Shown in pieces: positions 1 through 64,000 of a DNA stretch of 64,000 bases. The translations under genes and the position numbers were made by a program. The notes under the pieces were generated by a model. That model searched no databases. It was not told the origin of the DNA and saw only the letters and a list, made by a program, of their open reading frames with translations. The stretch comes from Caulobacter sp. (lineage in GTDB: Bacteria > Pseudomonadota > Alphaproteobacteria > Caulobacterales > Caulobacteraceae): NCBI GenBank assembly GCA_028291265.1, contig JAQGIK010000056.1, positions 1 through 64,000 on the forward strand. Reading direction: 5' to 3'. Each line of letters opens with the position of its first letter. The stretch's first letter is position 1.

Positions 1-128
1 CGACCAGACGGCGTCAGACGGGCATTCTTGTGGACGTTCATCCGGGGTCTCCCGGCTCAGAGGTTGGAGCTTCGCAACCACACCCTCTCAGCCCAACCCC
101 GGGTGAACAACCTTCATAGCTTCGACAC

Positions 129-785
129 CTAGAGCAACCCCTGCGCCCGCGCCTTGGCCGCCGCTTCGGTGCGGTTGCTGGCCCCCAGCACGGCAATCAC
201 CTGGGCCACATGCGTCTTCACCGTCGCCGGCGACAGGCCGAGCGTCCGGGCGATTTCCTTGTTCGAGCGGCCGTCGGCCATCTGTTCGAGGATGTCGCGC
301 TGCCTCGCGCCGAGGCGGCCGTAGGTGGTCTCGATCGGACCGCGGGGTTCGGGCGCGGCTTCCGGTTCCGGCGGGGGCGTCCGGTCCCTGACCATGGCGG
401 CGACGCGCGGCGGCAGGTACTGGCCGCCGGCCAGCACCAGGCGCATGGCCGCATCGATGACGCCGGACTCGGCGGTCTTGGGCAGGAAGCCGTCGACGCC
501 GAGGTCCAATGAAGCCAGCAGGTCCTCGTCCAGTTCCGAGCCGGTGACGACCAGGATGCGCGCGCCCGGGGCCCGCGATTTCAGGCCTCGCAGGCCTTCG
601 ACGGGACCGGCGCCGGGCATGTGCAGGTCAACGACGCAGAGCGCCAGGTCGGGGGTGGCGGCGGCGGTCGCCCAGGCTTCGGTGAAGTCCCGCGCCAGCA
701 GGGGCGGCTCGCCGCAGGCGGCCTCGGCCGCCATGGCCAGGGCCGAGCGGACCAGCGGATGATCGTCGCAGACCAGGATGCTCAT
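129..785 (-). CDS. LuxR/NarL-family response regulator (REC + HTH)
   Basis: MSILVCDDHPLVRSAL receiver start; C-terminal GRSNKEIARTLGLSPATVKTHVAQVIAVLG HTH_LuxR. ATG at 785 preferred over the track start at 836. Confidence 0.9.
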   Translation of the reverse strand: MSILVCDDHPLVRSALAMAAEAACGEPPLLARDFTEAWATAAATPDLALCVVDLHMPGAGPVEGLRGLKSRAPGARILVVTGSELDEDLLASLDLGVDGFLPKTAESGVIDAAMRLVLAGGQYLPPRVAAMVRDRTPPPEPEAAPEPRGPIETTYGRLGARQRDILEQMADGRSNKEIARTLGLSPATVKTHVAQVIAVLGASNRTEAAAKARAQGLL

Positions 786-906
786 TGTGGGGACCAGCCT
801 CTCAGGTACGGAGCCCCGCGGAAGCGGGGGAGTCAAGCAGTGGCATAACGACGGCGCCCCAAAGCGATGAAGCTTCGGGGCGCCGCGCCGTTGTGGTGGG
901 ATGAGA

Positions 907-2394
907 TCAGTCGATGCGCTTCACCTCGTTCGTGCCCAGCAGGGTGATGGTGTAGCCGCCGTTGTCGTTCCAGCCATCGGAGGGCTGGCCCTTGTGGTAG
1001 CAGACGCCGCCGCCGGTCAGCCGAGCCACCGTGTTGGTCGAGTCCGGGCGGCGGAACGCCGGGGCCAGGACCGTCTGGCCTGCCGCGATCGGCTGATTGA
1101 TCGTGAAGCTGGCCACGACGCGCTGGCTGAGGCGCAGCTCGACCACCGTGCCGGCCGGGGCCGCCGCATTGCCGCGGTTGATGACGCCGTAGCGGATGTC
1201 GGGGACGGTGACCTCGCGCTCGTTGGCCTCGATGACGTTCTGGTTCGGCGGCGGCTTCACGGCCGGCACCGTGATGCCCGAGCAATGCTCCTCGCGGGTC
1301 AGGGCGTGGTAGATCTGCTGGAAGTTGCCGCTGGTCGTCGTGTTGCCGCTGCCCACGACGTAGAGGGTGTTGCCAGGGTCGAAGGGGTCCAGGTTGGCGG
1401 CCGCGGCAGCCGGCGGCGGCGTATCCCGCGGCGGTTCGGCCGCGCCGCGCCGGACGATGAAGCCAAGCTTGTTGAATTTTCGGCTGGCGGAGTCGCCGCC
1501 GGCCCCGGCGGTGTCCCACAGGGTGACCAGCTGCACCTGACCGCCGCGCCGCAGCTCGACCCCGATCCTCGGCTCGACCCGGCGGTCCGAATTGGGCGAC
1601 AGGAAGAAGTCGTAGGTCACCCCCATCGAGGTGGCGTTGTTGTTGAAGCTGGCCAGGCTGATCCCGGGACCGGTGTCCAGCTTGGCTAGGCCCATGCGCT
1701 GACCGGTCAGGGTGACGACCTGGACGAAGCGATCGCCGCTGATGGTGCGGTCGGTCGAGGGGCTGATGGCGGTGGTCTGCGGCCGCGGCACGATCTTCAG
1801 ATCGAGGGCCGCGACAACGGCCGGCTCGGCCTGTGGGCAGGGAACGACGCCGATCTCGCCCAGGTCGCACATCTGGGTCGGCGCCTTGGCCGGGTTGATC
1901 TGCAGCAGGCGCTCTTTCTTGCCGAAGATCTCGATGGTTCCACGCACGACGGTGGTGGTGTCGGGAATGGCGAAGCGTACGACGATGGCCGAGAAGCCGG
2001 TCCCGCCGGAGGAACAGACGGCGTCCTTGGCGATGCGGCGCTCGATGGTTCCGGTGACGGTCGTGCCGTCATCGCGGCGGATGCGGATGCTGGTCGTCTT
2101 GTCCATGTCCGGGCCGGTCATCACCAGGCCGGTGTCGCCGCTGACGATCTCCAGGCTGGTGTCGACGCCCTTGCGATAGAGGTCGTAGCCGCCGAAGCGG
2201 ACGGACTCGCAGGAGCCGGTCCGGCTGACGCCATTGACCACCTCCAGCTTGGGGAAGATCAGCGGGTTGGCGAAGGTTGCCGGCCCCTGCGGCTGGATCA
2301 GCGGCTGGCCGATCTGGGCCAGGGCGGCGGTCGAGACCCCGGCGAGCAGGGCCGCGCAGGAGGCGGCCGCGATGGTGGTGGTCTTGCTGTTCAT
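907..2394 (-). CDS. Secreted hypothetical protein
   Basis: MNSKTTTIAAASCAALLAGVSTAALAQ signal peptide; long open frame; family not recognised. Confidence 0.75.
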   Translation of the reverse strand: MNSKTTTIAAASCAALLAGVSTAALAQIGQPLIQPQGPATFANPLIFPKLEVVNGVSRTGSCESVRFGGYDLYRKGVDTSLEIVSGDTGLVMTGPDMDKTTSIRIRRDDGTTVTGTIERRIAKDAVCSSGGTGFSAIVVRFAIPDTTTVVRGTIEIFGKKERLLQINPAKAPTQMCDLGEIGVVPCPQAEPAVVAALDLKIVPRPQTTAISPSTDRTISGDRFVQVVTLTGQRMGLAKLDTGPGISLASFNNNATSMGVTYDFFLSPNSDRRVEPRIGVELRRGGQVQLVTLWDTAGAGGDSASRKFNKLGFIVRRGAAEPPRDTPPPAAAAANLDPFDPGNTLYVVGSGNTTTSGNFQQIYHALTREEHCSGITVPAVKPPPNQNVIEANEREVTVPDIRYGVINRGNAAAPAGTVVELRLSQRVVASFTINQPIAAGQTVLAPAFRRPDSTNTVARLTGGGVCYHKGQPSDGWNDNGGYTITLLGTNEVKRID

Positions 2395-2506
2395 GGTCCT
2401 CAAAGCCCTTCCTGAATGACCCTCGAGAACGACGTTATGCGCAGGATGGGGCGTCGCCATCGCCCGGGCGGCTCATCCGGATGGCCGAGCGACGGTTTCC
2501 CCGCTA

Positions 2507-2633
2507 CCGCTCATCCCGGCGAATGCCGGGACCCAGATGAACCCGCATTTTAGCTTTGGATCAGGCAAGGCTCATGGCCAATCACCCGACCACTCGGGTG
2601 AATCTGGGTCCCGGCATTCGCCGGGATGAGCGG
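2507..2633. repeat. Paired inverted repeat, family A copy 1 (CCGCTCATCCCGGCGAATGCCGGGACCCAGAT ... ATCTGGGTCCCGGCATTCGCCGGGATGAGCGG)
   Basis: Left arm 2507-2538 is the reverse complement of right arm 2602-2633; same arms at 25331, 51476 and 62087. Confidence 0.92.
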
Positions 2634-2643
2634 AAATTTGGGA

Positions 2644-4266
2644 CTAGGCCCAGCTCTCCTTGGCCCCGGCGCGGCGGGCGTTCTTCGGCGGCGCGTGCCG
2701 GAACGGCTGGCCGGGGGTCTCGGCCGGGCGGCCGTAGTACCAGCCCTGGGCCATGTCGACGCCGGCCTCGCGGACGGCGGCCTCGACCTCCTTGGTCTCG
2801 ACCATCTCGGCGACGGTGCGGACCTTGAGGTCCTTGCACAGCTGGACGACATGGCGGACCACGGCGGCGTCGCGGCCGCCGCCGGCCAGGTCGCGGACAT
2901 AGCGGCCGTCGATCTTGACCACGTCGACGGTCAAGGTTTGAAGATAGGCCAGCGACGCGGCGCCGGCCCCGAAGTCGTCGAGGCAGACGACGCTGCCGAT
3001 GGCGCGCAGGGCCTGGATGTGGCGGTTGGCCTGGGCCAGGTCGTCGATGGCGGCGCTCTCGGTGATTTCGAGGATCAGCCGCTGGCCGAGTCCCGGGGTC
3101 TGGGTGATCAGCCGCTGCAGCCCCTCGACGAAGGGACCCGAGCCGATGCTGCGGCCCGAGAGGTTGACGGCCAGGCGCAACTCGCCGGTGCGGTCACCCT
3201 TCAGGCGGCGGATGGCCTGTTCGAGGACGGCGCGATCGAGCTCCTCGATGAGGTCGAACTCCTCGGCCATGCGGACCATGGCGAAGGGGCTGGCGTTGTC
3301 CTCGAAGCGGACCAGGGCCTCGTGGTGGTGCAGGTTGCCGTCGGCGACGGTGACGACCGGCTGGAAGGCGAGGGCGAAGCGGCGCTGGCTGACCGCCGCG
3401 CCCAACTCGCCGGCCCGGGCCAGGGTGCGGCGCACCGAGCGGTTCATGGCGTCGGCCATCGATTGCGGCGGGTTGTCGCTCAAGCCCTCGGCCAGGAAAT
3501 CGTCCAGCGCATAACGCATGGCGCGGGCGAGGCGGTTGGGCGAGGCGATATCCAGGGGCGCCGACTGCACCTTGCCGCTGATCGGGGCGGCCCCGCAGGC
3601 GGTGGCGATGGCGCGGCTGAGGCGCCTGGCCACGAGGTCGGGGGTGTCGCCGGTCTCGCGCAGCAGGGCGAAGCGTTCGCCCTCCAGCCGGGCGGCGGCG
3701 CCGTGCTGGCCGGCCTCGGCGCGCAGGGCGCCGGCGACGCGGGCGTCCAGCGACTTGGCCTCGGCGGCGGGAAGGGCGCGGCGGGCCTCGTCCAGTCCGG
3801 CCAGGTCGACCATGGCCAGTTCCAGTTCGCGGCCGGCCAGGTGGGCGGCTTCGGTCAGGCCGCGGGCGATGGCCTCGAAGCCGGCGCGGTCGTGCATGCC
3901 GTCCTCGCCGCCGCGGCTGTTGGGTAGCGGGGCGGAGACCAGGGCGCAGGAGATGCGACCGCTGTTGCCGGGCAGCTTGCGCAGGGTGACGGCGGCGGCG
4001 TGCGCGCCGGAGCGGGCCAGGCGGAGGGCGGCCGGCCCCCGCCGCTGCCCCTCGTCCAGGCAGTCGAGGATGGCGCCGAGCAGCTGGACGTCGCTCTCGT
4101 GGAAGATGCCGGTCAACGGCCGGCCGATCAGGTCCTGTTCGGCGACGCCCAGCATCGATTGCGCGGCCCCGACCGCTTCCAGCACCGTGCCGGAGGCGTC
4201 CAGTTCGAGCAGCAGGTCACCGGCCGCGAAGGCGAAGCCGAGCAGAGTAAGAGGGGAGGTGGCCAA
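2644..4266 (-). CDS. PAS / degenerate GGDEF / EAL-domain cyclic-di-GMP phosphodiesterase
   Basis: EALVRFED and LDDFGAGAASLAYLQ EAL motifs; GGDEF position reads EGERF, so the cyclase domain is probably inactive. Confidence 0.85.
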   Translation of the reverse strand: MATSPLTLLGFAFAAGDLLLELDASGTVLEAVGAAQSMLGVAEQDLIGRPLTGIFHESDVQLLGAILDCLDEGQRRGPAALRLARSGAHAAAVTLRKLPGNSGRISCALVSAPLPNSRGGEDGMHDRAGFEAIARGLTEAAHLAGRELELAMVDLAGLDEARRALPAAEAKSLDARVAGALRAEAGQHGAAARLEGERFALLRETGDTPDLVARRLSRAIATACGAAPISGKVQSAPLDIASPNRLARAMRYALDDFLAEGLSDNPPQSMADAMNRSVRRTLARAGELGAAVSQRRFALAFQPVVTVADGNLHHHEALVRFEDNASPFAMVRMAEEFDLIEELDRAVLEQAIRRLKGDRTGELRLAVNLSGRSIGSGPFVEGLQRLITQTPGLGQRLILEITESAAIDDLAQANRHIQALRAIGSVVCLDDFGAGAASLAYLQTLTVDVVKIDGRYVRDLAGGGRDAAVVRHVVQLCKDLKVRTVAEMVETKEVEAAVREAGVDMAQGWYYGRPAETPGQPFRHAPPKNARRAGAKESWA

Positions 4267-4459
4267 GACGGAACTCCGGACAGGACTGTCTTGCTAGCGG
4301 CCGGAGCTTAAGGGGCCGTTGCCGCGCGGTAACAAAAGCTATCGCAAGGCATAGTTTCTTCGCATCGAACACATCGGCTTTATCCAGACTCCACAAACAG
4401 GGCGGCTGCGGTTAGTCTTCGAACAATCGGTACGCCAGAGACCGCGTGGAGGATTTGCC

Positions 4460-5608
4460 ATGGCCTACGCCCAGGGGCGCGTCATGAACGACGCCGACAG
4501 CCACATCATGGAAAGCGAGGACTGGCTGAGCGCCTATGCCGACGCCGCCGTGCGCGACCGGCTGATCCCGCTGCGGCTGGAGGCCGGCGGGGCGGGGGCG
4601 GCCGAGGCCATCCGCCGGGCGAAGGCGCGCCAGACCGACGAGGCGGCGACGGCGGCCATCGCCGCCAACGTGGTGTCGGGTCCCAAGGGCTGGGGCGCCT
4701 TCGGGGCGATGAACCCCGACGAGCGGCGCCGGGCGCTGGACGACCTGGGCTTCGCCCGCCAGCTGGTGTTCACCACCTTCGCCGGCAGCCAGTTCCTGCG
4801 CAGCGACGACCTCGAGGTGAAGTACGGCGGCTCGCGGGCCCTGAACCGCGGCATGGCCGACTTCTGTTCGGCCGACAAACGGCTGATCCCGGTCGGCATG
4901 GTTCCGCTCGACGATCCGGCCCAGGCGCTGGCGGAAGTGGATCTGGCGATCAAGGCCGGCATCGGCGCCATCTGGTTGCCCGCCGCCGCGGCCGGCGGCC
5001 GCTCGCCCGGCCATCCCGATCTCGACCCGGTCTGGAGGCGGATGAGCGAGGCGGGCGTGCCCTTCATGCTGCATGTCGGCGGCTCGCCCGTGGTGCTCGA
5101 CCCGGCCTACCAGAACAACGGCCACCCGCGTCCGACCGACTGGCTGGGCGGCGGCGAGAACCTACGGGCCAAAGACTTCTTCGTGCTCAGCTTCGCGCCG
5201 CAGATGTTCCTCTCGGCCATGGCGCTGGACGGCGTCTTCGACCGCTTCCCCGACCTGCGCGGCGGGGTCATCGAGCTGGGGGCCGGCTGGGTTCCCGACT
5301 TCATGCGCCGCCTCGACCAGGCCTGGAAGAGCTGGAAGAAGACCGACCCGGTGGTCGGGGGCCTGAGCCGTCCGCCCTCGGAATTCATCCGCCGGGCCGT
5401 GCGCTTCACCCCCTTCGCCACCGAGGACGCCGGGCTGATCATCCGCGAGGGCGGCGAGGAGCTGTTCCTGTTCTCCAGCGACTTCCCGCACCCGGAAGGC
5501 ACCAAGGATCCGATCGGCCGCTTCGAGGCGACCTTCGAGGGGCTGTCGGAAGAGGGCAGGGACCGCTTCTACCGGCGCAACTTCGAGGACATGTTCCTCT
5601 CCGCCTGA
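4460..5608 (+). CDS. Amidohydrolase family 2 (metal-dependent hydrolase)
   Basis: MNDADSHIMESEDW, FMLHVGGSP, FSSDFPHPEG motifs typical of the amidohydrolase_2 fold. Confidence 0.85.
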   Translation: MAYAQGRVMNDADSHIMESEDWLSAYADAAVRDRLIPLRLEAGGAGAAEAIRRAKARQTDEAATAAIAANVVSGPKGWGAFGAMNPDERRRALDDLGFARQLVFTTFAGSQFLRSDDLEVKYGGSRALNRGMADFCSADKRLIPVGMVPLDDPAQALAEVDLAIKAGIGAIWLPAAAAGGRSPGHPDLDPVWRRMSEAGVPFMLHVGGSPVVLDPAYQNNGHPRPTDWLGGGENLRAKDFFVLSFAPQMFLSAMALDGVFDRFPDLRGGVIELGAGWVPDFMRRLDQAWKSWKKTDPVVGGLSRPPSEFIRRAVRFTPFATEDAGLIIREGGEELFLFSSDFPHPEGTKDPIGRFEATFEGLSEEGRDRFYRRNFEDMFLSA

Positions 5609-5699
5609 GCGTTCGCCGGTCAGGTGGAACACCTGACCGATCAGCGAGAGCGACCAACAAGGACTCGGCGTTCTCAAAATATGTTCCCGTTCCAAACGA

Positions 5700-5714
5700 G
5701 AACATATTGCGAAC
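5700..5714. promoter_or_regulatory. LexA/SOS box GAACATATTGCGAAC (GAACN7GAAC)
   Basis: Exact match to the alphaproteobacterial SOS box, about 75 bp upstream of the recA start. Confidence 0.85.
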
Positions 5715-5789
5715 GAGAACAAACCGTGTACTTATGTCCTCAACGCGCCGGGCGGGCCGGTGAGAATCGTGGGACAAGGTGGAAAGTAC

Positions 5790-6860
<1,071 letters not shown>

Positions 6861-6966
6861 TCCAGCCTGGCTGGAGCAGAGATGCTCGCGGCTGGCCGGG
6901 GACCTCCGACGCGATCCACCCTCGCCGTCCAGGTCCCGCCCCGCACTTGGCGGGCCGCGAGTTGAA

Positions 6967-6999
6967 GGGCGTCCGCTGCCAGGCGGGCGCCCTTTTTTT
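6967..6999 (+). terminator. Rho-independent terminator downstream of recA
   Basis: GGGCGTCCGC-tgccag-GCGGGCGCCC followed by TTTTTTT. Confidence 0.88.
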
Positions 7000-7243
7000 G
7001 TGGCACCGGTTGGCCGCCTCGCGGCCTACCTGTCCCCGATCAGCGCTGAACGTCGAAGCGGGTGCGATCCAGACGCTTGAGCGCCTTTTCGGATCGCCAT
7101 CAGGTTCAGCCAAGGCTCGGCGCCGATCCGGGACAGGTACGCGCTCCGACATATCGCTCTCGTTCTGTCAGGACGTGCGGCGCGAACCAGTCCCCACTGC
7201 CAATGCTGCCTGCTAATGTCGCTGCAACGCTTGCCCAAATCCA

Positions 7244-7257
7244 TGACACCGGTTACC
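7244..7257. promoter_or_regulatory. Candidate operator TGACACCGGTTACC upstream of kduI (imperfect)
   Basis: Shares TGACACCGGT with the palindrome TGACACCGGTGTCA at 15199-15212; 37-50 bp upstream of kduI. Confidence 0.5.
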
Positions 7258-7293
7258 TGACCACAAACACGACCGACGCGAGGAGACCGCCGC

Positions 7294-8127
7294 ATGTTCG
7301 CCAAGACCCTTCAGGCCACCCATCCGGACATGATGGACGGCGCCACCAACGACCAGCTGCGCGATCGCTACTTGATCGGCGGCCTGTTCGCCGATGGCCA
7401 GGTGGTCCTCAACTACAGCCACAACGAACGCTTCGTGATCGGCGGCGCCGCGCCGGGCGCCTCGCCCCTGAAGCTGCCCGACCAGACCGAGCCGGCCAGC
7501 GCCACCGGCCATCCGTTCCTTGAGCGCCGCGAGTTGGGGATCATCAACGTCGGCGGGGCCGGCAGGGTGACCGTCGACGGCCAGGCCTTCGACCTGGGCC
7601 CGCGCGATGGCCTCTATGTGCCGATGGGCGCCAAGGATGTCGTCTTCGAAGGGGAGGGGGCCCGCTTCTACCTGGCCTCGACCCCGGCCCACGCCCGCTT
7701 CGAGGTCAAGAAGATCGACATCGCCCAGGCGACGCCCCTGCAGCGCGGGTCGCTGGAGACCTCCAACGAGCGGACCATCTACCAGTACATCATCCCGGGG
7801 GTCTGCCAGTCGGCCCAGCTGCTGCTCGGCCTGACCATCCTCAACACCGGCAGCGTCTGGAACACCATGCCGCCGCACCTGCACGACCGCCGCTCGGAGA
7901 TCTATTTCTACTTCGACCTCAAGGGCGACGAGCGGGTCTTCCACTTCATGGGCGAGCCCGACAGCGCCCGCCATATCGTCGTCGCCAACGAGGAAGCCGT
8001 GGTCAGCCCGCCCTGGTCGATCCATATGGGCTCGGGCACCGCCAACTACGCCTTCATCTGGGCCATGGGCGGCGAGAACCTCGACTACACGGACATGAAT
8101 GTCCTCGACATCTGCCAGTTGAAGTAG
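7294..8127 (+). CDS. kduI: 5-dehydro-4-deoxy-D-glucuronate isomerase
   Basis: Typical KduI sequence: [40 protein letters not shown]. Confidence 0.95.
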
Positions 8128-8152
8128 GCTCCCCCGTAAAGGAACGATGGCC

Positions 8153-8908
8153 ATGAGCGATCTCTTCAGCCTGGCCGGGCGCACGGCCATGGTCACCGGC
8201 GCCAACACCGGCCTTGGCCAGGCGATGGCCGTGGCGCTGGCCGAAGCCGGGGCCGACATCGTCGCCGTCGGCCGTTCGGCGGTCGCCGACACCGAGGCCG
8301 GCGTGCGCGCCGCCGGCCGCGCCTTCCATTTCGTGCAGGCCGACCTCGGCCAGCCGAACATCAGCGGCGACGTCATCGCCGCCGCCAAGGCCGCCGCCGC
8401 CGCCCCCGACATCCTGGTCAACAACGCCGGCATCATCCGGCGCAACGACGCCCTCGACTTCACCGAAGAGGACTGGGACGCGGTGATGGACGTCAACCTG
8501 AAGACCGCCTTCTTCCTCTCCCAGGCCGCCGCCCGCGAGATGGTGGGAAAGGGCGCCGGAAAGGTGATCAACATCGCCTCCATGCTGTCTTTCCAGGGCG
8601 GCGTGCGCGTGGCTTCCTATGCGGCAAGCAAGAGCGGCATCGCCGGTCTGACCCGCCTGCTGGCCAATGAGTGGGCGGCCAAGGGAATCAATGTGAACGC
8701 CATCGCGCCCGGCTATTTCTCGACCAACAACACCACCGCGCTGAGGGCCGACGAGGCGCGCAACAAGTCCATCCTCGAGCGCATTCCGGCCGGCCGTTGG
8801 GGCCAGCCGTCGGACCTTGGCGGCGCGGCCGTGTTCCTGGCCTCGGCGGCCTCGAACTATGTGCATGGCGCCATTCTGCCCGTGGACGGGGGATGGCTGG
8901 CCCGCTGA
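8153..8908 (+). CDS. kduD: 2-deoxy-D-gluconate 3-dehydrogenase (SDR)
   Basis: TGANTGLGQAMA, VNNAGIIRR, YAASKSGIAGLTR; adjacent to kduI. Confidence 0.9.
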   Translation: MSDLFSLAGRTAMVTGANTGLGQAMAVALAEAGADIVAVGRSAVADTEAGVRAAGRAFHFVQADLGQPNISGDVIAAAKAAAAAPDILVNNAGIIRRNDALDFTEEDWDAVMDVNLKTAFFLSQAAAREMVGKGAGKVINIASMLSFQGGVRVASYAASKSGIAGLTRLLANEWAAKGINVNAIAPGYFSTNNTTALRADEARNKSILERIPAGRWGQPSDLGGAAVFLASAASNYVHGAILPVDGGWLAR

Positions 8909-11562
8909 CCGGATCGTCCTCCAACGGCCCGGTCCGCAAGAACCTGGCGCTCCTCGGCGACCTGCTCGCCGAAGCCATCCGCTATCTGGACGGCGAGGAC
9001 GCCGCCCGGCTGGTCGAGGCCGCCCGGGTGGCGGCCGAAGAGGGCGGCGAGGCTCCGCACCTGGGCTTCCTGTTCAACGCGGTGACGCCGTCCGAGGCCT
9101 CCCTGCTGGCCCGCGCCTTCGCCTGCGCCTCGATGCTGGCCAACATCGGCGAGGACGTCGCCGGCCGCCGCGCCGAGGCCGAGGCTGAAAGTCAGGCCGA
9201 GACGGCCACCCTCGCTGACGCCCTCAAGGCCTTGGGCGACACCGGCCGCAAGGCCCTGGAAGGCCTGTCGGTCACCCCTGTGCTGACCGCCCACCCGACG
9301 GAGGTCCGTCGCCGGGCTCTGGTCGAGCGCCAGGTCGAGATCGCCCGGCTGATGGCCCTGCGCCGCCATCACCTGCCGCCGGACCTCGACCGCCAGATCC
9401 GCGAGGACCTGTTCCGCGAGACGGCCCTGCTCTGGCGCACCCGCCTGTACCGGCCCGAGAAGATCACCGTCGCCGACGAGATCCGCAACGCCCTGTCGGT
9501 GGTGCGCACCGCCATCCTGCCGGCCCTGATCGAACTCTACGACCGCTGGGGCGAGGAGATCGGCGAACTGGGCCCCATCCTCAAGCTCGGCACCTGGCTG
9601 GGCGGCGACCGCGACGGCCACCCCGGCGTCGGGGCCGAAACCCTGGCCCTGGCCCTGCGCTCCCAGGCCCGGCTGATCCTCGACCACTATGCCGGCGAGG
9701 TGCGCCGCCTGTGGTCTGATCTGGCCATCTCCACCGCCTACGGCCCGGCCTCCGAGGCCCTGCTGGCCCTCGCCATGCAGGCCGACCAGCCATCCGTCCA
9801 CCGTCTGGACGAGCCCTACCGCCTGGCCTTCGAATGGATCTTCGACAGGCTCTGCGCCACCTCGGTCAAGCTGACCGGCGTCCGCGTCGCCTACGCCGTC
9901 AGCCCGCCCGACGGTCCGGCCTATGACTCGCCCGAAGCCTTCATCGCCGACCTGGACGTCATCCGCGCCTCGCTGGAGACCCATGGCGGCGCGCGCCTGG
10001 TCGGCGGCCGGCTGAAGACCCTGCTGGCCCTGGCCCGGGCGGCGGGCTTCCACCTGCTGGCGGTCGACCTGCGCCAGAACTCCGATGTCCATGAGCGGGT
10101 CATCGCCGAGCTGCTCAGTCAGGCCGGGGGGATGAGCGACTACCTGGAGCGCGATGAGGACGCCCGCGTCGCCATTCTGCTCGAGGAGCTTTCCACCCCG
10201 CGTCCGCTGCGCTCGCCCTTCACCGCCTATGGCGAGGAGACGGCCCGCGAGCTCTCGATCATCGACGCCGCCGCCCGCGCCATCGCCGACTACGGCCCGG
10301 CCGCCATCGGCGCCTACGTCGTCTCCAAGTCGGCCACCGTGTCCGACATCCTCGAGCCCCTGGTGCTGCTCAAGCAGGCGGGCCTGGTGTGGGGCGGCGC
10401 CCAGCCACGCGCGGCGGTGCGGGTCAGCCCGCTGTTCGAGACCATCGGCGACCTCGAAGCCGGCCCGGCCGTGCTGCGGGCCTGGCTCGAGACCGAGGCG
10501 GCCAGATCCCTGCTCGGCGACAAGCCGGTGCAGGAGGTGATGGTCGGCTATTCGGACAGCAACAAGGACGGCGGCTACGTCGCCTCCCGCTGGGGCGTCG
10601 CCCGGGCCGCCACGGCCCTGGCCGCCGAATGCGACCGGCTGGGCGTCGGCCTCCGCATCTTCCATGGCCGGGGCGGCTCGGTCGGGCGCGGCGGCGGCCC
10701 GGCCGCCGAGGCCGTGCTGGCCCAGCCGCCCGGCACCGTCCAGGGCCGCCTGCGGATGACCGAGCAGGGGGAGATGATCTTCCGCCGCTTCGGCGACCAG
10801 CCCACGGCCCGCCGCAATCTCGAGGGCCTGACCGCCGCCGTCCTCACCGCCACCGCCCGGCCGCACGACGCTGTGCCGCCCAAGGCGGTAGAGGCCATGG
10901 ACGCCCTGGCCGCCGGCGCCTTCGCCCACTATCGCGAGCTCGTTTACGACACCCCGGCCTTCGAGGACTTCTTCTGGTCGGCCACCCCGATCGCCGAGAT
11001 CGTCACCCTCAACATCGGCAGCCGCCCGGCCTCGCGGACCAAGAGCCGCCGGATCGAGGACCTGCGGGCCATCCCCTGGGTGTTCAGCTGGTCGCAGGCG
11101 CGGATCATGCTGCCGGGCTGGTACGGCCTGGCCGGCGGCGCGCAGCGGGCCGGTTTGGAACCGGCCCGGCTGGCCGAACTGGCCGCGGAGTTCGACATCG
11201 TCGAAGCCCTGCTGTCGAACATGGAACTGGCCCTGGCCCAGAGTGACATGGCCCTGGCGGGGCGCTACGCGGCGCTGTGCGAGGACAGGGCGTCGGCCGA
11301 TCCGATCTTCGACGCCATCCGCCGTGAGCATGACGCGGCCGTGGAACTGGCGCTTGCCATCCGGGGCGGGACGCGCCTGCTCGACGATCGTCCGGACCTG
11401 GCCGAGTCTGTGGCGCTTGCGGCCGGTTCCGTCAGGCCCCTCAACCACTTGCAGCTGGAACTTCTCAGCCGCCGCCGCAAGGGCGACGACAGCGAGGAGA
11501 CCCGGCTGGCCATCCAGCTGACCGTCACCGGCATCGCCGCGGGGCTGCGCAATACCGGCTAG
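8893..11562 (+). CDS. ppc: Phosphoenolpyruvate carboxylase
   Basis: VLTAHPTEVRRR, LGGDRDGHPGV, GYSDSNKDGGY, FHGRGGSVGRGGGP, RNTG C-terminus; ATG at 8893 overlaps the kduD end. Confidence 0.96.
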   Translation: MAGPLTGSSSNGPVRKNLALLGDLLAEAIRYLDGEDAARLVEAARVAAEEGGEAPHLGFLFNAVTPSEASLLARAFACASMLANIGEDVAGRRAEAEAESQAETATLADALKALGDTGRKALEGLSVTPVLTAHPTEVRRRALVERQVEIARLMALRRHHLPPDLDRQIREDLFRETALLWRTRLYRPEKITVADEIRNALSVVRTAILPALIELYDRWGEEIGELGPILKLGTWLGGDRDGHPGVGAETLALALRSQARLILDHYAGEVRRLWSDLAISTAYGPASEALLALAMQADQPSVHRLDEPYRLAFEWIFDRLCATSVKLTGVRVAYAVSPPDGPAYDSPEAFIADLDVIRASLETHGGARLVGGRLKTLLALARAAGFHLLAVDLRQNSDVHERVIAELLSQAGGMSDYLERDEDARVAILLEELSTPRPLRSPFTAYGEETARELSIIDAAARAIADYGPAAIGAYVVSKSATVSDILEPLVLLKQAGLVWGGAQPRAAVRVSPLFETIGDLEAGPAVLRAWLETEAARSLLGDKPVQEVMVGYSDSNKDGGYVASRWGVARAATALAAECDRLGVGLRIFHGRGGSVGRGGGPAAEAVLAQPPGTVQGRLRMTEQGEMIFRRFGDQPTARRNLEGLTAAVLTATARPHDAVPPKAVEAMDALAAGAFAHYRELVYDTPAFEDFFWSATPIAEIVTLNIGSRPASRTKSRRIEDLRAIPWVFSWSQARIMLPGWYGLAGGAQRAGLEPARLAELAAEFDIVEALLSNMELALAQSDMALAGRYAALCEDRASADPIFDAIRREHDAAVELALAIRGGTRLLDDRPDLAESVALAAGSVRPLNHLQLELLSRRRKGDDSEETRLAIQLTVTGIAAGLRNTG

Positions 11563-11599
11563 ATCGAGTCTTCCTTCGGTGCGCCTCAAAGGCCGCCGA

Positions 11600-12037
11600 C
11601 TAATCGCAGGCGTCGTCCCAGCGCTGCTTTACCGCATCGCTTCCATCCAGTTGTTCGAGCATCACCTGGCCGTCGACATAGACAAAGCGCTCCGGGCCAT
11701 CGAACGAGTCCTGCGGTTCATCCACATCCACCCAGCCGCATACGGCGGGGGCTTCGCCCAGCCAGACCACGGACACCTTGTCGAACGCCATGCTTTGCGC
11801 ATCGGGCAGCCGTGTCTCGACGGCGGCCTTGGCGGCGAGGATGGCCGCGGCGCCGTCGCGCTCATCGGCCTTGCCATCCGCTACGCCGTCGGGGATCACA
11901 TAGGCGAAAACCAGCCAGACGACGACGATGACGAAGGCTGCAATACCCGCCGCTGCCAGAATCCATCTGATAGAGAATCGCCTTCGTCCGACGTTATCTG
12001 CCGGCTTCATCGGAGGAATGCCGCGAGCAGTCATCAT
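11600..12037 (-). CDS. Hypothetical protein with a single N-terminal TM segment
   Basis: TM segment WILAAAGIAAFVIVVVWLVFAYVI; overlaps the next upstream gene by 4 nt. Confidence 0.65.
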   Translation of the reverse strand: MMTARGIPPMKPADNVGRRRFSIRWILAAAGIAAFVIVVVWLVFAYVIPDGVADGKADERDGAAAILAAKAAVETRLPDAQSMAFDKVSVVWLGEAPAVCGWVDVDEPQDSFDGPERFVYVDGQVMLEQLDGSDAVKQRWDDACD

Positions 12038-13620
12038 GCGCGTTTCGCCTTTTCAACGGCAAACAGCTCGGCGGTGTCGGCGGCCGATACCGCCCGGCCG
12101 TACAGATAGCCTTGACCTTGATCGCAGCCCTGGGCCAGCAAAGCCGAGGCTTGGCCGGTCGACTCGACACCTTCCGCCACGACGGTGAGGCCCAGCCCGC
12201 GACCCAGGCCTAGCAGCGCGCTTACGATTGCGGCGCTCTCGGGTTCGGTCTGCATGACATCGACGAAACTGCGGTCGATCTTGATCTTGTCGAGCTTGAA
12301 ATTGCGCAGGTGGTAGAGGCTCGAATACCCCGTCCCGAAATCGTCGAGCGCGATGCGCACGCCGGCTTCCCGCAGCGATCCCAGCACGTGCTGTGCGGTC
12401 GCCATGTCGCGGACCAGCGCGCTTTCGGTGATTTCGATCTCGAGGCGGTGCGGCGCAAGGCCGGTTTCGGCGAGGATCGTCATGATCCGCAGGCCCAGGG
12501 TGCGATCCTTGAGCTCGACCGGCGAAATGTTGAAGGCCAGCGTCACCGCCGCTGGCCAGGCCCGGGCGGCCCGACAGGCCTGTCGCAACAAGGCGCCGGT
12601 CAGCTCGCGGATCAGGCCACAGTCCTCCGCGATGGGGATGAAGCGATCTGGCGGGATCGAGCCCCTGGTCGGGTGGTTCCAGCGCGCCAGCGCCTCGAAG
12701 CCGGAGATATTGCCTGTCTTCAGGTCGACCAGTGGCTGGTAGAAGGCCTGGATGGTTCCGGCGCCGATGGCCGCGCGCAGTTCGCGCTCGATGCCATCGC
12801 GCTCCCGCAACTGCTCGTCCATCCGTTCCTCAAAAAAGCTGACGGACGAATGGCCTTCCGCCTTGGCGCGGTAGAGCGCGACGTCGGCTTTGCGGAGAAT
12901 TTCGGCGGCGTCCACACCATCGCGCGGACAGAGCGCGATCCCGATACCCGTGCCGACAGCATGTTCGGCGCCCGCCGCCGCAACCGGCGAGGAAAGCGCC
13001 TCCACGATGCGAAGCGCCAGTCCAAGCGCGCCTTCGGGGCCGGTGAGGTGGTGCGCCAGCACGGCGAACTCGTCGCCGCCGAGGCGCGCCACCATGTCGC
13101 CGGCGCGCACCAATGTCCCCAGGCGTCGGCCGACGATGGAAAGCACCTCGTCGCCGGCGCCATGGCCGAACACATCGTTGATGCGCTTGAAGCCGTTGAG
13201 GTCGAGCAGCAGCACGGCATGGACCGCGTTGGCCCCGGGCGGGGTGGCCATGGTCCGGGCCAGGGCCTCATCGAAGCTGCGCCGATTGGCGAGTCCGGTC
13301 AGCGGATCCTGGAACGCCAGAACTCGGACGGCGCCCTCTGCCGCTGTGCGCCGGGCTATTTCGCGCCGCTGCTCCAGCATCCATCGTCCGGCGAGACAGA
13401 CCAGGCCAAGGCAGGTCAGGCAGCCAAGCGCCAGGAGTTCATTGAGTTCGACTTCCAGCCGGTGCACCGGCTGGCCAGCTTCGGTATGGAAGACGTCGAG
13501 GCCGAACGCGAACAGCACAGCGACCAGCAGCGCGCAGATCAAGAGAAGCGCGTCATTCAGGCGGCCGCGATGGCGGATCAAACGCGCGCGAAGAACAGCG
13601 AGGACAGGGGCGTGGGACAT
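12034..13620 (-). CDS. Membrane GGDEF-EAL protein
   Basis: RLGGDEFAVLA, GFEALARW and DDFGTGYSSLYHLR all intact. Confidence 0.93.
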   Translation of the reverse strand: MSHAPVLAVLRARLIRHRGRLNDALLLICALLVAVLFAFGLDVFHTEAGQPVHRLEVELNELLALGCLTCLGLVCLAGRWMLEQRREIARRTAAEGAVRVLAFQDPLTGLANRRSFDEALARTMATPPGANAVHAVLLLDLNGFKRINDVFGHGAGDEVLSIVGRRLGTLVRAGDMVARLGGDEFAVLAHHLTGPEGALGLALRIVEALSSPVAAAGAEHAVGTGIGIALCPRDGVDAAEILRKADVALYRAKAEGHSSVSFFEERMDEQLRERDGIERELRAAIGAGTIQAFYQPLVDLKTGNISGFEALARWNHPTRGSIPPDRFIPIAEDCGLIRELTGALLRQACRAARAWPAAVTLAFNISPVELKDRTLGLRIMTILAETGLAPHRLEIEITESALVRDMATAQHVLGSLREAGVRIALDDFGTGYSSLYHLRNFKLDKIKIDRSFVDVMQTEPESAAIVSALLGLGRGLGLTVVAEGVESTGQASALLAQGCDQGQGYLYGRAVSAADTAELFAVEKAKRA

Positions 13621-13744
13621 TGGCGCGATCCAAAGCGAAGATCACAGGTTGCGCCCTGTAGCTTTGACAAGTCGTTGAAAATTTCCATGAAGCGCCGGGC
13701 GTTTCGCCGCATGACCGTGTGAATGACCGTCTCGGCGACGACAG

Positions 13745-15079
13745 CTAGATCAGCCCGTTCAGATAGGCCTCGAGATTACTGCAGCCGTCGCCGTCGCGGT
13801 CCAGCGCGCCATCGTCGGGGTCGGCCGGGTTCAGCCCGTGCTCGCGCTCCCAGGCATCGGCCATGCCGTCCCGGTCCAGATCGGCCGGCGCGGCGCCGCC
13901 CTTCAGTTCGGGCCAGCCGCCGACGTCCTTTTCGCTGTCGATCAGCCGGCCGGTTCGGTCCCGCACGCCGGCCACGATCCGCCGATCGACAGCGTCGCGC
14001 ACGCGCGACGCGCCGGCCCCGTCCAGGACCACCGCCATCGCCGCGGCCGGACCGCTGGTGATGATGCCGGAGGGGGCGAGGGGAGCGGTGGCGCGGTAGC
14101 TCGCCGGCGGCTTGCAGCCGACCAGGGTCCAGGGATCGTCGGGCGTCACCCCGGCCATGCTGTTGAAGGCGAACCAGGCCCGCGACAGGCCGTTGTCCTC
14201 GCAGAAGGCCAGCCGGCCGACGCTGTCGGGTCCGGGGAGATAGGCGTTGCCGACGAAGTCGTAGGCCGACGGCGCCGCGGTGTCGGCGTTGTAGCCGGAA
14301 TGTCCGCCGCCCCAGTTGTAGAAGACGTTGTTGCGGAACTCGATGAAGGGACCGACCGGATCGACTTCAGGGCCGTTGTAATTGCCGGGCCGTGGCATCC
14401 GCGCCTGGTGGTTGGCCCAGAGGTTGTGGTGAAAGCTCATCCGGGCCCCGTGGCCGCCCCGGATCAGGCTGCCATAGCCGTGGCGGCCCTTCTCGTGCAG
14501 CGAGCGGTTCAGCGACTCGCCGATCAGGCTCCACTGCACGGTGACGTCGTAGACGCCGTCCTCCGGCGGGCTGTAGCGGCTGCCCACCGACAGGGTCTCG
14601 TCGACCGACCAGCTGGCGGACAGGTGGTCGAGGATGATGCGGCTGCCGCGCGAGACGGTCACCGCATCCTCCTGCACCCCCGACTCACTGCCCAGCCGCA
14701 CCCGCAGGTAACGGACCACCACATCGTCGGCGGCGACGATCAACGGCTGGTCGGCCAGGGTGATTCCGTCTCCTGGCGCCGTCTGGCCGGCGATGGTGAT
14801 CCGGCCCCGGGATATCTTCAGAGGCGATTTCAGGCGGATGGTTCCGGCCGTTTCGAACACCACGGTGCGCGGTCCTCTGGTCTCGACGGCGGCCCGCAGG
14901 CTGCCCGGCCCGGCGTCGTCCAGATTGGTCACGAAAAGCACCGGACCGCCCCGCCCGCCTTGCGAAAACCGTCCGTGCCCCTCTGCGCCGGGAAAGCCGA
15001 GCAGGGGGTCGGCGGCGCCTGCGGGAAGGGCAAGGACACCGAGGGCAGCGCCCATCAGGCAGGCGGCTAGACGGCTCAC
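13745..15079 (-). CDS. Secreted pectate lyase-like protein (PL1) with C-terminal Asp-rich Ca-binding repeat
   Basis: LGFPGAEGHGRFSQGGRGG, ITIAGQTAPGDGI, LDHLSASWSVDETL; C-terminus DLDRDGMADAWEREHGLNPADPDDGALDRDGDG. Confidence 0.88.
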   Translation of the reverse strand: MSRLAACLMGAALGVLALPAGAADPLLGFPGAEGHGRFSQGGRGGPVLFVTNLDDAGPGSLRAAVETRGPRTVVFETAGTIRLKSPLKISRGRITIAGQTAPGDGITLADQPLIVAADDVVVRYLRVRLGSESGVQEDAVTVSRGSRIILDHLSASWSVDETLSVGSRYSPPEDGVYDVTVQWSLIGESLNRSLHEKGRHGYGSLIRGGHGARMSFHHNLWANHQARMPRPGNYNGPEVDPVGPFIEFRNNVFYNWGGGHSGYNADTAAPSAYDFVGNAYLPGPDSVGRLAFCEDNGLSRAWFAFNSMAGVTPDDPWTLVGCKPPASYRATAPLAPSGIITSGPAAAMAVVLDGAGASRVRDAVDRRIVAGVRDRTGRLIDSEKDVGGWPELKGGAAPADLDRDGMADAWEREHGLNPADPDDGALDRDGDGCSNLEAYLNGLI

Positions 15080-15165
15080 GGTCGAATTCTCCGGTTACGT
15101 GAACTTCGGCGGAAGTTCGGCAGAGGGGCTTGTCAAATCGTTCGAAACTGAGATATCAACGGCGA

Positions 15166-15179
15166 TGATACCGGTGTCA
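15166..15179. promoter_or_regulatory. Candidate operator TGATACCGGTGTCA
   Basis: One mismatch from the perfect palindrome 33 bp away, in the pectate lyase/TBDR divergent intergenic region. Confidence 0.7.
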
Positions 15180-15198
15180 AACAAGTTTTGCTTGGCAA

Positions 15199-15212
15199 TG
15201 ACACCGGTGTCA
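15199..15212. promoter_or_regulatory. Candidate operator TGACACCGGTGTCA (perfect 14-bp palindrome)
   Basis: Perfect palindrome with central CG, as in LacI-family operators. Confidence 0.75.
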
Positions 15213-15315
15213 GAAGCCCGACGCGTTGCCAGGAGCTGACGTTTCGGGATCGTGTCACAGGTAGGACGACGGCGGCGCCAGACCGCGAACGGCCTGAAAG
15301 GGGAGGGACTACAAG

Positions 15316-18279
15316 GTGTCCAACAAGGATCGTTCGCGCGCTTTCGCGCTTCGTTTCGGCGCTTCGCTGGCGGCCATGACCATGGCGCTCGGCGCCGCCG
15401 GTTACGCCTCGGCGCAGGATACGCCGGCCGCCGACGGCGCCGACGTCGACGAAGTCGTCATCAAGGGTTTCCGCGGGTCGCTGGCCAGCGCCGTCGAGGT
15501 CAAGCGCCAGGAGACGACCGTCGTCGACTCCATCAAGGCGGAAGACATCGCCGACTTCCCCGACCTGAACCTGGCCGAATCCATTCAGCGGATCCCGGGC
15601 GTCTCCATCGACCGTGACGCCGGCGAAGGCCGCTCGATCACCGTCCGGGGTCTGGGCGCCGACTTCACCCGCACCCGCATCAACGGCATGGAGGCCCAGG
15701 CCACCACCGGCGGCACCGACAGTTCGGGCGGCGCCAACCGCGGCCGCGGCTTCGACTTCAACGTCTTCGCCAGCGAGCTGTTCAACAGCATCACCATCCG
15801 CAAGACCGCCGCCGCCGAGACCGAAGAAGGCTCGCTGGGCGCGACGGTCGACCTGCGCACCACCCGGCCGTTCGACTACGACGGCTTCCGGATGGCGGCC
15901 AGCGGCCAGTACGGCGTCAACGACCTGTCGGAAGAGTGGGACCCGCGCCTGGCCTTCCTGATCAGCGACACCTTCTGGGACGACAAGGTCGGCGTGCTGG
16001 CCTCGATCGCCTACAGTGAGCGCAACCTGCTCGAAGAAGGCTTCAGCGCCGTGCGCTGGGAACGCGCCACCGACAACGGCGGCTTCTGCAGCCCGTTCGG
16101 CTTCCCCACGCAGAACCCGACCAACAACGCCGGCACCGGCTCCTCGGCCGCCAACTGCGCCACCGGCGTTCCGCGCCTGCCCAACACGGCGGCCAACAAC
16201 ACCGCCTATACGACGGTCAACAGCGCCAGCGTCTTCCACCCGCGCCTGCCGCGCTACGGGCGGCTGGTGCACAGCCAGGAGCGTCTGGGCTTCACCGGCT
16301 CGGTCCAGTTCAAGCCGACCGACGACACCACCTTCAGCTACGATGTCCTTTATTCGAAGCTCGACGCCACCCGGCAGGAGAACTTCCTGGAATCGCTGTC
16401 GTTCAGCCGCAACGCGGCGGCCGGCGGCAAGACCCAGATCAACGTGCGTGACGCCGTGGTCGAGAATGGCGAGCTGGTCTACGGCGTGTTCGACAATGTC
16501 GATGTGCGGTCCGAGCAGCGCTATGACGAACTGACCACCGAGTTCACCCAGCACACCCTGACGTTCGACCACAAGTTCAACGACGTCTTCAAGATGCGGG
16601 CCTACATCGGCAACGCCAAGTCGGAGTTCGACAACCCGATCCAGACGACCGTCACGCTCGATCGCCAGAACATCCAGGGCTTCAGCTTCGACTTCCGCGG
16701 CAACCGCAATACGCCGCTGATCGACTACGGCTTCGACGTTTCCAACCCGGCCAACTGGGACTGGCGCCAGACCGGCACGACCGTGCCGCGCTCGGAAATC
16801 CGCCTGCGCCCGAACGGCGTCAACACCGAGTTCAACTCCGGACAGCTCGACTTCATCTGGGACACCACCGACTGGCTGACCCTGAAGTTCGGCTACAACA
16901 TCAAGTCCTACGAGAGCGACAGCTTCGACTTCCGCCGCACCGACGAGACGGTGGTTCCGGCCCTGCCGGTCGGCACGACGGTGGCCAACATCGCCGAACT
17001 GCTGAGCGGCTTCGGCTCGGGCCTCAGCCAGCCGGGCGGCAACGACTCCAGCTGGGTGGTGCCTGACCTGGGCGCCATCGCCAGCCTGTTCAACATCTAC
17101 TGCAACTGCAACACCGGCGTCCCCGGCGGCGACTTCACCCTGACCAGCATCACCAACGGCAACGCCCGCGGCGGCAACCGGTCGATCAAGGAAGAGGACC
17201 GCGCCTGGTACCTGCAGGGCGACTTCCGCTTCGACCTGTTCGCCGACATGCGCCTGCGCGGCAACGTCGGCATCCGCGGCGTCAACACCAAGCTGCTTGC
17301 CCAGGGCTATAGTTCGACGGGCGGCGGCACCCCGGTTCACGGCACCAACGACTACGACAACTACCTGCCGTCGTTGAACCTGGCTCTGGATGTCACCGAC
17401 CAGTTCCTGGTGCGTTTCGGCGTAGCCAAGGTCATGGCCCGCCCGCAAATCGGCAATACCCTGGCCGGCACCAACTATCTGGTCCCGACCACCTCGCTGG
17501 CTCCGACCAGCCCCAACTTCACCGCCTCGATCGGCAACGTGAAGCTGGAGCCCTTCCAGGCCACGACCTACGACCTCAGCTTCGAGTGGTACTTCGCCCC
17601 CGAAAGCCTGGTCTCGGTGGCCTTCTTCTACAAGGATATCGACACCTACATTCAGATCATCCGCCAGGACCTGCCCTACTCGGACCTGACGGCCCTGAAC
17701 GGCAGCGCCTTCGCGCCGGGCTTCTGTACCGCGGCCGGCAGCTGCAGCCCCTCGACGATCTTCCAGCTGACCAGCGCCGTGAACACCGACGGCGGCCCGC
17801 TGCAGGGCCTCGAGATCAGCTACCAGCAGCCCTTCACCTTCCTGCCGGGGCCGCTGAAGAACCTCGGGGTGCAGCTGAACTACACCTACGTCGAGTCCGA
17901 GATCGACTACTGCAACAACGCCCTCTGCACGGCCGTCGTCACCGACGACCTGATCAACCTGTCGCCCAGCGCCTACAACGCCACCCTCTACTACGAGGAT
18001 GACAAGTTCAGCGCCCGGGTGTCCGGTTCCTACCGCGAGGGCTATCTGCAGAACGTCCCGGGCCGTAACGGCAACCTGGTCGAGGGCAAGACCGAGACGT
18101 TCAACGTCGACGCCTCGGCCTCGTACAAGATCACCGACAAGCTGATGGTCACCGTCGAGGGGCTGAACCTCACCGACGAGTTCAACCGCCAGTGGGTCGG
18201 GGGCGACGGTCGCGAGAGCACCAGCGTCTACCACCACACCGGCCGCCAGATCTACTTCGGCTTCCGGTACAGCTTCTAA
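15316..18279 (+). CDS. TonB-dependent receptor (probable oligogalacturonide/pectin uptake)
   Basis: Plug ESIQRIPGVSIDRDAGEGRSITVRGLGADFTRTRINGM; C-terminal YFGFRYSF; genomic context. Confidence 0.92.
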   Translation: MSNKDRSRAFALRFGASLAAMTMALGAAGYASAQDTPAADGADVDEVVIKGFRGSLASAVEVKRQETTVVDSIKAEDIADFPDLNLAESIQRIPGVSIDRDAGEGRSITVRGLGADFTRTRINGMEAQATTGGTDSSGGANRGRGFDFNVFASELFNSITIRKTAAAETEEGSLGATVDLRTTRPFDYDGFRMAASGQYGVNDLSEEWDPRLAFLISDTFWDDKVGVLASIAYSERNLLEEGFSAVRWERATDNGGFCSPFGFPTQNPTNNAGTGSSAANCATGVPRLPNTAANNTAYTTVNSASVFHPRLPRYGRLVHSQERLGFTGSVQFKPTDDTTFSYDVLYSKLDATRQENFLESLSFSRNAAAGGKTQINVRDAVVENGELVYGVFDNVDVRSEQRYDELTTEFTQHTLTFDHKFNDVFKMRAYIGNAKSEFDNPIQTTVTLDRQNIQGFSFDFRGNRNTPLIDYGFDVSNPANWDWRQTGTTVPRSEIRLRPNGVNTEFNSGQLDFIWDTTDWLTLKFGYNIKSYESDSFDFRRTDETVVPALPVGTTVANIAELLSGFGSGLSQPGGNDSSWVVPDLGAIASLFNIYCNCNTGVPGGDFTLTSITNGNARGGNRSIKEEDRAWYLQGDFRFDLFADMRLRGNVGIRGVNTKLLAQGYSSTGGGTPVHGTNDYDNYLPSLNLALDVTDQFLVRFGVAKVMARPQIGNTLAGTNYLVPTTSLAPTSPNFTASIGNVKLEPFQATTYDLSFEWYFAPESLVSVAFFYKDIDTYIQIIRQDLPYSDLTALNGSAFAPGFCTAAGSCSPSTIFQLTSAVNTDGGPLQGLEISYQQPFTFLPGPLKNLGVQLNYTYVESEIDYCNNALCTAVVTDDLINLSPSAYNATLYYEDDKFSARVSGSYREGYLQNVPGRNGNLVEGKTETFNVDASASYKITDKLMVTVEGLNLTDEFNRQWVGGDGRESTSVYHHTGRQIYFGFRYSF

Positions 18280-18298
18280 CCTACCTCCTTGCGCAAAC

Positions 18299-18334
18299 TG
18301 GGCGCCGGGATCTGTACCCGGCGCCCAACTTTTT
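18299..18334 (+). terminator. Rho-independent terminator after the TonB-dependent receptor
   Basis: TGGGCGCCGGG-atctgta-CCCGGCGCCCA followed by a T tract. Confidence 0.85.
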
Positions 18335-18371
18335 CGTCTAGGCTGGCGCCCTCAGCAGTTCAAAGGAGCGC

Positions 18372-19043
18372 GTGATGAGTCACGACCGGATGTCCGTCCT
18401 GACGGCGATGATGAAGCAGGGTGTGATCCCGGTCTTCTACCACCCCGACCCCGAGGTGTGCGTCAACGTCATCCAGGCCTGCGCCAACGCCGGCGCGCCC
18501 AGCATCGAGTTCACCAATCGCGGGGACTTCGCCTCCCATGTCTTCCTCGAGGTCGCCCGCCATTTCGCGGGCGCCGACCCCCGCGTGGTCATGGGCGTCG
18601 GCTCCATCGTCGATGCGCCGACCGCCGGCATCTACATCGCCAACGGCGCCAGGTTCGTCGTCGGCCCGATCCTCAACGCCGATGTCGCAAAAGTCTGCAA
18701 CCGGCGCATGATCCCCTACAGCCCGGGCTGCGGCAGCGCTTCCGAGATTTCCTATGCCCAGGAGCTGGGCTGCGAGATCGTCAAGGTGTTCCCGGGGACC
18801 CAGGTCGGCGGCCCGGAGTTCGTCAAGGCGGTGCTCGGCCCCATGCCCTGGACCCGGATCATGCCGACCGGCGGGGTCGATCCCACCGAGGACAGCGTCA
18901 AGGCCTGGTTCGGGGCCGGCATCGTCGCCGCCGGCATGGGCAGCAAGCTGATCACCCAAGCCATGCTCGACGCCAGGGACTGGTCCGGCATCGAAACCAG
19001 GGTCCGCGAGACCGTCCAACTCATCGAGAAGCACAGGAAGTAA
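18372..19043 (+). CDS. eda: KDPG/KHG aldolase family protein
   Basis: VIPVFYHPDPEVCVNVIQACANAGAPSIEFTNRG, KVFPGTQVGGPEFVKAVLGPMPWTRIMPTGGVDP. Confidence 0.88.
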   Translation: MMSHDRMSVLTAMMKQGVIPVFYHPDPEVCVNVIQACANAGAPSIEFTNRGDFASHVFLEVARHFAGADPRVVMGVGSIVDAPTAGIYIANGARFVVGPILNADVAKVCNRRMIPYSPGCGSASEISYAQELGCEIVKVFPGTQVGGPEFVKAVLGPMPWTRIMPTGGVDPTEDSVKAWFGAGIVAAGMGSKLITQAMLDARDWSGIETRVRETVQLIEKHRK

Positions 19044-20146
19044 TGAGCGATATCCTCAACCTCCGTCCGGCCGAAGACTGCCGCTGGGACTGCGTGTCCT
19101 TCGGCGAGGTGATGCTGCGGTTCGATCCCGGCCACGGCCGGGTGCGCAACGCCCGGTCGTTCAACGTCTGGGAGGGCGGCGGCGAGTACAATGTCGCCCG
19201 CGCCATGCGCAAATGCTGGGGCAAGCGCGCCGCCGCCGTGACGGCGCTGCCGGTCAACGACCTGGGCTGGCTGGTCGAGGACCTGATGATGCAGGGCGGG
19301 GTCGACACCAGCCACGTCATCTGGCGCGACTTCGACGGCATCGGCCGCAACACCCGGGTGGGCCTGAACTTCACGGAAAAGGGCTTCGGCGTCCGCGCCG
19401 CCCTCGGCTGCTCCGACCGGGCCAACAGCGCCGCCAGCCAGATCGCGCCGGGCGAGGTCGACTGGGACCGGCTGTTCGGCGAGGAAGGCGTGCGCTGGTT
19501 CCACACAGGCGGCATCTTCGCGGCCCTGTCGCCGGGCACCGCCCAAGCCGTCATCGAGGCGGTCAAGGCGGCCCGCAAATACGGAACCATCGTCTCCTAC
19601 GACCTCAACTACCGGGCCAGCCTGTGGAAGAGCCAGGGCGGCAAGCCGGGCGCGCAGGTCATCAATCGCGAGATCGCCCAGTACGTCGACGTGATGATCG
19701 GCAACGAAGAGGACTTCACCGCCTGCCTCGGGTTCGAGGTCGAGGGCATGGACGAGCACATCAGCGCCATCGACCCGGCCAATTTCAAGACCATGATCGC
19801 CACGGCGGTTCGTGAGTTCCCCAACTTCAAGGTGGCGGCGACCACCCTGCGCAACGCCAGGACGGCGACCTTCAACGACTGGTCGGCCATCCTCTGGGCC
19901 GGCGGCGAATTCTACGCCTCGCAGATGCGCGAGAACCTGGAGATCTACGACCGGGTCGGCGGCGGCGACGGCTTCGCCTCGGGCCTCGCCTACGGCTTCC
20001 TGGAGGGCAAGGGCCCGCAGGCGGCGGTCGAGTACGGGGCCGCCCACGGCGCCCTGGCCATGACCACGCCCGGCGACACCTCGATGGTCCGCGCCAGCGA
20101 GGTCGAGGCCGTGATGCACGGCAAGGGCGCCCGGGTCATCCGCTAG
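19043..20146 (+). CDS. kdgK: PfkB-family sugar kinase, probable 2-keto-3-deoxygluconate kinase
   Basis: SFGEVMLRFDPG, VGGGDGFASGLAYG; ATG overlaps the eda stop. Confidence 0.85.
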   Translation: MSDILNLRPAEDCRWDCVSFGEVMLRFDPGHGRVRNARSFNVWEGGGEYNVARAMRKCWGKRAAAVTALPVNDLGWLVEDLMMQGGVDTSHVIWRDFDGIGRNTRVGLNFTEKGFGVRAALGCSDRANSAASQIAPGEVDWDRLFGEEGVRWFHTGGIFAALSPGTAQAVIEAVKAARKYGTIVSYDLNYRASLWKSQGGKPGAQVINREIAQYVDVMIGNEEDFTACLGFEVEGMDEHISAIDPANFKTMIATAVREFPNFKVAATTLRNARTATFNDWSAILWAGGEFYASQMRENLEIYDRVGGGDGFASGLAYGFLEGKGPQAAVEYGAAHGALAMTTPGDTSMVRASEVEAVMHGKGARVIR

Positions 20147-20169
20147 GCGCGCTCGAACGCCCAAACAAA

Positions 20170-20199
20170 AACGCCCCGGAGTTTCCTCCGGGGCGTTTC
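20170..20199. terminator. Rho-independent terminator, possibly bidirectional
   Basis: AACGCCCCGGAG-tttc-CTCCGGGGCGTT, flanked by A-rich 5' and T-containing 3' sequence. Confidence 0.8.
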
Positions 20200-20215
20200 T
20201 GCATCTGGCCTCAGC

Positions 20216-20689
20216 CTAGTGGCGGATGACCTCGAAGATCAGCCCGGTGGCGATGGCGGCCAGGATGTAGTCGTCGCCCGACCGGTACCAGTAGTAGCCG
20301 CGGGGCGGGGCCCGCAGGCGGTAGCGGCCGTAGTCGTTCACGCGGTAGCCGTTGGAACGGTAGTCGCGGGGCAGATAGGCGCCCCGGCGCCAGGCCGTGT
20401 AGCCCGGGCGGTAGTAGGGATCGCTGTAGTAGGCCGACGGCGGCGCGCCGTAGTGCCAAGTGTTGCGGTAGTAGTAGCCGTTGTGGCGAGCGCGATCCCA
20501 CCGTTCGCGTTGGCGGTTGTCGCGACGATCGTCACGGCGATCCGCGCGATGGTCACGCCGGTTGTCGCGACGATCATCGCGGCGGTCCCAGCGGTCGCCG
20601 CGGCTTTGCGCCGCGACGTCGGTGGCCGTAACCAGCATCGGTCCGGAGACGCAGGCGGCGGCGGTCAGAGCGAGTATCAGACGTTTCAT
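20216..20689 (-). CDS. RcnB-like periplasmic protein with Arg/Asp-rich low-complexity region
   Basis: MKRLILALTAAACVSGPML signal peptide; DRWDRRDDRRDNRRDHRADRRDDRRDNR; C-terminal YRLRAPPRGYYWYRSGDDYILAAIATGLI. Confidence 0.8.
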   Translation of the reverse strand: MKRLILALTAAACVSGPMLVTATDVAAQSRGDRWDRRDDRRDNRRDHRADRRDDRRDNRQRERWDRARHNGYYYRNTWHYGAPPSAYYSDPYYRPGYTAWRRGAYLPRDYRSNGYRVNDYGRYRLRAPPRGYYWYRSGDDYILAAIATGLIFEVIRH

Positions 20690-20845
20690 GGTCGACGTCC
20701 TCCTTTTGGTCGACTGGCGGTCCAGGATGGTGGAGGACCGCACGATTTCCCTCGACAGACGGCCATGGTGTGAGGCGCAGTCTGAACCCGACCTGAACGG
20801 CGCTGTCAGGGTTACCGTTCCCTGAAGATCCGAAAGGACAGCCGC

Positions 20846-21244
20846 TCAGCGGACGTTCGTCGGGTCGACCCAGTCCTTGCAGTTCTTGTTGTAAAGGTCG
20901 ATTGCGCCATTGGCGGTCGAAGCCATCTTCACCCCGACGGCATGGGCCGCGTCCACCGAATCCCAGAGCCGGGCGCCCTGCAACAGGTCGATCAGGTTGT
21001 TGGCGGTCTGGTTGGCGGCGATGAAATGCCGGACGCCGGCGGCGAGGTGAGGACAGACAACATCCACCGAGCCTCCGCTTTCGCCCGCTGTGCGGAACTC
21101 GGCGAAGCCGGCTTCCGATTCCCGCCCGATCGTCGCGTTCAGCGCCTGAGCGCGATCCTTGACGTCGGACTGCGCCCAGGCCCCTGCCGGGGCCAGCGTG
21201 AGAAAGGCGAGGGCGAGAACGGTGAGCCTTGGCGATTGGGTCAT
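20846..21244 (-). CDS. Secreted hypothetical protein
   Basis: MTQSPRLTVLALAFLTLAPAGAWAQ signal peptide. Confidence 0.65.
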   Translation of the reverse strand: MTQSPRLTVLALAFLTLAPAGAWAQSDVKDRAQALNATIGRESEAGFAEFRTAGESGGSVDVVCPHLAAGVRHFIAANQTANNLIDLLQGARLWDSVDAAHAVGVKMASTANGAIDLYNKNCKDWVDPTNVR

Positions 21245-21528
21245 GGCAAATCCTGGCGCGGGTGAGAAAGGGGGCCGCCCGCCCCGGAGCCCCCTCCAAT
21301 TGGTTACCCCGCAGTCCCGCCGTTCACACCCCCGAAAAGGGTGTGAACGCAACTCTACTTTTCCCTTACCCGCATCCTAACAGGCTGAAAGTATTCGGAG
21401 AAAAAATCGTCAAAACGTCGCAACGCGGTTCCCGGTTAACCTTGAATTCAGAGACGCGGCTCTTTGCTCGTATCCGTGATCAACACGAACCGGCCGCCAG
21501 AACGGCGCCAAACACGGGACACGGCATC

Positions 21529-21798
21529 ATGATGATGAGCCAACCTACCGAAGGCCTTATGCCCCTGCCGGGGCCGGACACCTCGGGCGACGAGCTGTTC
21601 CGCATGGGCATGCTCTACTCCACCGGTCAGGGCGGCGCGCCGCTCGACTACGTCTCGGCCCACATGCTGTTCAACCTCGCGGCGATGCGCGGCTCGATGG
21701 AAGCCCGGCTCTACCGCAAGGAACTGAGCCAGGAGATGGCCTCCGACGAAGTCGCCGAAGCCCAGCGCCAGGCGCGCGAATGGCTGGCCCGGGCGTAA
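21529..21798 (+). CDS. Small Sel1-like repeat protein
   Basis: DELFRMGMLYSTGQGGAPLDYVSAHMLFNLAAMRG. Confidence 0.75.
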   Translation: MMMSQPTEGLMPLPGPDTSGDELFRMGMLYSTGQGGAPLDYVSAHMLFNLAAMRGSMEARLYRKELSQEMASDEVAEAQRQAREWLARA

Positions 21799-21806
21799 GT
21801 CACTGA

Positions 21807-21966
21807 TCCTTCTCCCGCTCGCCGGGAGAAGGTGGCGCGAAGCGCCGGATGAGGGCAGCGCCGGACTTTGGTGATTGCCCTGATCATGGATGACTCGGCC
21901 AGCTTCGGCGCCGCCCTCATCCGAGCCCCTTCGGGGCCCACCTTCTCCCGGCAAGCGGGAGAAGGA
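21807..21966. repeat. Paired inverted repeat, family B copy 1 (TCCTTCTCCCGCTCGCCGGGAGAAGGTGG ... CCACCTTCTCCCGGCAAGCGGGAGAAGGA)
   Basis: Same arms and conserved inner GGATGAGGGCRGC / GCCGCCCTCATCC at 46159 and 59409. Confidence 0.9.
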
Positions 21967-21977
21967 ACCGAGAAGAC

Positions 21978-22739
21978 CTAGTTATTGCTCCGCGGGTTCA
22001 GGTCGTAGCTGAAGCCGAAGCTGATCGGGATCAGGTCCCTGAAATACTGCTGCAGGAACAGGTTGGCCTCGGCCACGTCGCTGCGCGGCACATAGACCAG
22101 ATCGAACCGCCGCAGGGGGACCAGATCGGCCCCGCCCTGGTTCGAGCCCTTCAACAGATCCACCGTCCGCCGCATGAACCGCCCGTCGGCGTTGCGGCGC
22201 AGGATGACCACCTGCTTGCGCTTGGCGGTCGGGTTGAAGCCGCCGGCCATGGCCACCGCCTGCAGCGAATTGATGTCGCCGGGCATGTCGTAGATGCCGG
22301 GCTTGGATACCTCGCCGTAGACGAACACCTTCAGTGGCTGGGCCGTCTTCACCCCGACCGTGACCTGGGGCCGCAGCAGCTCCCGCGAATAGGCCGCGGC
22401 CAGCGCCTGTTCGATTTCCGGCAGGGTGCGGTCGGCGACCATCACGGCGCCGACCAGGGGCAGGGCGATTCGCCCGTCCGGCTGGATGAAGCCGGTCTTG
22501 TTCAGCTCCGGCGCCGAGGCGATGAAAATCTCCAGTTCGTCGCCCGGATAGACGCGGTAGGCGGGCTCGGCCTCGCTCCAGTCGGCATAGGCGATGTCGG
22601 GAAACGCCTGCCCTCTGGGGGCCGAGGTCGGCCGGTCCTTGTCCTTGCCCCCGAACGGCCAGGCCTGTGCCGCCAGGGGGGCGCCCGCCGCCAGGGCGAG
22701 GACGCTGAGGGCTGCAACAAGACGGCGCGCGCGGATCAT
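21978..22739 (-). CDS. hfsD: Polysaccharide export outer-membrane protein (Wza-like; HfsD)
   Basis: YRVYPGDELEIFIASAPELNKTGFIQPDGRIALPLVGAV poly_export motif; SLBB KVFVYGEVSKPGIYDMPG. Confidence 0.8.
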   Translation of the reverse strand: MIRARRLVAALSVLALAAGAPLAAQAWPFGGKDKDRPTSAPRGQAFPDIAYADWSEAEPAYRVYPGDELEIFIASAPELNKTGFIQPDGRIALPLVGAVMVADRTLPEIEQALAAAYSRELLRPQVTVGVKTAQPLKVFVYGEVSKPGIYDMPGDINSLQAVAMAGGFNPTAKRKQVVILRRNADGRFMRRTVDLLKGSNQGGADLVPLRRFDLVYVPRSDVAEANLFLQQYFRDLIPISFGFSYDLNPRSNN

Positions 22740-22826
22740 GGGCCAAACGTTAAGGAGAATGGGTAACGGACCGTTAATGCCGCCCGCGCGAGGGTGCCCT
22801 TGAAGAGAGGGCGTCAGAAGAATCGC

Positions 22827-24329
22827 ATGGCCTACGCCGGCAGCTGGAGCACTGTACCGCATGACCCGCCGGCCCGCGCCGACTGGGCCGGTCGGCCGCG
22901 CTATGCGCCCAGCGACTTCGTCACCCTGCTGTGGCGCGAGAAGGGGTTGATGCTGGCCGTCTTCCTGGTGCTGTTCGTCGTCGGCGCCGGCTTCTCGATG
23001 ACGCTCAAGAAGTCCTACACGGCCGGCTCCAGCGTGCTGGTCCAGCTGGGCCCGGAATATGTCTACGAGCCCCGGGCCGGCGACGCCGCCCGCGGCGCGG
23101 TGCCCGACATCGACAGCCTGGTCGCCTCCGAAGCCGAGATCCTGCTCTCCAGCCAGCTGCGCGAACGCACCCTGCGCAAGCTCGGCCTGTCGACCGTCTA
23201 TCCCGCAGTCGGCGAGAAGTACGACGCCGCGCCCGCCGCCGAGAAGCCGCTGATCATGGCCAAGGCGGTGCAGGACATGGGCGAGAAGATGAATGTCGCC
23301 ACCACGCCGCTGAACCCGGTGATCCGCATCAGCTTCGAGCATGAGGACCCGGCCATGGCCGCCCGGGTGCTGAACACCTTCCTCGAGGAATACCTCGCCT
23401 ACCGCCGCACGGTCCTGGTCCAGGCCGCCTCGCCGGCCCTGGAGCGCCAGCGGGTGTTGTTCGAGGAGCGGCTGGCCGACGCCGACACCGCCTATCAGGA
23501 GTTCCTGCAGAACAACAATCTGGGTGACTTCGCCGCCACCAAGTCCAGCATGACCCAGCTGATCGGCCAGCTCGAGGGCCAACGCTACACGCTCGAGGCC
23601 AGCATCCAGGAGCGTCAGGGACGCCTCGCCGGCCTTGAGAGCCAGTTGGCCGGTTTCCCGCCGACGACCCTGCTCTACAGCGACGTCAACACCGCCGACA
23701 CCGACAAGTTGGCCCAGCTCAAGGTGCAGCGCGAGGACCTGCGCAGCCGCTACACGCCGGACTCCCAGACCCTCCAGAACATCGACGCCCAGATCCGCAC
23801 CCTGGAAGCCGCCGTCGGCGCCGGCCGCACCGCCGCGCCGGGCGCGCGGCGCATGGGACCCAACCCGGTCTACCAGACCCTGGTGACGGACAAGGCCCAA
23901 CTGGTCGCCGAAATTTCCTCGCTGAAGAGCGCCCGCGACACCAACACCGCCCAATACGCCGAGGCCACCACCAAGCTGCAGCAACTGGCCGAGCTTGAGC
24001 CGCGGTTCACCGAGCTGACCCGCGACCGCGACATCCTGCAGAGCTCGGTGCGCGACTACACGGTCAAGGAACAACAGGACGACGCCGCCCGTATGATGGC
24101 CGGCGAGAGCAACGACAACATCCGCATCTTCGAGCGCGCCAGCCCGCCGCCGAAGGGCGCCAGCCTGAAGAAGCCGGTGCTGATCCTGGCCTTCCTGTTC
24201 GCGGCCTTCTCGGCCCTCTGCGCCGGCCTGTTGCGCATGTTCCTGCGCCCCGGCATGCCGACGCCGGCCTCGGCCTCGCGGACCCTCGATCTGCCCGTCC
24301 TGGGTGCGGCGCCGCTGAAGGCGCGTTGA
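22827..24329 (+). CDS. hfsA: Chain-length determinant/Wzc-like polysaccharide transport protein (HfsA)
   Basis: N-terminal TM, PALERQRVLFEERLADADTAYQEFLQ coiled coil, C-terminal TM after PPPKGASLKKPVLILAFL. Confidence 0.8.
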   Translation: MAYAGSWSTVPHDPPARADWAGRPRYAPSDFVTLLWREKGLMLAVFLVLFVVGAGFSMTLKKSYTAGSSVLVQLGPEYVYEPRAGDAARGAVPDIDSLVASEAEILLSSQLRERTLRKLGLSTVYPAVGEKYDAAPAAEKPLIMAKAVQDMGEKMNVATTPLNPVIRISFEHEDPAMAARVLNTFLEEYLAYRRTVLVQAASPALERQRVLFEERLADADTAYQEFLQNNNLGDFAATKSSMTQLIGQLEGQRYTLEASIQERQGRLAGLESQLAGFPPTTLLYSDVNTADTDKLAQLKVQREDLRSRYTPDSQTLQNIDAQIRTLEAAVGAGRTAAPGARRMGPNPVYQTLVTDKAQLVAEISSLKSARDTNTAQYAEATTKLQQLAELEPRFTELTRDRDILQSSVRDYTVKEQQDDAARMMAGESNDNIRIFERASPPPKGASLKKPVLILAFLFAAFSALCAGLLRMFLRPGMPTPASASRTLDLPVLGAAPLKAR

Positions 24330-24348
24330 TCTCAGTACGCCCAACACC

Positions 24349-24478
24349 GTCATCCTCGGGCTTGTCCCGAGGACCCATTTGTCCGTCGTGCGCGAATGGA
24401 TGAGGTTTCGCTCGCAAGTCAGCGCCAACCGTTTGTCGCGGCTGAACGATGGGTCCTCGGGACAGGCCCGAGGATGAC
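24349..24478. repeat. Paired inverted repeat, family C (GTCATCCTCGGGCTTGTCCCGAGGACCCAT ... ATGGGTCCTCGGGACAGGCCCGAGGATGAC)
   Basis: Arms 24349-24378 and 24449-24478 are near-perfect reverse complements. Confidence 0.88.
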
Positions 24479-24605
24479 GATTGGGGGGGGAAACCGCGGC
24501 GCCAATCGGCCCCGCGATGTGATTCTATGGCGCAGACGGCGAGGCGGGCCGTCGGCGACCGGATAAGATAACCTGCAACCCACTGCGTGCGTGGCGATTC
24601 GACGG

Positions 24606-25307
24606 ATGGTGGACCTGAGCGGCGAAATGGGGGGGCTGTGGGCGACGCTTGGCGCGCCCGCTCCCGGCCGCGCGCGCGTCATCCAGTTCGCCGCCGCCCG
24701 GGCCGGCGAGGGGACCTCCACCGTCGCCCGCGAGTTCGCCCGCTTCGCCGCCCGCCGGGCCGGCAAGACCGTCTGGCTGATCGATCTGGACCTGCAGGCC
24801 TCGCCGCAGCACGCCGCCATCGCCGCCGACCCGGTCCACTACGGGGCCCTCGGCAAGGCCTCTTCCGCCAGCCCGGACGGCAGCAGCTTCCTGACCATCC
24901 AGCCGCCGCAGAAGACCGCCGACGGCCTGATCATCCCCGACGCCCGCTACATCGCCGCCCATCAGGTCGGCGAGGCCCGCTGGTGGGTCACCCGTTTCCG
25001 CCGCGAGGTGCTCAAGGGCCGCCAGACCGTCCACATCCTGCCCGGCGCCGACTACTGGAACAGCCTGCGCAAGCACGCCGACCTGGTCGTCATCGACGCC
25101 CCCGCCGCCGACCGCTCGCAGGCCGCCCTGACCGTGGCGCCATTCATCGACCAGACCGTGCTGGTGGTTTCGGCCGACCAGCCGGACGTCAGGGCGCCGG
25201 CCCAGCTGCGCGACGCGATTGCGACTGCGGGCGGCCGGGTGGCCGGGGTCTTCTTCAACCGCGCCCAGGTCGAACCACCCGGCTTCCTGCGGCGGATCCT
25301 GCCGTGA
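24606..25307 (+). CDS. hfsB: BY-kinase-like ATPase, HfsB-like, degenerate Walker A
   Basis: RAGEGTSTVAREFARF, VWLIDLDLQ, DLVVIDAPAAD; downstream of hfsA. GTG at 24591 is an alternative start. Confidence 0.72.
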   Translation: MVDLSGEMGGLWATLGAPAPGRARVIQFAAARAGEGTSTVAREFARFAARRAGKTVWLIDLDLQASPQHAAIAADPVHYGALGKASSASPDGSSFLTIQPPQKTADGLIIPDARYIAAHQVGEARWWVTRFRREVLKGRQTVHILPGADYWNSLRKHADLVVIDAPAADRSQAALTVAPFIDQTVLVVSADQPDVRAPAQLRDAIATAGGRVAGVFFNRAQVEPPGFLRRILP

Positions 25308-25330
25308 GCGCGCGGCTCTCCATAAACCTA

Positions 25331-25456
25331 CCGCTCATCCCGGCGAATGCCGGGACCCGGATTCAGCCTCGCTCTTGGATCGTTGGCCCACCGACAGTTC
25401 CAATCGCGGAAAGTCGTGGGTTCCATCTGGGTCCCGGCATTCGCCGGGATGAGCGG
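25331..25456. repeat. Paired inverted repeat, family A copy 2
   Basis: Arms 25331-25362 and 25425-25456. Confidence 0.92.
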
Positions 25457-25460
25457 TAAT

Positions 25461-26768
25461 ATGTTGCCTTACGCGGACTGGACTCGTCCGCCTCCGCCCA
25501 TCGGCAGCCCAATACCCCCAGGCCCGACAACTCCTTCACGTCCCCGCCGCCGCGCCGACCTGTTCGACTGGCTCGCCTTCGGCCTCTCGGTCTTCATCCT
25601 GCTGATCTTCAGCCAGGGCTGGATCATGCCGATCTTCGGGGCGACCTTCGACGCCGCCGCCTCGGGGATCGTCCGCAACGCCTACCTGCCGGCCTATGGG
25701 GCGGCCATCGTGCTGATGGCCATGAACCTCGGCGAGGTGGTCAAGGGCACGCTACGCCAGCCGCTGCTGGTGCTGATCATGCTGGTGGTGGCCGCCTCCA
25801 TGCTGTGGTCGCTGGCCCCCGACGCCACCCTGCGCCGGATGATCGCCCTCTACGCCACGACCCTGGGCGGCATCGTCATCGCCGCCCGCTACCGCTGGTC
25901 GACGCTGGCCGAGGTCATCGGGACGTCGTTCCTGATCCTGGCCGTGGTTTCCTTCCTGCTGGCCGTCGGCGCGCCGTCGATCGGCAAGATGCAGACCTTG
26001 TTCCCCGGCGCCTGGCGGGGTGTCTGGGTCGAGAAGAACGGCCTGGGCGGCATGATGGCCATGGGCTTCGGCGTCTGCGCCGCCGCCGGTCTCCTGAACC
26101 CGCGCCGGGCCTGGCTGTGGTACGGGGCAGCCATCCTGACCCTGTTCCTGGTCATCATGTCGACCTCGAAGACCTCGCTGGTCTCGCTGGTGCTCGGGAT
26201 CGGCGCCCTGGCCTTCGTCTGGATCGTGCGCCGGGGCGCCGCCTCCGCCGTGGCCGCCACCTGGGCGGCGGTGGTCGGGGCCCTGCTGTTCGCCGCCTTC
26301 CTGGTCTTCGCTTCGGATGTCTTCCTGGGGTTGCTCGGCAAGGACGCCACCCTGACCGGCCGCACCAGGATCTGGGCCGCCGTCTGGCGGCAGATCCAGG
26401 AACGGCCCTGGACCGGCTATGGCTACAGCGCCGTCTGGGACGACAAGTCGGGCTGGGGCCCGCTGGCCTGGATCACCAGGGAAGCCAACTTCAAACCCAA
26501 CCACGCCCACAACGCCTGGCTCGAGCAGTGGCTGGGCATGGGCTACCCGGGCCTGATCGCCTGGGCGCTGTTCTACCTGCAGACCATGATCGCGGCCATC
26601 GTCGCCGTGTTCCGCGAGAAGGGCGCCTACCTCGCCCTGCCGTTCCTGATCATCTACAGCCTGACCACCCTGACCGAGAGCTTCGCGGTCTCCTACAACG
26701 ACATGCGCTGGATGATCTTCGTGGCGCTCGCCGTGAAGCTGGCCTTGCCCGATCGGGATCAGGACTAG
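25461..26768 (+). CDS. hfsC: O-antigen ligase/polymerase-like membrane protein (HfsC)
   Basis: Multiple TM segments; NHAHNAWLEQWLGMGYPGLIAW Wzy/WaaL motif. ATG at 25461 preferred, since the upstream ORF extension lies in the repeat. Confidence 0.78.
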   Translation: MLPYADWTRPPPPIGSPIPPGPTTPSRPRRRADLFDWLAFGLSVFILLIFSQGWIMPIFGATFDAAASGIVRNAYLPAYGAAIVLMAMNLGEVVKGTLRQPLLVLIMLVVAASMLWSLAPDATLRRMIALYATTLGGIVIAARYRWSTLAEVIGTSFLILAVVSFLLAVGAPSIGKMQTLFPGAWRGVWVEKNGLGGMMAMGFGVCAAAGLLNPRRAWLWYGAAILTLFLVIMSTSKTSLVSLVLGIGALAFVWIVRRGAASAVAATWAAVVGALLFAAFLVFASDVFLGLLGKDATLTGRTRIWAAVWRQIQERPWTGYGYSAVWDDKSGWGPLAWITREANFKPNHAHNAWLEQWLGMGYPGLIAWALFYLQTMIAAIVAVFREKGAYLALPFLIIYSLTTLTESFAVSYNDMRWMIFVALAVKLALPDRDQD

Positions 26769-26944
26769 ACCCGTCCAATCCCCTACGCCACCACCCACAC
26801 GACCCCGGCGCAATCCCGGCGGAATCCTGCGCCGATCACCCATGGCGCCCCGTACCGGCTCGGGTAAAAATATCTGTTAGAACAATGCCTTACAGAAGAC
26901 CGATAGTTCGAAACCTGCTATAACGGCGCTTCGATAAGCCACCT

Positions 26945-27694
26945 CTACAGCCCCGCCCGCGACGCCCCTTGCGCCATCGTCACCACATCGAACGAGGTTT
27001 TCGCCCGCTCGACCAGCCGCGCCAGGGCGTCCGGCGTGCAGCCCCAGGCCGAGGGCGTTTCGGCCACGTCGTGGGTGTAGAGGATCAGCCAGGCCTTGCG
27101 GCGCACGGCCTCGTCCATCCAGCGCAGGGCGCATGCCTCGCCGTCCTCGCCCTCGACGCCGACGGCGGGCAGCTGGTTGGCGTCGGCGCCGTCGGTGACC
27201 AGGCCGGCCTGGACCGTGCGCAGGGTCTTGAAGCGGCCGCCCAGCGCCTTCTTGGCGGCGAAGGAGACGTCGCCGTAGGGGTAGGCGAAGCTGACCGGGT
27301 CCGGCGCGCCGCGTGCGGCCAGGGCCAGGCCGTTGCGGGCGACGTCGGCGGCGATGGTCGGTTGGTCGGCCTGGCCGCAGTCGAGGTGGCTGTAGGTGTG
27401 GCAGGCGACCTCATGGCCGGCCGCGACGAGGCGGCGGGCGTCCTCGGCGGAACCGTAGCGGCCCATGGGGCCGTCACCGTCCTCAAGGCCGGCGCAGATG
27501 TAGAAGGTGCCGCGCAAGGATGCGGCCTCCAGCACCCGGGCCCCGGCGAGGGCGGCGGTGGCCGGCACGTCGTCGAAGCTGAAGGTGATCATCGGCCGGT
27601 CGAGCGCCAGCCGCAGCGGTTTGCGGAAGGCCAGGCGGGTGTAGCGGCGGCGCAGCTTGCCGCGCAGCGACCGGTCGGCGGAATAGGCTTCCAT
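26945..27694 (-). CDS. hfsH: Polysaccharide deacetylase (HfsH-like)
   Basis: ITFSFDDVPATA, HEVACHTYSHLD, FAYPYGDVS, LILYTHDV NodB-type motifs. Confidence 0.85.
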   Translation of the reverse strand: MEAYSADRSLRGKLRRRYTRLAFRKPLRLALDRPMITFSFDDVPATAALAGARVLEAASLRGTFYICAGLEDGDGPMGRYGSAEDARRLVAAGHEVACHTYSHLDCGQADQPTIAADVARNGLALAARGAPDPVSFAYPYGDVSFAAKKALGGRFKTLRTVQAGLVTDGADANQLPAVGVEGEDGEACALRWMDEAVRRKAWLILYTHDVAETPSAWGCTPDALARLVERAKTSFDVVTMAQGASRAGL

Positions 27695-28623
27695 CACACC
27701 ACCTCCGCATAGAGGCCGGCGCGGTAGAGGCGCATGGCGAAAGCGCGCAGGCCCGACGGCAGGGCCTCGGACAGGGCGGCGAGGCGGGCGGCCTCGCGCA
27801 GCAGGCTGCGGGCCGGCAGGCGGCGGATCAACCTGGCGACCTTGAAGCTGGCGTAGCCGCTGACGACCTGCGGATGGGCCTCGACCACGCGGGCGAAGTT
27901 GGCGGCCGACTGGCGGTACTTGGCGACCAGGGCCGGGGCGGTGTCGAGGCCAAGGTGGCTGGCCGGAATGTCGGGGTGGAGGATCGGCCAGGCCCGCGCG
28001 ACCCGCATGGCCCATTCGACGTCCTCCCAGCCCCAGCCGGTGAAACGCTCGTCGAAGGCCACGGCCTCGAACACCTCGCGGCGGACCAGCAGGTTGGAGG
28101 TGAAGACGTGCTTCTCGGGGTTCAGGGCCCGCTGCCCGGCCGGCAGGCAGTCGCTGCGCAGGGCCATGGCCCGGTGCAGGGCGAAGCGCCGGTCCAGCGG
28201 CGTGCGCTGGAAGGAAAAGCCGCCGAAGGCGACGGCGGCGTCCTGGCCGGCGACGGCCAGCCAGTCGGCGACGAACGTCTCGCTGTCGGGCAGCATGTCG
28301 GCGTCGAGGAAGAGAAGGTGTTTGCCCCGCGCTTCCGACGCCAGCCGGTTGCGGCCCTTGGCCCGGCCGACGTTGGCGGCCAGGCGCACGAAACGGGCCG
28401 GGCAGGGCAGGGCCTGGACGGTTTCGGCGACACGGGCGGCGAGGTCGCCGTCCTTGCCGCCGTCGTCGAGCAGGACGATCTCGATATCGGCCGATTGCGC
28501 GGCGAGCTCACGGGCCAGCCGGGCCGGGTCGTCGCCGAGGAAGGGGATCAGCACCGACAGGCGCGGCTTCGCCTCCGCCCAGAGCGGATTGTCGACGATC
28601 CAGTCGGCGGTGGGGGCGGTCAC
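27694..28623 (-). CDS. hfsG: Glycosyltransferase family 2 (HfsG-like)
   Basis: LSVLIPFLGDDPARLARELAAQ, LLFLDADMLPDSE, GWGWEDVEWAMR; GTG start at 28623 overlaps the hfsF stop. Confidence 0.82.
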   Translation of the reverse strand: MTAPTADWIVDNPLWAEAKPRLSVLIPFLGDDPARLARELAAQSADIEIVLLDDGGKDGDLAARVAETVQALPCPARFVRLAANVGRAKGRNRLASEARGKHLLFLDADMLPDSETFVADWLAVAGQDAAVAFGGFSFQRTPLDRRFALHRAMALRSDCLPAGQRALNPEKHVFTSNLLVRREVFEAVAFDERFTGWGWEDVEWAMRVARAWPILHPDIPASHLGLDTAPALVAKYRQSAANFARVVEAHPQVVSGYASFKVARLIRRLPARSLLREAARLAALSEALPSGLRAFAMRLYRAGLYAEVV

Positions 28624-30068
28624 GCGGCGGCTCCCGATCGCAGGGACCGCAGCAGGGTCCGACCGTGGCTGCGCAGGCCGCCGGCGTCCAGCAGCCAGGC
28701 GGTGACGCCGTAAGCCAAGGCGCCGAGGCCGGCCTTGAGGGCCAGTTCGGGGAGCTCGTCGATGTCCGGCAGGGCCAGGACGACCAGCATCATCGGGATG
28801 CAGGCCAGGCCCGCCCGGATCAGGGTCTCGATCGGCAGGGGCAGGCCGATGACCTTGCGGCCCATCACGAAGGAGGCCAGGGCGCCGGTGGCGTAGCTGG
28901 CGGTCGTCGCCCACATGGCCCCGTCGAGGCCGAAGCGCGGGACCAGGGTCAGGTTGAGCACCAGATTGAGCCCGGCCGGGAAGGTCATGGCCACCATCAA
29001 CAGGCTGGTGCGGCGGCCCAGCGTGAAGGCCTGGTGCAGGTAGTAGGTGGTGATGCCTGAGAAGAAGCCGCCGGCCGCGATCCACGGCACCACCCGGGCC
29101 GCGCCCTGGGCCAGCTGCGGCCCGATCAGCAGTTCCGAGAGTGGCAGCGCGACCAGCGCCAGGCCGACGGCGGCCGGCAGGGTCAGCAGCACCATGAAGC
29201 TGGCCTGTTCCTTCGCCGTCTGCACCAGCGCCGCCTTGCCGCCGCGCTCCAGCGCCGCGACCATGGCCGGGCCGCCGGCCATGCCGAGCCAGACGAAGAC
29301 CACGTCCTGGGTGCGGTTCGCGAGGCTGTAGCCGGCGTGATAGACGCCGACGCTGGCCTCACCGAGGAAGGCCCCCAGCACGAACCGGTCGGTGCTGGAG
29401 ATGACCAGCGCCAGGATCAGCGACAGCGAGATCGGCACGCCGTAGCCGGCGTATTCGCGGGCCCGCACCGGCTGCCAGTGTCCGCCCTTGAACAGCTTCA
29501 GCTCGCCGGGCAGGGCGAACAGAAGGCAGATGGCCGAGATCGCCGCCGAGCCCAGCAGCGGCGAGGCGCCGCCCATGCCGATGGCCGCCAGCACCGCGCC
29601 GATGGCGAAGCCGCCGATGGTCTGGGCGATGTCGAGGGTGGCCGCCGAGGCCACCTCGCCGTCGGCGCGGCGGCGCTCCTGGACCAGCTTGATGCAGCTG
29701 CGGAACAGGATGGCCGCCAGGCCGGCGCTGATCGCCACCTTCAGCGGTTGATGCACCGGGGCCAGCCAGACGGCGGCCCCGGCCAGCAGCGGGAATCCGA
29801 GGCCCAGCATCGACCAGGCCCTGTACAGGGTCATCATGTGGTCGGCGGTCTCGCCCTGCTCGCGGGCCCGAGCCTGGAAACGGGCCATGGCGGCTTCCGT
29901 CCAGGTGAAGAGGGCGGTGTGGCTGAGCACCATGGCCGAGTAGGCGATGGCGTAGACGCCGTAGTCGGCCGGGCTGAGCAGGCGGGTGAAGACGACAATG
30001 GTCAGCAGCCCGACCAGGCCCTGGGCCAGGTTGACGGGCAGATAGCCAAGGACGCCGCGCCAGAACAT
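28620..30068 (-). CDS. hfsF: Oligosaccharide flippase (Wzx-like; HfsF)
   Basis: Polytopic; VLGYLPVNLAQGLVGLLTIVVFTRLLSPADYGVYAIAYS. Confidence 0.85.
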   Translation of the reverse strand: MFWRGVLGYLPVNLAQGLVGLLTIVVFTRLLSPADYGVYAIAYSAMVLSHTALFTWTEAAMARFQARAREQGETADHMMTLYRAWSMLGLGFPLLAGAAVWLAPVHQPLKVAISAGLAAILFRSCIKLVQERRRADGEVASAATLDIAQTIGGFAIGAVLAAIGMGGASPLLGSAAISAICLLFALPGELKLFKGGHWQPVRAREYAGYGVPISLSLILALVISSTDRFVLGAFLGEASVGVYHAGYSLANRTQDVVFVWLGMAGGPAMVAALERGGKAALVQTAKEQASFMVLLTLPAAVGLALVALPLSELLIGPQLAQGAARVVPWIAAGGFFSGITTYYLHQAFTLGRRTSLLMVAMTFPAGLNLVLNLTLVPRFGLDGAMWATTASYATGALASFVMGRKVIGLPLPIETLIRAGLACIPMMLVVLALPDIDELPELALKAGLGALAYGVTAWLLDAGGLRSHGRTLLRSLRSGAAA

Positions 30069-30072
30069 CGCT

Positions 30073-31644
30073 TCAGCGCACCACGTGCCGGTCGCCCAGC
30101 AGGCAGGGGATGGTCATGGCCATGATGTAGAGGTCGAGCCAGAAGGACTGGCGCTCGATGTAGTCGATGTCGAGGGCCACCCGGCGCTGCACCAGCTCGG
30201 GCGTGTCGACCGGGCCGCGCGAGCCGTTGACGGCGGCCCAGCCGGTCATGCCGGGCTTGAGGCGGTGGCGGTGGGCATATTCCATGACCAGCCGCGAGCT
30301 TTCGGTGTCGCCGGTCTTCATGCCGACGGCGTGGGGGCGGGGGCCGACCAGGCTCATCTCGCCGGCCAGCACGTTGAACAGCTGCGGCAGCTCGTCGAGG
30401 CTGGTGCGGCGGATGAAGCGGCCGACCGGGGTGACGCGGTCGTCGCCGCCGGTGACCTGCCGGCTGGCCGTGTGGTCGGTCAGCTCGTGCTTCATCGAGC
30501 GGAACTTCCAGACGCGGATTTCCTCGTTGTTGAAGCCGTGGCGGCGCTGGCGGAAGAAGACCGGGCCGGGGCTGTCGAGCTTGATCAGCACGGCGACCAT
30601 GGCCATCACGGGCGCCAGCAGCACCAGCGCCAGGGCGCCGACGCCGAGGTCCTGCAGGCGCTTGAGGGCGGCGCGTTTCTCGTCGGTGGCGACGCCGGAG
30701 ACCCGGGCCAGCGGGGCGTCGGCGATGCGGCTGATGACGGCGGTGCGGGCGGCGTCGCCGTCGAGGTCGACGACCAGGCAGATGTCGTTGGGCAGCACGC
30801 TCAGCCGCTCGGTGATCATCCGCACGCGGCCCTTGGCGGCCGAGGTGACGGCGATCACCACCTGGTCGACATAGGGCATGATCCGGTGGCCGATCAGGGC
30901 GTCGAGGTCGCCCAGCACCGGCACGCCCTGGATCTTCGCCGGGGCCCGGCCGAGGCGGTCGTCGAAGACGCCCACGACATTGACCTCACGCGAGGCGAGG
31001 GCGGCGGTGATCAGTTTCCCGGCGGCCTCGTTGGCCCCGACGATGACGATGTTGGGGGTCAGGAAGCCGGCGTTGCGCCAACGCCGGACCATGCCCCACC
31101 AGATGGCCTGCAGCACGGCCAGGCTGACGAAGGCCATGGCGAACCAGGAGGTCAGCACCGGCGACGGCGGCGCGCCGCCGACCAGCCAGACGCCGGCTGT
31201 CAGCATGACCCCGGCCAGGCCGAACCCGGCCAGCAGCCGCACCATGCGGGTCCACAGCCGCCCGTAACGCGGAAACCGGTAGAGGCCGACGCCCCCCAGC
31301 AGCCAGGCCAGCGCCAGGGCCCCGGCGGCATAGGGCGCCACCTGCCCCAGGCTGGCTTTGATCCAGCCCTGCGGCGTGGCGATATGGGCCCCGACGATGG
31401 CCAGCGCCGCCAGCGAGCCGACGTCGACGATGCGGAACAGCCGTCCGACCAACTGGCCCTGGATGCGGTTACGCAAGGGGGTCAGGCGGCCGGGCCGCAG
31501 GGGACCGCGACGGTCGCTGTCCCCGTCCTCGGCTTGGGGGGCCTCCGGCGGGGCGACCAGGCCGCGGCGCATATCGTCGCGCAGGGCCTTGGCGGCGGCG
31601 ACCCAGGGCTCATCGGCAGGCTGCGGGATGGGGGAAATGGTCAT
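30073..31644 (-). CDS. hfsE: Polyprenyl-phosphate sugar-1-phosphate transferase (HfsE-like)
   Basis: KLDSPGPVFFRQRRHGFNNEEIRVWKFRSM, RRTSLDELPQLFNVLAGEMSLVGPRPHAV. Confidence 0.88.
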   Translation of the reverse strand: MTISPIPQPADEPWVAAAKALRDDMRRGLVAPPEAPQAEDGDSDRRGPLRPGRLTPLRNRIQGQLVGRLFRIVDVGSLAALAIVGAHIATPQGWIKASLGQVAPYAAGALALAWLLGGVGLYRFPRYGRLWTRMVRLLAGFGLAGVMLTAGVWLVGGAPPSPVLTSWFAMAFVSLAVLQAIWWGMVRRWRNAGFLTPNIVIVGANEAAGKLITAALASREVNVVGVFDDRLGRAPAKIQGVPVLGDLDALIGHRIMPYVDQVVIAVTSAAKGRVRMITERLSVLPNDICLVVDLDGDAARTAVISRIADAPLARVSGVATDEKRAALKRLQDLGVGALALVLLAPVMAMVAVLIKLDSPGPVFFRQRRHGFNNEEIRVWKFRSMKHELTDHTASRQVTGGDDRVTPVGRFIRRTSLDELPQLFNVLAGEMSLVGPRPHAVGMKTGDTESSRLVMEYAHRHRLKPGMTGWAAVNGSRGPVDTPELVQRRVALDIDYIERQSFWLDLYIMAMTIPCLLGDRHVVR

Positions 31645-31760
31645 GGCGGCGAAACCTTGCCACGGCGCCCCTGATCACCCGGTTAACACCGTTCCTCCAG
31701 CAGGTTGTTTGCGGCGATTGCAACCGCGCCCCGAACCGGCTATCAGCGCCCCTCGCCTGG

Positions 31761-31853
<93 letters not shown>

Positions 31854-31870
31854 GGCGTTTTTCCCTTCCC

Positions 31871-32575
31871 TCATAGTTCCCGCGGCGCCGGCCGCACGGC
31901 GCGCCAGATCGCCAGCCCCAGCAGCGGCAGCCAGGCCAGCAGGAAGCTGAGGGTCAGCAGGTTCAGATTGCGCGCGTCGCTGAAGGCGGCCAGCACGCCG
32001 ACGGCCGGGGCCAGCAGCAGGATGCCCAGGATCCAGCGGCGCGGCGGCTTTTCGAGGCAGACGGCGGCCAGGATCAGGGCGTGGGCGGCCAGCGCCGCGA
32101 ACTTGACCCAGGCGGCGGTGGAGGAGGTGGGCAACAGGGCGGCCTGGGGTTCCAGGGTGGGGGTGATCTTCAACAGGGTGAAGGTCTCGACGTAGTCGGC
32201 GGCCAGGGCGACGACGGCGGCGAGGATGGCCAGCAGGATCGGCAGGCGCAGCTTTCCGCCGGAGACGAACAGGGCCGCGAAGATGGCGAACAGGGTGTAG
32301 CTGGGGATGTAGGCGGCCACATCCAACTGGTTGATGGCGTCCACGGCGTCGATGCTCAGGCCCCGGCAGGGATCGACCGGGTCGCCGAAGATGTTGGTCA
32401 ACTCCTGCGCCTTGCGGGCGAACTCGAACTGGATGACGGCGCCGTCGCTCAGGCAGCCGGCCGCCGCCTTCACCGGTCCCAGCAGGCGGAAGGCGACGGT
32501 GACCGCCAGCGAGACCAGGCCCGCGACGCCGGCCAGAATGGCCCACAGGCGCGGTGTTCCGATTGTTCGATCCAT
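31871..32575 (-). CDS. Polytopic membrane protein of unknown function
   Basis: MDRTIGTPRLWAILAGVAGLVSLAVTVAF and several further TM segments. Confidence 0.75.
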   Translation of the reverse strand: MDRTIGTPRLWAILAGVAGLVSLAVTVAFRLLGPVKAAAGCLSDGAVIQFEFARKAQELTNIFGDPVDPCRGLSIDAVDAINQLDVAAYIPSYTLFAIFAALFVSGGKLRLPILLAILAAVVALAADYVETFTLLKITPTLEPQAALLPTSSTAAWVKFAALAAHALILAAVCLEKPPRRWILGILLLAPAVGVLAAFSDARNLNLLTLSFLLAWLPLLGLAIWRAVRPAPREL

Positions 32576-32687
32576 GGCGATCCCTCCGAATTCAGACCGA
32601 CTGTGCCGAACAGCGGCCTCGGACGGCAAGAGGCTTTGCAGGCCCGGGTGACGGCGGCATCCTGACAGCGAACTGGGGAGCGCCGTC

Positions 32688-33356
32688 ATGATCGCCTTCG
32701 AGACCCTCCGCGCCCGCGCCGCCGCCCGCAAGGGCGGGGACGCGGCCCTGGCCGCGCTGATGCCGGCGATGAAGACGCCGGCCGAACTGACGGCCATTCC
32801 CGATGATCGCTGGTTGTCGATGATCAGTCGCTGCGTGTTTCAGGCGGGTTTCTCCTGGAGCGTGGTCGAGAAGAAATGGCCGGGGTTCGAGACGGCCTTC
32901 TGGGGTTTCGATCCGGGCCGCTGCCGGGCCATGGACGACGAGGCGTTCGACGCCCTGCTGAAGGACACCGGGATCATCCGCAACGGGGCCAAGGTGCGCA
33001 GCGTGCCGCTGAACGCGGCCCTGCTGATGGATCTGGCGGCCGAGCACGGCAGCGCCGGCAGGTGTTTCGCCGACTGGCCGGCGGAGGACTATGTCGGGCT
33101 CCTGGAGATGTTGAAGCGGCGGGGGGACCGGCTCGGCGGCGGGGCCGGGGCGATGGCGATGCGGTTCATGGGCCGGGACGGCTGGGTGCTGTCCCAGGCC
33201 GTGGTCAAGGCGCTGACCGGCGCCGGCGTGGTCGATGGACCGGTGACCTCGAAGACGGCGCAGCGGGCGATCCAGAAGGCGTTCAGCAACTGGGCCGACG
33301 AGAGCGGAGCGCCGTTCGCCCATATCAGCCGAACCCTGGCCCTCAGCGTCGATTGA
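32688..33356 (+). CDS. DNA-3-methyladenine glycosylase I family protein
   Basis: MISRCVFQAGFSWSVVEKKWPGFETAFWGFDP, LLKDTGIIRNGAKV. Confidence 0.85.
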   Translation: MIAFETLRARAAARKGGDAALAALMPAMKTPAELTAIPDDRWLSMISRCVFQAGFSWSVVEKKWPGFETAFWGFDPGRCRAMDDEAFDALLKDTGIIRNGAKVRSVPLNAALLMDLAAEHGSAGRCFADWPAEDYVGLLEMLKRRGDRLGGGAGAMAMRFMGRDGWVLSQAVVKALTGAGVVDGPVTSKTAQRAIQKAFSNWADESGAPFAHISRTLALSVD

Positions 33357-33397
33357 CGGGCGACGCGCTACTCAATCTGGGCAGCTTGTCAAACTGG

Positions 33398-33412
33398 TTA
33401 ACGCATGTTTAC
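33398..33412. promoter_or_regulatory. Candidate CtrA-type site TTAA-CGCATGT-TTAC
   Basis: One mismatch from TTAAN7TTAA; upstream of the csgG-like gene. Confidence 0.35.
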
Positions 33413-33655
33413 TGTCGGTAGATCGACGATGCGTCTCCCGTTTTCGTTTTACTACCTATGGGTCACGCTCGCCTGTTCAGTTGAGTGCTTACCTGGTGAC
33501 GGTCGCTGGGGGCGGCCATCGCGAGTGAGGCGTCCCGCCACCCCAAGGGTGTTGCGGCGGGACCGACGGCGCCGCTGATCCTGTCAGCAGATTTTCGACG
33601 CCGAGATCGGGGGACCCTGGTTCCCCGGCGCGCTTGAGGCTGGTGGGGGAATACC

Positions 33656-34615
33656 ATGGCGTTGAAGGCCCTTCTGCGCGGCTGCATGGCCGCGTCCATA
33701 TTTCTGTCGGCGCCGCTCTGGCTGATGGCCACTGGCCAGGCGTTGGCGGCCCAGGCGGTTCCGCCGCCGGCCTTCACCGGGCTCAAGAAGACGGTCGCCG
33801 TCGACCTGTTCGGCGGCGCCGAGCTGACGGCCGGGCAGGTGGCCTCCGACGGCATGACCGCCATGCTGACCGACGTCCTGATCAACGATGGCCGGTTCGT
33901 CGTGGTCGAGCGCCAGTCCCTGACCAGCATCCAGACCGAACAGCAGCTGGGCCAGACCGGCGCGACGACGGCCGAAACCGCCGCCCAGTCCAATCGCCTG
34001 ATCGGCGCGCGCTTCATCGTCAAAGGAGCGATCACCAAATACAACCCGTCGGCCGGCGGGGGCGGCGTCAACGTCGGCGGTTTCGGCGGCGGCCTGCTTG
34101 GCGCGGGCGCCAGCAGCAAGACCGCGACGGTGACCATCTCCCTGCGCCTGATCGACACCACCACCGGCCAGGTTGTCTCAACGTTCAACGGCACGGGTTC
34201 GGCCAGCAGCCAGCGGGCCGACGCCGGGCTGGTGAACAGCAAGGGCGGCACCCTTGGCCTGAACGGCTTCCGCGAAACCTCCCTGGGCAAGGCCCTGGAG
34301 GACGCCATCAAGAAGGCGGTCGCCAAGATCGGGTTGGACGTCGGCAAGATTCCCTGGACCGGCCTCGTCGTCGATAACCGCGGCGGCCAGATCTACCTCA
34401 ACGCCGGCGCCGACCAGAACGTGCAGCCCGGCATGGCCTTCGCCGTCTTCCGGCAGGGCGAGACCATCACCGATCCGGGCACCGGCGCCGTGCTGGACAC
34501 CAGTTTCGAACGGGTCGGCACCGTCAGGGTCGACAGCGTCCGGGAGAAGATATCCATCGGCCAGATGGTCGATGGCCAGCCGCCGATGCGCGGCGACCTG
34601 CTGAAAGCGCAATAG
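33656..34615 (+). CDS. CsgG/HfaB-like outer-membrane secretion-family protein
   Basis: KKTVAVDLFGGAELTAGQVASDGMTAMLTDVLINDGRFVVVERQSLTSIQTEQQLGQTG; ARFIVKGAITKYNPSAGGGG; EDAIKKAVAKIG. Confidence 0.85.
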   Translation: MALKALLRGCMAASIFLSAPLWLMATGQALAAQAVPPPAFTGLKKTVAVDLFGGAELTAGQVASDGMTAMLTDVLINDGRFVVVERQSLTSIQTEQQLGQTGATTAETAAQSNRLIGARFIVKGAITKYNPSAGGGGVNVGGFGGGLLGAGASSKTATVTISLRLIDTTTGQVVSTFNGTGSASSQRADAGLVNSKGGTLGLNGFRETSLGKALEDAIKKAVAKIGLDVGKIPWTGLVVDNRGGQIYLNAGADQNVQPGMAFAVFRQGETITDPGTGAVLDTSFERVGTVRVDSVREKISIGQMVDGQPPMRGDLLKAQ

Positions 34616-34676
34616 CCGCCGTCCCAGGCGCGCCGCGCCCGACAAGCGATGGGGGTCAAGCCCCCGGGAGCCACCG

Positions 34677-37600
34677 ATGAAACTCTTCCGCATCGCCGCC
34701 ATTCTCAGCAGCGCCCTGCTGTTGCTTTCCGCCGGCGCCGCCGCCGCCCAGGGGCGGCCGCAGCCCCTTCCGCCGCAGGGCGGCTTCGACGTCGGGGTCC
34801 GGAAGACGGCGGTCGGCCCGGTGGTCCAGGGCCAGCCGGCCCGCTTCTCCATCCAGGTCAGCAACAACGGCCAGGGACAGATTCCCGGCAATTTCGGGAT
34901 CACCGTCACCGACACCCTGTCGGGGGTCTTCGGCCCGCCGATCAGCGCCAGCGGCCCCGGTTGGACCTGTACGGTGGTCGGCCAGGTGGTGACCTGCCGC
35001 TACACCCTGCCGCTCGCGCCCGGCGCCGTCGCGCCGCCGATCACCATAACCGCCACGCCGCGGGACACCGGCAGCTATTCGAACTGCGCCAGCGTGACCC
35101 TGAACGGCCCGGTCCCGGACTCCAACGCCTCCAACAACCGTAGCTGCATCGACGGCCCGATCGCCGGCGGCGGTCAGAAACGCCATGACCTGGCGCTGCG
35201 CAAGCTCGGCCCCGGCCCGGTCAAGATCGGCCAGCCGGCCACCTTCCAGCTCCTCGTCCTCAACCGCGGCCCCGCCGTCGTCAACAGCGCCAGCGGCGTC
35301 CAGGTCGTCGACACCCTGCCGGCCAACTTCTCGCCGCCGGTGACAGCCGGCGGCAGCGGCTGGTTCTGCCAGGTCTCCTACCTGACGGTTACCTGCACCT
35401 ACAACGGCCCGCCGGTCGCGGCGGGAGGCTCGCTGCCGCCCATCGCCGTGACCGCCACGGTCCGCAGCGAAGGGGCCTGGCGCAACTGCGCCACCGTCCG
35501 CCTGCGGGTGGGTGAGGACACCAACCCCGGCGACAACACCGGTTGCGTCGACGGCGTGGCCGGCGGCGGCGGCAACGGCCGCATCCCCGACCTGTCGATC
35601 CGCAAGACCGGCCCCGGCCCGGTGACGGTCGGTCAGCCAGTCAGCTTCGGCCTGCAGGTGACCAACAACGGTCCCGGCCCGGTCAGCGGGGCCAGCGGCA
35701 TCCAGGTGGTCGACCAGCTGCCGGCCGGCTTCACCGGCCCGGTCAGCGCCTCCGGCGCCGGCTGGACCTGCGTGGTGTCCGGCTCGGGACCCTTCCTGGT
35801 CACCTGCAACTACGTCGGCGGGCCGTTCCCGGCCGGCGCCCAGCTGCCGCTGATCACCGTCAGCGCCACGGCGGGCGGGCAGGGCGGTTACGTCAACTGC
35901 GCCAACGTCAAGCTGGTGCGCGGCCCTGACGCCGACCCGAAGAACGACCGCAGCTGTGTCGAGGGCCCGATCAAGCCCAAAGCCGGCAAGATCGACGTCG
36001 GGATCAAGAAGTCCGGTCCCGGGGTCGTGCCGTACGGCCAGACGGGGACCTTCACCCTCAACCCCTACAACACCGGCCCAGCGACGATCACCAGCGCCAT
36101 GGGCCTGGTGGTCACCGATACCCTGCCGATCAACTTCGGCGGCCCGGTGTCGGCCAACGGCTCGCCCGACTGGAACTGCTCCGTGTCTGGCTCCGGCAAC
36201 GGCAGCATGCCGCCCTTCACCGTGACCTGCGTCTACGTCGGCAACAACGCCGCGCCGGGGTCCTCGATGGGCCAGATCACCATCACCGCCGTCGGCCGGG
36301 GCTACGGGACCTGGGACAACTGCGCCAACATCGTCTTCCGGCAACCGGCCGGCAATCTCAGCCCGGTCCCGGACGTCCGGCCGGCGGACAACACCAGCTG
36401 CGTCAAGGGCGAGGTGGTCAAGGCCAAGAAATACGACGTCCGTATCCAGAAGAAGGGCCCCGGCCCGGTCATCGTCGGCCAGACCGCGACCTTCACCCTG
36501 TATCCCGCCAACGTCGGTCCGACGCCGGTCGACAGCAACAGCGGCGTCGTCGTCACCGACAGCCTGCCGGCCCCGCCGTTCAGCGCGCCGGTCACCGTCA
36601 ACGGCGGCTCCGACTGGGACTGCTCGGCGACCGTCGGCCTGAACGTCAGTTGCCTCTACCGCGGTCCGGCCGTCGGCGCGGGCGCCGCCCTGCCGACCAT
36701 CACCATCGACGTCCTGGTCCGTAAACCCGGTAGCTACGTCAACTGCGCCGTGATCGCCCTGACCAAGGTCGGTCCCGACGCCAATCCCCAGGACAACCGC
36801 TCCTGCGTCGAGGGCCCCTCGAGCGAGCAGAAGAAGGTCGATGTCGGGATCAAGAAGTCCGGTCCCGGGGTCGTGCCGTACGGCCAGACGGGGACCTTCA
36901 CCCTCAACCCTTACAACACCGGCCCGGCGACGATCACCAGCACCATGGGCCTGGTGGTCACCGACACCCTGCCGGTCAATTTCGGCGGCCCGGTAACGGT
37001 CAACGGTTCGCCCGACTGGGGCTGCACCGTGGCCGGGTCCGGTAACGGCAGCATGCCGCCCTTCACCGTGACCTGCGTCTACGTCGGCAACGGCGCGACG
37101 CCCGGGTCTTCGATGAGCCCGATCACCATCACCGCCGTCGGGCGGGGCTACGGGACCTGGAGCAACTGCGCCAACATCGTCTTCAAGCAGCCGGCCGGCA
37201 ATCTCAGCACGGTTCCGGACGTCGCCCCGGCCGACAACCGCTCCTGCATCAAGGGCGAGGTGGTCAAGGCCGAGAAGTACGACGTCAAGATCGACAAGAA
37301 GCTGCAGGGGCCGTTGGTCGTCGGCGGCCTGGCGGGCTTCACCCTCTATCCGACCAACGTCGGGCCCGCGACCATCGACATGAACAGCGGCGTCTACGTC
37401 ACCGACACCCTGCAGTCGCCGCCGTTCGGCACGCCGGTGACCTGGGCGGCCTCCAGCGCCTGGTGGGACTGTTCCGCCAGCAGCGGCCTCACCGTCAGTT
37501 GCCACTACATCGGCCCGGCCAGGGCGGCCGGGGTCATCCTGCCGCCGATCAGCATCACCTCGCCGGTGATCAAGGGCGGCGGCTTCGTCAACTGCGCCGA

Positions 37601-39692
37601 GATCGTCATCAAGGCGGGGACCGACATCAATCCCAAGGACAACCGCAGCTGCGTCGAAGGCCCGATCGGCGGCAAGTACAACCTCTCGCTCGGCAAGCGG
37701 GCCCTGGGCGCGCCCTGGCCGCATCCGGGCGGTGGGGTCTACCGCCTGGTGGTCGTCAACAACGGTCCGACGGCCATTCCCGCCGGCACGGTGCTGACCA
37801 TAACCGATCCGTTGCCGGCCGGCATGAAATTCACCGGTTCGGTCGGTCCCTGGACCTGCACGCCGGTCGGGGCCATCGGTCCCGCCAGCATCACCTGCAC
37901 CTACACCCTGCCCGGCGCCCTCTCGCCGACCGCCAATATCGGCGTCGACCTCAACATGGTCTTCGTCGGCGGCCCGACCGACGGCTACACCAACTGCGCG
38001 GTGCTGAGCGCCGGCGTCACCGAGACGACGCTGGAGGACAACAAGGGCTGCGACAGCTTCAAGCCCAAGGTGTTCGACCTGTTGCTCAACAAGACCGCCA
38101 CCGCGAGTCCCTGGCCCTATCCGGGCGGCGGTGTCTTCACCCTCACCGTCACCAACAACGGGCCCTCCTTCGTGCCCAATGGCGACATCATCAAGATCGT
38201 CGACCAGATCCCGGCCGGCATGAAGGTCACCGTCGTCTCGACCGGCTGGAACTGTACGCCGGCCCTGCCGGTGACCGGTCCGGTCGCCCTGTCCTGCACC
38301 CGCACCCTGACCGCCAACCTGGCGGCCGGGGCCAGCACCGCGCTGCAACTGACCACCACCCTGACCGCCCCGCAGCAGGGGAGCTACAACAACTGCGCCC
38401 AGGCCGCGGCCCTGATGCCCACCGGCCAGCCGGAGGCGGAGGCCAACTTCAACAACAACCAGGACTGCGAGGTCGTGACGACCCGGCTTCCGCAGGCTCC
38501 GTCGCTGTCGGTCAGCAAGGCGCTGGCCGGTCCCTGCCAGAACAACAACGGCACGGTGATCTGCACCTTCGTCTTCACCGTCACCAACAACGGGACGGGC
38601 GCCTACAGCGGCACGGTCAGCCTGGCCGACACCATCGCCTACGCCCCGGCCGCGGGGACGGTGGTCAGCAATGTCACGGGCGGCTGGAGCTGCGTCGCCG
38701 GCGCGCCCTCCAACTGCCAGGGCCCGGTCAGCCTGCCCGGCGGGACGAGCACCAGCTTCAGCGCCACCTTCACCGTCAACGGGCCGGTGATCCCGACCCA
38801 GAACTGCGTCCAGCTGACCGCCCCGACGACCAATCCGCTGCTCGGCCCGTCCTGTGTTCCCATCGTCTTCCAGGCCTCCACGCCGCCGGTGCTGGATATC
38901 GAGAAGGTCATGGAGCAGGACTGCAACGGCAGCTACCCGAACATCCACTGCAAGTTCGTCATCCGCATCTTCAACCTCGGCCCCGGCGGCTACTTCGGAC
39001 CGCTGACCTTCACCGACCTGGTGACCTCGTTCGGCAACGTCGCCGGCGGCGTCAGCCTGGTGGCGCCCTATCCGCCGGGCTGGACCTGCACCGGCGTCCA
39101 GCCGATGACCTGCACCAACCCGTCGGTCGGCATCGCCCAGGGCGCCCATGCGACCATCCCGATCTGGATGGACATCAACAGCGCGATCCCGGTCGACCTG
39201 AACTGCGCCACCCTGACCGGACCGCAGCAGCAGCCGGCGCCCAAATCCTGTGTCGGCCTGCATGCGCCGCAGATCGCCATCCTGCTCGACAGCAACTTCA
39301 TGCCCGACTACGCCAACCCGAGCCTGCATCGGTACGAGTTGAGCTACTACGTCAACCCGACCCCGGACTTCGTCCCCGGCAACCGCGTCTTCATCAACGG
39401 TACCCTGACCTCCAACTACGTCCCCACCAACAGCAACCCCACCTTCTCGGCGATGGTCATGGGGAACAGTCCGACCTGGACCTGCACCAACACGGCCTGG
39501 TCGGGGTTCAGTTGCTACTACGACATCCCGGCCAGCTACACCGGCGGGTCCGTCGTCATGAAGGTCTACACGACCTACCAGGCGGCGGCGGTCGGGTCGT
39601 CGCTCCAGTACACCGGCACGGCGACGGTGCAGGGGAACACCGATCCGCCCCCGGCCGATGAAACCCGCATCGTCAACGGCACGCTGTTCTAA
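34677..39692 (+). CDS. Very large secreted multi-repeat (DUF11-like) Cys-patterned surface protein, 1671 aa
   Basis: Signal peptide MKLFRIAAILSSALLLLSAGAAAAQG; about 12 beta-sandwich-like units with VGQxxxFxLxxxNxGP, VTDTLP, W-C, NCA and NxSCVEGP motifs. Confidence 0.88.
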   Translation: MKLFRIAAILSSALLLLSAGAAAAQGRPQPLPPQGGFDVGVRKTAVGPVVQGQPARFSIQVSNNGQGQIPGNFGITVTDTLSGVFGPPISASGPGWTCTVVGQVVTCRYTLPLAPGAVAPPITITATPRDTGSYSNCASVTLNGPVPDSNASNNRSCIDGPIAGGGQKRHDLALRKLGPGPVKIGQPATFQLLVLNRGPAVVNSASGVQVVDTLPANFSPPVTAGGSGWFCQVSYLTVTCTYNGPPVAAGGSLPPIAVTATVRSEGAWRNCATVRLRVGEDTNPGDNTGCVDGVAGGGGNGRIPDLSIRKTGPGPVTVGQPVSFGLQVTNNGPGPVSGASGIQVVDQLPAGFTGPVSASGAGWTCVVSGSGPFLVTCNYVGGPFPAGAQLPLITVSATAGGQGGYVNCANVKLVRGPDADPKNDRSCVEGPIKPKAGKIDVGIKKSGPGVVPYGQTGTFTLNPYNTGPATITSAMGLVVTDTLPINFGGPVSANGSPDWNCSVSGSGNGSMPPFTVTCVYVGNNAAPGSSMGQITITAVGRGYGTWDNCANIVFRQPAGNLSPVPDVRPADNTSCVKGEVVKAKKYDVRIQKKGPGPVIVGQTATFTLYPANVGPTPVDSNSGVVVTDSLPAPPFSAPVTVNGGSDWDCSATVGLNVSCLYRGPAVGAGAALPTITIDVLVRKPGSYVNCAVIALTKVGPDANPQDNRSCVEGPSSEQKKVDVGIKKSGPGVVPYGQTGTFTLNPYNTGPATITSTMGLVVTDTLPVNFGGPVTVNGSPDWGCTVAGSGNGSMPPFTVTCVYVGNGATPGSSMSPITITAVGRGYGTWSNCANIVFKQPAGNLSTVPDVAPADNRSCIKGEVVKAEKYDVKIDKKLQGPLVVGGLAGFTLYPTNVGPATIDMNSGVYVTDTLQSPPFGTPVTWAASSAWWDCSASSGLTVSCHYIGPARAAGVILPPISITSPVIKGGGFVNCAEIVIKAGTDINPKDNRSCVEGPIGGKYNLSLGKRALGAPWPHPGGGVYRLVVVNNGPTAIPAGTVLTITDPLPAGMKFTGSVGPWTCTPVGAIGPASITCTYTLPGALSPTANIGVDLNMVFVGGPTDGYTNCAVLSAGVTETTLEDNKGCDSFKPKVFDLLLNKTATASPWPYPGGGVFTLTVTNNGPSFVPNGDIIKIVDQIPAGMKVTVVSTGWNCTPALPVTGPVALSCTRTLTANLAAGASTALQLTTTLTAPQQGSYNNCAQAAALMPTGQPEAEANFNNNQDCEVVTTRLPQAPSLSVSKALAGPCQNNNGTVICTFVFTVTNNGTGAYSGTVSLADTIAYAPAAGTVVSNVTGGWSCVAGAPSNCQGPVSLPGGTSTSFSATFTVNGPVIPTQNCVQLTAPTTNPLLGPSCVPIVFQASTPPVLDIEKVMEQDCNGSYPNIHCKFVIRIFNLGPGGYFGPLTFTDLVTSFGNVAGGVSLVAPYPPGWTCTGVQPMTCTNPSVGIAQGAHATIPIWMDINSAIPVDLNCATLTGPQQQPAPKSCVGLHAPQIAILLDSNFMPDYANPSLHRYELSYYVNPTPDFVPGNRVFINGTLTSNYVPTNSNPTFSAMVMGNSPTWTCTNTAWSGFSCYYDIPASYTGGSVVMKVYTTYQAAAVGSSLQYTGTATVQGNTDPPPADETRIVNGTLF
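36000..37690 (+). repeat. In-frame tandem duplication of a two-domain unit (period 846 bp, 282 aa) inside the DUF11-like gene
   Basis: GGGATCAAGAAGTCCGGTCCCGGGGTCGTGCCGTACGGCCAGACGGGGACCTTCACCCTCAACCC occurs at 36000 and 36846; following domains also align. Confidence 0.85.
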
Positions 39693-39711
39693 GGCTTGGC
39701 GGCTCCGGACC

Positions 39712-41337
39712 TCAGGCGGTCTGGAGCCGGTCCTTGTAGGCCTCGCGCAGGACCTTCTTGTCGATCTTGCCGGTGGCGGTGAGCGGCACGGCGTCGAAGA
39801 TGACGTCGTCGGGCATCCACCATTTGACGATGCGCGGTTCGAGGAAGGCGAGGACCGCCTCCTTGCTGACATCGTGGCCGTCGTGGACCTCGATGACGAG
39901 GAGGGGCCGTTCCTCCCACTTGGGATGCGGCACGCCGAAGACGGCGGCGATCTTCACGCCCGGGCAGGCGACGGCGATGTTCTCCAGATCGATGGAGCTG
40001 ATCCATTCGCCGCCGGTCTTGATGACGTCCTTGGCGCGGTCGGTGATGCGCATGAAGCCGTCGGCGTCGAGGGTGGCGATGTCGCCGGTGTCGAACCAGC
40101 CGTCGGCGTCGGCCGCGTCGGTGTCCTTGCGGAAATAGCGCTGGATGGTCCAGGGGCCGCGGACCATCAGGGCGCCGCTGGTCTCGCCGTCGTGCGGAGC
40201 TTCGGTCCCGTCCTCCGCCACGATCTTCAGCTCGATGCCGAACTGCAGGCGGCCCTGGCGGGTCCAGATGACCTCGTCGACGTGGTCCTCGCCGCCGGCG
40301 GCGAGGCCGGGGGTCGGGGTGGCGACGACGCCGAGCGGGCAGGTCTCGGTCATGCCCCAGATCTGCAGGACCTGGACGCCGTGCTTCTTCTTGAAGGTCT
40401 CGGCCATGGCGCGGGGCACGGCCGAGCCGCCGATGATGACGCGCTTCAGGGTGCCGACACTGCCGCCGGTCTGGTCGAGGTGGGCGAGGTACATGGTCCA
40501 GATGGTCGGCACGCCGCCGGAGAAGGTGACGCCTTCGTTGTCGATGAGCTCACCGAGGCTGACGGCGTCCATCTTCTCGGCCGGCAAGACCAGCTTGCAA
40601 CCGTTGATCGGGGCGGTGAAGGGCAGGCCCCAGGCGGTGGCGTGGTAGAGGCTGGAGCAGGGCAGGACGACATCGAAGGCGGTCAGGCCGAAGGCGCTGG
40701 AGAGGCCGGCGGCCATGGCGTGCAGGACGACGGCGCGGTGGCTGTAGAGCACGCCCTTGGGATCGCCGGTCGTGCCCGAGGTGTAGCAGAGGAAGGCGCC
40801 GCCGTTCTCGTCGAGGGCGGGCCAGGGGAACGGGTCTTCGCCTTCGGCGGCGATCAGGGTCTCGTAGTTGAGGGCGCCGACCGCACCGGCGTCGTGGGTC
40901 TCGGCATCGGCCATCAGGATGAAGGTCTTCACCGTCGACATGCGGGGGGCGAGGCGTTCGACCACGGGCTGGAAGGTGCGGTCGTAGAACAGGATCTCGC
41001 TCTCGGCGTGTTCGAGGACGTAGAGGATCTGCTCGTCGAACAGGCGCGGGTTGACGGTGTTGAGCACGGCGCCGAGGCCGGGGACGGCGTAGAACAGCTC
41101 CAGGTGCCGGTGGGTGTTCCAGGCCAGGGTGGCGACCCGTTCGCCCGACTGGACGCCGAGACCCTGGAGGGCGCGGGCCAGGCGGCGCACGCGCTTGCCC
41201 ATGCCGGCGTAGTCGTAGCGGTGGACGCGGCCCTCGACCGTGCGCGAGACGATCTCGACGCGCGGGTGGGCGGTCTCGACGAAGCGCAGGATCGAGGTGA
41301 TGACCAGCGGGGTGGTCTGCATCAGGCCGGGGATCAC
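39712..41337 (-). CDS. AMP-dependent acyl-CoA synthetase/ligase
   Basis: [66 protein letters not shown]; start GTG 41337 or ATG 41322. Confidence 0.93.
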
Positions 41338-41979
41338 GGGCGGTCTTCCTCGTTGTTGTCTTGCGGCGGGTCGAGGCGGAAGGCCTCGCGGGAGGCCAGG
41401 CGCCACTCGCGGACGATGCGGCTCCACCAGCGGATGCGGGTGGCGTCGTCGAGACCGTCGCGCTCCTCGAGCCAGACGATCATGCGATCGACCCAGAGGC
41501 CGAACAGGCTGCCGCCGGCGAGACCCGCGCGGTCCTCGGCCCCCTCGGGGGCGCCCGGCTTGGGTTCGAACAGGGGGCGGGAGCGTTCGTTGAAGATGGC
41601 GCGCAAGCGGTCGCCCCAGTCGGAGCGGTCGGCCCCGCCGCCGCAGTTCTTGAGCACCACCAGGAAGGGGGCGGGGTCCTTGCGGGCCTGCTCCAGCACC
41701 CGGGCGACCATCGAGCCGTAACCCTGCCAGGTCTCCTGGTAGGCGGCGATGACCACGTCCTCGACGCGTCGGAAGACGGCGTCGACGATGGCGTCGCGGG
41801 ACGGAAACAGGCGGTAGAACAGGATTTTGGCGGCTCCGGCGGCCTCGGCGAAGTCGCGCATGGTGGCGCCGTGCAGGCCCTTTTCCAGCATCACCCTGGC
41901 GGCCACGTCGATGTATTCGGCGCGCCGGGCGGCGGCGTCGACTCGGGGCTTGCGGGTAGGGGCGGAACCGTCTGCCATC
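41334..41979 (-). CDS. TetR-family transcriptional regulator
   Basis: AARRAEYIDVAARVMLEKGLHGATMRDFAEAAGAAKILFYRLFPSRDAIVDAV HTH; alternative start 42041. Confidence 0.82.
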
Positions 41980-42073
41980 GGGGTAAAGGGGCCTTTCACA
42001 CAGGGGCTTGTCAAATGAAACCGCAAGGTAACATATTGCATCGTCCGGACCCGAAGCCGGCGCGGAGGAAGCC

Positions 42074-42931
42074 ATGACCGAACTTGTCCGCCACCTCACC
42101 CTCGACAGCCTGACCCTGACGCCGCTGACGCCGACCATCGGGGCCGAAGTCGGCGGCCTGGACCTGCGCGAACCGCTCAGCGGGTCGCAGGTTTCGGCCC
42201 TGCGCCAGGCGCTGCTGGACTGGAAGGTGCTGTTCTTCCGCGACCAGGAGATCGACACCGACCAGCAACTGGCCTTCAGCGCCAACTTCGGCGCGCTGGA
42301 GGTGCATCCCTTCGCGCCGCACAAGCCGGGCTATCCCGAAGTCCTGGCCATCACTCACAACCGGGAGAACAAGGGCCGCGAGAACACCTGGCATTCGGAC
42401 GTCACCTGGCGGATCGAGCCGTCGCTGGGCTCGGTCCTGCGGGCCGTCGAGGTTCCGCCGGTGGGCGGCGACACCCTGTTCGCCGACATGTACGCCGCCT
42501 ACGACGGGCTCAAGGACGAGGTGAAGGAACGCATCGACGACGCCGTCGCCATCCACGACTTCGCCCACTTCCGCACCCGCATGCGCAACCGCGGCATGAC
42601 CGAGGCGCAGATCGAGGACTTCAACGCCCAGTACCCGATGGTCGAGCACCCGGTGATCCGCACCCATCCGGAGACCGGCCGGCGCTGCATCTACGTCAAC
42701 CGCGCCTTCACCCAGCACATCGTCGGCTGGGACAGGGACGACAGCGACCGCATGCTGGCCCACCTCTACGCCCAGGCGGCGATCCCCGAATACCAGTGCC
42801 GGTTCCGTTGGGAGCAGGGGTCCATCGCCTTCTGGGACAACCGGGCCAGCCAGCACTATGCGGCCAGCGACTATTGGCCGGCGGTGCGCAGGATGGAGCG
42901 GGTGACCATCGTCGGCGACCGTCCGTATTGA
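42074..42931 (+). CDS. TauD/TfdA-family alpha-ketoglutarate-dependent dioxygenase
   Basis: TWHSDVTWRIEPSLGSVLRAVEVPPVGGDTLFADM, WDNRASQHYAASDYWP. Confidence 0.92.
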   Translation: MTELVRHLTLDSLTLTPLTPTIGAEVGGLDLREPLSGSQVSALRQALLDWKVLFFRDQEIDTDQQLAFSANFGALEVHPFAPHKPGYPEVLAITHNRENKGRENTWHSDVTWRIEPSLGSVLRAVEVPPVGGDTLFADMYAAYDGLKDEVKERIDDAVAIHDFAHFRTRMRNRGMTEAQIEDFNAQYPMVEHPVIRTHPETGRRCIYVNRAFTQHIVGWDRDDSDRMLAHLYAQAAIPEYQCRFRWEQGSIAFWDNRASQHYAASDYWPAVRRMERVTIVGDRPY

Positions 42932-42990
42932 GTTGGCGCCGGATTGCGCAAGGTTGTCCCGCGATTTCAACGGGTTGACCCCGCGCCGGT

Positions 42991-43052
42991 TTGAAGTTTG
43001 TTTGAAGTCGATTTGAAGTTGGCCTGAAGTCGCCGTCAAGCCGGATTGAAGT
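42991..43052. repeat. Six-unit 11-bp-phased direct repeat TTGAAGT-N4
   Basis: TTGAAGT at 42991, 43002, 43013, cTGAAGT at 43024, degenerate unit at 43035, TTGAAGT at 43046. Confidence 0.9.
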
Positions 43053-43067
43053 TGGCGATGGGGGCTC

Positions 43068-43105
43068 ATGGGCGGTCCCGGCGCTTATCGAAGCGGACCG
43101 CCCAT
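43068..43105. terminator. Strong hairpin (putative terminator for convergent genes)
   Basis: ATGGGCGGTCC ... GGACCGCCCAT perfect 11-bp stem with inner GCTT-atcg-AAGC; weak T tract. Confidence 0.55.
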
Positions 43106-43124
43106 TATCCCATGGCCGGGGTCG

Positions 43125-43643
43125 TCAACCGCGTTTGCGGACCTCGTCGGCGCACATGTTGAGCGAGGTGTAGGCCAGGCCCTTCATCTGCAGGTCGACG
43201 GGGCCGAGCGTCATGCCGTCGAACTTGACGCTGACCGTTTTGGCCTTCTGCAACAGCGCGAACACCGGGGCGGAGGGCTCGGGGCCCCAGCCGGCCCAGG
43301 CGGTGTCGTTGAAGCCGCTCTCGTAGCCGCCCGACCGCGACGGGGCGGTCGTGCCGGTGTCCATGACCAGGGTCATGGGGATCTTCTTCTCGGGATCGGC
43401 CTTCTGGGCCTTGTCCCAGCCGTTGACCTTGATGGTCACGCCCAGGTTGCCGTCACGGACCCGGTAGCTGAACTCGATGGAGAAGGGCTTGTCCTCGCCC
43501 GGCAGGTTGGGGCCGGGGAATTCGACGTAGCAGACGCCGTTCCGCTCGCTGGGGGTGAACTGGTACTGGGTCGCGGCCGAGGCGGGCGGGGCCAGGGCGG
43601 TCAGGCCGAGAATGGCGGCGGCGGCCATCAGGGGTGCGCGCAT
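43125..43643 (-). CDS. Secreted hypothetical protein
   Basis: MRAPLMAAAAILGLTALAPPASA signal peptide. Confidence 0.75.
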   Translation of the reverse strand: MRAPLMAAAAILGLTALAPPASAATQYQFTPSERNGVCYVEFPGPNLPGEDKPFSIEFSYRVRDGNLGVTIKVNGWDKAQKADPEKKIPMTLVMDTGTTAPSRSGGYESGFNDTAWAGWGPEPSAPVFALLQKAKTVSVKFDGMTLGPVDLQMKGLAYTSLNMCADEVRKRG

Positions 43644-43654
43644 GGGGGTAACTC

Positions 43655-45379
43655 CTAGCAGTAGGGGTTGGAGCCGGGACAGGCGGTCGTCGACCCGGAG
43701 AGGTAGTTGATCCGCTGGTTCCAGTTGGAATTGTCGATGATCGAGGAGACGCTGGGCCCGCTCCAGGCGGGCGGGCTGGGGGTGTAGGCCGAGCTGGCGG
43801 GCGTCCAGTTCGACCAGCTGGAAGTCCAGTCGTTCTGGCGGGCGGCGGCCCACTCCTCGTATTCCTTCTGGCGGCGGGCGTTTTCCTGGCGGATGGGCTC
43901 GGCCTTCATCGAGCGGTAGATGGCGCCGGCCATCTGGTTGCCCCGGTTGGCGGCGATCAGCATGTAGCGCTCGCCCTTGGCCCGGTCCTCGGCGACGCCG
44001 TCGCCGTACCAGTAGGCCATGCCCATGTAGATGGCGGCGTCGACGTGGCCGACCCGGGCGGCGTTCTCGAACAGGATCAGGCCGTCGGCCCGGCGCGAGG
44101 TGTCGAACACCCCCGGCAGGCCATAGTAGAGCCAGCCGCCCAGCAGCCAGGCGGCGTCCTCGTTGCCCTCCTGCATCAGGCGGACGACGGCGCCCACGCC
44201 CATCATCCGGTCGCCGCCCTCGGCGGCGGCCTTGGCCAGGCGCAGCTGTTTCTCGACTGTCCAGGAGGGGTCGATGGACGGGATGGCGTTTCGGTTGGCG
44301 GCCAGTTTCCTGGCTTCGGTGCAGCCGCCGGCGTCCTTCAGGCGGCAGGCCTTGTCGAACAGGGCCAGGGCGACGGCGTTGTCGGTGTTCACATTCATGC
44401 CGCCGACGTAGGCCCAGGCGAGGTTGGCGCAGGCCTCGCCGAAGTCGAAGTCGCAGCCCCGGCGCAGGTAGTAGAGGCCTTCCTCCAGGGTGGTGGTGGC
44501 GTTGGACAGCTGGTTGAGGCCGATCATGCCCAGGCGATTGCAGGCGATGGCGTCGCCGCCCTTGCAGCTGGTGTCGAGGAAGAGTTCGCCCTTGTTCAGG
44601 GTGGCCTTGTCGTTGGTGGCGCGGGCGAGGTTCATGCCATGCAGGGTGCAGAGGCGCAGGCGGTCGCCGGCAGCGATCGTGCAGCCGACGCGGGCCGCCT
44701 CGTTGGCGCGAGCCGGGTCCTTGGGCACGCCGAGGCCCTGGCCGTAGGCGTCGGCGATGCCCAGGCAGCCCCAGGCGCGTTTGGCCTTGCAGGCCTGGTC
44801 GTACATGGTCAGGGCCTGGCCGCGCGAGGCGGGGTCGGCGACCTCGTAGAACAGACGGTTGGCCTTCAGCCGGCAGCCGTCGTCGGCCCCGGAGGCGCAG
44901 GACGCCTCGATCAGCTCGGCCTTGCGGGTCGGGTCCCTGGTCCCGCCGGCCGAGGCGGCGCAGGCGGACGGGTCCTTGAGGACGTTGCAGCCGCGTTCGG
45001 CCGTCTGCTGGGCGAGGGTCTCGTTGGTGAAGCTGGCGCTGCCGTCGCGCAGGATGGCGGCGGCGCGGGCGCAGGCAGGACCGGAACCGAGTTCGCAGGC
45101 CTTCAGCCAATAGGCGATGGCCACCCGCATGTCGCCGGCCATGTCGCCGGCCCCGGTCTCGAAGACCTGGGCCATCTTCACGCACATCGGGACTTTGCCC
45201 TGCAGGCAGGCCAGGTGCCAGGCGTTGGCGACGCCGTGCAGCTTGAACGGCATGTTCTGCTTGCCGTTGTAGAGGAAGCCGTCGCGGACGCCGTCGTAGG
45301 CCGAGGGCTGCTTCGAGGCCGCCACCACGGGCCCGGCGATCAGCATCGCCACGGCCAGAACCGATATCCACAAGCGCAT
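43655..45379 (-). CDS. Secreted Sel1-repeat (TPR-like) protein
   Basis: Signal peptide; repeated AIAYWLKACELGSGPACARAA / ALTMYDQACKAKRAWGCLGIADAYGQG units. Confidence 0.82.
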   Translation of the reverse strand: MRLWISVLAVAMLIAGPVVAASKQPSAYDGVRDGFLYNGKQNMPFKLHGVANAWHLACLQGKVPMCVKMAQVFETGAGDMAGDMRVAIAYWLKACELGSGPACARAAAILRDGSASFTNETLAQQTAERGCNVLKDPSACAASAGGTRDPTRKAELIEASCASGADDGCRLKANRLFYEVADPASRGQALTMYDQACKAKRAWGCLGIADAYGQGLGVPKDPARANEAARVGCTIAAGDRLRLCTLHGMNLARATNDKATLNKGELFLDTSCKGGDAIACNRLGMIGLNQLSNATTTLEEGLYYLRRGCDFDFGEACANLAWAYVGGMNVNTDNAVALALFDKACRLKDAGGCTEARKLAANRNAIPSIDPSWTVEKQLRLAKAAAEGGDRMMGVGAVVRLMQEGNEDAAWLLGGWLYYGLPGVFDTSRRADGLILFENAARVGHVDAAIYMGMAYWYGDGVAEDRAKGERYMLIAANRGNQMAGAIYRSMKAEPIRQENARRQKEYEEWAAARQNDWTSSWSNWTPASSAYTPSPPAWSGPSVSSIIDNSNWNQRINYLSGSTTACPGSNPYC

Positions 45380-45506
45380 CCGCCCACTCCCCTGGCCGAC
45401 TGTGCCTGTTTTGAGGGGAACAGCGTTTTGCCAAAAGCCCTAAAAAGGGGGTGGATCGGCGGCGGCCGGAAGCGGCTAGTGTCGGGGTAGCGCAGGGAGC
45501 GGCGGC

Positions 45507-46148
45507 ATGGACGTGAGCGGGATCACCCGGCACTGGCGACTGGGGGCGGGCGTGGCGGCCGGCGTGGCGGGCTGGTGCGGGACCGCGTCGCTGGGCTTGC
45601 CGGGCGCGGCGCCGGAACTGGCCGGATGGGTCAGCGGGGCGGTGGTGTTCCTGGGCCTGAGCTGGGCGCTGTTCCTGACCGCCGACGAGGCCCGGGTGCG
45701 GTCGCGGGCGGCGCTGGAGGACGAGAAGACGCCGGTGCTGTTGCTGGTCATCCTGGCGGCCGTGCTGGCCAGCCTGATCGGCATCGTCATGGCGATGATC
45801 GAGACCAGAACCGGCACGACGTTCGAGAAGGGGCTGGTGGCGGCGCTGGCGGTGGCGACCCTGATCAGTTCATGGCTGGTGCTGCAGACGGTGTTCGTCA
45901 TCCACTACGCCCACCGGCATTTCGGCGGCGCGAAGACGGAGACGTTCGGCTTCTCGGGCGATCCGCCGGCCAGCTACATGGACTTCGTCTACCTGTCGTT
46001 CTGCATCGGGGCGACGTTCCAGGTGTCGGACATGACGGTGAACACGACGCGGTTGCGGAATTTGATCACCGCGCACGCGGCGGCGGCCTATTTCTACAAC
46101 ACGGCGATCCTGGCGTTGGGGATCAACATCATCGCGGGGTTGGTGTGA
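45507..46148 (+). CDS. DUF1345-family membrane protein
   Basis: YMDFVYLSFCIGATFQVSDMTVNTTRLRNLITAHAAAAYFYNTAILALGINIIAGL. Confidence 0.88.
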   Translation: MDVSGITRHWRLGAGVAAGVAGWCGTASLGLPGAAPELAGWVSGAVVFLGLSWALFLTADEARVRSRAALEDEKTPVLLLVILAAVLASLIGIVMAMIETRTGTTFEKGLVAALAVATLISSWLVLQTVFVIHYAHRHFGGAKTETFGFSGDPPASYMDFVYLSFCIGATFQVSDMTVNTTRLRNLITAHAAAAYFYNTAILALGINIIAGLV

Positions 46149-46158
46149 CCTGCACGGA

Positions 46159-46338
46159 TCCTTCTCCCGCTTGCCCGGAGAAGGTGGCCCGCGAAGCGGG
46201 TCGGATGAGGGCGGCGCCAGCTGGAGAAGATTAGCTGCAGCGCTGTCAGCGCCAGAACGAGCGTGATCGGAAGGGCCGGCGCTGCCCTCATCCGTCGGCC
46301 TTCGGCCGCCACCTTCTCCCGGCAAGCGGGAGAAGGGA
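46159..46338. repeat. Paired inverted repeat, family B copy 2
   Basis: CCTTCTCCCGCTTGCCCGGAGAAGGTGG ... CCACCTTCTCCCGGCAAGCGGGAGAAGGGA. Confidence 0.9.
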
Positions 46339-46346
46339 CCGGTTGA

Positions 46347-47588
46347 TTATTCCCGCCGCAGCGCCTCGATCGGGTCCAGTTGCGCCGCGCGCCAGGCCGG
46401 GTAGGCGCCGAACACCAGCCCGACCAGCATCGAGAAGCCCAGCGCCGTCGGCACGGCCCAGCTGGCGATGGCCATGGGCCAGCCGGCCAGCTTGGACATC
46501 AGCATGGCCCCGCCGATGCCGATGACGAGGCCAATGACGCCGCCGGCGAAGCTCAACACCACGGCCTCGAGGGCGAACTGGTAGAGGACCCAGGCGCGGC
46601 GGGCCCCGACGGCCATGCGCAGGCCGATCTCGCGGGTCCGTTCGGTGACCGCCACCAGCATGATGTTCATGATGCCGATGCCGCCGACCAGCAAGGACAC
46701 CGCCGCCACGGCGGCCAGCAGGCCGGTGAAGGTCTTGGTGCTGGCGCTCATGGCTTCCATGATCGAGGCCATGTTCTGGACGCTGAAGTCGTCCTCGGCC
46801 CCCTGGCGGATGCGGTGGCGTTCGCGCAGCAGGTTGGTGACGTCCTCCTGGACGCGGTCGAGGTCGTCGGCCGTGGTCGCCTTGACATAGATGGTCTGGA
46901 CGTTGTCGCCGCGCACCCGGCGGCCGACGATGCGCGAGCGCACCGCCTGCAGGGGGCCGAGCACGATGTCGTCCTGGTCCTGGCCGAAGCCGGCCTGGCC
47001 CTTGGAGGTGAGGACGCCGACGATCTCGAACGGCACCGTGCCGACCCGCAGGCGTTTGCCGACCGGGTCGGTATCGGGGAACAGCTCCTTCACAATCGTC
47101 TGGCCGATGACCACCACCTTCTTGCCCTGGCGGGCCTCGCGGTCGTCGAACATGCGGCCGGAGGCGACGGTGAGGTCGCGGGCGATCAGATAGTCGGGGG
47201 TGACGCCCTCGACGCGGGTGTTCCAGTTGCCGCCCTCGGCGGTGAGCTGGGCGCCGCCGCGCACGGCGGGGGCGACGGCGGCGACGTTCTCGACCTGGGC
47301 CTTGATGGCTTCGGCGTCGGTATCGGATAGGGAGACGCCGGTGCCGGCCCCCTGGCTGACGAAGCCGCCGCCGCCGCCGCGCGAGGCGCCGGGGCTGACG
47401 ATCAGCATGTTGGAGCCGAGGCCGCCGATGGCGGCGGTGACCATCTGTTGGGCGCCGAGGCCGATGGAGGTCATCATCACCACGGCGGCGACGCCGATGA
47501 CGACGCCGAGCGAGGTCAGGGCGCTGCGCATCGGGTGGGCGATGATGGCGCCGGTGGCGAAGCGGACGAGGTCGACGGCCTTCATCAT
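46347..47588 (-). CDS. MacB-type ABC transporter permease
   Basis: AHPMRSALTSLGVVIGVAAVVMMTSIG; VGGIGIMNIMLVAVTERTREIGLRMAVGA. Confidence 0.92.
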   Translation of the reverse strand: MMKAVDLVRFATGAIIAHPMRSALTSLGVVIGVAAVVMMTSIGLGAQQMVTAAIGGLGSNMLIVSPGASRGGGGGFVSQGAGTGVSLSDTDAEAIKAQVENVAAVAPAVRGGAQLTAEGGNWNTRVEGVTPDYLIARDLTVASGRMFDDREARQGKKVVVIGQTIVKELFPDTDPVGKRLRVGTVPFEIVGVLTSKGQAGFGQDQDDIVLGPLQAVRSRIVGRRVRGDNVQTIYVKATTADDLDRVQEDVTNLLRERHRIRQGAEDDFSVQNMASIMEAMSASTKTFTGLLAAVAAVSLLVGGIGIMNIMLVAVTERTREIGLRMAVGARRAWVLYQFALEAVVLSFAGGVIGLVIGIGGAMLMSKLAGWPMAIASWAVPTALGFSMLVGLVFGAYPAWRAAQLDPIEALRRE

Positions 47589-48286
47589 GCCTCTATCCCC
47601 TTTGAGGGGGCCCCGCCGTGGTCGTCGCTGACGATATGGCCGTCGCGGAAGGTGACGCGGCGGCGGGTCTCGGCGGCCACCTCCAGGTCGTGGGTGACGA
47701 TGACCAGGGTCAGGCCCTCGGCGTTGAGCTCCTTGAAGAGGTTCAGCACGTCCTGGCCGGTCTGGGTGTCGAGGGCGCCGGTCGGTTCGTCGGCGAGCAG
47801 GAGGTCAGGCTGGTTGGCGAGGCTGCGGGCGATGGCGACCCGTTGCTGCTGGCCGCCGGACATCTGGGTCGGGCGGTGGCCCATGCGGCTGCCGAGGCCG
47901 ACGCGGTCGAGCAGGGCGGCGGCGCGGTCGCGGCGCTCGGCCGGCTCGAGGCCGGCGTAGATCATCGGCAGCTCGACGTTCTGCAGGGCGGTGAGGCGGG
48001 GCAGCAGCTGGAAGGACTGGAAGACGAAGCCGATGCGCTTGTTCCGGAAGGCGGCCAGGTCGTTGTCGTCGAAGGCGCCGACGTCCTCGCCCTCGAACAG
48101 GTAGCGGCCGTCCGAGGGGCGGTCGAGGCCACCGAGGATGTTCATCAGCGACGATTTGCCCGACCCCGAGGGGCCGATGACGGCGACGCTCTCGCCCCGG
48201 TCGATGGAGAGGGAGACGCCGGCCAGGGCGTGAACGACCTCCTCGCCCATGACGTAGGTCTTCCGGAGACCCTCGAACTGGATCAC
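47585..48286 (-). CDS. MacB/LolD-type ABC transporter ATPase
   Basis: GPSGSGKSSLMNILGGLDRP, MSGGQQQRVAIARSL, LLADEPTGALD. Confidence 0.95.
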   Translation of the reverse strand: MIQFEGLRKTYVMGEEVVHALAGVSLSIDRGESVAVIGPSGSGKSSLMNILGGLDRPSDGRYLFEGEDVGAFDDNDLAAFRNKRIGFVFQSFQLLPRLTALQNVELPMIYAGLEPAERRDRAAALLDRVGLGSRMGHRPTQMSGGQQQRVAIARSLANQPDLLLADEPTGALDTQTGQDVLNLFKELNAEGLTLVIVTHDLEVAAETRRRVTFRDGHIVSDDHGGAPSKGIEA

Positions 48287-49848
48287 TAGAGCCCCCGGAC
48301 CCGGACGTTGCCGCCGCCGCCCAGCGGGCTCCGGGCCTGGACCTTGGCCTTGGGGCCGCCGCCGGTGATGACGTCGGCGCCTTCCTTGATGGTCCCGGAG
48401 CGGTCGACGACCTCGGTGAAGCTGCCGTCGGTGGCGCCGACGAGCACCGGCACGGGCGTCGGCTTGCCGTCCTTGAGAATGTAGACGACGCCGCTGGCCA
48501 TGCCGCCCTGGCCGCCGCCGCCGCGACCACCCTGGCCCATGCGGGCGCGCAGGGCGACGAGTTTGGTCTTCTGTTCGGGCTTGAGGATGGGGTCCAGCGC
48601 CTTGAAGGCCTCGTCCATGATCTTGCGGCGGTCCGGCCCCTCTGCGGCGCGCATCCTGGTCTGCGCGTCGGCGAAGATGGCGTCGGCCTTCTTCTTCTGG
48701 CCGGCGTCGAGGTCGAGCTGTTCGGCGATGCGGGCCATGCGGTTGCCGCCGCCGCCCTGACGTCCGCCGGAGCCCTGCTGGCGCTGCTGGCCGCCGCCGG
48801 GAGGGCCGCCCATGCCGGGAGGGCCGCCGCCGCCGGTGCGCTGCGCGCTGGGGCTGGCGTCGGGCGGGCTCCAGCGCAGGGCGGCGGCCGGGACGCGCAG
48901 GACGCCCTTGCGCTCTTCCAGCACGATGTCGGCGTTGGCGGTCATGCCGGGCAGCAGCTTGCCGCCGGGATTGTCGGCCTCGGCGATCACCGTGTAGGCG
49001 ACGACGTTGTTGGCGGTTTCCGGTTGCTTGCGCACCTGGGTGACGACGCCGGTGAAGTTGTCGTCCGGGAAGGCGTCGACGGTGAACTTGACCCGCTGGC
49101 CCTCGCGGACCGAGCCGATGTCCGCCTCGTCGACGCTGATCTTGACCTCCAGTTTGGAGAGGTCCTGGGCGATCTGGAACAGGATGGGCGCCGACAGGCT
49201 GGCGGCGACGGTCTGGCCGGGCTCGATCTGGCGGTCGGTGACGACGCCGCTGATCGGGGCGACGATGTTGGTGCGGCCGAGATCGACGTTGGTGGCGTTC
49301 AGCGAGGCCCTGGCGGACGTGACGCCGGCCCTGGCGGCGGCGACGGAGGCCTGGGCGGCCTTCCAGGCGGCCAGGTCGGTGTCGAGGGCGGCCTTGGCGG
49401 TGATGCCCTTGTCGTAGAGGGTCCTGGTGCGGTTGTAGTTGGCCCGGGCGACTTCCGCTTGCGCCTGCAGCTGGTTGACCTGGGCCTGGCTCTGGGCGAC
49501 CTGGGCCTGGCCCTGCTGGGCGCGGCTGACATAGGTCTGCGGGTCGAGCACGGCCATCACCTGGCCGGCCTTCACATAGTCATTGAAGTCGACCAGCACC
49601 TTGGTGATCTGGCCGGAGATCTGCGAGCCGACCTGGACGGTGACCAAGGCCTGCAGGCTGCCGGACGCCGACACCGACTTGGTGATGTCGCCCTTGGCCA
49701 CGGTTTCGGTGCGGTAGGGGTCTTTCGGCGCCTTGGGCTTGAACAGCATGTAACCGCCGCCGCCCAGGACCACGGCCGCGGCGACGCCCCAGGCCACCGG
49801 GACCCAGGGGAATTTCGACTTCTTTCGCGGCGCGGTGCTCAGGCTCAT
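48286..49848 (-). CDS. MacA-like periplasmic adaptor with Gly-rich/Spy-like insert
   Basis: VSASGSLQALVTVQVGSQISGQI; MTANADIVLEERKGVLRVPAAALRW; insert ARIAEQLDLDAGQKKKADAIFADAQTRMRAAEGPDRRKIMDEAFKALDPILKPEQKTKL. Confidence 0.88.
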   Translation of the reverse strand: MSLSTAPRKKSKFPWVPVAWGVAAAVVLGGGGYMLFKPKAPKDPYRTETVAKGDITKSVSASGSLQALVTVQVGSQISGQITKVLVDFNDYVKAGQVMAVLDPQTYVSRAQQGQAQVAQSQAQVNQLQAQAEVARANYNRTRTLYDKGITAKAALDTDLAAWKAAQASVAAARAGVTSARASLNATNVDLGRTNIVAPISGVVTDRQIEPGQTVAASLSAPILFQIAQDLSKLEVKISVDEADIGSVREGQRVKFTVDAFPDDNFTGVVTQVRKQPETANNVVAYTVIAEADNPGGKLLPGMTANADIVLEERKGVLRVPAAALRWSPPDASPSAQRTGGGGPPGMGGPPGGGQQRQQGSGGRQGGGGNRMARIAEQLDLDAGQKKKADAIFADAQTRMRAAEGPDRRKIMDEAFKALDPILKPEQKTKLVALRARMGQGGRGGGGQGGMASGVVYILKDGKPTPVPVLVGATDGSFTEVVDRSGTIKEGADVITGGGPKAKVQARSPLGGGGNVRVRGL

Positions 49849-49943
49849 GGGACTCACGTGACTTCCATTCAGACCACGTCAGGTACCGGCGCCAGTTTGC
49901 AGACGCATTTCATTGTTTTGCAGGGCGGCCTGACAGCCTGCAA

Positions 49944-50603
49944 TCAACGCGAGTCCATGAGCGCTTGTTGCAAGGGGGTGCGGGGCAGGGTGGCCAAGGT
50001 TAGTTTGCCGTCCTTGTCCTTGTCGAGCAGGGCGAAGCGCTCCTTGGTGGCTGTGCTGGCTTCGGCCTTGCTGATCCGGCGGTTGAAGTCGCTGTCCTGG
50101 CTCATCACCGGCTGGATTTCGTTGAGCAGGCCGTAGAGCCCGGCCCCGGCGCGGCTCTGGTCAGCGACCATCTTGCCCTTGTCTTCCGACTTGAAGTTGT
50201 CCGACGGAGTCAGTGTCGGGCGACGGCGGCCGCCCATCGGCCGGTTGGCCTCCCTGGGCTTGGCCAGGGCCATGGCGGCGCGGGACATGATCTCGGGGGC
50301 GACCTTCTTTTCGTAGTCGCCGTTCTCCCAGCCGTCGACCGTGCCGTCCTTGTTGGCGTCGAGCTTGTCGAAGAAGGCGAGGGAATCGGCGACCAGCTCG
50401 TCGCGGGTGACGGCGCCGTCGGCGTTGGCGTCGGCCTGGTTGAACCACTGGTCGACCGGGTAGGGCTGGTCGAGGGGCGCCCGGAAGGGCTCGCCCGCCG
50501 GGCTGATGAAGATCTGCAGCTCGGGCCGCGGCTGGGCCATTGCCATGGAGAGGGGGGCAGGCGTCGCCAGCAGGGCGGCGATGAGGACGAGGCGGATTTT
50601 CAT
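49944..50603 (-). CDS. Secreted EF-hand protein
   Basis: DANADGAVTRDE, DANKDGTVDGWE, DKDKDGKLTLAT; signal peptide. Confidence 0.85.
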   Translation of the reverse strand: MKIRLVLIAALLATPAPLSMAMAQPRPELQIFISPAGEPFRAPLDQPYPVDQWFNQADANADGAVTRDELVADSLAFFDKLDANKDGTVDGWENGDYEKKVAPEIMSRAAMALAKPREANRPMGGRRRPTLTPSDNFKSEDKGKMVADQSRAGAGLYGLLNEIQPVMSQDSDFNRRISKAEASTATKERFALLDKDKDGKLTLATLPRTPLQQALMDSR

Positions 50604-50667
50604 CGGCGGTGACTTCCCAACTTGAGGGGCCCGATTAGCGAGAGGAGCGGCCGGCTGACAAGGCCCC

Positions 50668-51366
50668 TCAGCGCGGGCGTTTGCCGCGTTTGCCCTTATC
50701 CCTGGAGGGGGGCGCTTCGAGGATGGTCTGGAACGGAGTCTTGGGCAGGGTGGCCAGGGTCAGCCTGCCGTCGCGGTCCTTGTCGAGGATGGCGAAGCGG
50801 TCGCGGGCGGCGATGCCGATTTCCTTCCTGTCGATGCGGCGGTCCAGATCGCTGTCCTGGGCGGCCACCGGCTGCACCTCGTTGATCAGGCCGAACAGGC
50901 CGGCGCCGTTGCGGGTGCTGCCATAGGCGGTGGAATCCAGCGGCTTGGGCTTGCCGAAGAAGGGCCGCTGGCCGAGCCCCATGTTGATGGCGCGGGGGCT
51001 CTCGTCGCCGCGGTCGAGCGGGCTGAGGATTTCCGGGGCGATGTTCTTTTCGTAGTCGGCGACCTCGAAGCCGTCGAGCAGGCCGTCGTGGTCGGTGTCG
51101 AGGGTGGCGCTGAAGGCCAGGGCGTCGGCGACGAACTCCTCGCGGGTGAGGGCGCCGTCGTGGTCGGCGTCGGCGCGGGCGAACCAGACGGCGACGGGGT
51201 AGGGCCGGTCGCGGGGGCTGCGGAAGGGCTCGCCGGCCGGGCTGATGAACAGCTGCTCGCGGCGGCGGGGGCCGTCATCGGGCGGGCCGCCTTCCGGAGG
51301 CGGGGGCGGTTGCGCCAGGGCCGGGGAGGCGACGAGGGCGGCGAGCAGGGCCAGGCGAACGATCAT
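50668..51366 (-). CDS. Secreted EF-hand protein, paralog of 49944..50603
   Basis: MIVRLALLAALVASPALAQ; LFISPAGEPFRSPRDRPYPVAVWFARADADHDGALTREE; DTDHDGLLDGFE; DKDRDGRLTLAT. Confidence 0.85.
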   Translation of the reverse strand: MIVRLALLAALVASPALAQPPPPPEGGPPDDGPRRREQLFISPAGEPFRSPRDRPYPVAVWFARADADHDGALTREEFVADALAFSATLDTDHDGLLDGFEVADYEKNIAPEILSPLDRGDESPRAINMGLGQRPFFGKPKPLDSTAYGSTRNGAGLFGLINEVQPVAAQDSDLDRRIDRKEIGIAARDRFAILDKDRDGRLTLATLPKTPFQTILEAPPSRDKGKRGKRPR

Positions 51367-51475
51367 CGGGGTCTCCGGTCCGGAGACCTTGTCTGGCGTG
51401 CGGCAGTGGCGGGGATAAGGCGCGCTGGTTTCAACACGATGTCGCACGGCATCGAACTCAAAACCCCTACTCTTA

Positions 51476-51585
51476 CCGCTCATCCCGACGAATGCCGGGA
51501 TCCAGCCGCCTGCGAAGAGTGGGTTCAGGACGATTCCTGATGGCGGCGGATGAATCTGGGTTCCGGCATTCGCCGGGATGAGCGG
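51476..51585. repeat. Paired inverted repeat, family A copy 3
   Basis: CCGCTCATCCCGACGAATGCCGGGATCCAG ... ATCTGGGTTCCGGCATTCGCCGGGATGAGCGG. Confidence 0.9.
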
Positions 51586-51594
51586 AAGAGAATA

Positions 51595-52992
51595 TCAGAT
51601 CGGCAGCCGCACCCGGGCGGTCAGGCCGCCGCCCGGACGGTTGATCAGTTCGGCGTCGCCGCCATGGGCGCGGGCCACCGAGCGGACGACGGCCAACCCA
51701 AGTCCAATGCCGCCGGTCTCGCGGTTGCGCGACGGCTCGCCCCGGAAGAAGGGCTCGAAGACCCGCTCGCGCTCGTGTTCGGGGATGCCGGGGCCGTCGT
51801 CGTCGACCTCGATGACGGCGTCGCTGCCCTCCGCATAAACCCGGGCGCGGGCGGCGGCGCCGTACTTGAGGGCGTTCTCGACCAGGTTGGAGACCAGGCG
51901 GCGCAGGGCGATGGGATCGCCCTCGACGACCAGTTTTTCGGAGCGGTCGATGCTGGCGGCGGCGCCGGTCTCGGCCATCTCGTCGACGATGCTTTCGACC
52001 AGCGAGGCCAGCTCCATCTTCGTGCGCTCGCGCGGCCGGGTGGCGTCGGAGACGAAGCCGAGGGTGGCGGCGATCATCGCCTCCATCTGGTCGATGTCGG
52101 CGGCCAGCTTGGGCTTCAGGTCTTCGGGGACCGCCTCGATGCGGAATTTCAGGCGGGTCAGCGGCGTGCGCAGGTCGTGGGCGATGGCCCCGACCATGGC
52201 GGTGCGGTCGTCGACGTAGCGGCGCAGGCGCTCCTGCATCTGGTTGAAGGCGGCGGCGGCGGCGACGATCTCGGTCGAGCCGCGCATCTCCAGCGGCGCG
52301 GCGCGGGGATCGCGGCCGAGGCGGTCGGCGGCCCCGGCGAAGGCGGCGAGCGGGGCGGACAGGCGCCGGGCCAGCAGCCAGGCCAGCGGCGCGATGACCA
52401 GGATCGACAGCAGGAAGGTGAAGATCAGCCGGGTCTGCCAGGCGTCCCAGCGGAAGGTCGGCTTGGGCTTGACCACCAGCCAGTGGCCGTCGGGCTGGTG
52501 CACCCCGACCTTGAAGGGGGCGAAGATGACCCGTTCGTCGGGGCGGAACTCCGGCCCGGGAGGCGGACCGCCGCCGTGCGGCGGCGGCTCGCCTTCCGGA
52601 GGGCCGATGCGGAAGATGCGGGTCTCGACCCGATGCTCGGTGCGCAGCAGCACCCGCACCGGCCCGACCGTCTCGATGCGGATGTGGTCGGCCGGCACCT
52701 TGAGGTCGGCGGCCAGGATGCGCTTGAAGTCCTCGCGCCATCGGGAGCGGCGGAACGACTCCTCGGGGGCCTCGGTCTTCAGCTTGACGACCAGCGGACG
52801 GCCGTCGGTGATCTCGACCACGCCCTGCTGGCGCAGGGCCAGGGCCAGTTCGCTGAGGCGGTAGACTTCCGGCTGCGGCGGCGGCAGGGCCAGCAGCATG
52901 GCGGCGCTGATCGCCGGCACGGCGACGAGGCTGACCAGGGCCAGCGCCATCACCTGGACGAACAGCGGCGCGCTGCGGACCCGCATCGGCAT
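51595..52992 (-). CDS. EnvZ-type sensor histidine kinase
   Basis: Two TM segments, HAMP, MVGAIAHDLRTPLTRLKFRIEA H-box, LVSNLVENALKYG, GIGLGLAVVRSV. Confidence 0.93.
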   Translation of the reverse strand: MPMRVRSAPLFVQVMALALVSLVAVPAISAAMLLALPPPQPEVYRLSELALALRQQGVVEITDGRPLVVKLKTEAPEESFRRSRWREDFKRILAADLKVPADHIRIETVGPVRVLLRTEHRVETRIFRIGPPEGEPPPHGGGPPPGPEFRPDERVIFAPFKVGVHQPDGHWLVVKPKPTFRWDAWQTRLIFTFLLSILVIAPLAWLLARRLSAPLAAFAGAADRLGRDPRAAPLEMRGSTEIVAAAAAFNQMQERLRRYVDDRTAMVGAIAHDLRTPLTRLKFRIEAVPEDLKPKLAADIDQMEAMIAATLGFVSDATRPRERTKMELASLVESIVDEMAETGAAASIDRSEKLVVEGDPIALRRLVSNLVENALKYGAAARARVYAEGSDAVIEVDDDGPGIPEHERERVFEPFFRGEPSRNRETGGIGLGLAVVRSVARAHGGDAELINRPGGGLTARVRLPI

Positions 52993-53750
52993 CAGCTGCG
53001 GGTGACCTTGGGCACGAACATGTAGCCTTCGCTGCGGATGGTGCGGATCAGTTCGCCGCCGCCCGAGCCGTCGTCCAGCTTCTTGCGCAGGCGGCTGATC
53101 TGCACGTCGATGGCGCGGTCGTAGGCGTCGGAATCGCGGCCGCGGGCCATGTCGAGCAACTGGTCGCGGGTCAGGATGCGCTGCGGCCGCTCGACGAAGG
53201 CGCGCAGCAGGGAGAACTCGCCGCTCGACAGGTTGACGACCACCCCCTCCGGCGAGCGCAGCTCGCGGCGGACGAGGTCCAGCTTCCAGCCGGCGAAGTG
53301 GCAGGTGGCCGACAGGCCGTCCTCGAGGCTGGGCTGCGGCTCGGCGCGGCGGCGCAGGACGGCGCGGATGCGGGCCAGCAGTTCGCGCGGATTGCAGGGC
53401 TTGGGCAGGTAGTCGTCGGCGCCGAGTTCGAGGCCGACGATGCGGTCGGTGTCCTCGCCCATGGCCGACAGCATGATGATGGCCGGCCCGCCGGGCTGGG
53501 CGGTCAGGCGGCGGCAGATGCTGAGGCCGTCTTCGCCCGGCATCATGACGTCGAGCACGATGAGGTCGACGGGGCCGCGGGCGAGCGCCTGCTCCATGGC
53601 GCGGCCGTCGCCGGCGGTCTCGACCTGGTAGCCGTGCTGGCCGAGAAACTCGGATACGACATCGCGAATCCCCGGGTCGTCATCGACCATCAGGATGCGG
53701 GCGGGCGCTTCAGACGGGTTCTGCGCCTCGAGGGTCATGGTCTGCTCCAT
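52992..53750 (-). CDS. OmpR-family response regulator
   Basis: ILMVDDDPGIRDVVSEFL, LIVLDVMMPGEDGL, winged helix SRLRKKLDDGSGGGELIRTIRSEGYMFVP. Confidence 0.95.
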   Translation of the reverse strand: MEQTMTLEAQNPSEAPARILMVDDDPGIRDVVSEFLGQHGYQVETAGDGRAMEQALARGPVDLIVLDVMMPGEDGLSICRRLTAQPGGPAIIMLSAMGEDTDRIVGLELGADDYLPKPCNPRELLARIRAVLRRRAEPQPSLEDGLSATCHFAGWKLDLVRRELRSPEGVVVNLSSGEFSLLRAFVERPQRILTRDQLLDMARGRDSDAYDRAIDVQISRLRKKLDDGSGGGELIRTIRSEGYMFVPKVTRS

Positions 53751-53865
53751 CCCGGCATAATGCGCGGCCCTTGTCTCGACAGCATTGCAACGCCGACATA
53801 CGGGTGCAATCCACAGGCCGCCAAACGGGCCGATGACGTGCCAAGAAACATTTGTGAGTGACTAC

Positions 53866-54243
53866 ATGATCCGCCACCTCGCCGTCGCCTCTGTTCTGCT
53901 GGTTTTCAGCGCGTCGGCCGCCGCCGCCCAGGGGATGAACCCCGACGTCAACAAGGACGGCCTGCTCAGCAAGGCCGAGAGCCTGGCCGCCGGCGACAAG
54001 GGTTTCGCCCGCATCGACCAGAACAAGAACGGCTTCATCGACCCCGACGAGCAGGCCAGGCTGGCCAAGTTCACGGGCGGCAAGAACACCCTGGCGCCGG
54101 CCGACTTCAACAAGGACGGCAAGGTGTCGAAGGAGGAGTTCGTCAAGGCCTCGACCTTCCGGTTCGACCAGTTCGACGGCAACAAGGACGGCAAGCTGGA
54201 CAAGGCCGAGCAGACGGCCCTTAAGGCGGCCCGCGGCTTCTAG
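53866..54243 (+). CDS. Small secreted EF-hand (calmodulin-like) protein
   Basis: MIRHLAVASVLLVFSASAAAAQG; DVNKDGLLSKAE, DQNKNGFIDPDE, DFNKDGKVSKEE, DGNKDGKLDKAE. Confidence 0.88.
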   Translation: MIRHLAVASVLLVFSASAAAAQGMNPDVNKDGLLSKAESLAAGDKGFARIDQNKNGFIDPDEQARLAKFTGGKNTLAPADFNKDGKVSKEEFVKASTFRFDQFDGNKDGKLDKAEQTALKAARGF

Positions 54244-54944
54244 CTGAAGCGTTCGGCCAGGTTCGCGGCCGGCTCGATGCGGTTCGATTCCAGCGCCAGG
54301 TCAGAGACGTAGGGGTTGACCTTGCGCTCGTAGCCGAAGGTGCTCATCGGGCCGTGGCCGGGCACGAAGCTGACATCGTCGCCCAAGGGCCAGAGCTTGG
54401 TCGAGATGGCCTCGATCAGGTCGTTGTAGTTGCCGCGCGGAAAGTCTGTGCGGCCGATCGAGCCCTTGAACAGCACATCACCGACCTGGGCGAAGCGCGC
54501 CTCGCGGTGGAAGAAGACCACATGGCCGGGCGTGTGGCCGGGACAGTGGATGACCTCGAACTGGGTCTCGCCGAGGGTGACGACGTCGCCGTCGTGCAGC
54601 CAGCGGTCGGGGGTGAAGCTGCGGGCCTCGGGGATCCCGTACTGCTTGCCGCTGGCCTCGATGCGGTCGATCCAGAACTGGTCGTCGGGGTGGGGGCCTT
54701 CGATGGGGACGCCGGTGCGTTCCTTCAGTTCGGCGGCGGCCCCGGCGTGGTCCATGTGGCCATGGGTGATGAAGATCTTCTCGAGGGTGACGCCGTAGGT
54801 CTCCAGACCCTTGAGCAGCCGGTCGACCTCGCCGCCCGGATCGATGATCGCGCCCTTCATCGTCTTGGTGCACCAGACGATGGTGCAGTTCTGCTGCAGC
54901 GGCGTGACCGGGGCGATGGCGACCTGGATGGGGGGGACGCTCAA
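54240..54944 (-). CDS. Metallo-beta-lactamase-fold hydrolase (glyoxalase II-like)
   Basis: ITHGHMDHAGAAAEL, HCPGHTPGHVVFF, DVLFKGSIGRTDFPRG; TTG start with AGGAG upstream. Confidence 0.9.
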   Translation of the reverse strand: MSVPPIQVAIAPVTPLQQNCTIVWCTKTMKGAIIDPGGEVDRLLKGLETYGVTLEKIFITHGHMDHAGAAAELKERTGVPIEGPHPDDQFWIDRIEASGKQYGIPEARSFTPDRWLHDGDVVTLGETQFEVIHCPGHTPGHVVFFHREARFAQVGDVLFKGSIGRTDFPRGNYNDLIEAISTKLWPLGDDVSFVPGHGPMSTFGYERKVNPYVSDLALESNRIEPAANLAERFS

Positions 54945-55013
54945 GGGGCGCTCCTGACGTTGGCTAGGCTCATATGATCGGTGTTCAGGCGCGGGAATGA
55001 AACCCCGGATACG

Positions 55014-55041
55014 AAAAAGGCCCGGGATCGCTCCCGGGCCT
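55014..55041 (-). terminator. Rho-independent terminator of the APC permease gene
   Basis: On the minus strand AGGCCCGGGA-gcga-TCCCGGGCCT followed by TTTT. Confidence 0.85.
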
Positions 55042-55063
55042 CGTCCGCAGATGAAGGTCCGAA

Positions 55064-56806
55064 CTAGTCGGCCTTGTTGCTGTCGCCGATGCCGTGAAGC
55101 TCGGCTTGCAGCGCGCCCGGGCCGGGACCGTCGTCGTCGATCTGGGGCAGGCCCTTGCCGAGACGCGAGTTCCAGAAGCCGTAGCCGATGTAGATCAGCG
55201 CCCCGAGACCGAGGTAGCCGCTCAGCAGCGTGGCCGGGATGGTGTCGCCGTTGAAGGCCTTGACGATGATGTCCTCGACCAGCGGGCCGGTCATGATCAG
55301 GGCGAAGAAGATGCCCAGAACCGGGACCGGGCCGATCCAGACCTTGGGGCCCTTCTTCACCAGGGTGAAGACCAGCCACAGGCCCAGAACCACGGCGCAG
55401 ACGATGGCGCCCTCGGTGACCCACGTCGAGTTCAACAGGAACTTGAAGAAGGCCAGGAAGGCGGCGATGACCAGGGCCGCGACCAGCACCATGACCGGCT
55501 GACCGACGAGGCCGCCGCCGCCCGGGATCCGGAACGGACGATGCAGGTCCTTCTTGCCGGTGCGCAGGTACATGACGCTCAGGCAGACGATGCCGAAGGC
55601 GGTGGCGGTGCCGAGGCTGACCAGATCGCCGAGGATCTCGATCGGCAGGAAGGCGGCCGTCACGGCGATCACGCAGCCGAGCACGATGGTGCCGATCCAG
55701 GGGGTCCGGAACTTGTCATGCAGGGTGGCGAAGAACTTCGGCAGCAGGCCGTCGCGGGCCATGGCGTAGAAGACGCGGGTCTGGCCGTAGGTCAGGATCA
55801 GCATGACCGAGGACAGACCGGCGACGGCGCCGACCTTGATCAGGATCGAGAACCAGTCGGTGCCCATGCGGTCGACGGCCAGGGCGATCGGGGCGGGGAC
55901 GCCCAGTTCGCGGAAGTCGACGATGCCGGTCAGGACCAGGGCGATCAGCATGTAGAGGACGGTGCAGACGATCAGGCTGCCGAGAATGCCGAAGGGGATG
56001 TCCTTCTGCGGGTTCTTGGCCTCGGCCGCGGCGGTGGAGACCGCCTCGAAGCCGACGTAGGCGAAGAAGATCACCGAAGCGGCGCGGAACACGCCCGGGA
56101 GGCCGTATTTGAAGCCGCCCTCGTTGGCCGGCAGGAACGGGGTCCAGTGATCGACCGCCAGCGCCTGGTGGTTGAAGATGAACATCGCGCCGACGCCGAC
56201 GAACAGCACCAGCACGCCGACCTTGATGAAGACGATGACGTTGTTGACGCTGGCCGATTCCGAAATCCCGACGACCAGCAGGGCGGTCACGGCCAGAATG
56301 CCGAGGGCGCCGAGGATGTTGGCGCCGCCGCCGGTGATGAAGGTCAGGCCGCCGTCACCCTGGACCGCCTGGACGTAGGAGGTGGTCCATTCGGGCGGGA
56401 TGATGACGTGGAAGTTGGCCAGCAGGCTGACCACGTTGCCGGACCAGCCGGCGGCCACGGTCGAGGCGGCGATGCCGTATTCCAGCACCAGCAGCCAGCC
56501 CATGACCCAGGCGAACAGCTCGCCCAGCGTGGTGTAGCTGTAGGTGTAGGCCGAGCCCGCCACCGGCATGGTGGAGGCCAGTTCGGCGTAGCAGAGGCCG
56601 GCGAAGACGCAGGCGAAGAAGGCGACCACGAACGACAGGATGACGGCCGGGCCGGCGAAGTTGGCGGCGGCGTTGCCGGTCATCACATAGATGCCCGCGC
56701 CGATGATGCAGCCGATGCCGAGGAACAGCAGGTTCCAGGGGCCCAGGGACCGCTTGAGATGGTGCGTGGCGGCTTCGCGCTGCACCTGCTCAATGGATTT
56801 TCGCAT
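55064..56806 (-). CDS. APC-family amino acid permease
   Basis: LKRSLGPWNLLFLGIGCIIGAGIYVMTGNAAANFAGPAVILSF; YVGFEAVSTAAAEAKNPQKDIPFGI. Confidence 0.93.
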   Translation of the reverse strand: MRKSIEQVQREAATHHLKRSLGPWNLLFLGIGCIIGAGIYVMTGNAAANFAGPAVILSFVVAFFACVFAGLCYAELASTMPVAGSAYTYSYTTLGELFAWVMGWLLVLEYGIAASTVAAGWSGNVVSLLANFHVIIPPEWTTSYVQAVQGDGGLTFITGGGANILGALGILAVTALLVVGISESASVNNVIVFIKVGVLVLFVGVGAMFIFNHQALAVDHWTPFLPANEGGFKYGLPGVFRAASVIFFAYVGFEAVSTAAAEAKNPQKDIPFGILGSLIVCTVLYMLIALVLTGIVDFRELGVPAPIALAVDRMGTDWFSILIKVGAVAGLSSVMLILTYGQTRVFYAMARDGLLPKFFATLHDKFRTPWIGTIVLGCVIAVTAAFLPIEILGDLVSLGTATAFGIVCLSVMYLRTGKKDLHRPFRIPGGGGLVGQPVMVLVAALVIAAFLAFFKFLLNSTWVTEGAIVCAVVLGLWLVFTLVKKGPKVWIGPVPVLGIFFALIMTGPLVEDIIVKAFNGDTIPATLLSGYLGLGALIYIGYGFWNSRLGKGLPQIDDDGPGPGALQAELHGIGDSNKAD

Positions 56807-56968
56807 GAAAAGTCGATTTCCGCGTGGCGCGGCGTCTGCGGACATAAGTCTCGCTCCCCGAAAGGCCGGCTCCCCGCCGACGAACAGGCGCGGACGTTAG
56901 CAGTAAAGTCGCGCCACGCAACGGCTTGCGGTGACGGCGCGGCATTCGGGCACTAAACGCACTGTCAG

Positions 56969-59401
56969 ATGCTGCCCATCGAGGAAATCCTGCCCGCCCT
57001 GACGGCGGCCCTGGTTAACGGGCCGAGCGCCGTGCTCGTCGCCCCGCCGGGGGCCGGCAAGACCACGCGTGCGCCGCTGGCCTTGCTCGATCAGCCTTGG
57101 GCGAGCGGCAAACTGATTCTGCTCGAGCCCCGGCGGCTGGCCGCCCGCGCCGCCGCCGCCCGCATGTCTTCCACGCTCGGCGAGCGGGTCGGGGAGACGG
57201 TCGGCTATCGGGTGCGGATGGATTCGAAGGTCTCGGCGAAGACCCGCATCGAGGTGGTCACCGAGGGCGTCTTCACCCGCATGATCCAGGACGACCCGGG
57301 CCTCGACGGGGTGTCGGCGGTGCTGTTCGACGAATTCCACGAGCGCAGCCTCGACGCCGACCTCGGCCTGGCCTTGGCCCGCGACAGCCAGTCGGTGCTG
57401 CGCGAAGACCTGCGGCTGCTGGTGATGTCGGCGACGCTGGACGGGGCGGCGGTGGCCCGGTTGCTGGACGGCGCTCCGGTGATCGAGAGCCAGGGGCGGG
57501 CCTTTCCGGTCGACACCCGTTATCTCGGCCGCGATCCGGCGGCGCGGCTGGAGCATCAGGTGGTCAAGGCCGTCCGCAAGGCGCTGGCCGAGGAAACCGG
57601 AAGCCTCCTCGTCTTTCTGCCGGGGCAGGGCGAGATCCTGCGCACCCGCGACTGGCTGGCGGAGGCCGGCGTGGCGGCCAATGTCGACCTCTGCCCGCTG
57701 TTCGGGGCGCTGGACCCGCGCGAGCAGGACGCCGCCATCGGCCCGGCGCCGGCCGGGCGGCGCAAGGTGGTGCTGGCGACCAGCATCGCCGAGACCAGCC
57801 TGACCATCGAGGGGGTGCGCGTGGTCGTCGACAGCGGCTTCGCCCGCGTGCCGCGCTACGACCCGGCCAGCGGCCTGACCCGGCTGGAGACGGTGCGCGT
57901 CTCCCGCGCCGCCGCCGACCAGCGCCGGGGCCGGGCCGGCCGCACCGAGCCCGGCGTCTGCTACCGCCTGTGGGAGGAGCCGGAGACGCGGGCGTTGGTC
58001 CCGTTCGCGCGGCCGGAGATTCTCGAGGCCGACCTGTCGGGGTTCGCGCTGGACCTGGCGCGATGGGGCGCCCGCGATCCGGCCGACCTCGCCTTTCTCG
58101 ACCCGCCGCCGGCCGGGGCCTTCGCCGAGGCGCGGAACCTGCTGGGCCGTCTCGAAGCCCTCGACGAGGCCGGCGGGCTGACCGCCCATGGCCGCCTGCT
58201 GTCGGACCTGCCGCTGCCGCCCCGCCTGGCCCACATGGTCATCCGTGGCGCGGCCGGCGGGCAGGGCGAACTGGCGGCCCGTATCGCCGCCCTGCTGACC
58301 GAGCGGGGCCTGGGCGGCCGCGACGCCGACCTGCGCCACCGGCTCGAACAGTTCGAACGCGACCGCAGCCCCCGGGCCCGCGACGCCCGCACCCTGGCCG
58401 AGCGCTGGGCTCGCGCCGCGGGCCGGCCGCCGAAGCAGCCGCCGCTCGACGTCGGCCTGTTGCTGGCCGAGGCCTTCCCAGAGCGGGTGGCCAAGGCGCG
58501 CGGCAAGGCGGGCGAGTTCCAGCTGGCCAGCGGGCGGGGCGCGCATCTCGAACCGACCGACGCCCTGGCCCGCGAGCCCTGGCTGGCCATCGGCGAACTG
58601 GGCGGCGGGGCGGCCCGGGACCGCATCCTGCTGGCCGCGCCGCTCGATCCGGAAACCCTTCGGATGGCCTTCGCCTCCCGCCTGACCAACGAGGACCGGC
58701 TGGAGATCGAACTGGACGGCAAGGTCCGGGCCAGACGGCTGGTGCGCCTCGACCGGCTGGTGCTGGAAGACCGGCTGGTCGACAAGCCCGACAAGGCGAT
58801 GATCGCCGCCGCCCTGCTGGGCCATGTTCGTCGCGAAGGCCTCATCAGCCTGCCGTTCGGCGAGGGGGCCGGCTCCCTGCTGGAGCGGGTCCGCTTCCTG
58901 CATGCCCGCGACGGGGCCTGGCCCGACCTGTCGGAGGCGGCTCTGATCGCCGGCCTCGACGACTGGCTGGCCCCCATCCTCGAAGGCCGCCGCACCTTGG
59001 CCAGCCTGACCGACAACGACCTCGAAAACGCCCTGCGGACTCTCATCCCCTGGGACGTCCAGAAGCGCCTCGACACGGCCGCCCCGGCCCGCTGGGCAGC
59101 GCCGACCGGCTCACGCCTGGCCATCGACTACGCCGCCGAGGCGGGGCCGACGATCTCGGTGCGGGTGCAGGAGCTGTACGGCGTCGAGGTCCACCCGAGC
59201 GTCGGCGGCGTTCCCCTGGTGCTGGCCCTGCTGTCGCCGGCCCACCGGCCGATCCAGGTGACCCGCGACCTGCCGGCCTTCTGGCGCGGCTCGTGGAAGG
59301 ACGTGCGGACCGACATGAAGGGGCGGTATCCGAGGCACGTCTGGCCGGAGGAGCCATGGAAAGCTGCTGCAACGACCCGGGCAAAACCGCGGGGGACTTG
59401 A
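56969..59401 (+). CDS. hrpB: ATP-dependent helicase HrpB
   Basis: LVAPPGAGKTTRAPLALL, DEFHERSLDADLGLAL, QRRGRAGRTEPGVCYRLW; length and C-terminal domain. Confidence 0.95.
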   Translation: MLPIEEILPALTAALVNGPSAVLVAPPGAGKTTRAPLALLDQPWASGKLILLEPRRLAARAAAARMSSTLGERVGETVGYRVRMDSKVSAKTRIEVVTEGVFTRMIQDDPGLDGVSAVLFDEFHERSLDADLGLALARDSQSVLREDLRLLVMSATLDGAAVARLLDGAPVIESQGRAFPVDTRYLGRDPAARLEHQVVKAVRKALAEETGSLLVFLPGQGEILRTRDWLAEAGVAANVDLCPLFGALDPREQDAAIGPAPAGRRKVVLATSIAETSLTIEGVRVVVDSGFARVPRYDPASGLTRLETVRVSRAAADQRRGRAGRTEPGVCYRLWEEPETRALVPFARPEILEADLSGFALDLARWGARDPADLAFLDPPPAGAFAEARNLLGRLEALDEAGGLTAHGRLLSDLPLPPRLAHMVIRGAAGGQGELAARIAALLTERGLGGRDADLRHRLEQFERDRSPRARDARTLAERWARAAGRPPKQPPLDVGLLLAEAFPERVAKARGKAGEFQLASGRGAHLEPTDALAREPWLAIGELGGGAARDRILLAAPLDPETLRMAFASRLTNEDRLEIELDGKVRARRLVRLDRLVLEDRLVDKPDKAMIAAALLGHVRREGLISLPFGEGAGSLLERVRFLHARDGAWPDLSEAALIAGLDDWLAPILEGRRTLASLTDNDLENALRTLIPWDVQKRLDTAAPARWAAPTGSRLAIDYAAEAGPTISVRVQELYGVEVHPSVGGVPLVLALLSPAHRPIQVTRDLPAFWRGSWKDVRTDMKGRYPRHVWPEEPWKAAATTRAKPRGT

Positions 59402-59408
59402 GCTCGGT

Positions 59409-59585
59409 TCCTTCTCCCGCTCGTCGGGAGAAGGTGGCGGCGAAGCCGACGGATGAGGGCAGCACCGGCTCGTCCGGGCGTCCGCGTTCTGGCGCCGGCG
59501 GCGCAACCGCCAATCTTCGGAAGCCGGCGCTGCCCTCATCCGACCCCCTTCGGGGGCCACCTTCTCCCGACAAGCGGGAGAAGGG
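59409..59585. repeat. Paired inverted repeat, family B copy 3
   Basis: CCTTCTCCCGCTCGTCGGGAGAAGGTGG ... CCACCTTCTCCCGACAAGCGGGAGAAGG. Confidence 0.9.
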
Positions 59586-59586
59586 A

Positions 59587-60396
59587 TCAGAGGAGCCGGT
59601 CCGTCACCGCGTAGATCATGATCCCGGTCGCCACCGACAGGTTGAGGCTATCAGCGCGGCCGCGCATCGGGATCTTCACATTCACGTCGCAGGCGGCGGC
59701 CAGTTCCGGCGGCAGGCCCTGGGCTTCATTGCCCATCAGGATGAGGGTCGGGGCCCGATAGTCGGCGTTGTGGTGGTTGACCGTGGCGGTCAGCAACGTC
59801 CCCACGACCGAGCCCGGCCACTCTCGCCGCCAGGCCAGAAACTCCTCGACCGTCGCCCTCGCCAGCGGCACGGCGAAGATCGAGCCCATGGTCGCCCGCA
59901 CGCCCTCGACCGACTAGGGATCACAGCAGTCGCCGACCAGGATTACCCCGCCGCCGCCGGCCGCATCGACCGTGCGCACCACGGTGCCGAGGTTGCCGGG
60001 GTCGCGCACCCGGTCCATGGCCACCCAGCAGACGTTCGAGGTCGGCCGCAGGCTGCCCAGCGGCACGAACCGCTGCTTGAAGATGGCCAGGGCCGGCTGG
60101 GCGTTGTCGCGCCGCGCGATCTTCTCGAGGATTTCGGGGGTGACCTCGATGACCTCGCCGCCGGCCGCCGTGGTCGCCTCGGCGGCGCGGATCAGCAGCG
60201 GGTGGCTGGCGGCGGCCTTGCCGAACAGCAGGACGTCGGGGGCGACGCCCTGGTCGACCGCCTCGGTGATGATCTTCAGGCCTTCGGCGAGGAACTGGCC
60301 GCTCTCCTCCCGGGTCTTGCGCATGTGCAGGGCGCGGGCGTGCTTGACCGTCTCGTTCGACAGGGAGCTGATCTGACGAAACGTCACCTCGCCCAT
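59587..60396 (-). pseudogene. SpoU/TrmH-family RNA methyltransferase, interrupted by an in-frame TAG at 59914-59916
   Basis: N-part ...VAMDRVRDPGNLGTVVRTVDAAGGGGVILVGDCCDP* and in-frame C-part SVEGVRATMGSIFAVPLAR...LILMGNEAQGLPPEL...LNLSVATGIMIYAVTDRLL. Confidence 0.85.
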
Positions 60397-61280
60397 CTCG
60401 CGAAGAAGGAAAGGCCGATGCGCCGCTCGCCGTCTTCCTGTTCGAGGGCCAGTTCGCCCCAGTCGATGACGCCGCCGCGACCCTTCAGCTGGTCGGCCAT
60501 CAGGCCCGACAGCGAGGCGCCGGAAATCCGCGCCGCATAGGCGTTCATCAGCATGAAACTGGCGTCGGGGCTGAGCAGCTGGGTGCAGAGTTCCGACAGT
60601 TCCGGCAGATCCTCGAACAGCCGCCAGGTCTCGCCTGTCGGGCCACGGCCGAACTTCGGCGGGTCGAGGATGATGCCGTCGTACTGCGCCCCGCGCCGCA
60701 GCTCGCGCTGCACGTACTTGCGGGCGTCCTCGACCAGCCAGCGGACCGGCTTCTCGTCGAGCTTGGAGAGGATGGCGTTCTCGCGGGCCCAGGCGACCGA
60801 CTTCTTGGAGGCGTCGACGTGGGTGACTTTCGCGCCGGCCGCCGCCGCCACCAGGCTGGCGACCCCGGTGTAGCCGAACAGGTTGAGGATGGTCAGCTGC
60901 CGTCCCGCGCCGCGGATGCGGGCGTCGAGCCATTCCCAGTTGGCAGCCTGCTCGGGGAAGAAGGCCAGGTGGCGGAAGTTGGTGAAGCGGCTGTTGAACT
61001 TCGCCTCGCGCCAGCTCAGCGGGAACAGCACCGGCGGCTGGCCGGCGAACTGCCAGCGGCCGTTCTCGTCCTCGTCGGTGGGGTCGAAGACGGCGTCGGC
61101 CCTGTCCCATTCTTCCTTCGAGAGGCGCGGGGCCCACAGGCACTGCGGCTCGGGCCGCACGACCTTGAACGGACCGTAGCGTTCCAGCTTGCGGCCATGG
61201 CCGCTGTCGATCAGGCCGTAGTCGGCCCAGCCCTTGGTGGTCAGCAGGATGGGGGCGTCGGCGACGCGCGGGTTGCTCAT
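60384..61280 (-). CDS. Class I SAM-dependent methyltransferase (RlmI-like)
   Basis: LTILNLFGYTGVASLVAAAAGAKVTHVDASKKSVAWARENA; YDGIILDPPKFGRGPTGE. Confidence 0.88.
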   Translation of the reverse strand: MSNPRVADAPILLTTKGWADYGLIDSGHGRKLERYGPFKVVRPEPQCLWAPRLSKEEWDRADAVFDPTDEDENGRWQFAGQPPVLFPLSWREAKFNSRFTNFRHLAFFPEQAANWEWLDARIRGAGRQLTILNLFGYTGVASLVAAAAGAKVTHVDASKKSVAWARENAILSKLDEKPVRWLVEDARKYVQRELRRGAQYDGIILDPPKFGRGPTGETWRLFEDLPELSELCTQLLSPDASFMLMNAYAARISGASLSGLMADQLKGRGGVIDWGELALEQEDGERRIGLSFFARWAR

Positions 61281-61418
61281 GGTCGGGCATTAGCCGCCGG
61301 GGGTTCGAAGGTCCAGTATCGTCCCCCAGTATCGTCCCAAGGACTTCAAGGTGTTGCGCCGCGTAGGTGATTCCCGTTTAGTGTTCGGTTCGGGGATCGA
61401 AGTGAGGGGAAACAGGCA

Positions 61419-62054
61419 GTGACGACGGTTCTCAAGAAGCCGCAACGCTCCGCCAGGAAGCCGAAGGGCGACGGGCACATGCGCCGGGGGGAAATCCTCG
61501 AGGCGGCCCAGCGTATCTTCCTGGCCGAGGGCTATCAGGGCGCGACGATCCGCAAGATCGCCGACGAGGTGGGGGTCTCCTCGACGGCGCTCTACATGCA
61601 TTTCAAGGACAAGGACGAGATTCTGCTGGAGATCAGCGACGGGGCCATCACCCGCCTGCTGGAGATCAACAGCGAGCTGTCGGCGCGGCCGATCGATCCG
61701 GTGGTGCGGGTGCGGATGATGCTCGACGCCTACATGGGTTTCGCGCTGGAGAATCCGAACGCCTACCAGCTGGTGTTCTGCGCCAATACCGGGCTGATGA
61801 GCGCCGAGAAGACCGAGGCGACCCAGGATCTGGGCGACCGCTGCTTCCAGAAGTTCATCGACGTGGTCAACGAGATCGCCGCCTCCGGGCGGCTGCGGAC
61901 CGGGTCGGCGGAGAGCGCGGCGCAGGTGCTGTGGGCGTCGTGCCACGGGCTGGTGTCGCTGATCATCACCAAACCCAGCTTCAACTGGGCCGACAGTGGC
62001 GAGCTGCGCCAGGTATTGCTGGACGGGATGCTGCACGGGTTGGTGGCGGACTAA
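61419..62054 (+). CDS. TetR-family transcriptional regulator
   Basis: EAAQRIFLAEGYQGATIRKIADEVGVSSTALYMHFKDKDEILLE. Confidence 0.92.
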   Translation: MTTVLKKPQRSARKPKGDGHMRRGEILEAAQRIFLAEGYQGATIRKIADEVGVSSTALYMHFKDKDEILLEISDGAITRLLEINSELSARPIDPVVRVRMMLDAYMGFALENPNAYQLVFCANTGLMSAEKTEATQDLGDRCFQKFIDVVNEIAASGRLRTGSAESAAQVLWASCHGLVSLIITKPSFNWADSGELRQVLLDGMLHGLVAD

Positions 62055-62086
62055 ACCTGCCTGATCCATTCAACCCATCTAAACTA

Positions 62087-62196
62087 CCGCTCATCCCGGC
62101 GAATGCCGGGACCCAGATGACGGAGCGCGGTCGTTTGGGTATCTGCTTCCGACTCGGCAGATGAATCTGGGCCCCGGCATTCGCCGGGATGAGCGG
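62087..62196. repeat. Paired inverted repeat, family A copy 4
   Basis: CCGCTCATCCCGGCGAATGCCGGGACCCAGAT ... ATCTGGGCCCCGGCATTCGCCGGGATGAGCGG. Confidence 0.92.
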
Positions 62197-62208
62197 AAGG
62201 GGAGTGGG

Positions 62209-63012
62209 GTGCGCGCCATCGCGATCATCGGATTGGGCGTATTCCTGACGATGGCAACCGCCGCCCAGGCCTCACCTCGCGTCGTCTCCCTCGACCAGTG
62301 CGCCGACCAGTATGTCCTGGCCCTCAGCCCGCGCGAGAGCATCGTCGGCCTGAGTTACCGCGCCGACGACGCCGACTCCCACCTGAGGGCGCTGGCCAAG
62401 GGTCTGCCCCAACGCCGCATCACCACCGAGAGCATTATGGCCGCCCGGCCGACGCTGGTCGTCCGGTACTGGGGCGGCGACGCCCGGCTGGAAACGGCGC
62501 TCGCCACCCACGGCGTCAAGGTCGTGAAGATCGAGGACGCCACCGATTTCGACGGCGTGCGGGCCAACGTCCGGACTGTGGCCGCCGCGCTGGACCAGCC
62601 GGCGCGGGGCGAGGCCATCGTCGCAGACATGGACCGGCGGCTGGCGGCGTCAAAGGGCGCCTGGAAGGGGCGGAGCGGGCTCTACCTGACGCCCAGCGGC
62701 TACACGGCCGGGAAGGGGACCTTCATCGACCGCATCCTCGCCGCCGCCGGCGTTCGCAACGCCGCGCCGCAGGCCGGGTTCGCGCCGGTGCGGCTGGAGG
62801 ATGTCGTGATGGGGCCGCCGCGCGGCTATGTGCTGGGCTTCTTCGACCAGCTGTCGGCCGCTTTCGAACGGTGGGGCATGGGACGGCACAGGGCGCTGCA
62901 GAAGCGGCTGCCCGACCAGACCCTGGCCAGTCTGCCGGCCTCGGTGCTGAGCTGCCCAGGCTGGTTCGCGGCCGAAGGGGTCGAGGCGCTGGCCAGGGCG
63001 GCGCCGCGATGA
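62209..63012 (+). CDS. BtuF/FecB-like periplasmic substrate-binding protein
   Basis: Signal peptide; RVVSLDQCADQYVLALSPRESIVGLSYRADD; GTG start inferred at 62209. Confidence 0.85.
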   Translation: MRAIAIIGLGVFLTMATAAQASPRVVSLDQCADQYVLALSPRESIVGLSYRADDADSHLRALAKGLPQRRITTESIMAARPTLVVRYWGGDARLETALATHGVKVVKIEDATDFDGVRANVRTVAAALDQPARGEAIVADMDRRLAASKGAWKGRSGLYLTPSGYTAGKGTFIDRILAAAGVRNAAPQAGFAPVRLEDVVMGPPRGYVLGFFDQLSAAFERWGMGRHRALQKRLPDQTLASLPASVLSCPGWFAAEGVEALARAAPR

Positions 63013-63992
63013 GCCGGACCGCGACGCTGCTGCTCGGCGGCCTGCTGATCCTCGTCCTGCTCGCCGGGCTGCTGCTCGGCGAGACGACGCTGACGCCCGC
63101 CCAGTACGGGCAAGCCTTCGCCCACCCTGGCTCACCGGCGGGCGAGGTGTTGTGGACCATCCGCCTGCCGCGCGCCCTGATGGCGGCGCTGATCGGCGGC
63201 GGCCTGGGCCTGGCCGGGGCGGCGTTGCAGGGGCTGTTGCGCAATCCGTTGGCGGACCCGGGCGTGCTGGGCGTCTCGGCCTTCGCCGGACTGGGGGCGG
63301 CCCTGACCATCGCGCTCGGGCTGTCGGCCGTCACCGGGGCGGTCGAGGCCGGCGCCCTGGTCGGCGCCCTGGCCGCGGGCCTGCTGGTCTCGGGACTGGC
63401 GGCGCGGTTTCGCGAGCCCGAGGCGCTGATCCTGCTGGGGGTCTCCCTGTCCTCGCTCGGCGGCGCCCTGACGGCGCTGATCTTCAACTTCTCACCCTCG
63501 CCGGTGGCGACGGCGGAGGTGATGAACTGGCTGCTCGGTTCGGTGGCCAACCGCGACTTCGGCGACATCCTGCGGGCGCTCGTTCCGATGACGCTCGGCG
63601 CCGGGCTCTGCCTGTGGTCTGCGCGGGGCCTGACCATGCTGACGCTCGGCGAGGAGACCGCGGCCCTGAGCGGCCTGCCGATGGCCAGCCTGCGCACCGC
63701 CGCCGTGGCCGGCGCGGCGCTGATGACCGGAGCCGCCGTCGCCGCCGCCGGCGTGGTTGGCTTCGTCGGCCTGGCCGCGCCGCATCTCGTTCGCCGGCTC
63801 AGCGGCGACGATCCCGGCAAGCTGCTGATCCCCTCGGCCGTGGCCGGGGCCATCCTGCTGACCGCCGCCGACCTGATCAGCCGGGTGCTGCCCAGCGAGC
63901 AGGAGCTCAAGCTCGGCGTCGTCACCGCCCTGGTCGGAGCGCCGCTGTTCGCCCTCGTCGCCTGGCGCGCCTCGCGGAGCTGGCGGGCATGA
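63009..63992 (+). CDS. FecCD/BtuC-family ABC transporter permease
   Basis: IRLPRALMAALIGGGLGLAGAALQGLLRNPLADPGVLGVSAFAGLGA; GFVGLAAPHLVRRLSGDDP. Confidence 0.94.
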   Translation: MSRTATLLLGGLLILVLLAGLLLGETTLTPAQYGQAFAHPGSPAGEVLWTIRLPRALMAALIGGGLGLAGAALQGLLRNPLADPGVLGVSAFAGLGAALTIALGLSAVTGAVEAGALVGALAAGLLVSGLAARFREPEALILLGVSLSSLGGALTALIFNFSPSPVATAEVMNWLLGSVANRDFGDILRALVPMTLGAGLCLWSARGLTMLTLGEETAALSGLPMASLRTAAVAGAALMTGAAVAAAGVVGFVGLAAPHLVRRLSGDDPGKLLIPSAVAGAILLTAADLISRVLPSEQELKLGVVTALVGAPLFALVAWRASRSWRA

Positions 63993-64000
63993 GCTGGGTC
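63989..64000 (+). CDS. Start of the next CDS (probable BtuD/FecE-type ATPase), truncated by the window
   Basis: ATGAGCTGGGTC overlapping the permease stop; ATPase identity inferred from operon context only. Confidence 0.4.

Follow-up and report, generated by a model that had tools for sequence, protein, structure and literature searches.

The best-known members of the CsgG family are the curli channel and HfaB of the holdfast anchor. A narrow curli-type pore needs an unfolded client, and disulfides are made in the periplasm. In Caulobacteraceae, the CsgG relative HfaB has been proposed to export HfaA and HfaD (PMC6707917). In the Vibrio flagellum, FlgT helps to form the periplasmic H ring (PMC7693769). 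DUF11 domains, recently renamed CLIPPER, have been described mainly as stalk domains of fibrillar surface adhesins with Lys/Asp/Asn isopeptides; a crystal structure shows the Lys-Asn isopeptide with a putative Asp catalyst (PMC12617251).

We analysed a window of 64,000 nt from Caulobacter sp. (Caulobacteraceae; GCA_028291265.1, contig JAQGIK010000056.1, positions 1-64,000, forward strand), in which a csgG-like gene is followed in the same direction, after a gap of 61 bp, by a gene for a DUF11 protein. The locus resembles each of the described systems in part. As for HfaB, a CsgG-family gene of a Caulobacteraceae genome lies beside that of an exported partner; HfaB, however, has a lipobox and the partners HfaA and HfaD, whereas in the window the CsgG-family protein has an additional FlgT_C domain and its partner is a DUF11 protein. 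It belongs to the same Pfam family as the curli channel CsgG but differs in the missing lipobox, constriction loop and hydrophobic TM2, in a partner that is not curlin-like and in a genome without CsgE and CsgF. With FlgT it shares a CsgG/TolB-like middle domain followed by FlgT_C, and FlgT is its best full-length structural match, but its gene pairs with a DUF11 gene and no flagellar genes were recognised at the locus. The repeat protein has the tandem Ig-like DUF11 stalk, the K/D/N isopeptide triads and, by prediction, the disulfides of CLIPPER adhesins. Unlike these, it has no recognised adhesive or sorting domain, is tied to a CsgG/FlgT-like gene and is predicted to form two disulfides in each of its regular units.

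The gene pair and the CsgG-like protein

The initial annotation had described a CsgG/HfaB-like reading frame followed after about 60 bp by a 1671-aa repeat frame. Both are present (Table 1) and are real genes, with a GC3 of coding type (0.91 for the csgG-like gene, 0.94 for the DUF11 gene). A promoter scan found none, and terminator-like matches were uninformative. Both expected families were matched in Pfam: PF03783 scored 118 bits against a curated cut-off of 20.8, and DUF11 reached 235.6 bits (E 1.1e-70). The FlgT_C match of the CsgG-like protein lies just above its Pfam cut-off (27.5 bits against 27, E 4.4e-6). Pfam reported no FlgT_M for this protein; the domain is present in two distant CsgG-like members (L010 and L011).

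Table 1. Features of the csgG-like/DUF11 gene pair in window coordinates
Feature	Position	Strand	Remarks
Shine-Dalgarno-like GGTGGGGG 5' of csgG-like gene	33642..33649	+	from the sequence
csgG-like gene	33656..34615	+	319 aa; Sec-type signal peptide without lipobox, CsgG/TolB-N-like core, FlgT_C domain
CsgG family domain, aa 61-230	33836..34345	+	PF03783, E 6.5e-34
FlgT_C domain, aa 244-309	34385..34582	+	PF16538; related by sequence to TsaP-type LysM proteins
Shine-Dalgarno-like GGGAG before DUF11 gene	34666..34670	+	inside the 61-bp gap; from the sequence
DUF11 (CLIPPER) fibre gene	34677..39692	+	1671 aa
Sec-type signal peptide of DUF11 protein, ~aa 1-25	34677..34751	+	AAAAQG; read by eye
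Unit 1	34782..35180	+	four Cys, K/D/N triad
Unit 2	35181..35582	+	four Cys, K/D/N triad
Unit 3	35583..35984	+	four Cys, K/D/N triad; modelled, mean pLDDT 96
Unit 4	35985..36428	+	against unit 6: 86% protein, 89% DNA identity
Unit 5	36429..36830	+	against unit 7: 59% protein, 76% DNA identity
Unit 6	36831..37274	+	four Cys, K/D/N triad
Unit 7	37275..37676	+	four Cys, K/D/N triad
Unit 8	37677..38072	+	four Cys, K/D/N triad
Unit 9	38073..38492	+	four Cys, K/D/N triad
Unit 10, variant	38493..38885	+	six Cys; boundaries approximate
Unit 11, variant	38886..39263	+	six Cys; boundaries approximate; recognisable counterpart in G180 and G189
Unit 12, C-terminal	39264..39689	+	two Cys; boundaries approximate

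An AlphaFold2 monomer model of the CsgG-like protein (mean pLDDT 75.6) was confident in the CsgG core and the C-terminal regions and of low confidence in both hairpin regions. Its top Foldseek match was FlgT (3w1e, E 1.7e-15), and a chain of the LPHT ring matched over ~298 columns (8z5n, E 7.5e-15); the CsgG pre-pore (4uv2, E 3e-8) and PelC followed. A profile search against solved CsgG chains gave an E of 4e-14.

Several hallmarks of the curli channel are missing. The signal peptide has no lipobox, whereas SGC and TGC are present in CsgG of E. coli and in the HfaB of the window genome. Both the window protein and its relatives in Caulobacteraceae lack some 10 residues at the constriction loop (the YNxxxxF segment of CsgG). 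The two membrane hairpins of CsgG have counterpart segments of similar length, in the low-confidence part of the model; the residues ILVMFWY make up 17-18% of the TM2 segment, compared to 37-38% in CsgG and HfaB. Searches of the genome (94% complete) for CsgE and CsgF gave no match, with a positive E. coli control. Since these features are lacking and FlgT is the best structural match, we regard the protein as a member of the CsgG family whose mode of action is more likely that of a FlgT ring than that of the curli pore.

A probable fibre protein of cysteine-bearing, predicted Ig-like units

The initial annotation had counted about 12 units with about four Cys each. This describes the DUF11 protein well: units of 132-148 aa with four Cys each repeat regularly nine times and give way to three variant units at the C-terminal end, and all of its 50 Cys lie within the mature part. 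Apart from DUF11, Pfam reported a borderline CARDB overlap and no adhesive or surface-sorting domain. We recognised no outer-membrane anchor, exporter signature or sorting signal, and a PDB sequence search with the 1671-aa protein gave no match. Unit 12 has a counterpart in two same-genus genomes (G180 and G189), is missing from the UBA5005 and Phenylobacterium J367 proteins (L004 and L008, see below) and shows no membrane or sorting anchor. The identities between units 4 and 6 and between units 5 and 7 suggest that units 4-7 arose by duplication of a two-unit block.

Two-unit alignments were dropped for folding, as MAFFT shifted the repeats, and a single unit (unit 3) was folded instead. The model is an Ig-like sandwich of nine strands and resembles CARDB and the Ig-like domains of integrins and adhesins. 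In it, C63 and C75 face each other within one hairpin, and C106 and C125 lie on the next antiparallel pair; from this strand register two disulfides per regular unit are likely. Across 15 units of three genera (window, L004, L008) only N28, W61 and the four Cys are invariant. Together with the modelled register, this invariance makes the proposed disulfide stapling very probable.

Judged by alignment position, none of the nine regular units lacks any residue of the Lys-Asp-Asn triad (K8, D44 and N105), and unit 10 has all three as well, so that most units of the window protein carry a putative isopeptide triad. In L004 neither unit retains the acceptor Asn, and in L008 only one of four does. 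To judge from these sequences, the universal feature of the DUF11 units of the pair is thus the Cys pattern only and not the isopeptide triad.

Conservation of the pair and other CsgG-like loci

The CsgG-like gene is patchily distributed: at strict thresholds it occurs in 7 of 75 same-genus and 23 of 390 family genomes, and relatives of 31-40% identity are found in Ramlibacter, Nitrospirota, Methylomirabilota, Verrucomicrobiota and others. In a maximum-likelihood tree the window protein groups with four others (support 100/99); this clade of five spans three Caulobacteraceae genera and comprises the window, UBA5005 (L004), Phenylobacterium J367 (L008) and the same-genus genomes G180 and G189. 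All five members keep the two-gene order, with the DUF11 gene directly downstream; the spacing, cleanly measurable in four of them, ranges from -4 to +61 bp. The number of DUF11 units varies, from 2 (L004) and 4 (L008) over ~8 (G180 and G189) to 12 in the window.

When the surroundings of the pair were compared between the window, L004, L008 and the setting of G180 and G189 (L090/L091), we found only the two pair genes at matching places. Weak matches (28-29%) of distant window genes in other loci did not lie at corresponding places, and local synteny was common to the G180 and G189 loci. An ECF sigma gene, 63% identical between the two, lies near the pair in L004 (L004:9128-9688) and L008 (L008:15986-16522) at differing distances, and in L004 a zinc-finger (anti-sigma-like) gene directly follows the DUF11 gene. 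G180 and G189 encode near the pair an 839-aa secreted multidomain protein (L090:14690-17209, L091:15727-18246), the G180 copy having SdrD_B and DUF5979 domains.

With an E of about 1e-18 as the limit, four-Cys DUF11 units turn up in exactly 7 of the 390 family genomes, namely the clade's five, G298 and G188. All seven belong to the 23 that carry the CsgG-like gene, and the two genes lie on the same strand within ~4 kb; in G298 and G188 the DUF11 gene is downstream by ~0.7 kb and ~4 kb, respectively. The hypergeometric chance of this co-occurrence is 1e-9 if independence is assumed and phylogeny ignored. For DUF11 of any kind the co-occurrence is far weaker (p 9e-4), and elsewhere in the family the DUF11 proteins that were recovered and readable have at most part of the Cys pattern. 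Retention across four genomic settings and the co-occurrence of the four-Cys units both speak for the dedicated partnership that had been proposed.

At sister loci the CsgG-like gene is often followed by a gene for another small secreted protein. A hand count gave ~21 of 28 secreted downstream partners in the alphaproteobacterial clade; as the signal-peptide heuristic used flags ~48% of background downstream genes, this count is only suggestive.

Some further features of CsgG-like loci were observed. Four sister proteins (L005:1761-2699, L007:9977-10912, L066 and L024) carry twin-arginine-like signals (FSRRSAL, FTRRTAL, PNRRLVL, LNRRRML), unusual for an outer-membrane barrel. Mutually similar regulator-like proteins are encoded beside four loci (L092:8708-9844, L095:4420-5697, L096:10087-11304, L008:16701-17813), the L092 copy alone having a weak, below cut-off LuxR (GerE) match. 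A small secreted protein of ~131-143 aa with an NTVRV...SL motif recurs near CsgG-like genes (L062, L094:4924-5328, L096:5935-6366, L008:17862-18257) and none of the three copies searched (L062, L096, L008) matched a Pfam family. The window genome has a third CsgG-family gene (L003:1273-2391 on contig C79), whose 372-aa product appears SH3-like in its C-terminal region by eye.

Possible roles of the pair

With even confidence, we propose that the pair is a dedicated envelope module in which a periplasmic or outer-membrane ring docks a dedicated stapled fibre. The DUF11 protein would be exported by Sec and fold to a rod of 12 Ig-like CLIPPER domains, held by two disulfides per regular unit and by Lys-Asp-Asn isopeptide triads in most units. 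The ring would then dock, position or present this rod as a stiff surface fibre or spacer. Assembly of the ring, its interaction with the fibre, the surface location and any adhesive role are what we infer from the data above; for the fibre, surface exposure would follow the habit of its family.

A broader alternative, which we consider possible but doubtful, is a soluble ring of FlgT/CsgG fold that lacks the curli constriction, holds or passes the folded stapled fibre and serves as a general platform for interchangeable clients, its relatives having replaced the fibre by other small secreted proteins. On the favoured reading too, the ring may be a platform with exchangeable clients, as other small secreted proteins often follow the CsgG-like gene in sister loci. 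A narrow curli-type pore fits poorly with a client bonded by disulfides and isopeptides, and a ring without constriction, or a docking collar, fits such a client better.

True CsgG-like secretion, in which an outer-membrane beta-barrel pore threads the DUF11 protein out and folding takes place at the surface, is unlikely in our estimate. It would agree with the CsgG family match (E 6.5e-34), the two hairpin segments of similar length, the conserved pairing with a secreted protein and the export function proposed for HfaB (PMC6707917). Against it stand the absent lipobox and constriction-loop residues, the less hydrophobic TM2, the lack of CsgE and CsgF in the genome, the periplasmic ring protein FlgT as the nearest fold and a client expected to gain its disulfides in the periplasm. 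Of the dedicated CsgG client first suggested, the conserved partnership stands, while the secretion pore is weakened by these missing elements and the FlgT-like fold.

We also think it improbable that the system is wholly periplasmic, with ring and stapled rods acting as a scaffold or spacer, e.g. in the stalk, that is never exposed at the surface. The FlgT-like ring fold, the formation of disulfides in the periplasm, a unit number that varies from 2 to 12 and a fibre without outer-membrane anchor or exporter signature would all suit such a scaffold. However, DUF11 proteins are mainly described as stalks of surface adhesins (PMC12617251), and a chain of 12 units would seem longer than the normal width of the periplasm.

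That the genes are neighbours through inheritance alone, without joint function, would be compatible with mere adjacency and with evidence that is all genomic, but the same pair recurs in four differing settings and four-Cys units occur exclusively with the CsgG-like gene, which leaves this explanation very little room.

Least tenable is a holdfast anchor that replaces or supplements HfaABD. The pair lies ~2 kb from hfsE in the window genome, and the hfs cluster recognised there by the initial annotation is backed by fitting domains (Bac_transf, Polysacc_synt, GT2, deacetylase, Wzz, Wzy_C). hfaA, hfaB and hfaD are indeed absent from the window, but the same genome holds all three, complete and in order, on contig C152 (L002:129-2719); hfaA and hfaD were named there by position and sequence character, Pfam naming only the CsgG domain of HfaB. 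This HfaB carries an LTGC lipobox and is only distantly similar to the window protein. At the other four pair loci no hfs genes lie nearby, and only 7 of 75 same-genus genomes have the CsgG-like gene at all. We thus reject holdfast anchoring by the pair, which is separate from the holdfast anchor.

The literature searched, whose coverage left out most subscription papers, contained no mention of CsgG and DUF11 together and no described counterpart, in keeping with the candidate undescribed system first put forward. The components are known, and their conserved combination appears undescribed. As the two genes are kept together in three genera while their flanks match little, the comparison of loci points to a surface device, so far undescribed, apart from the holdfast glue. 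The envelope module that we favour provides a concrete two-gene test of whether rings of the CsgG fold are used to dock folded clients as well, and it suggests how Gram-negative bacteria could handle DUF11 fibres without sorting domains.
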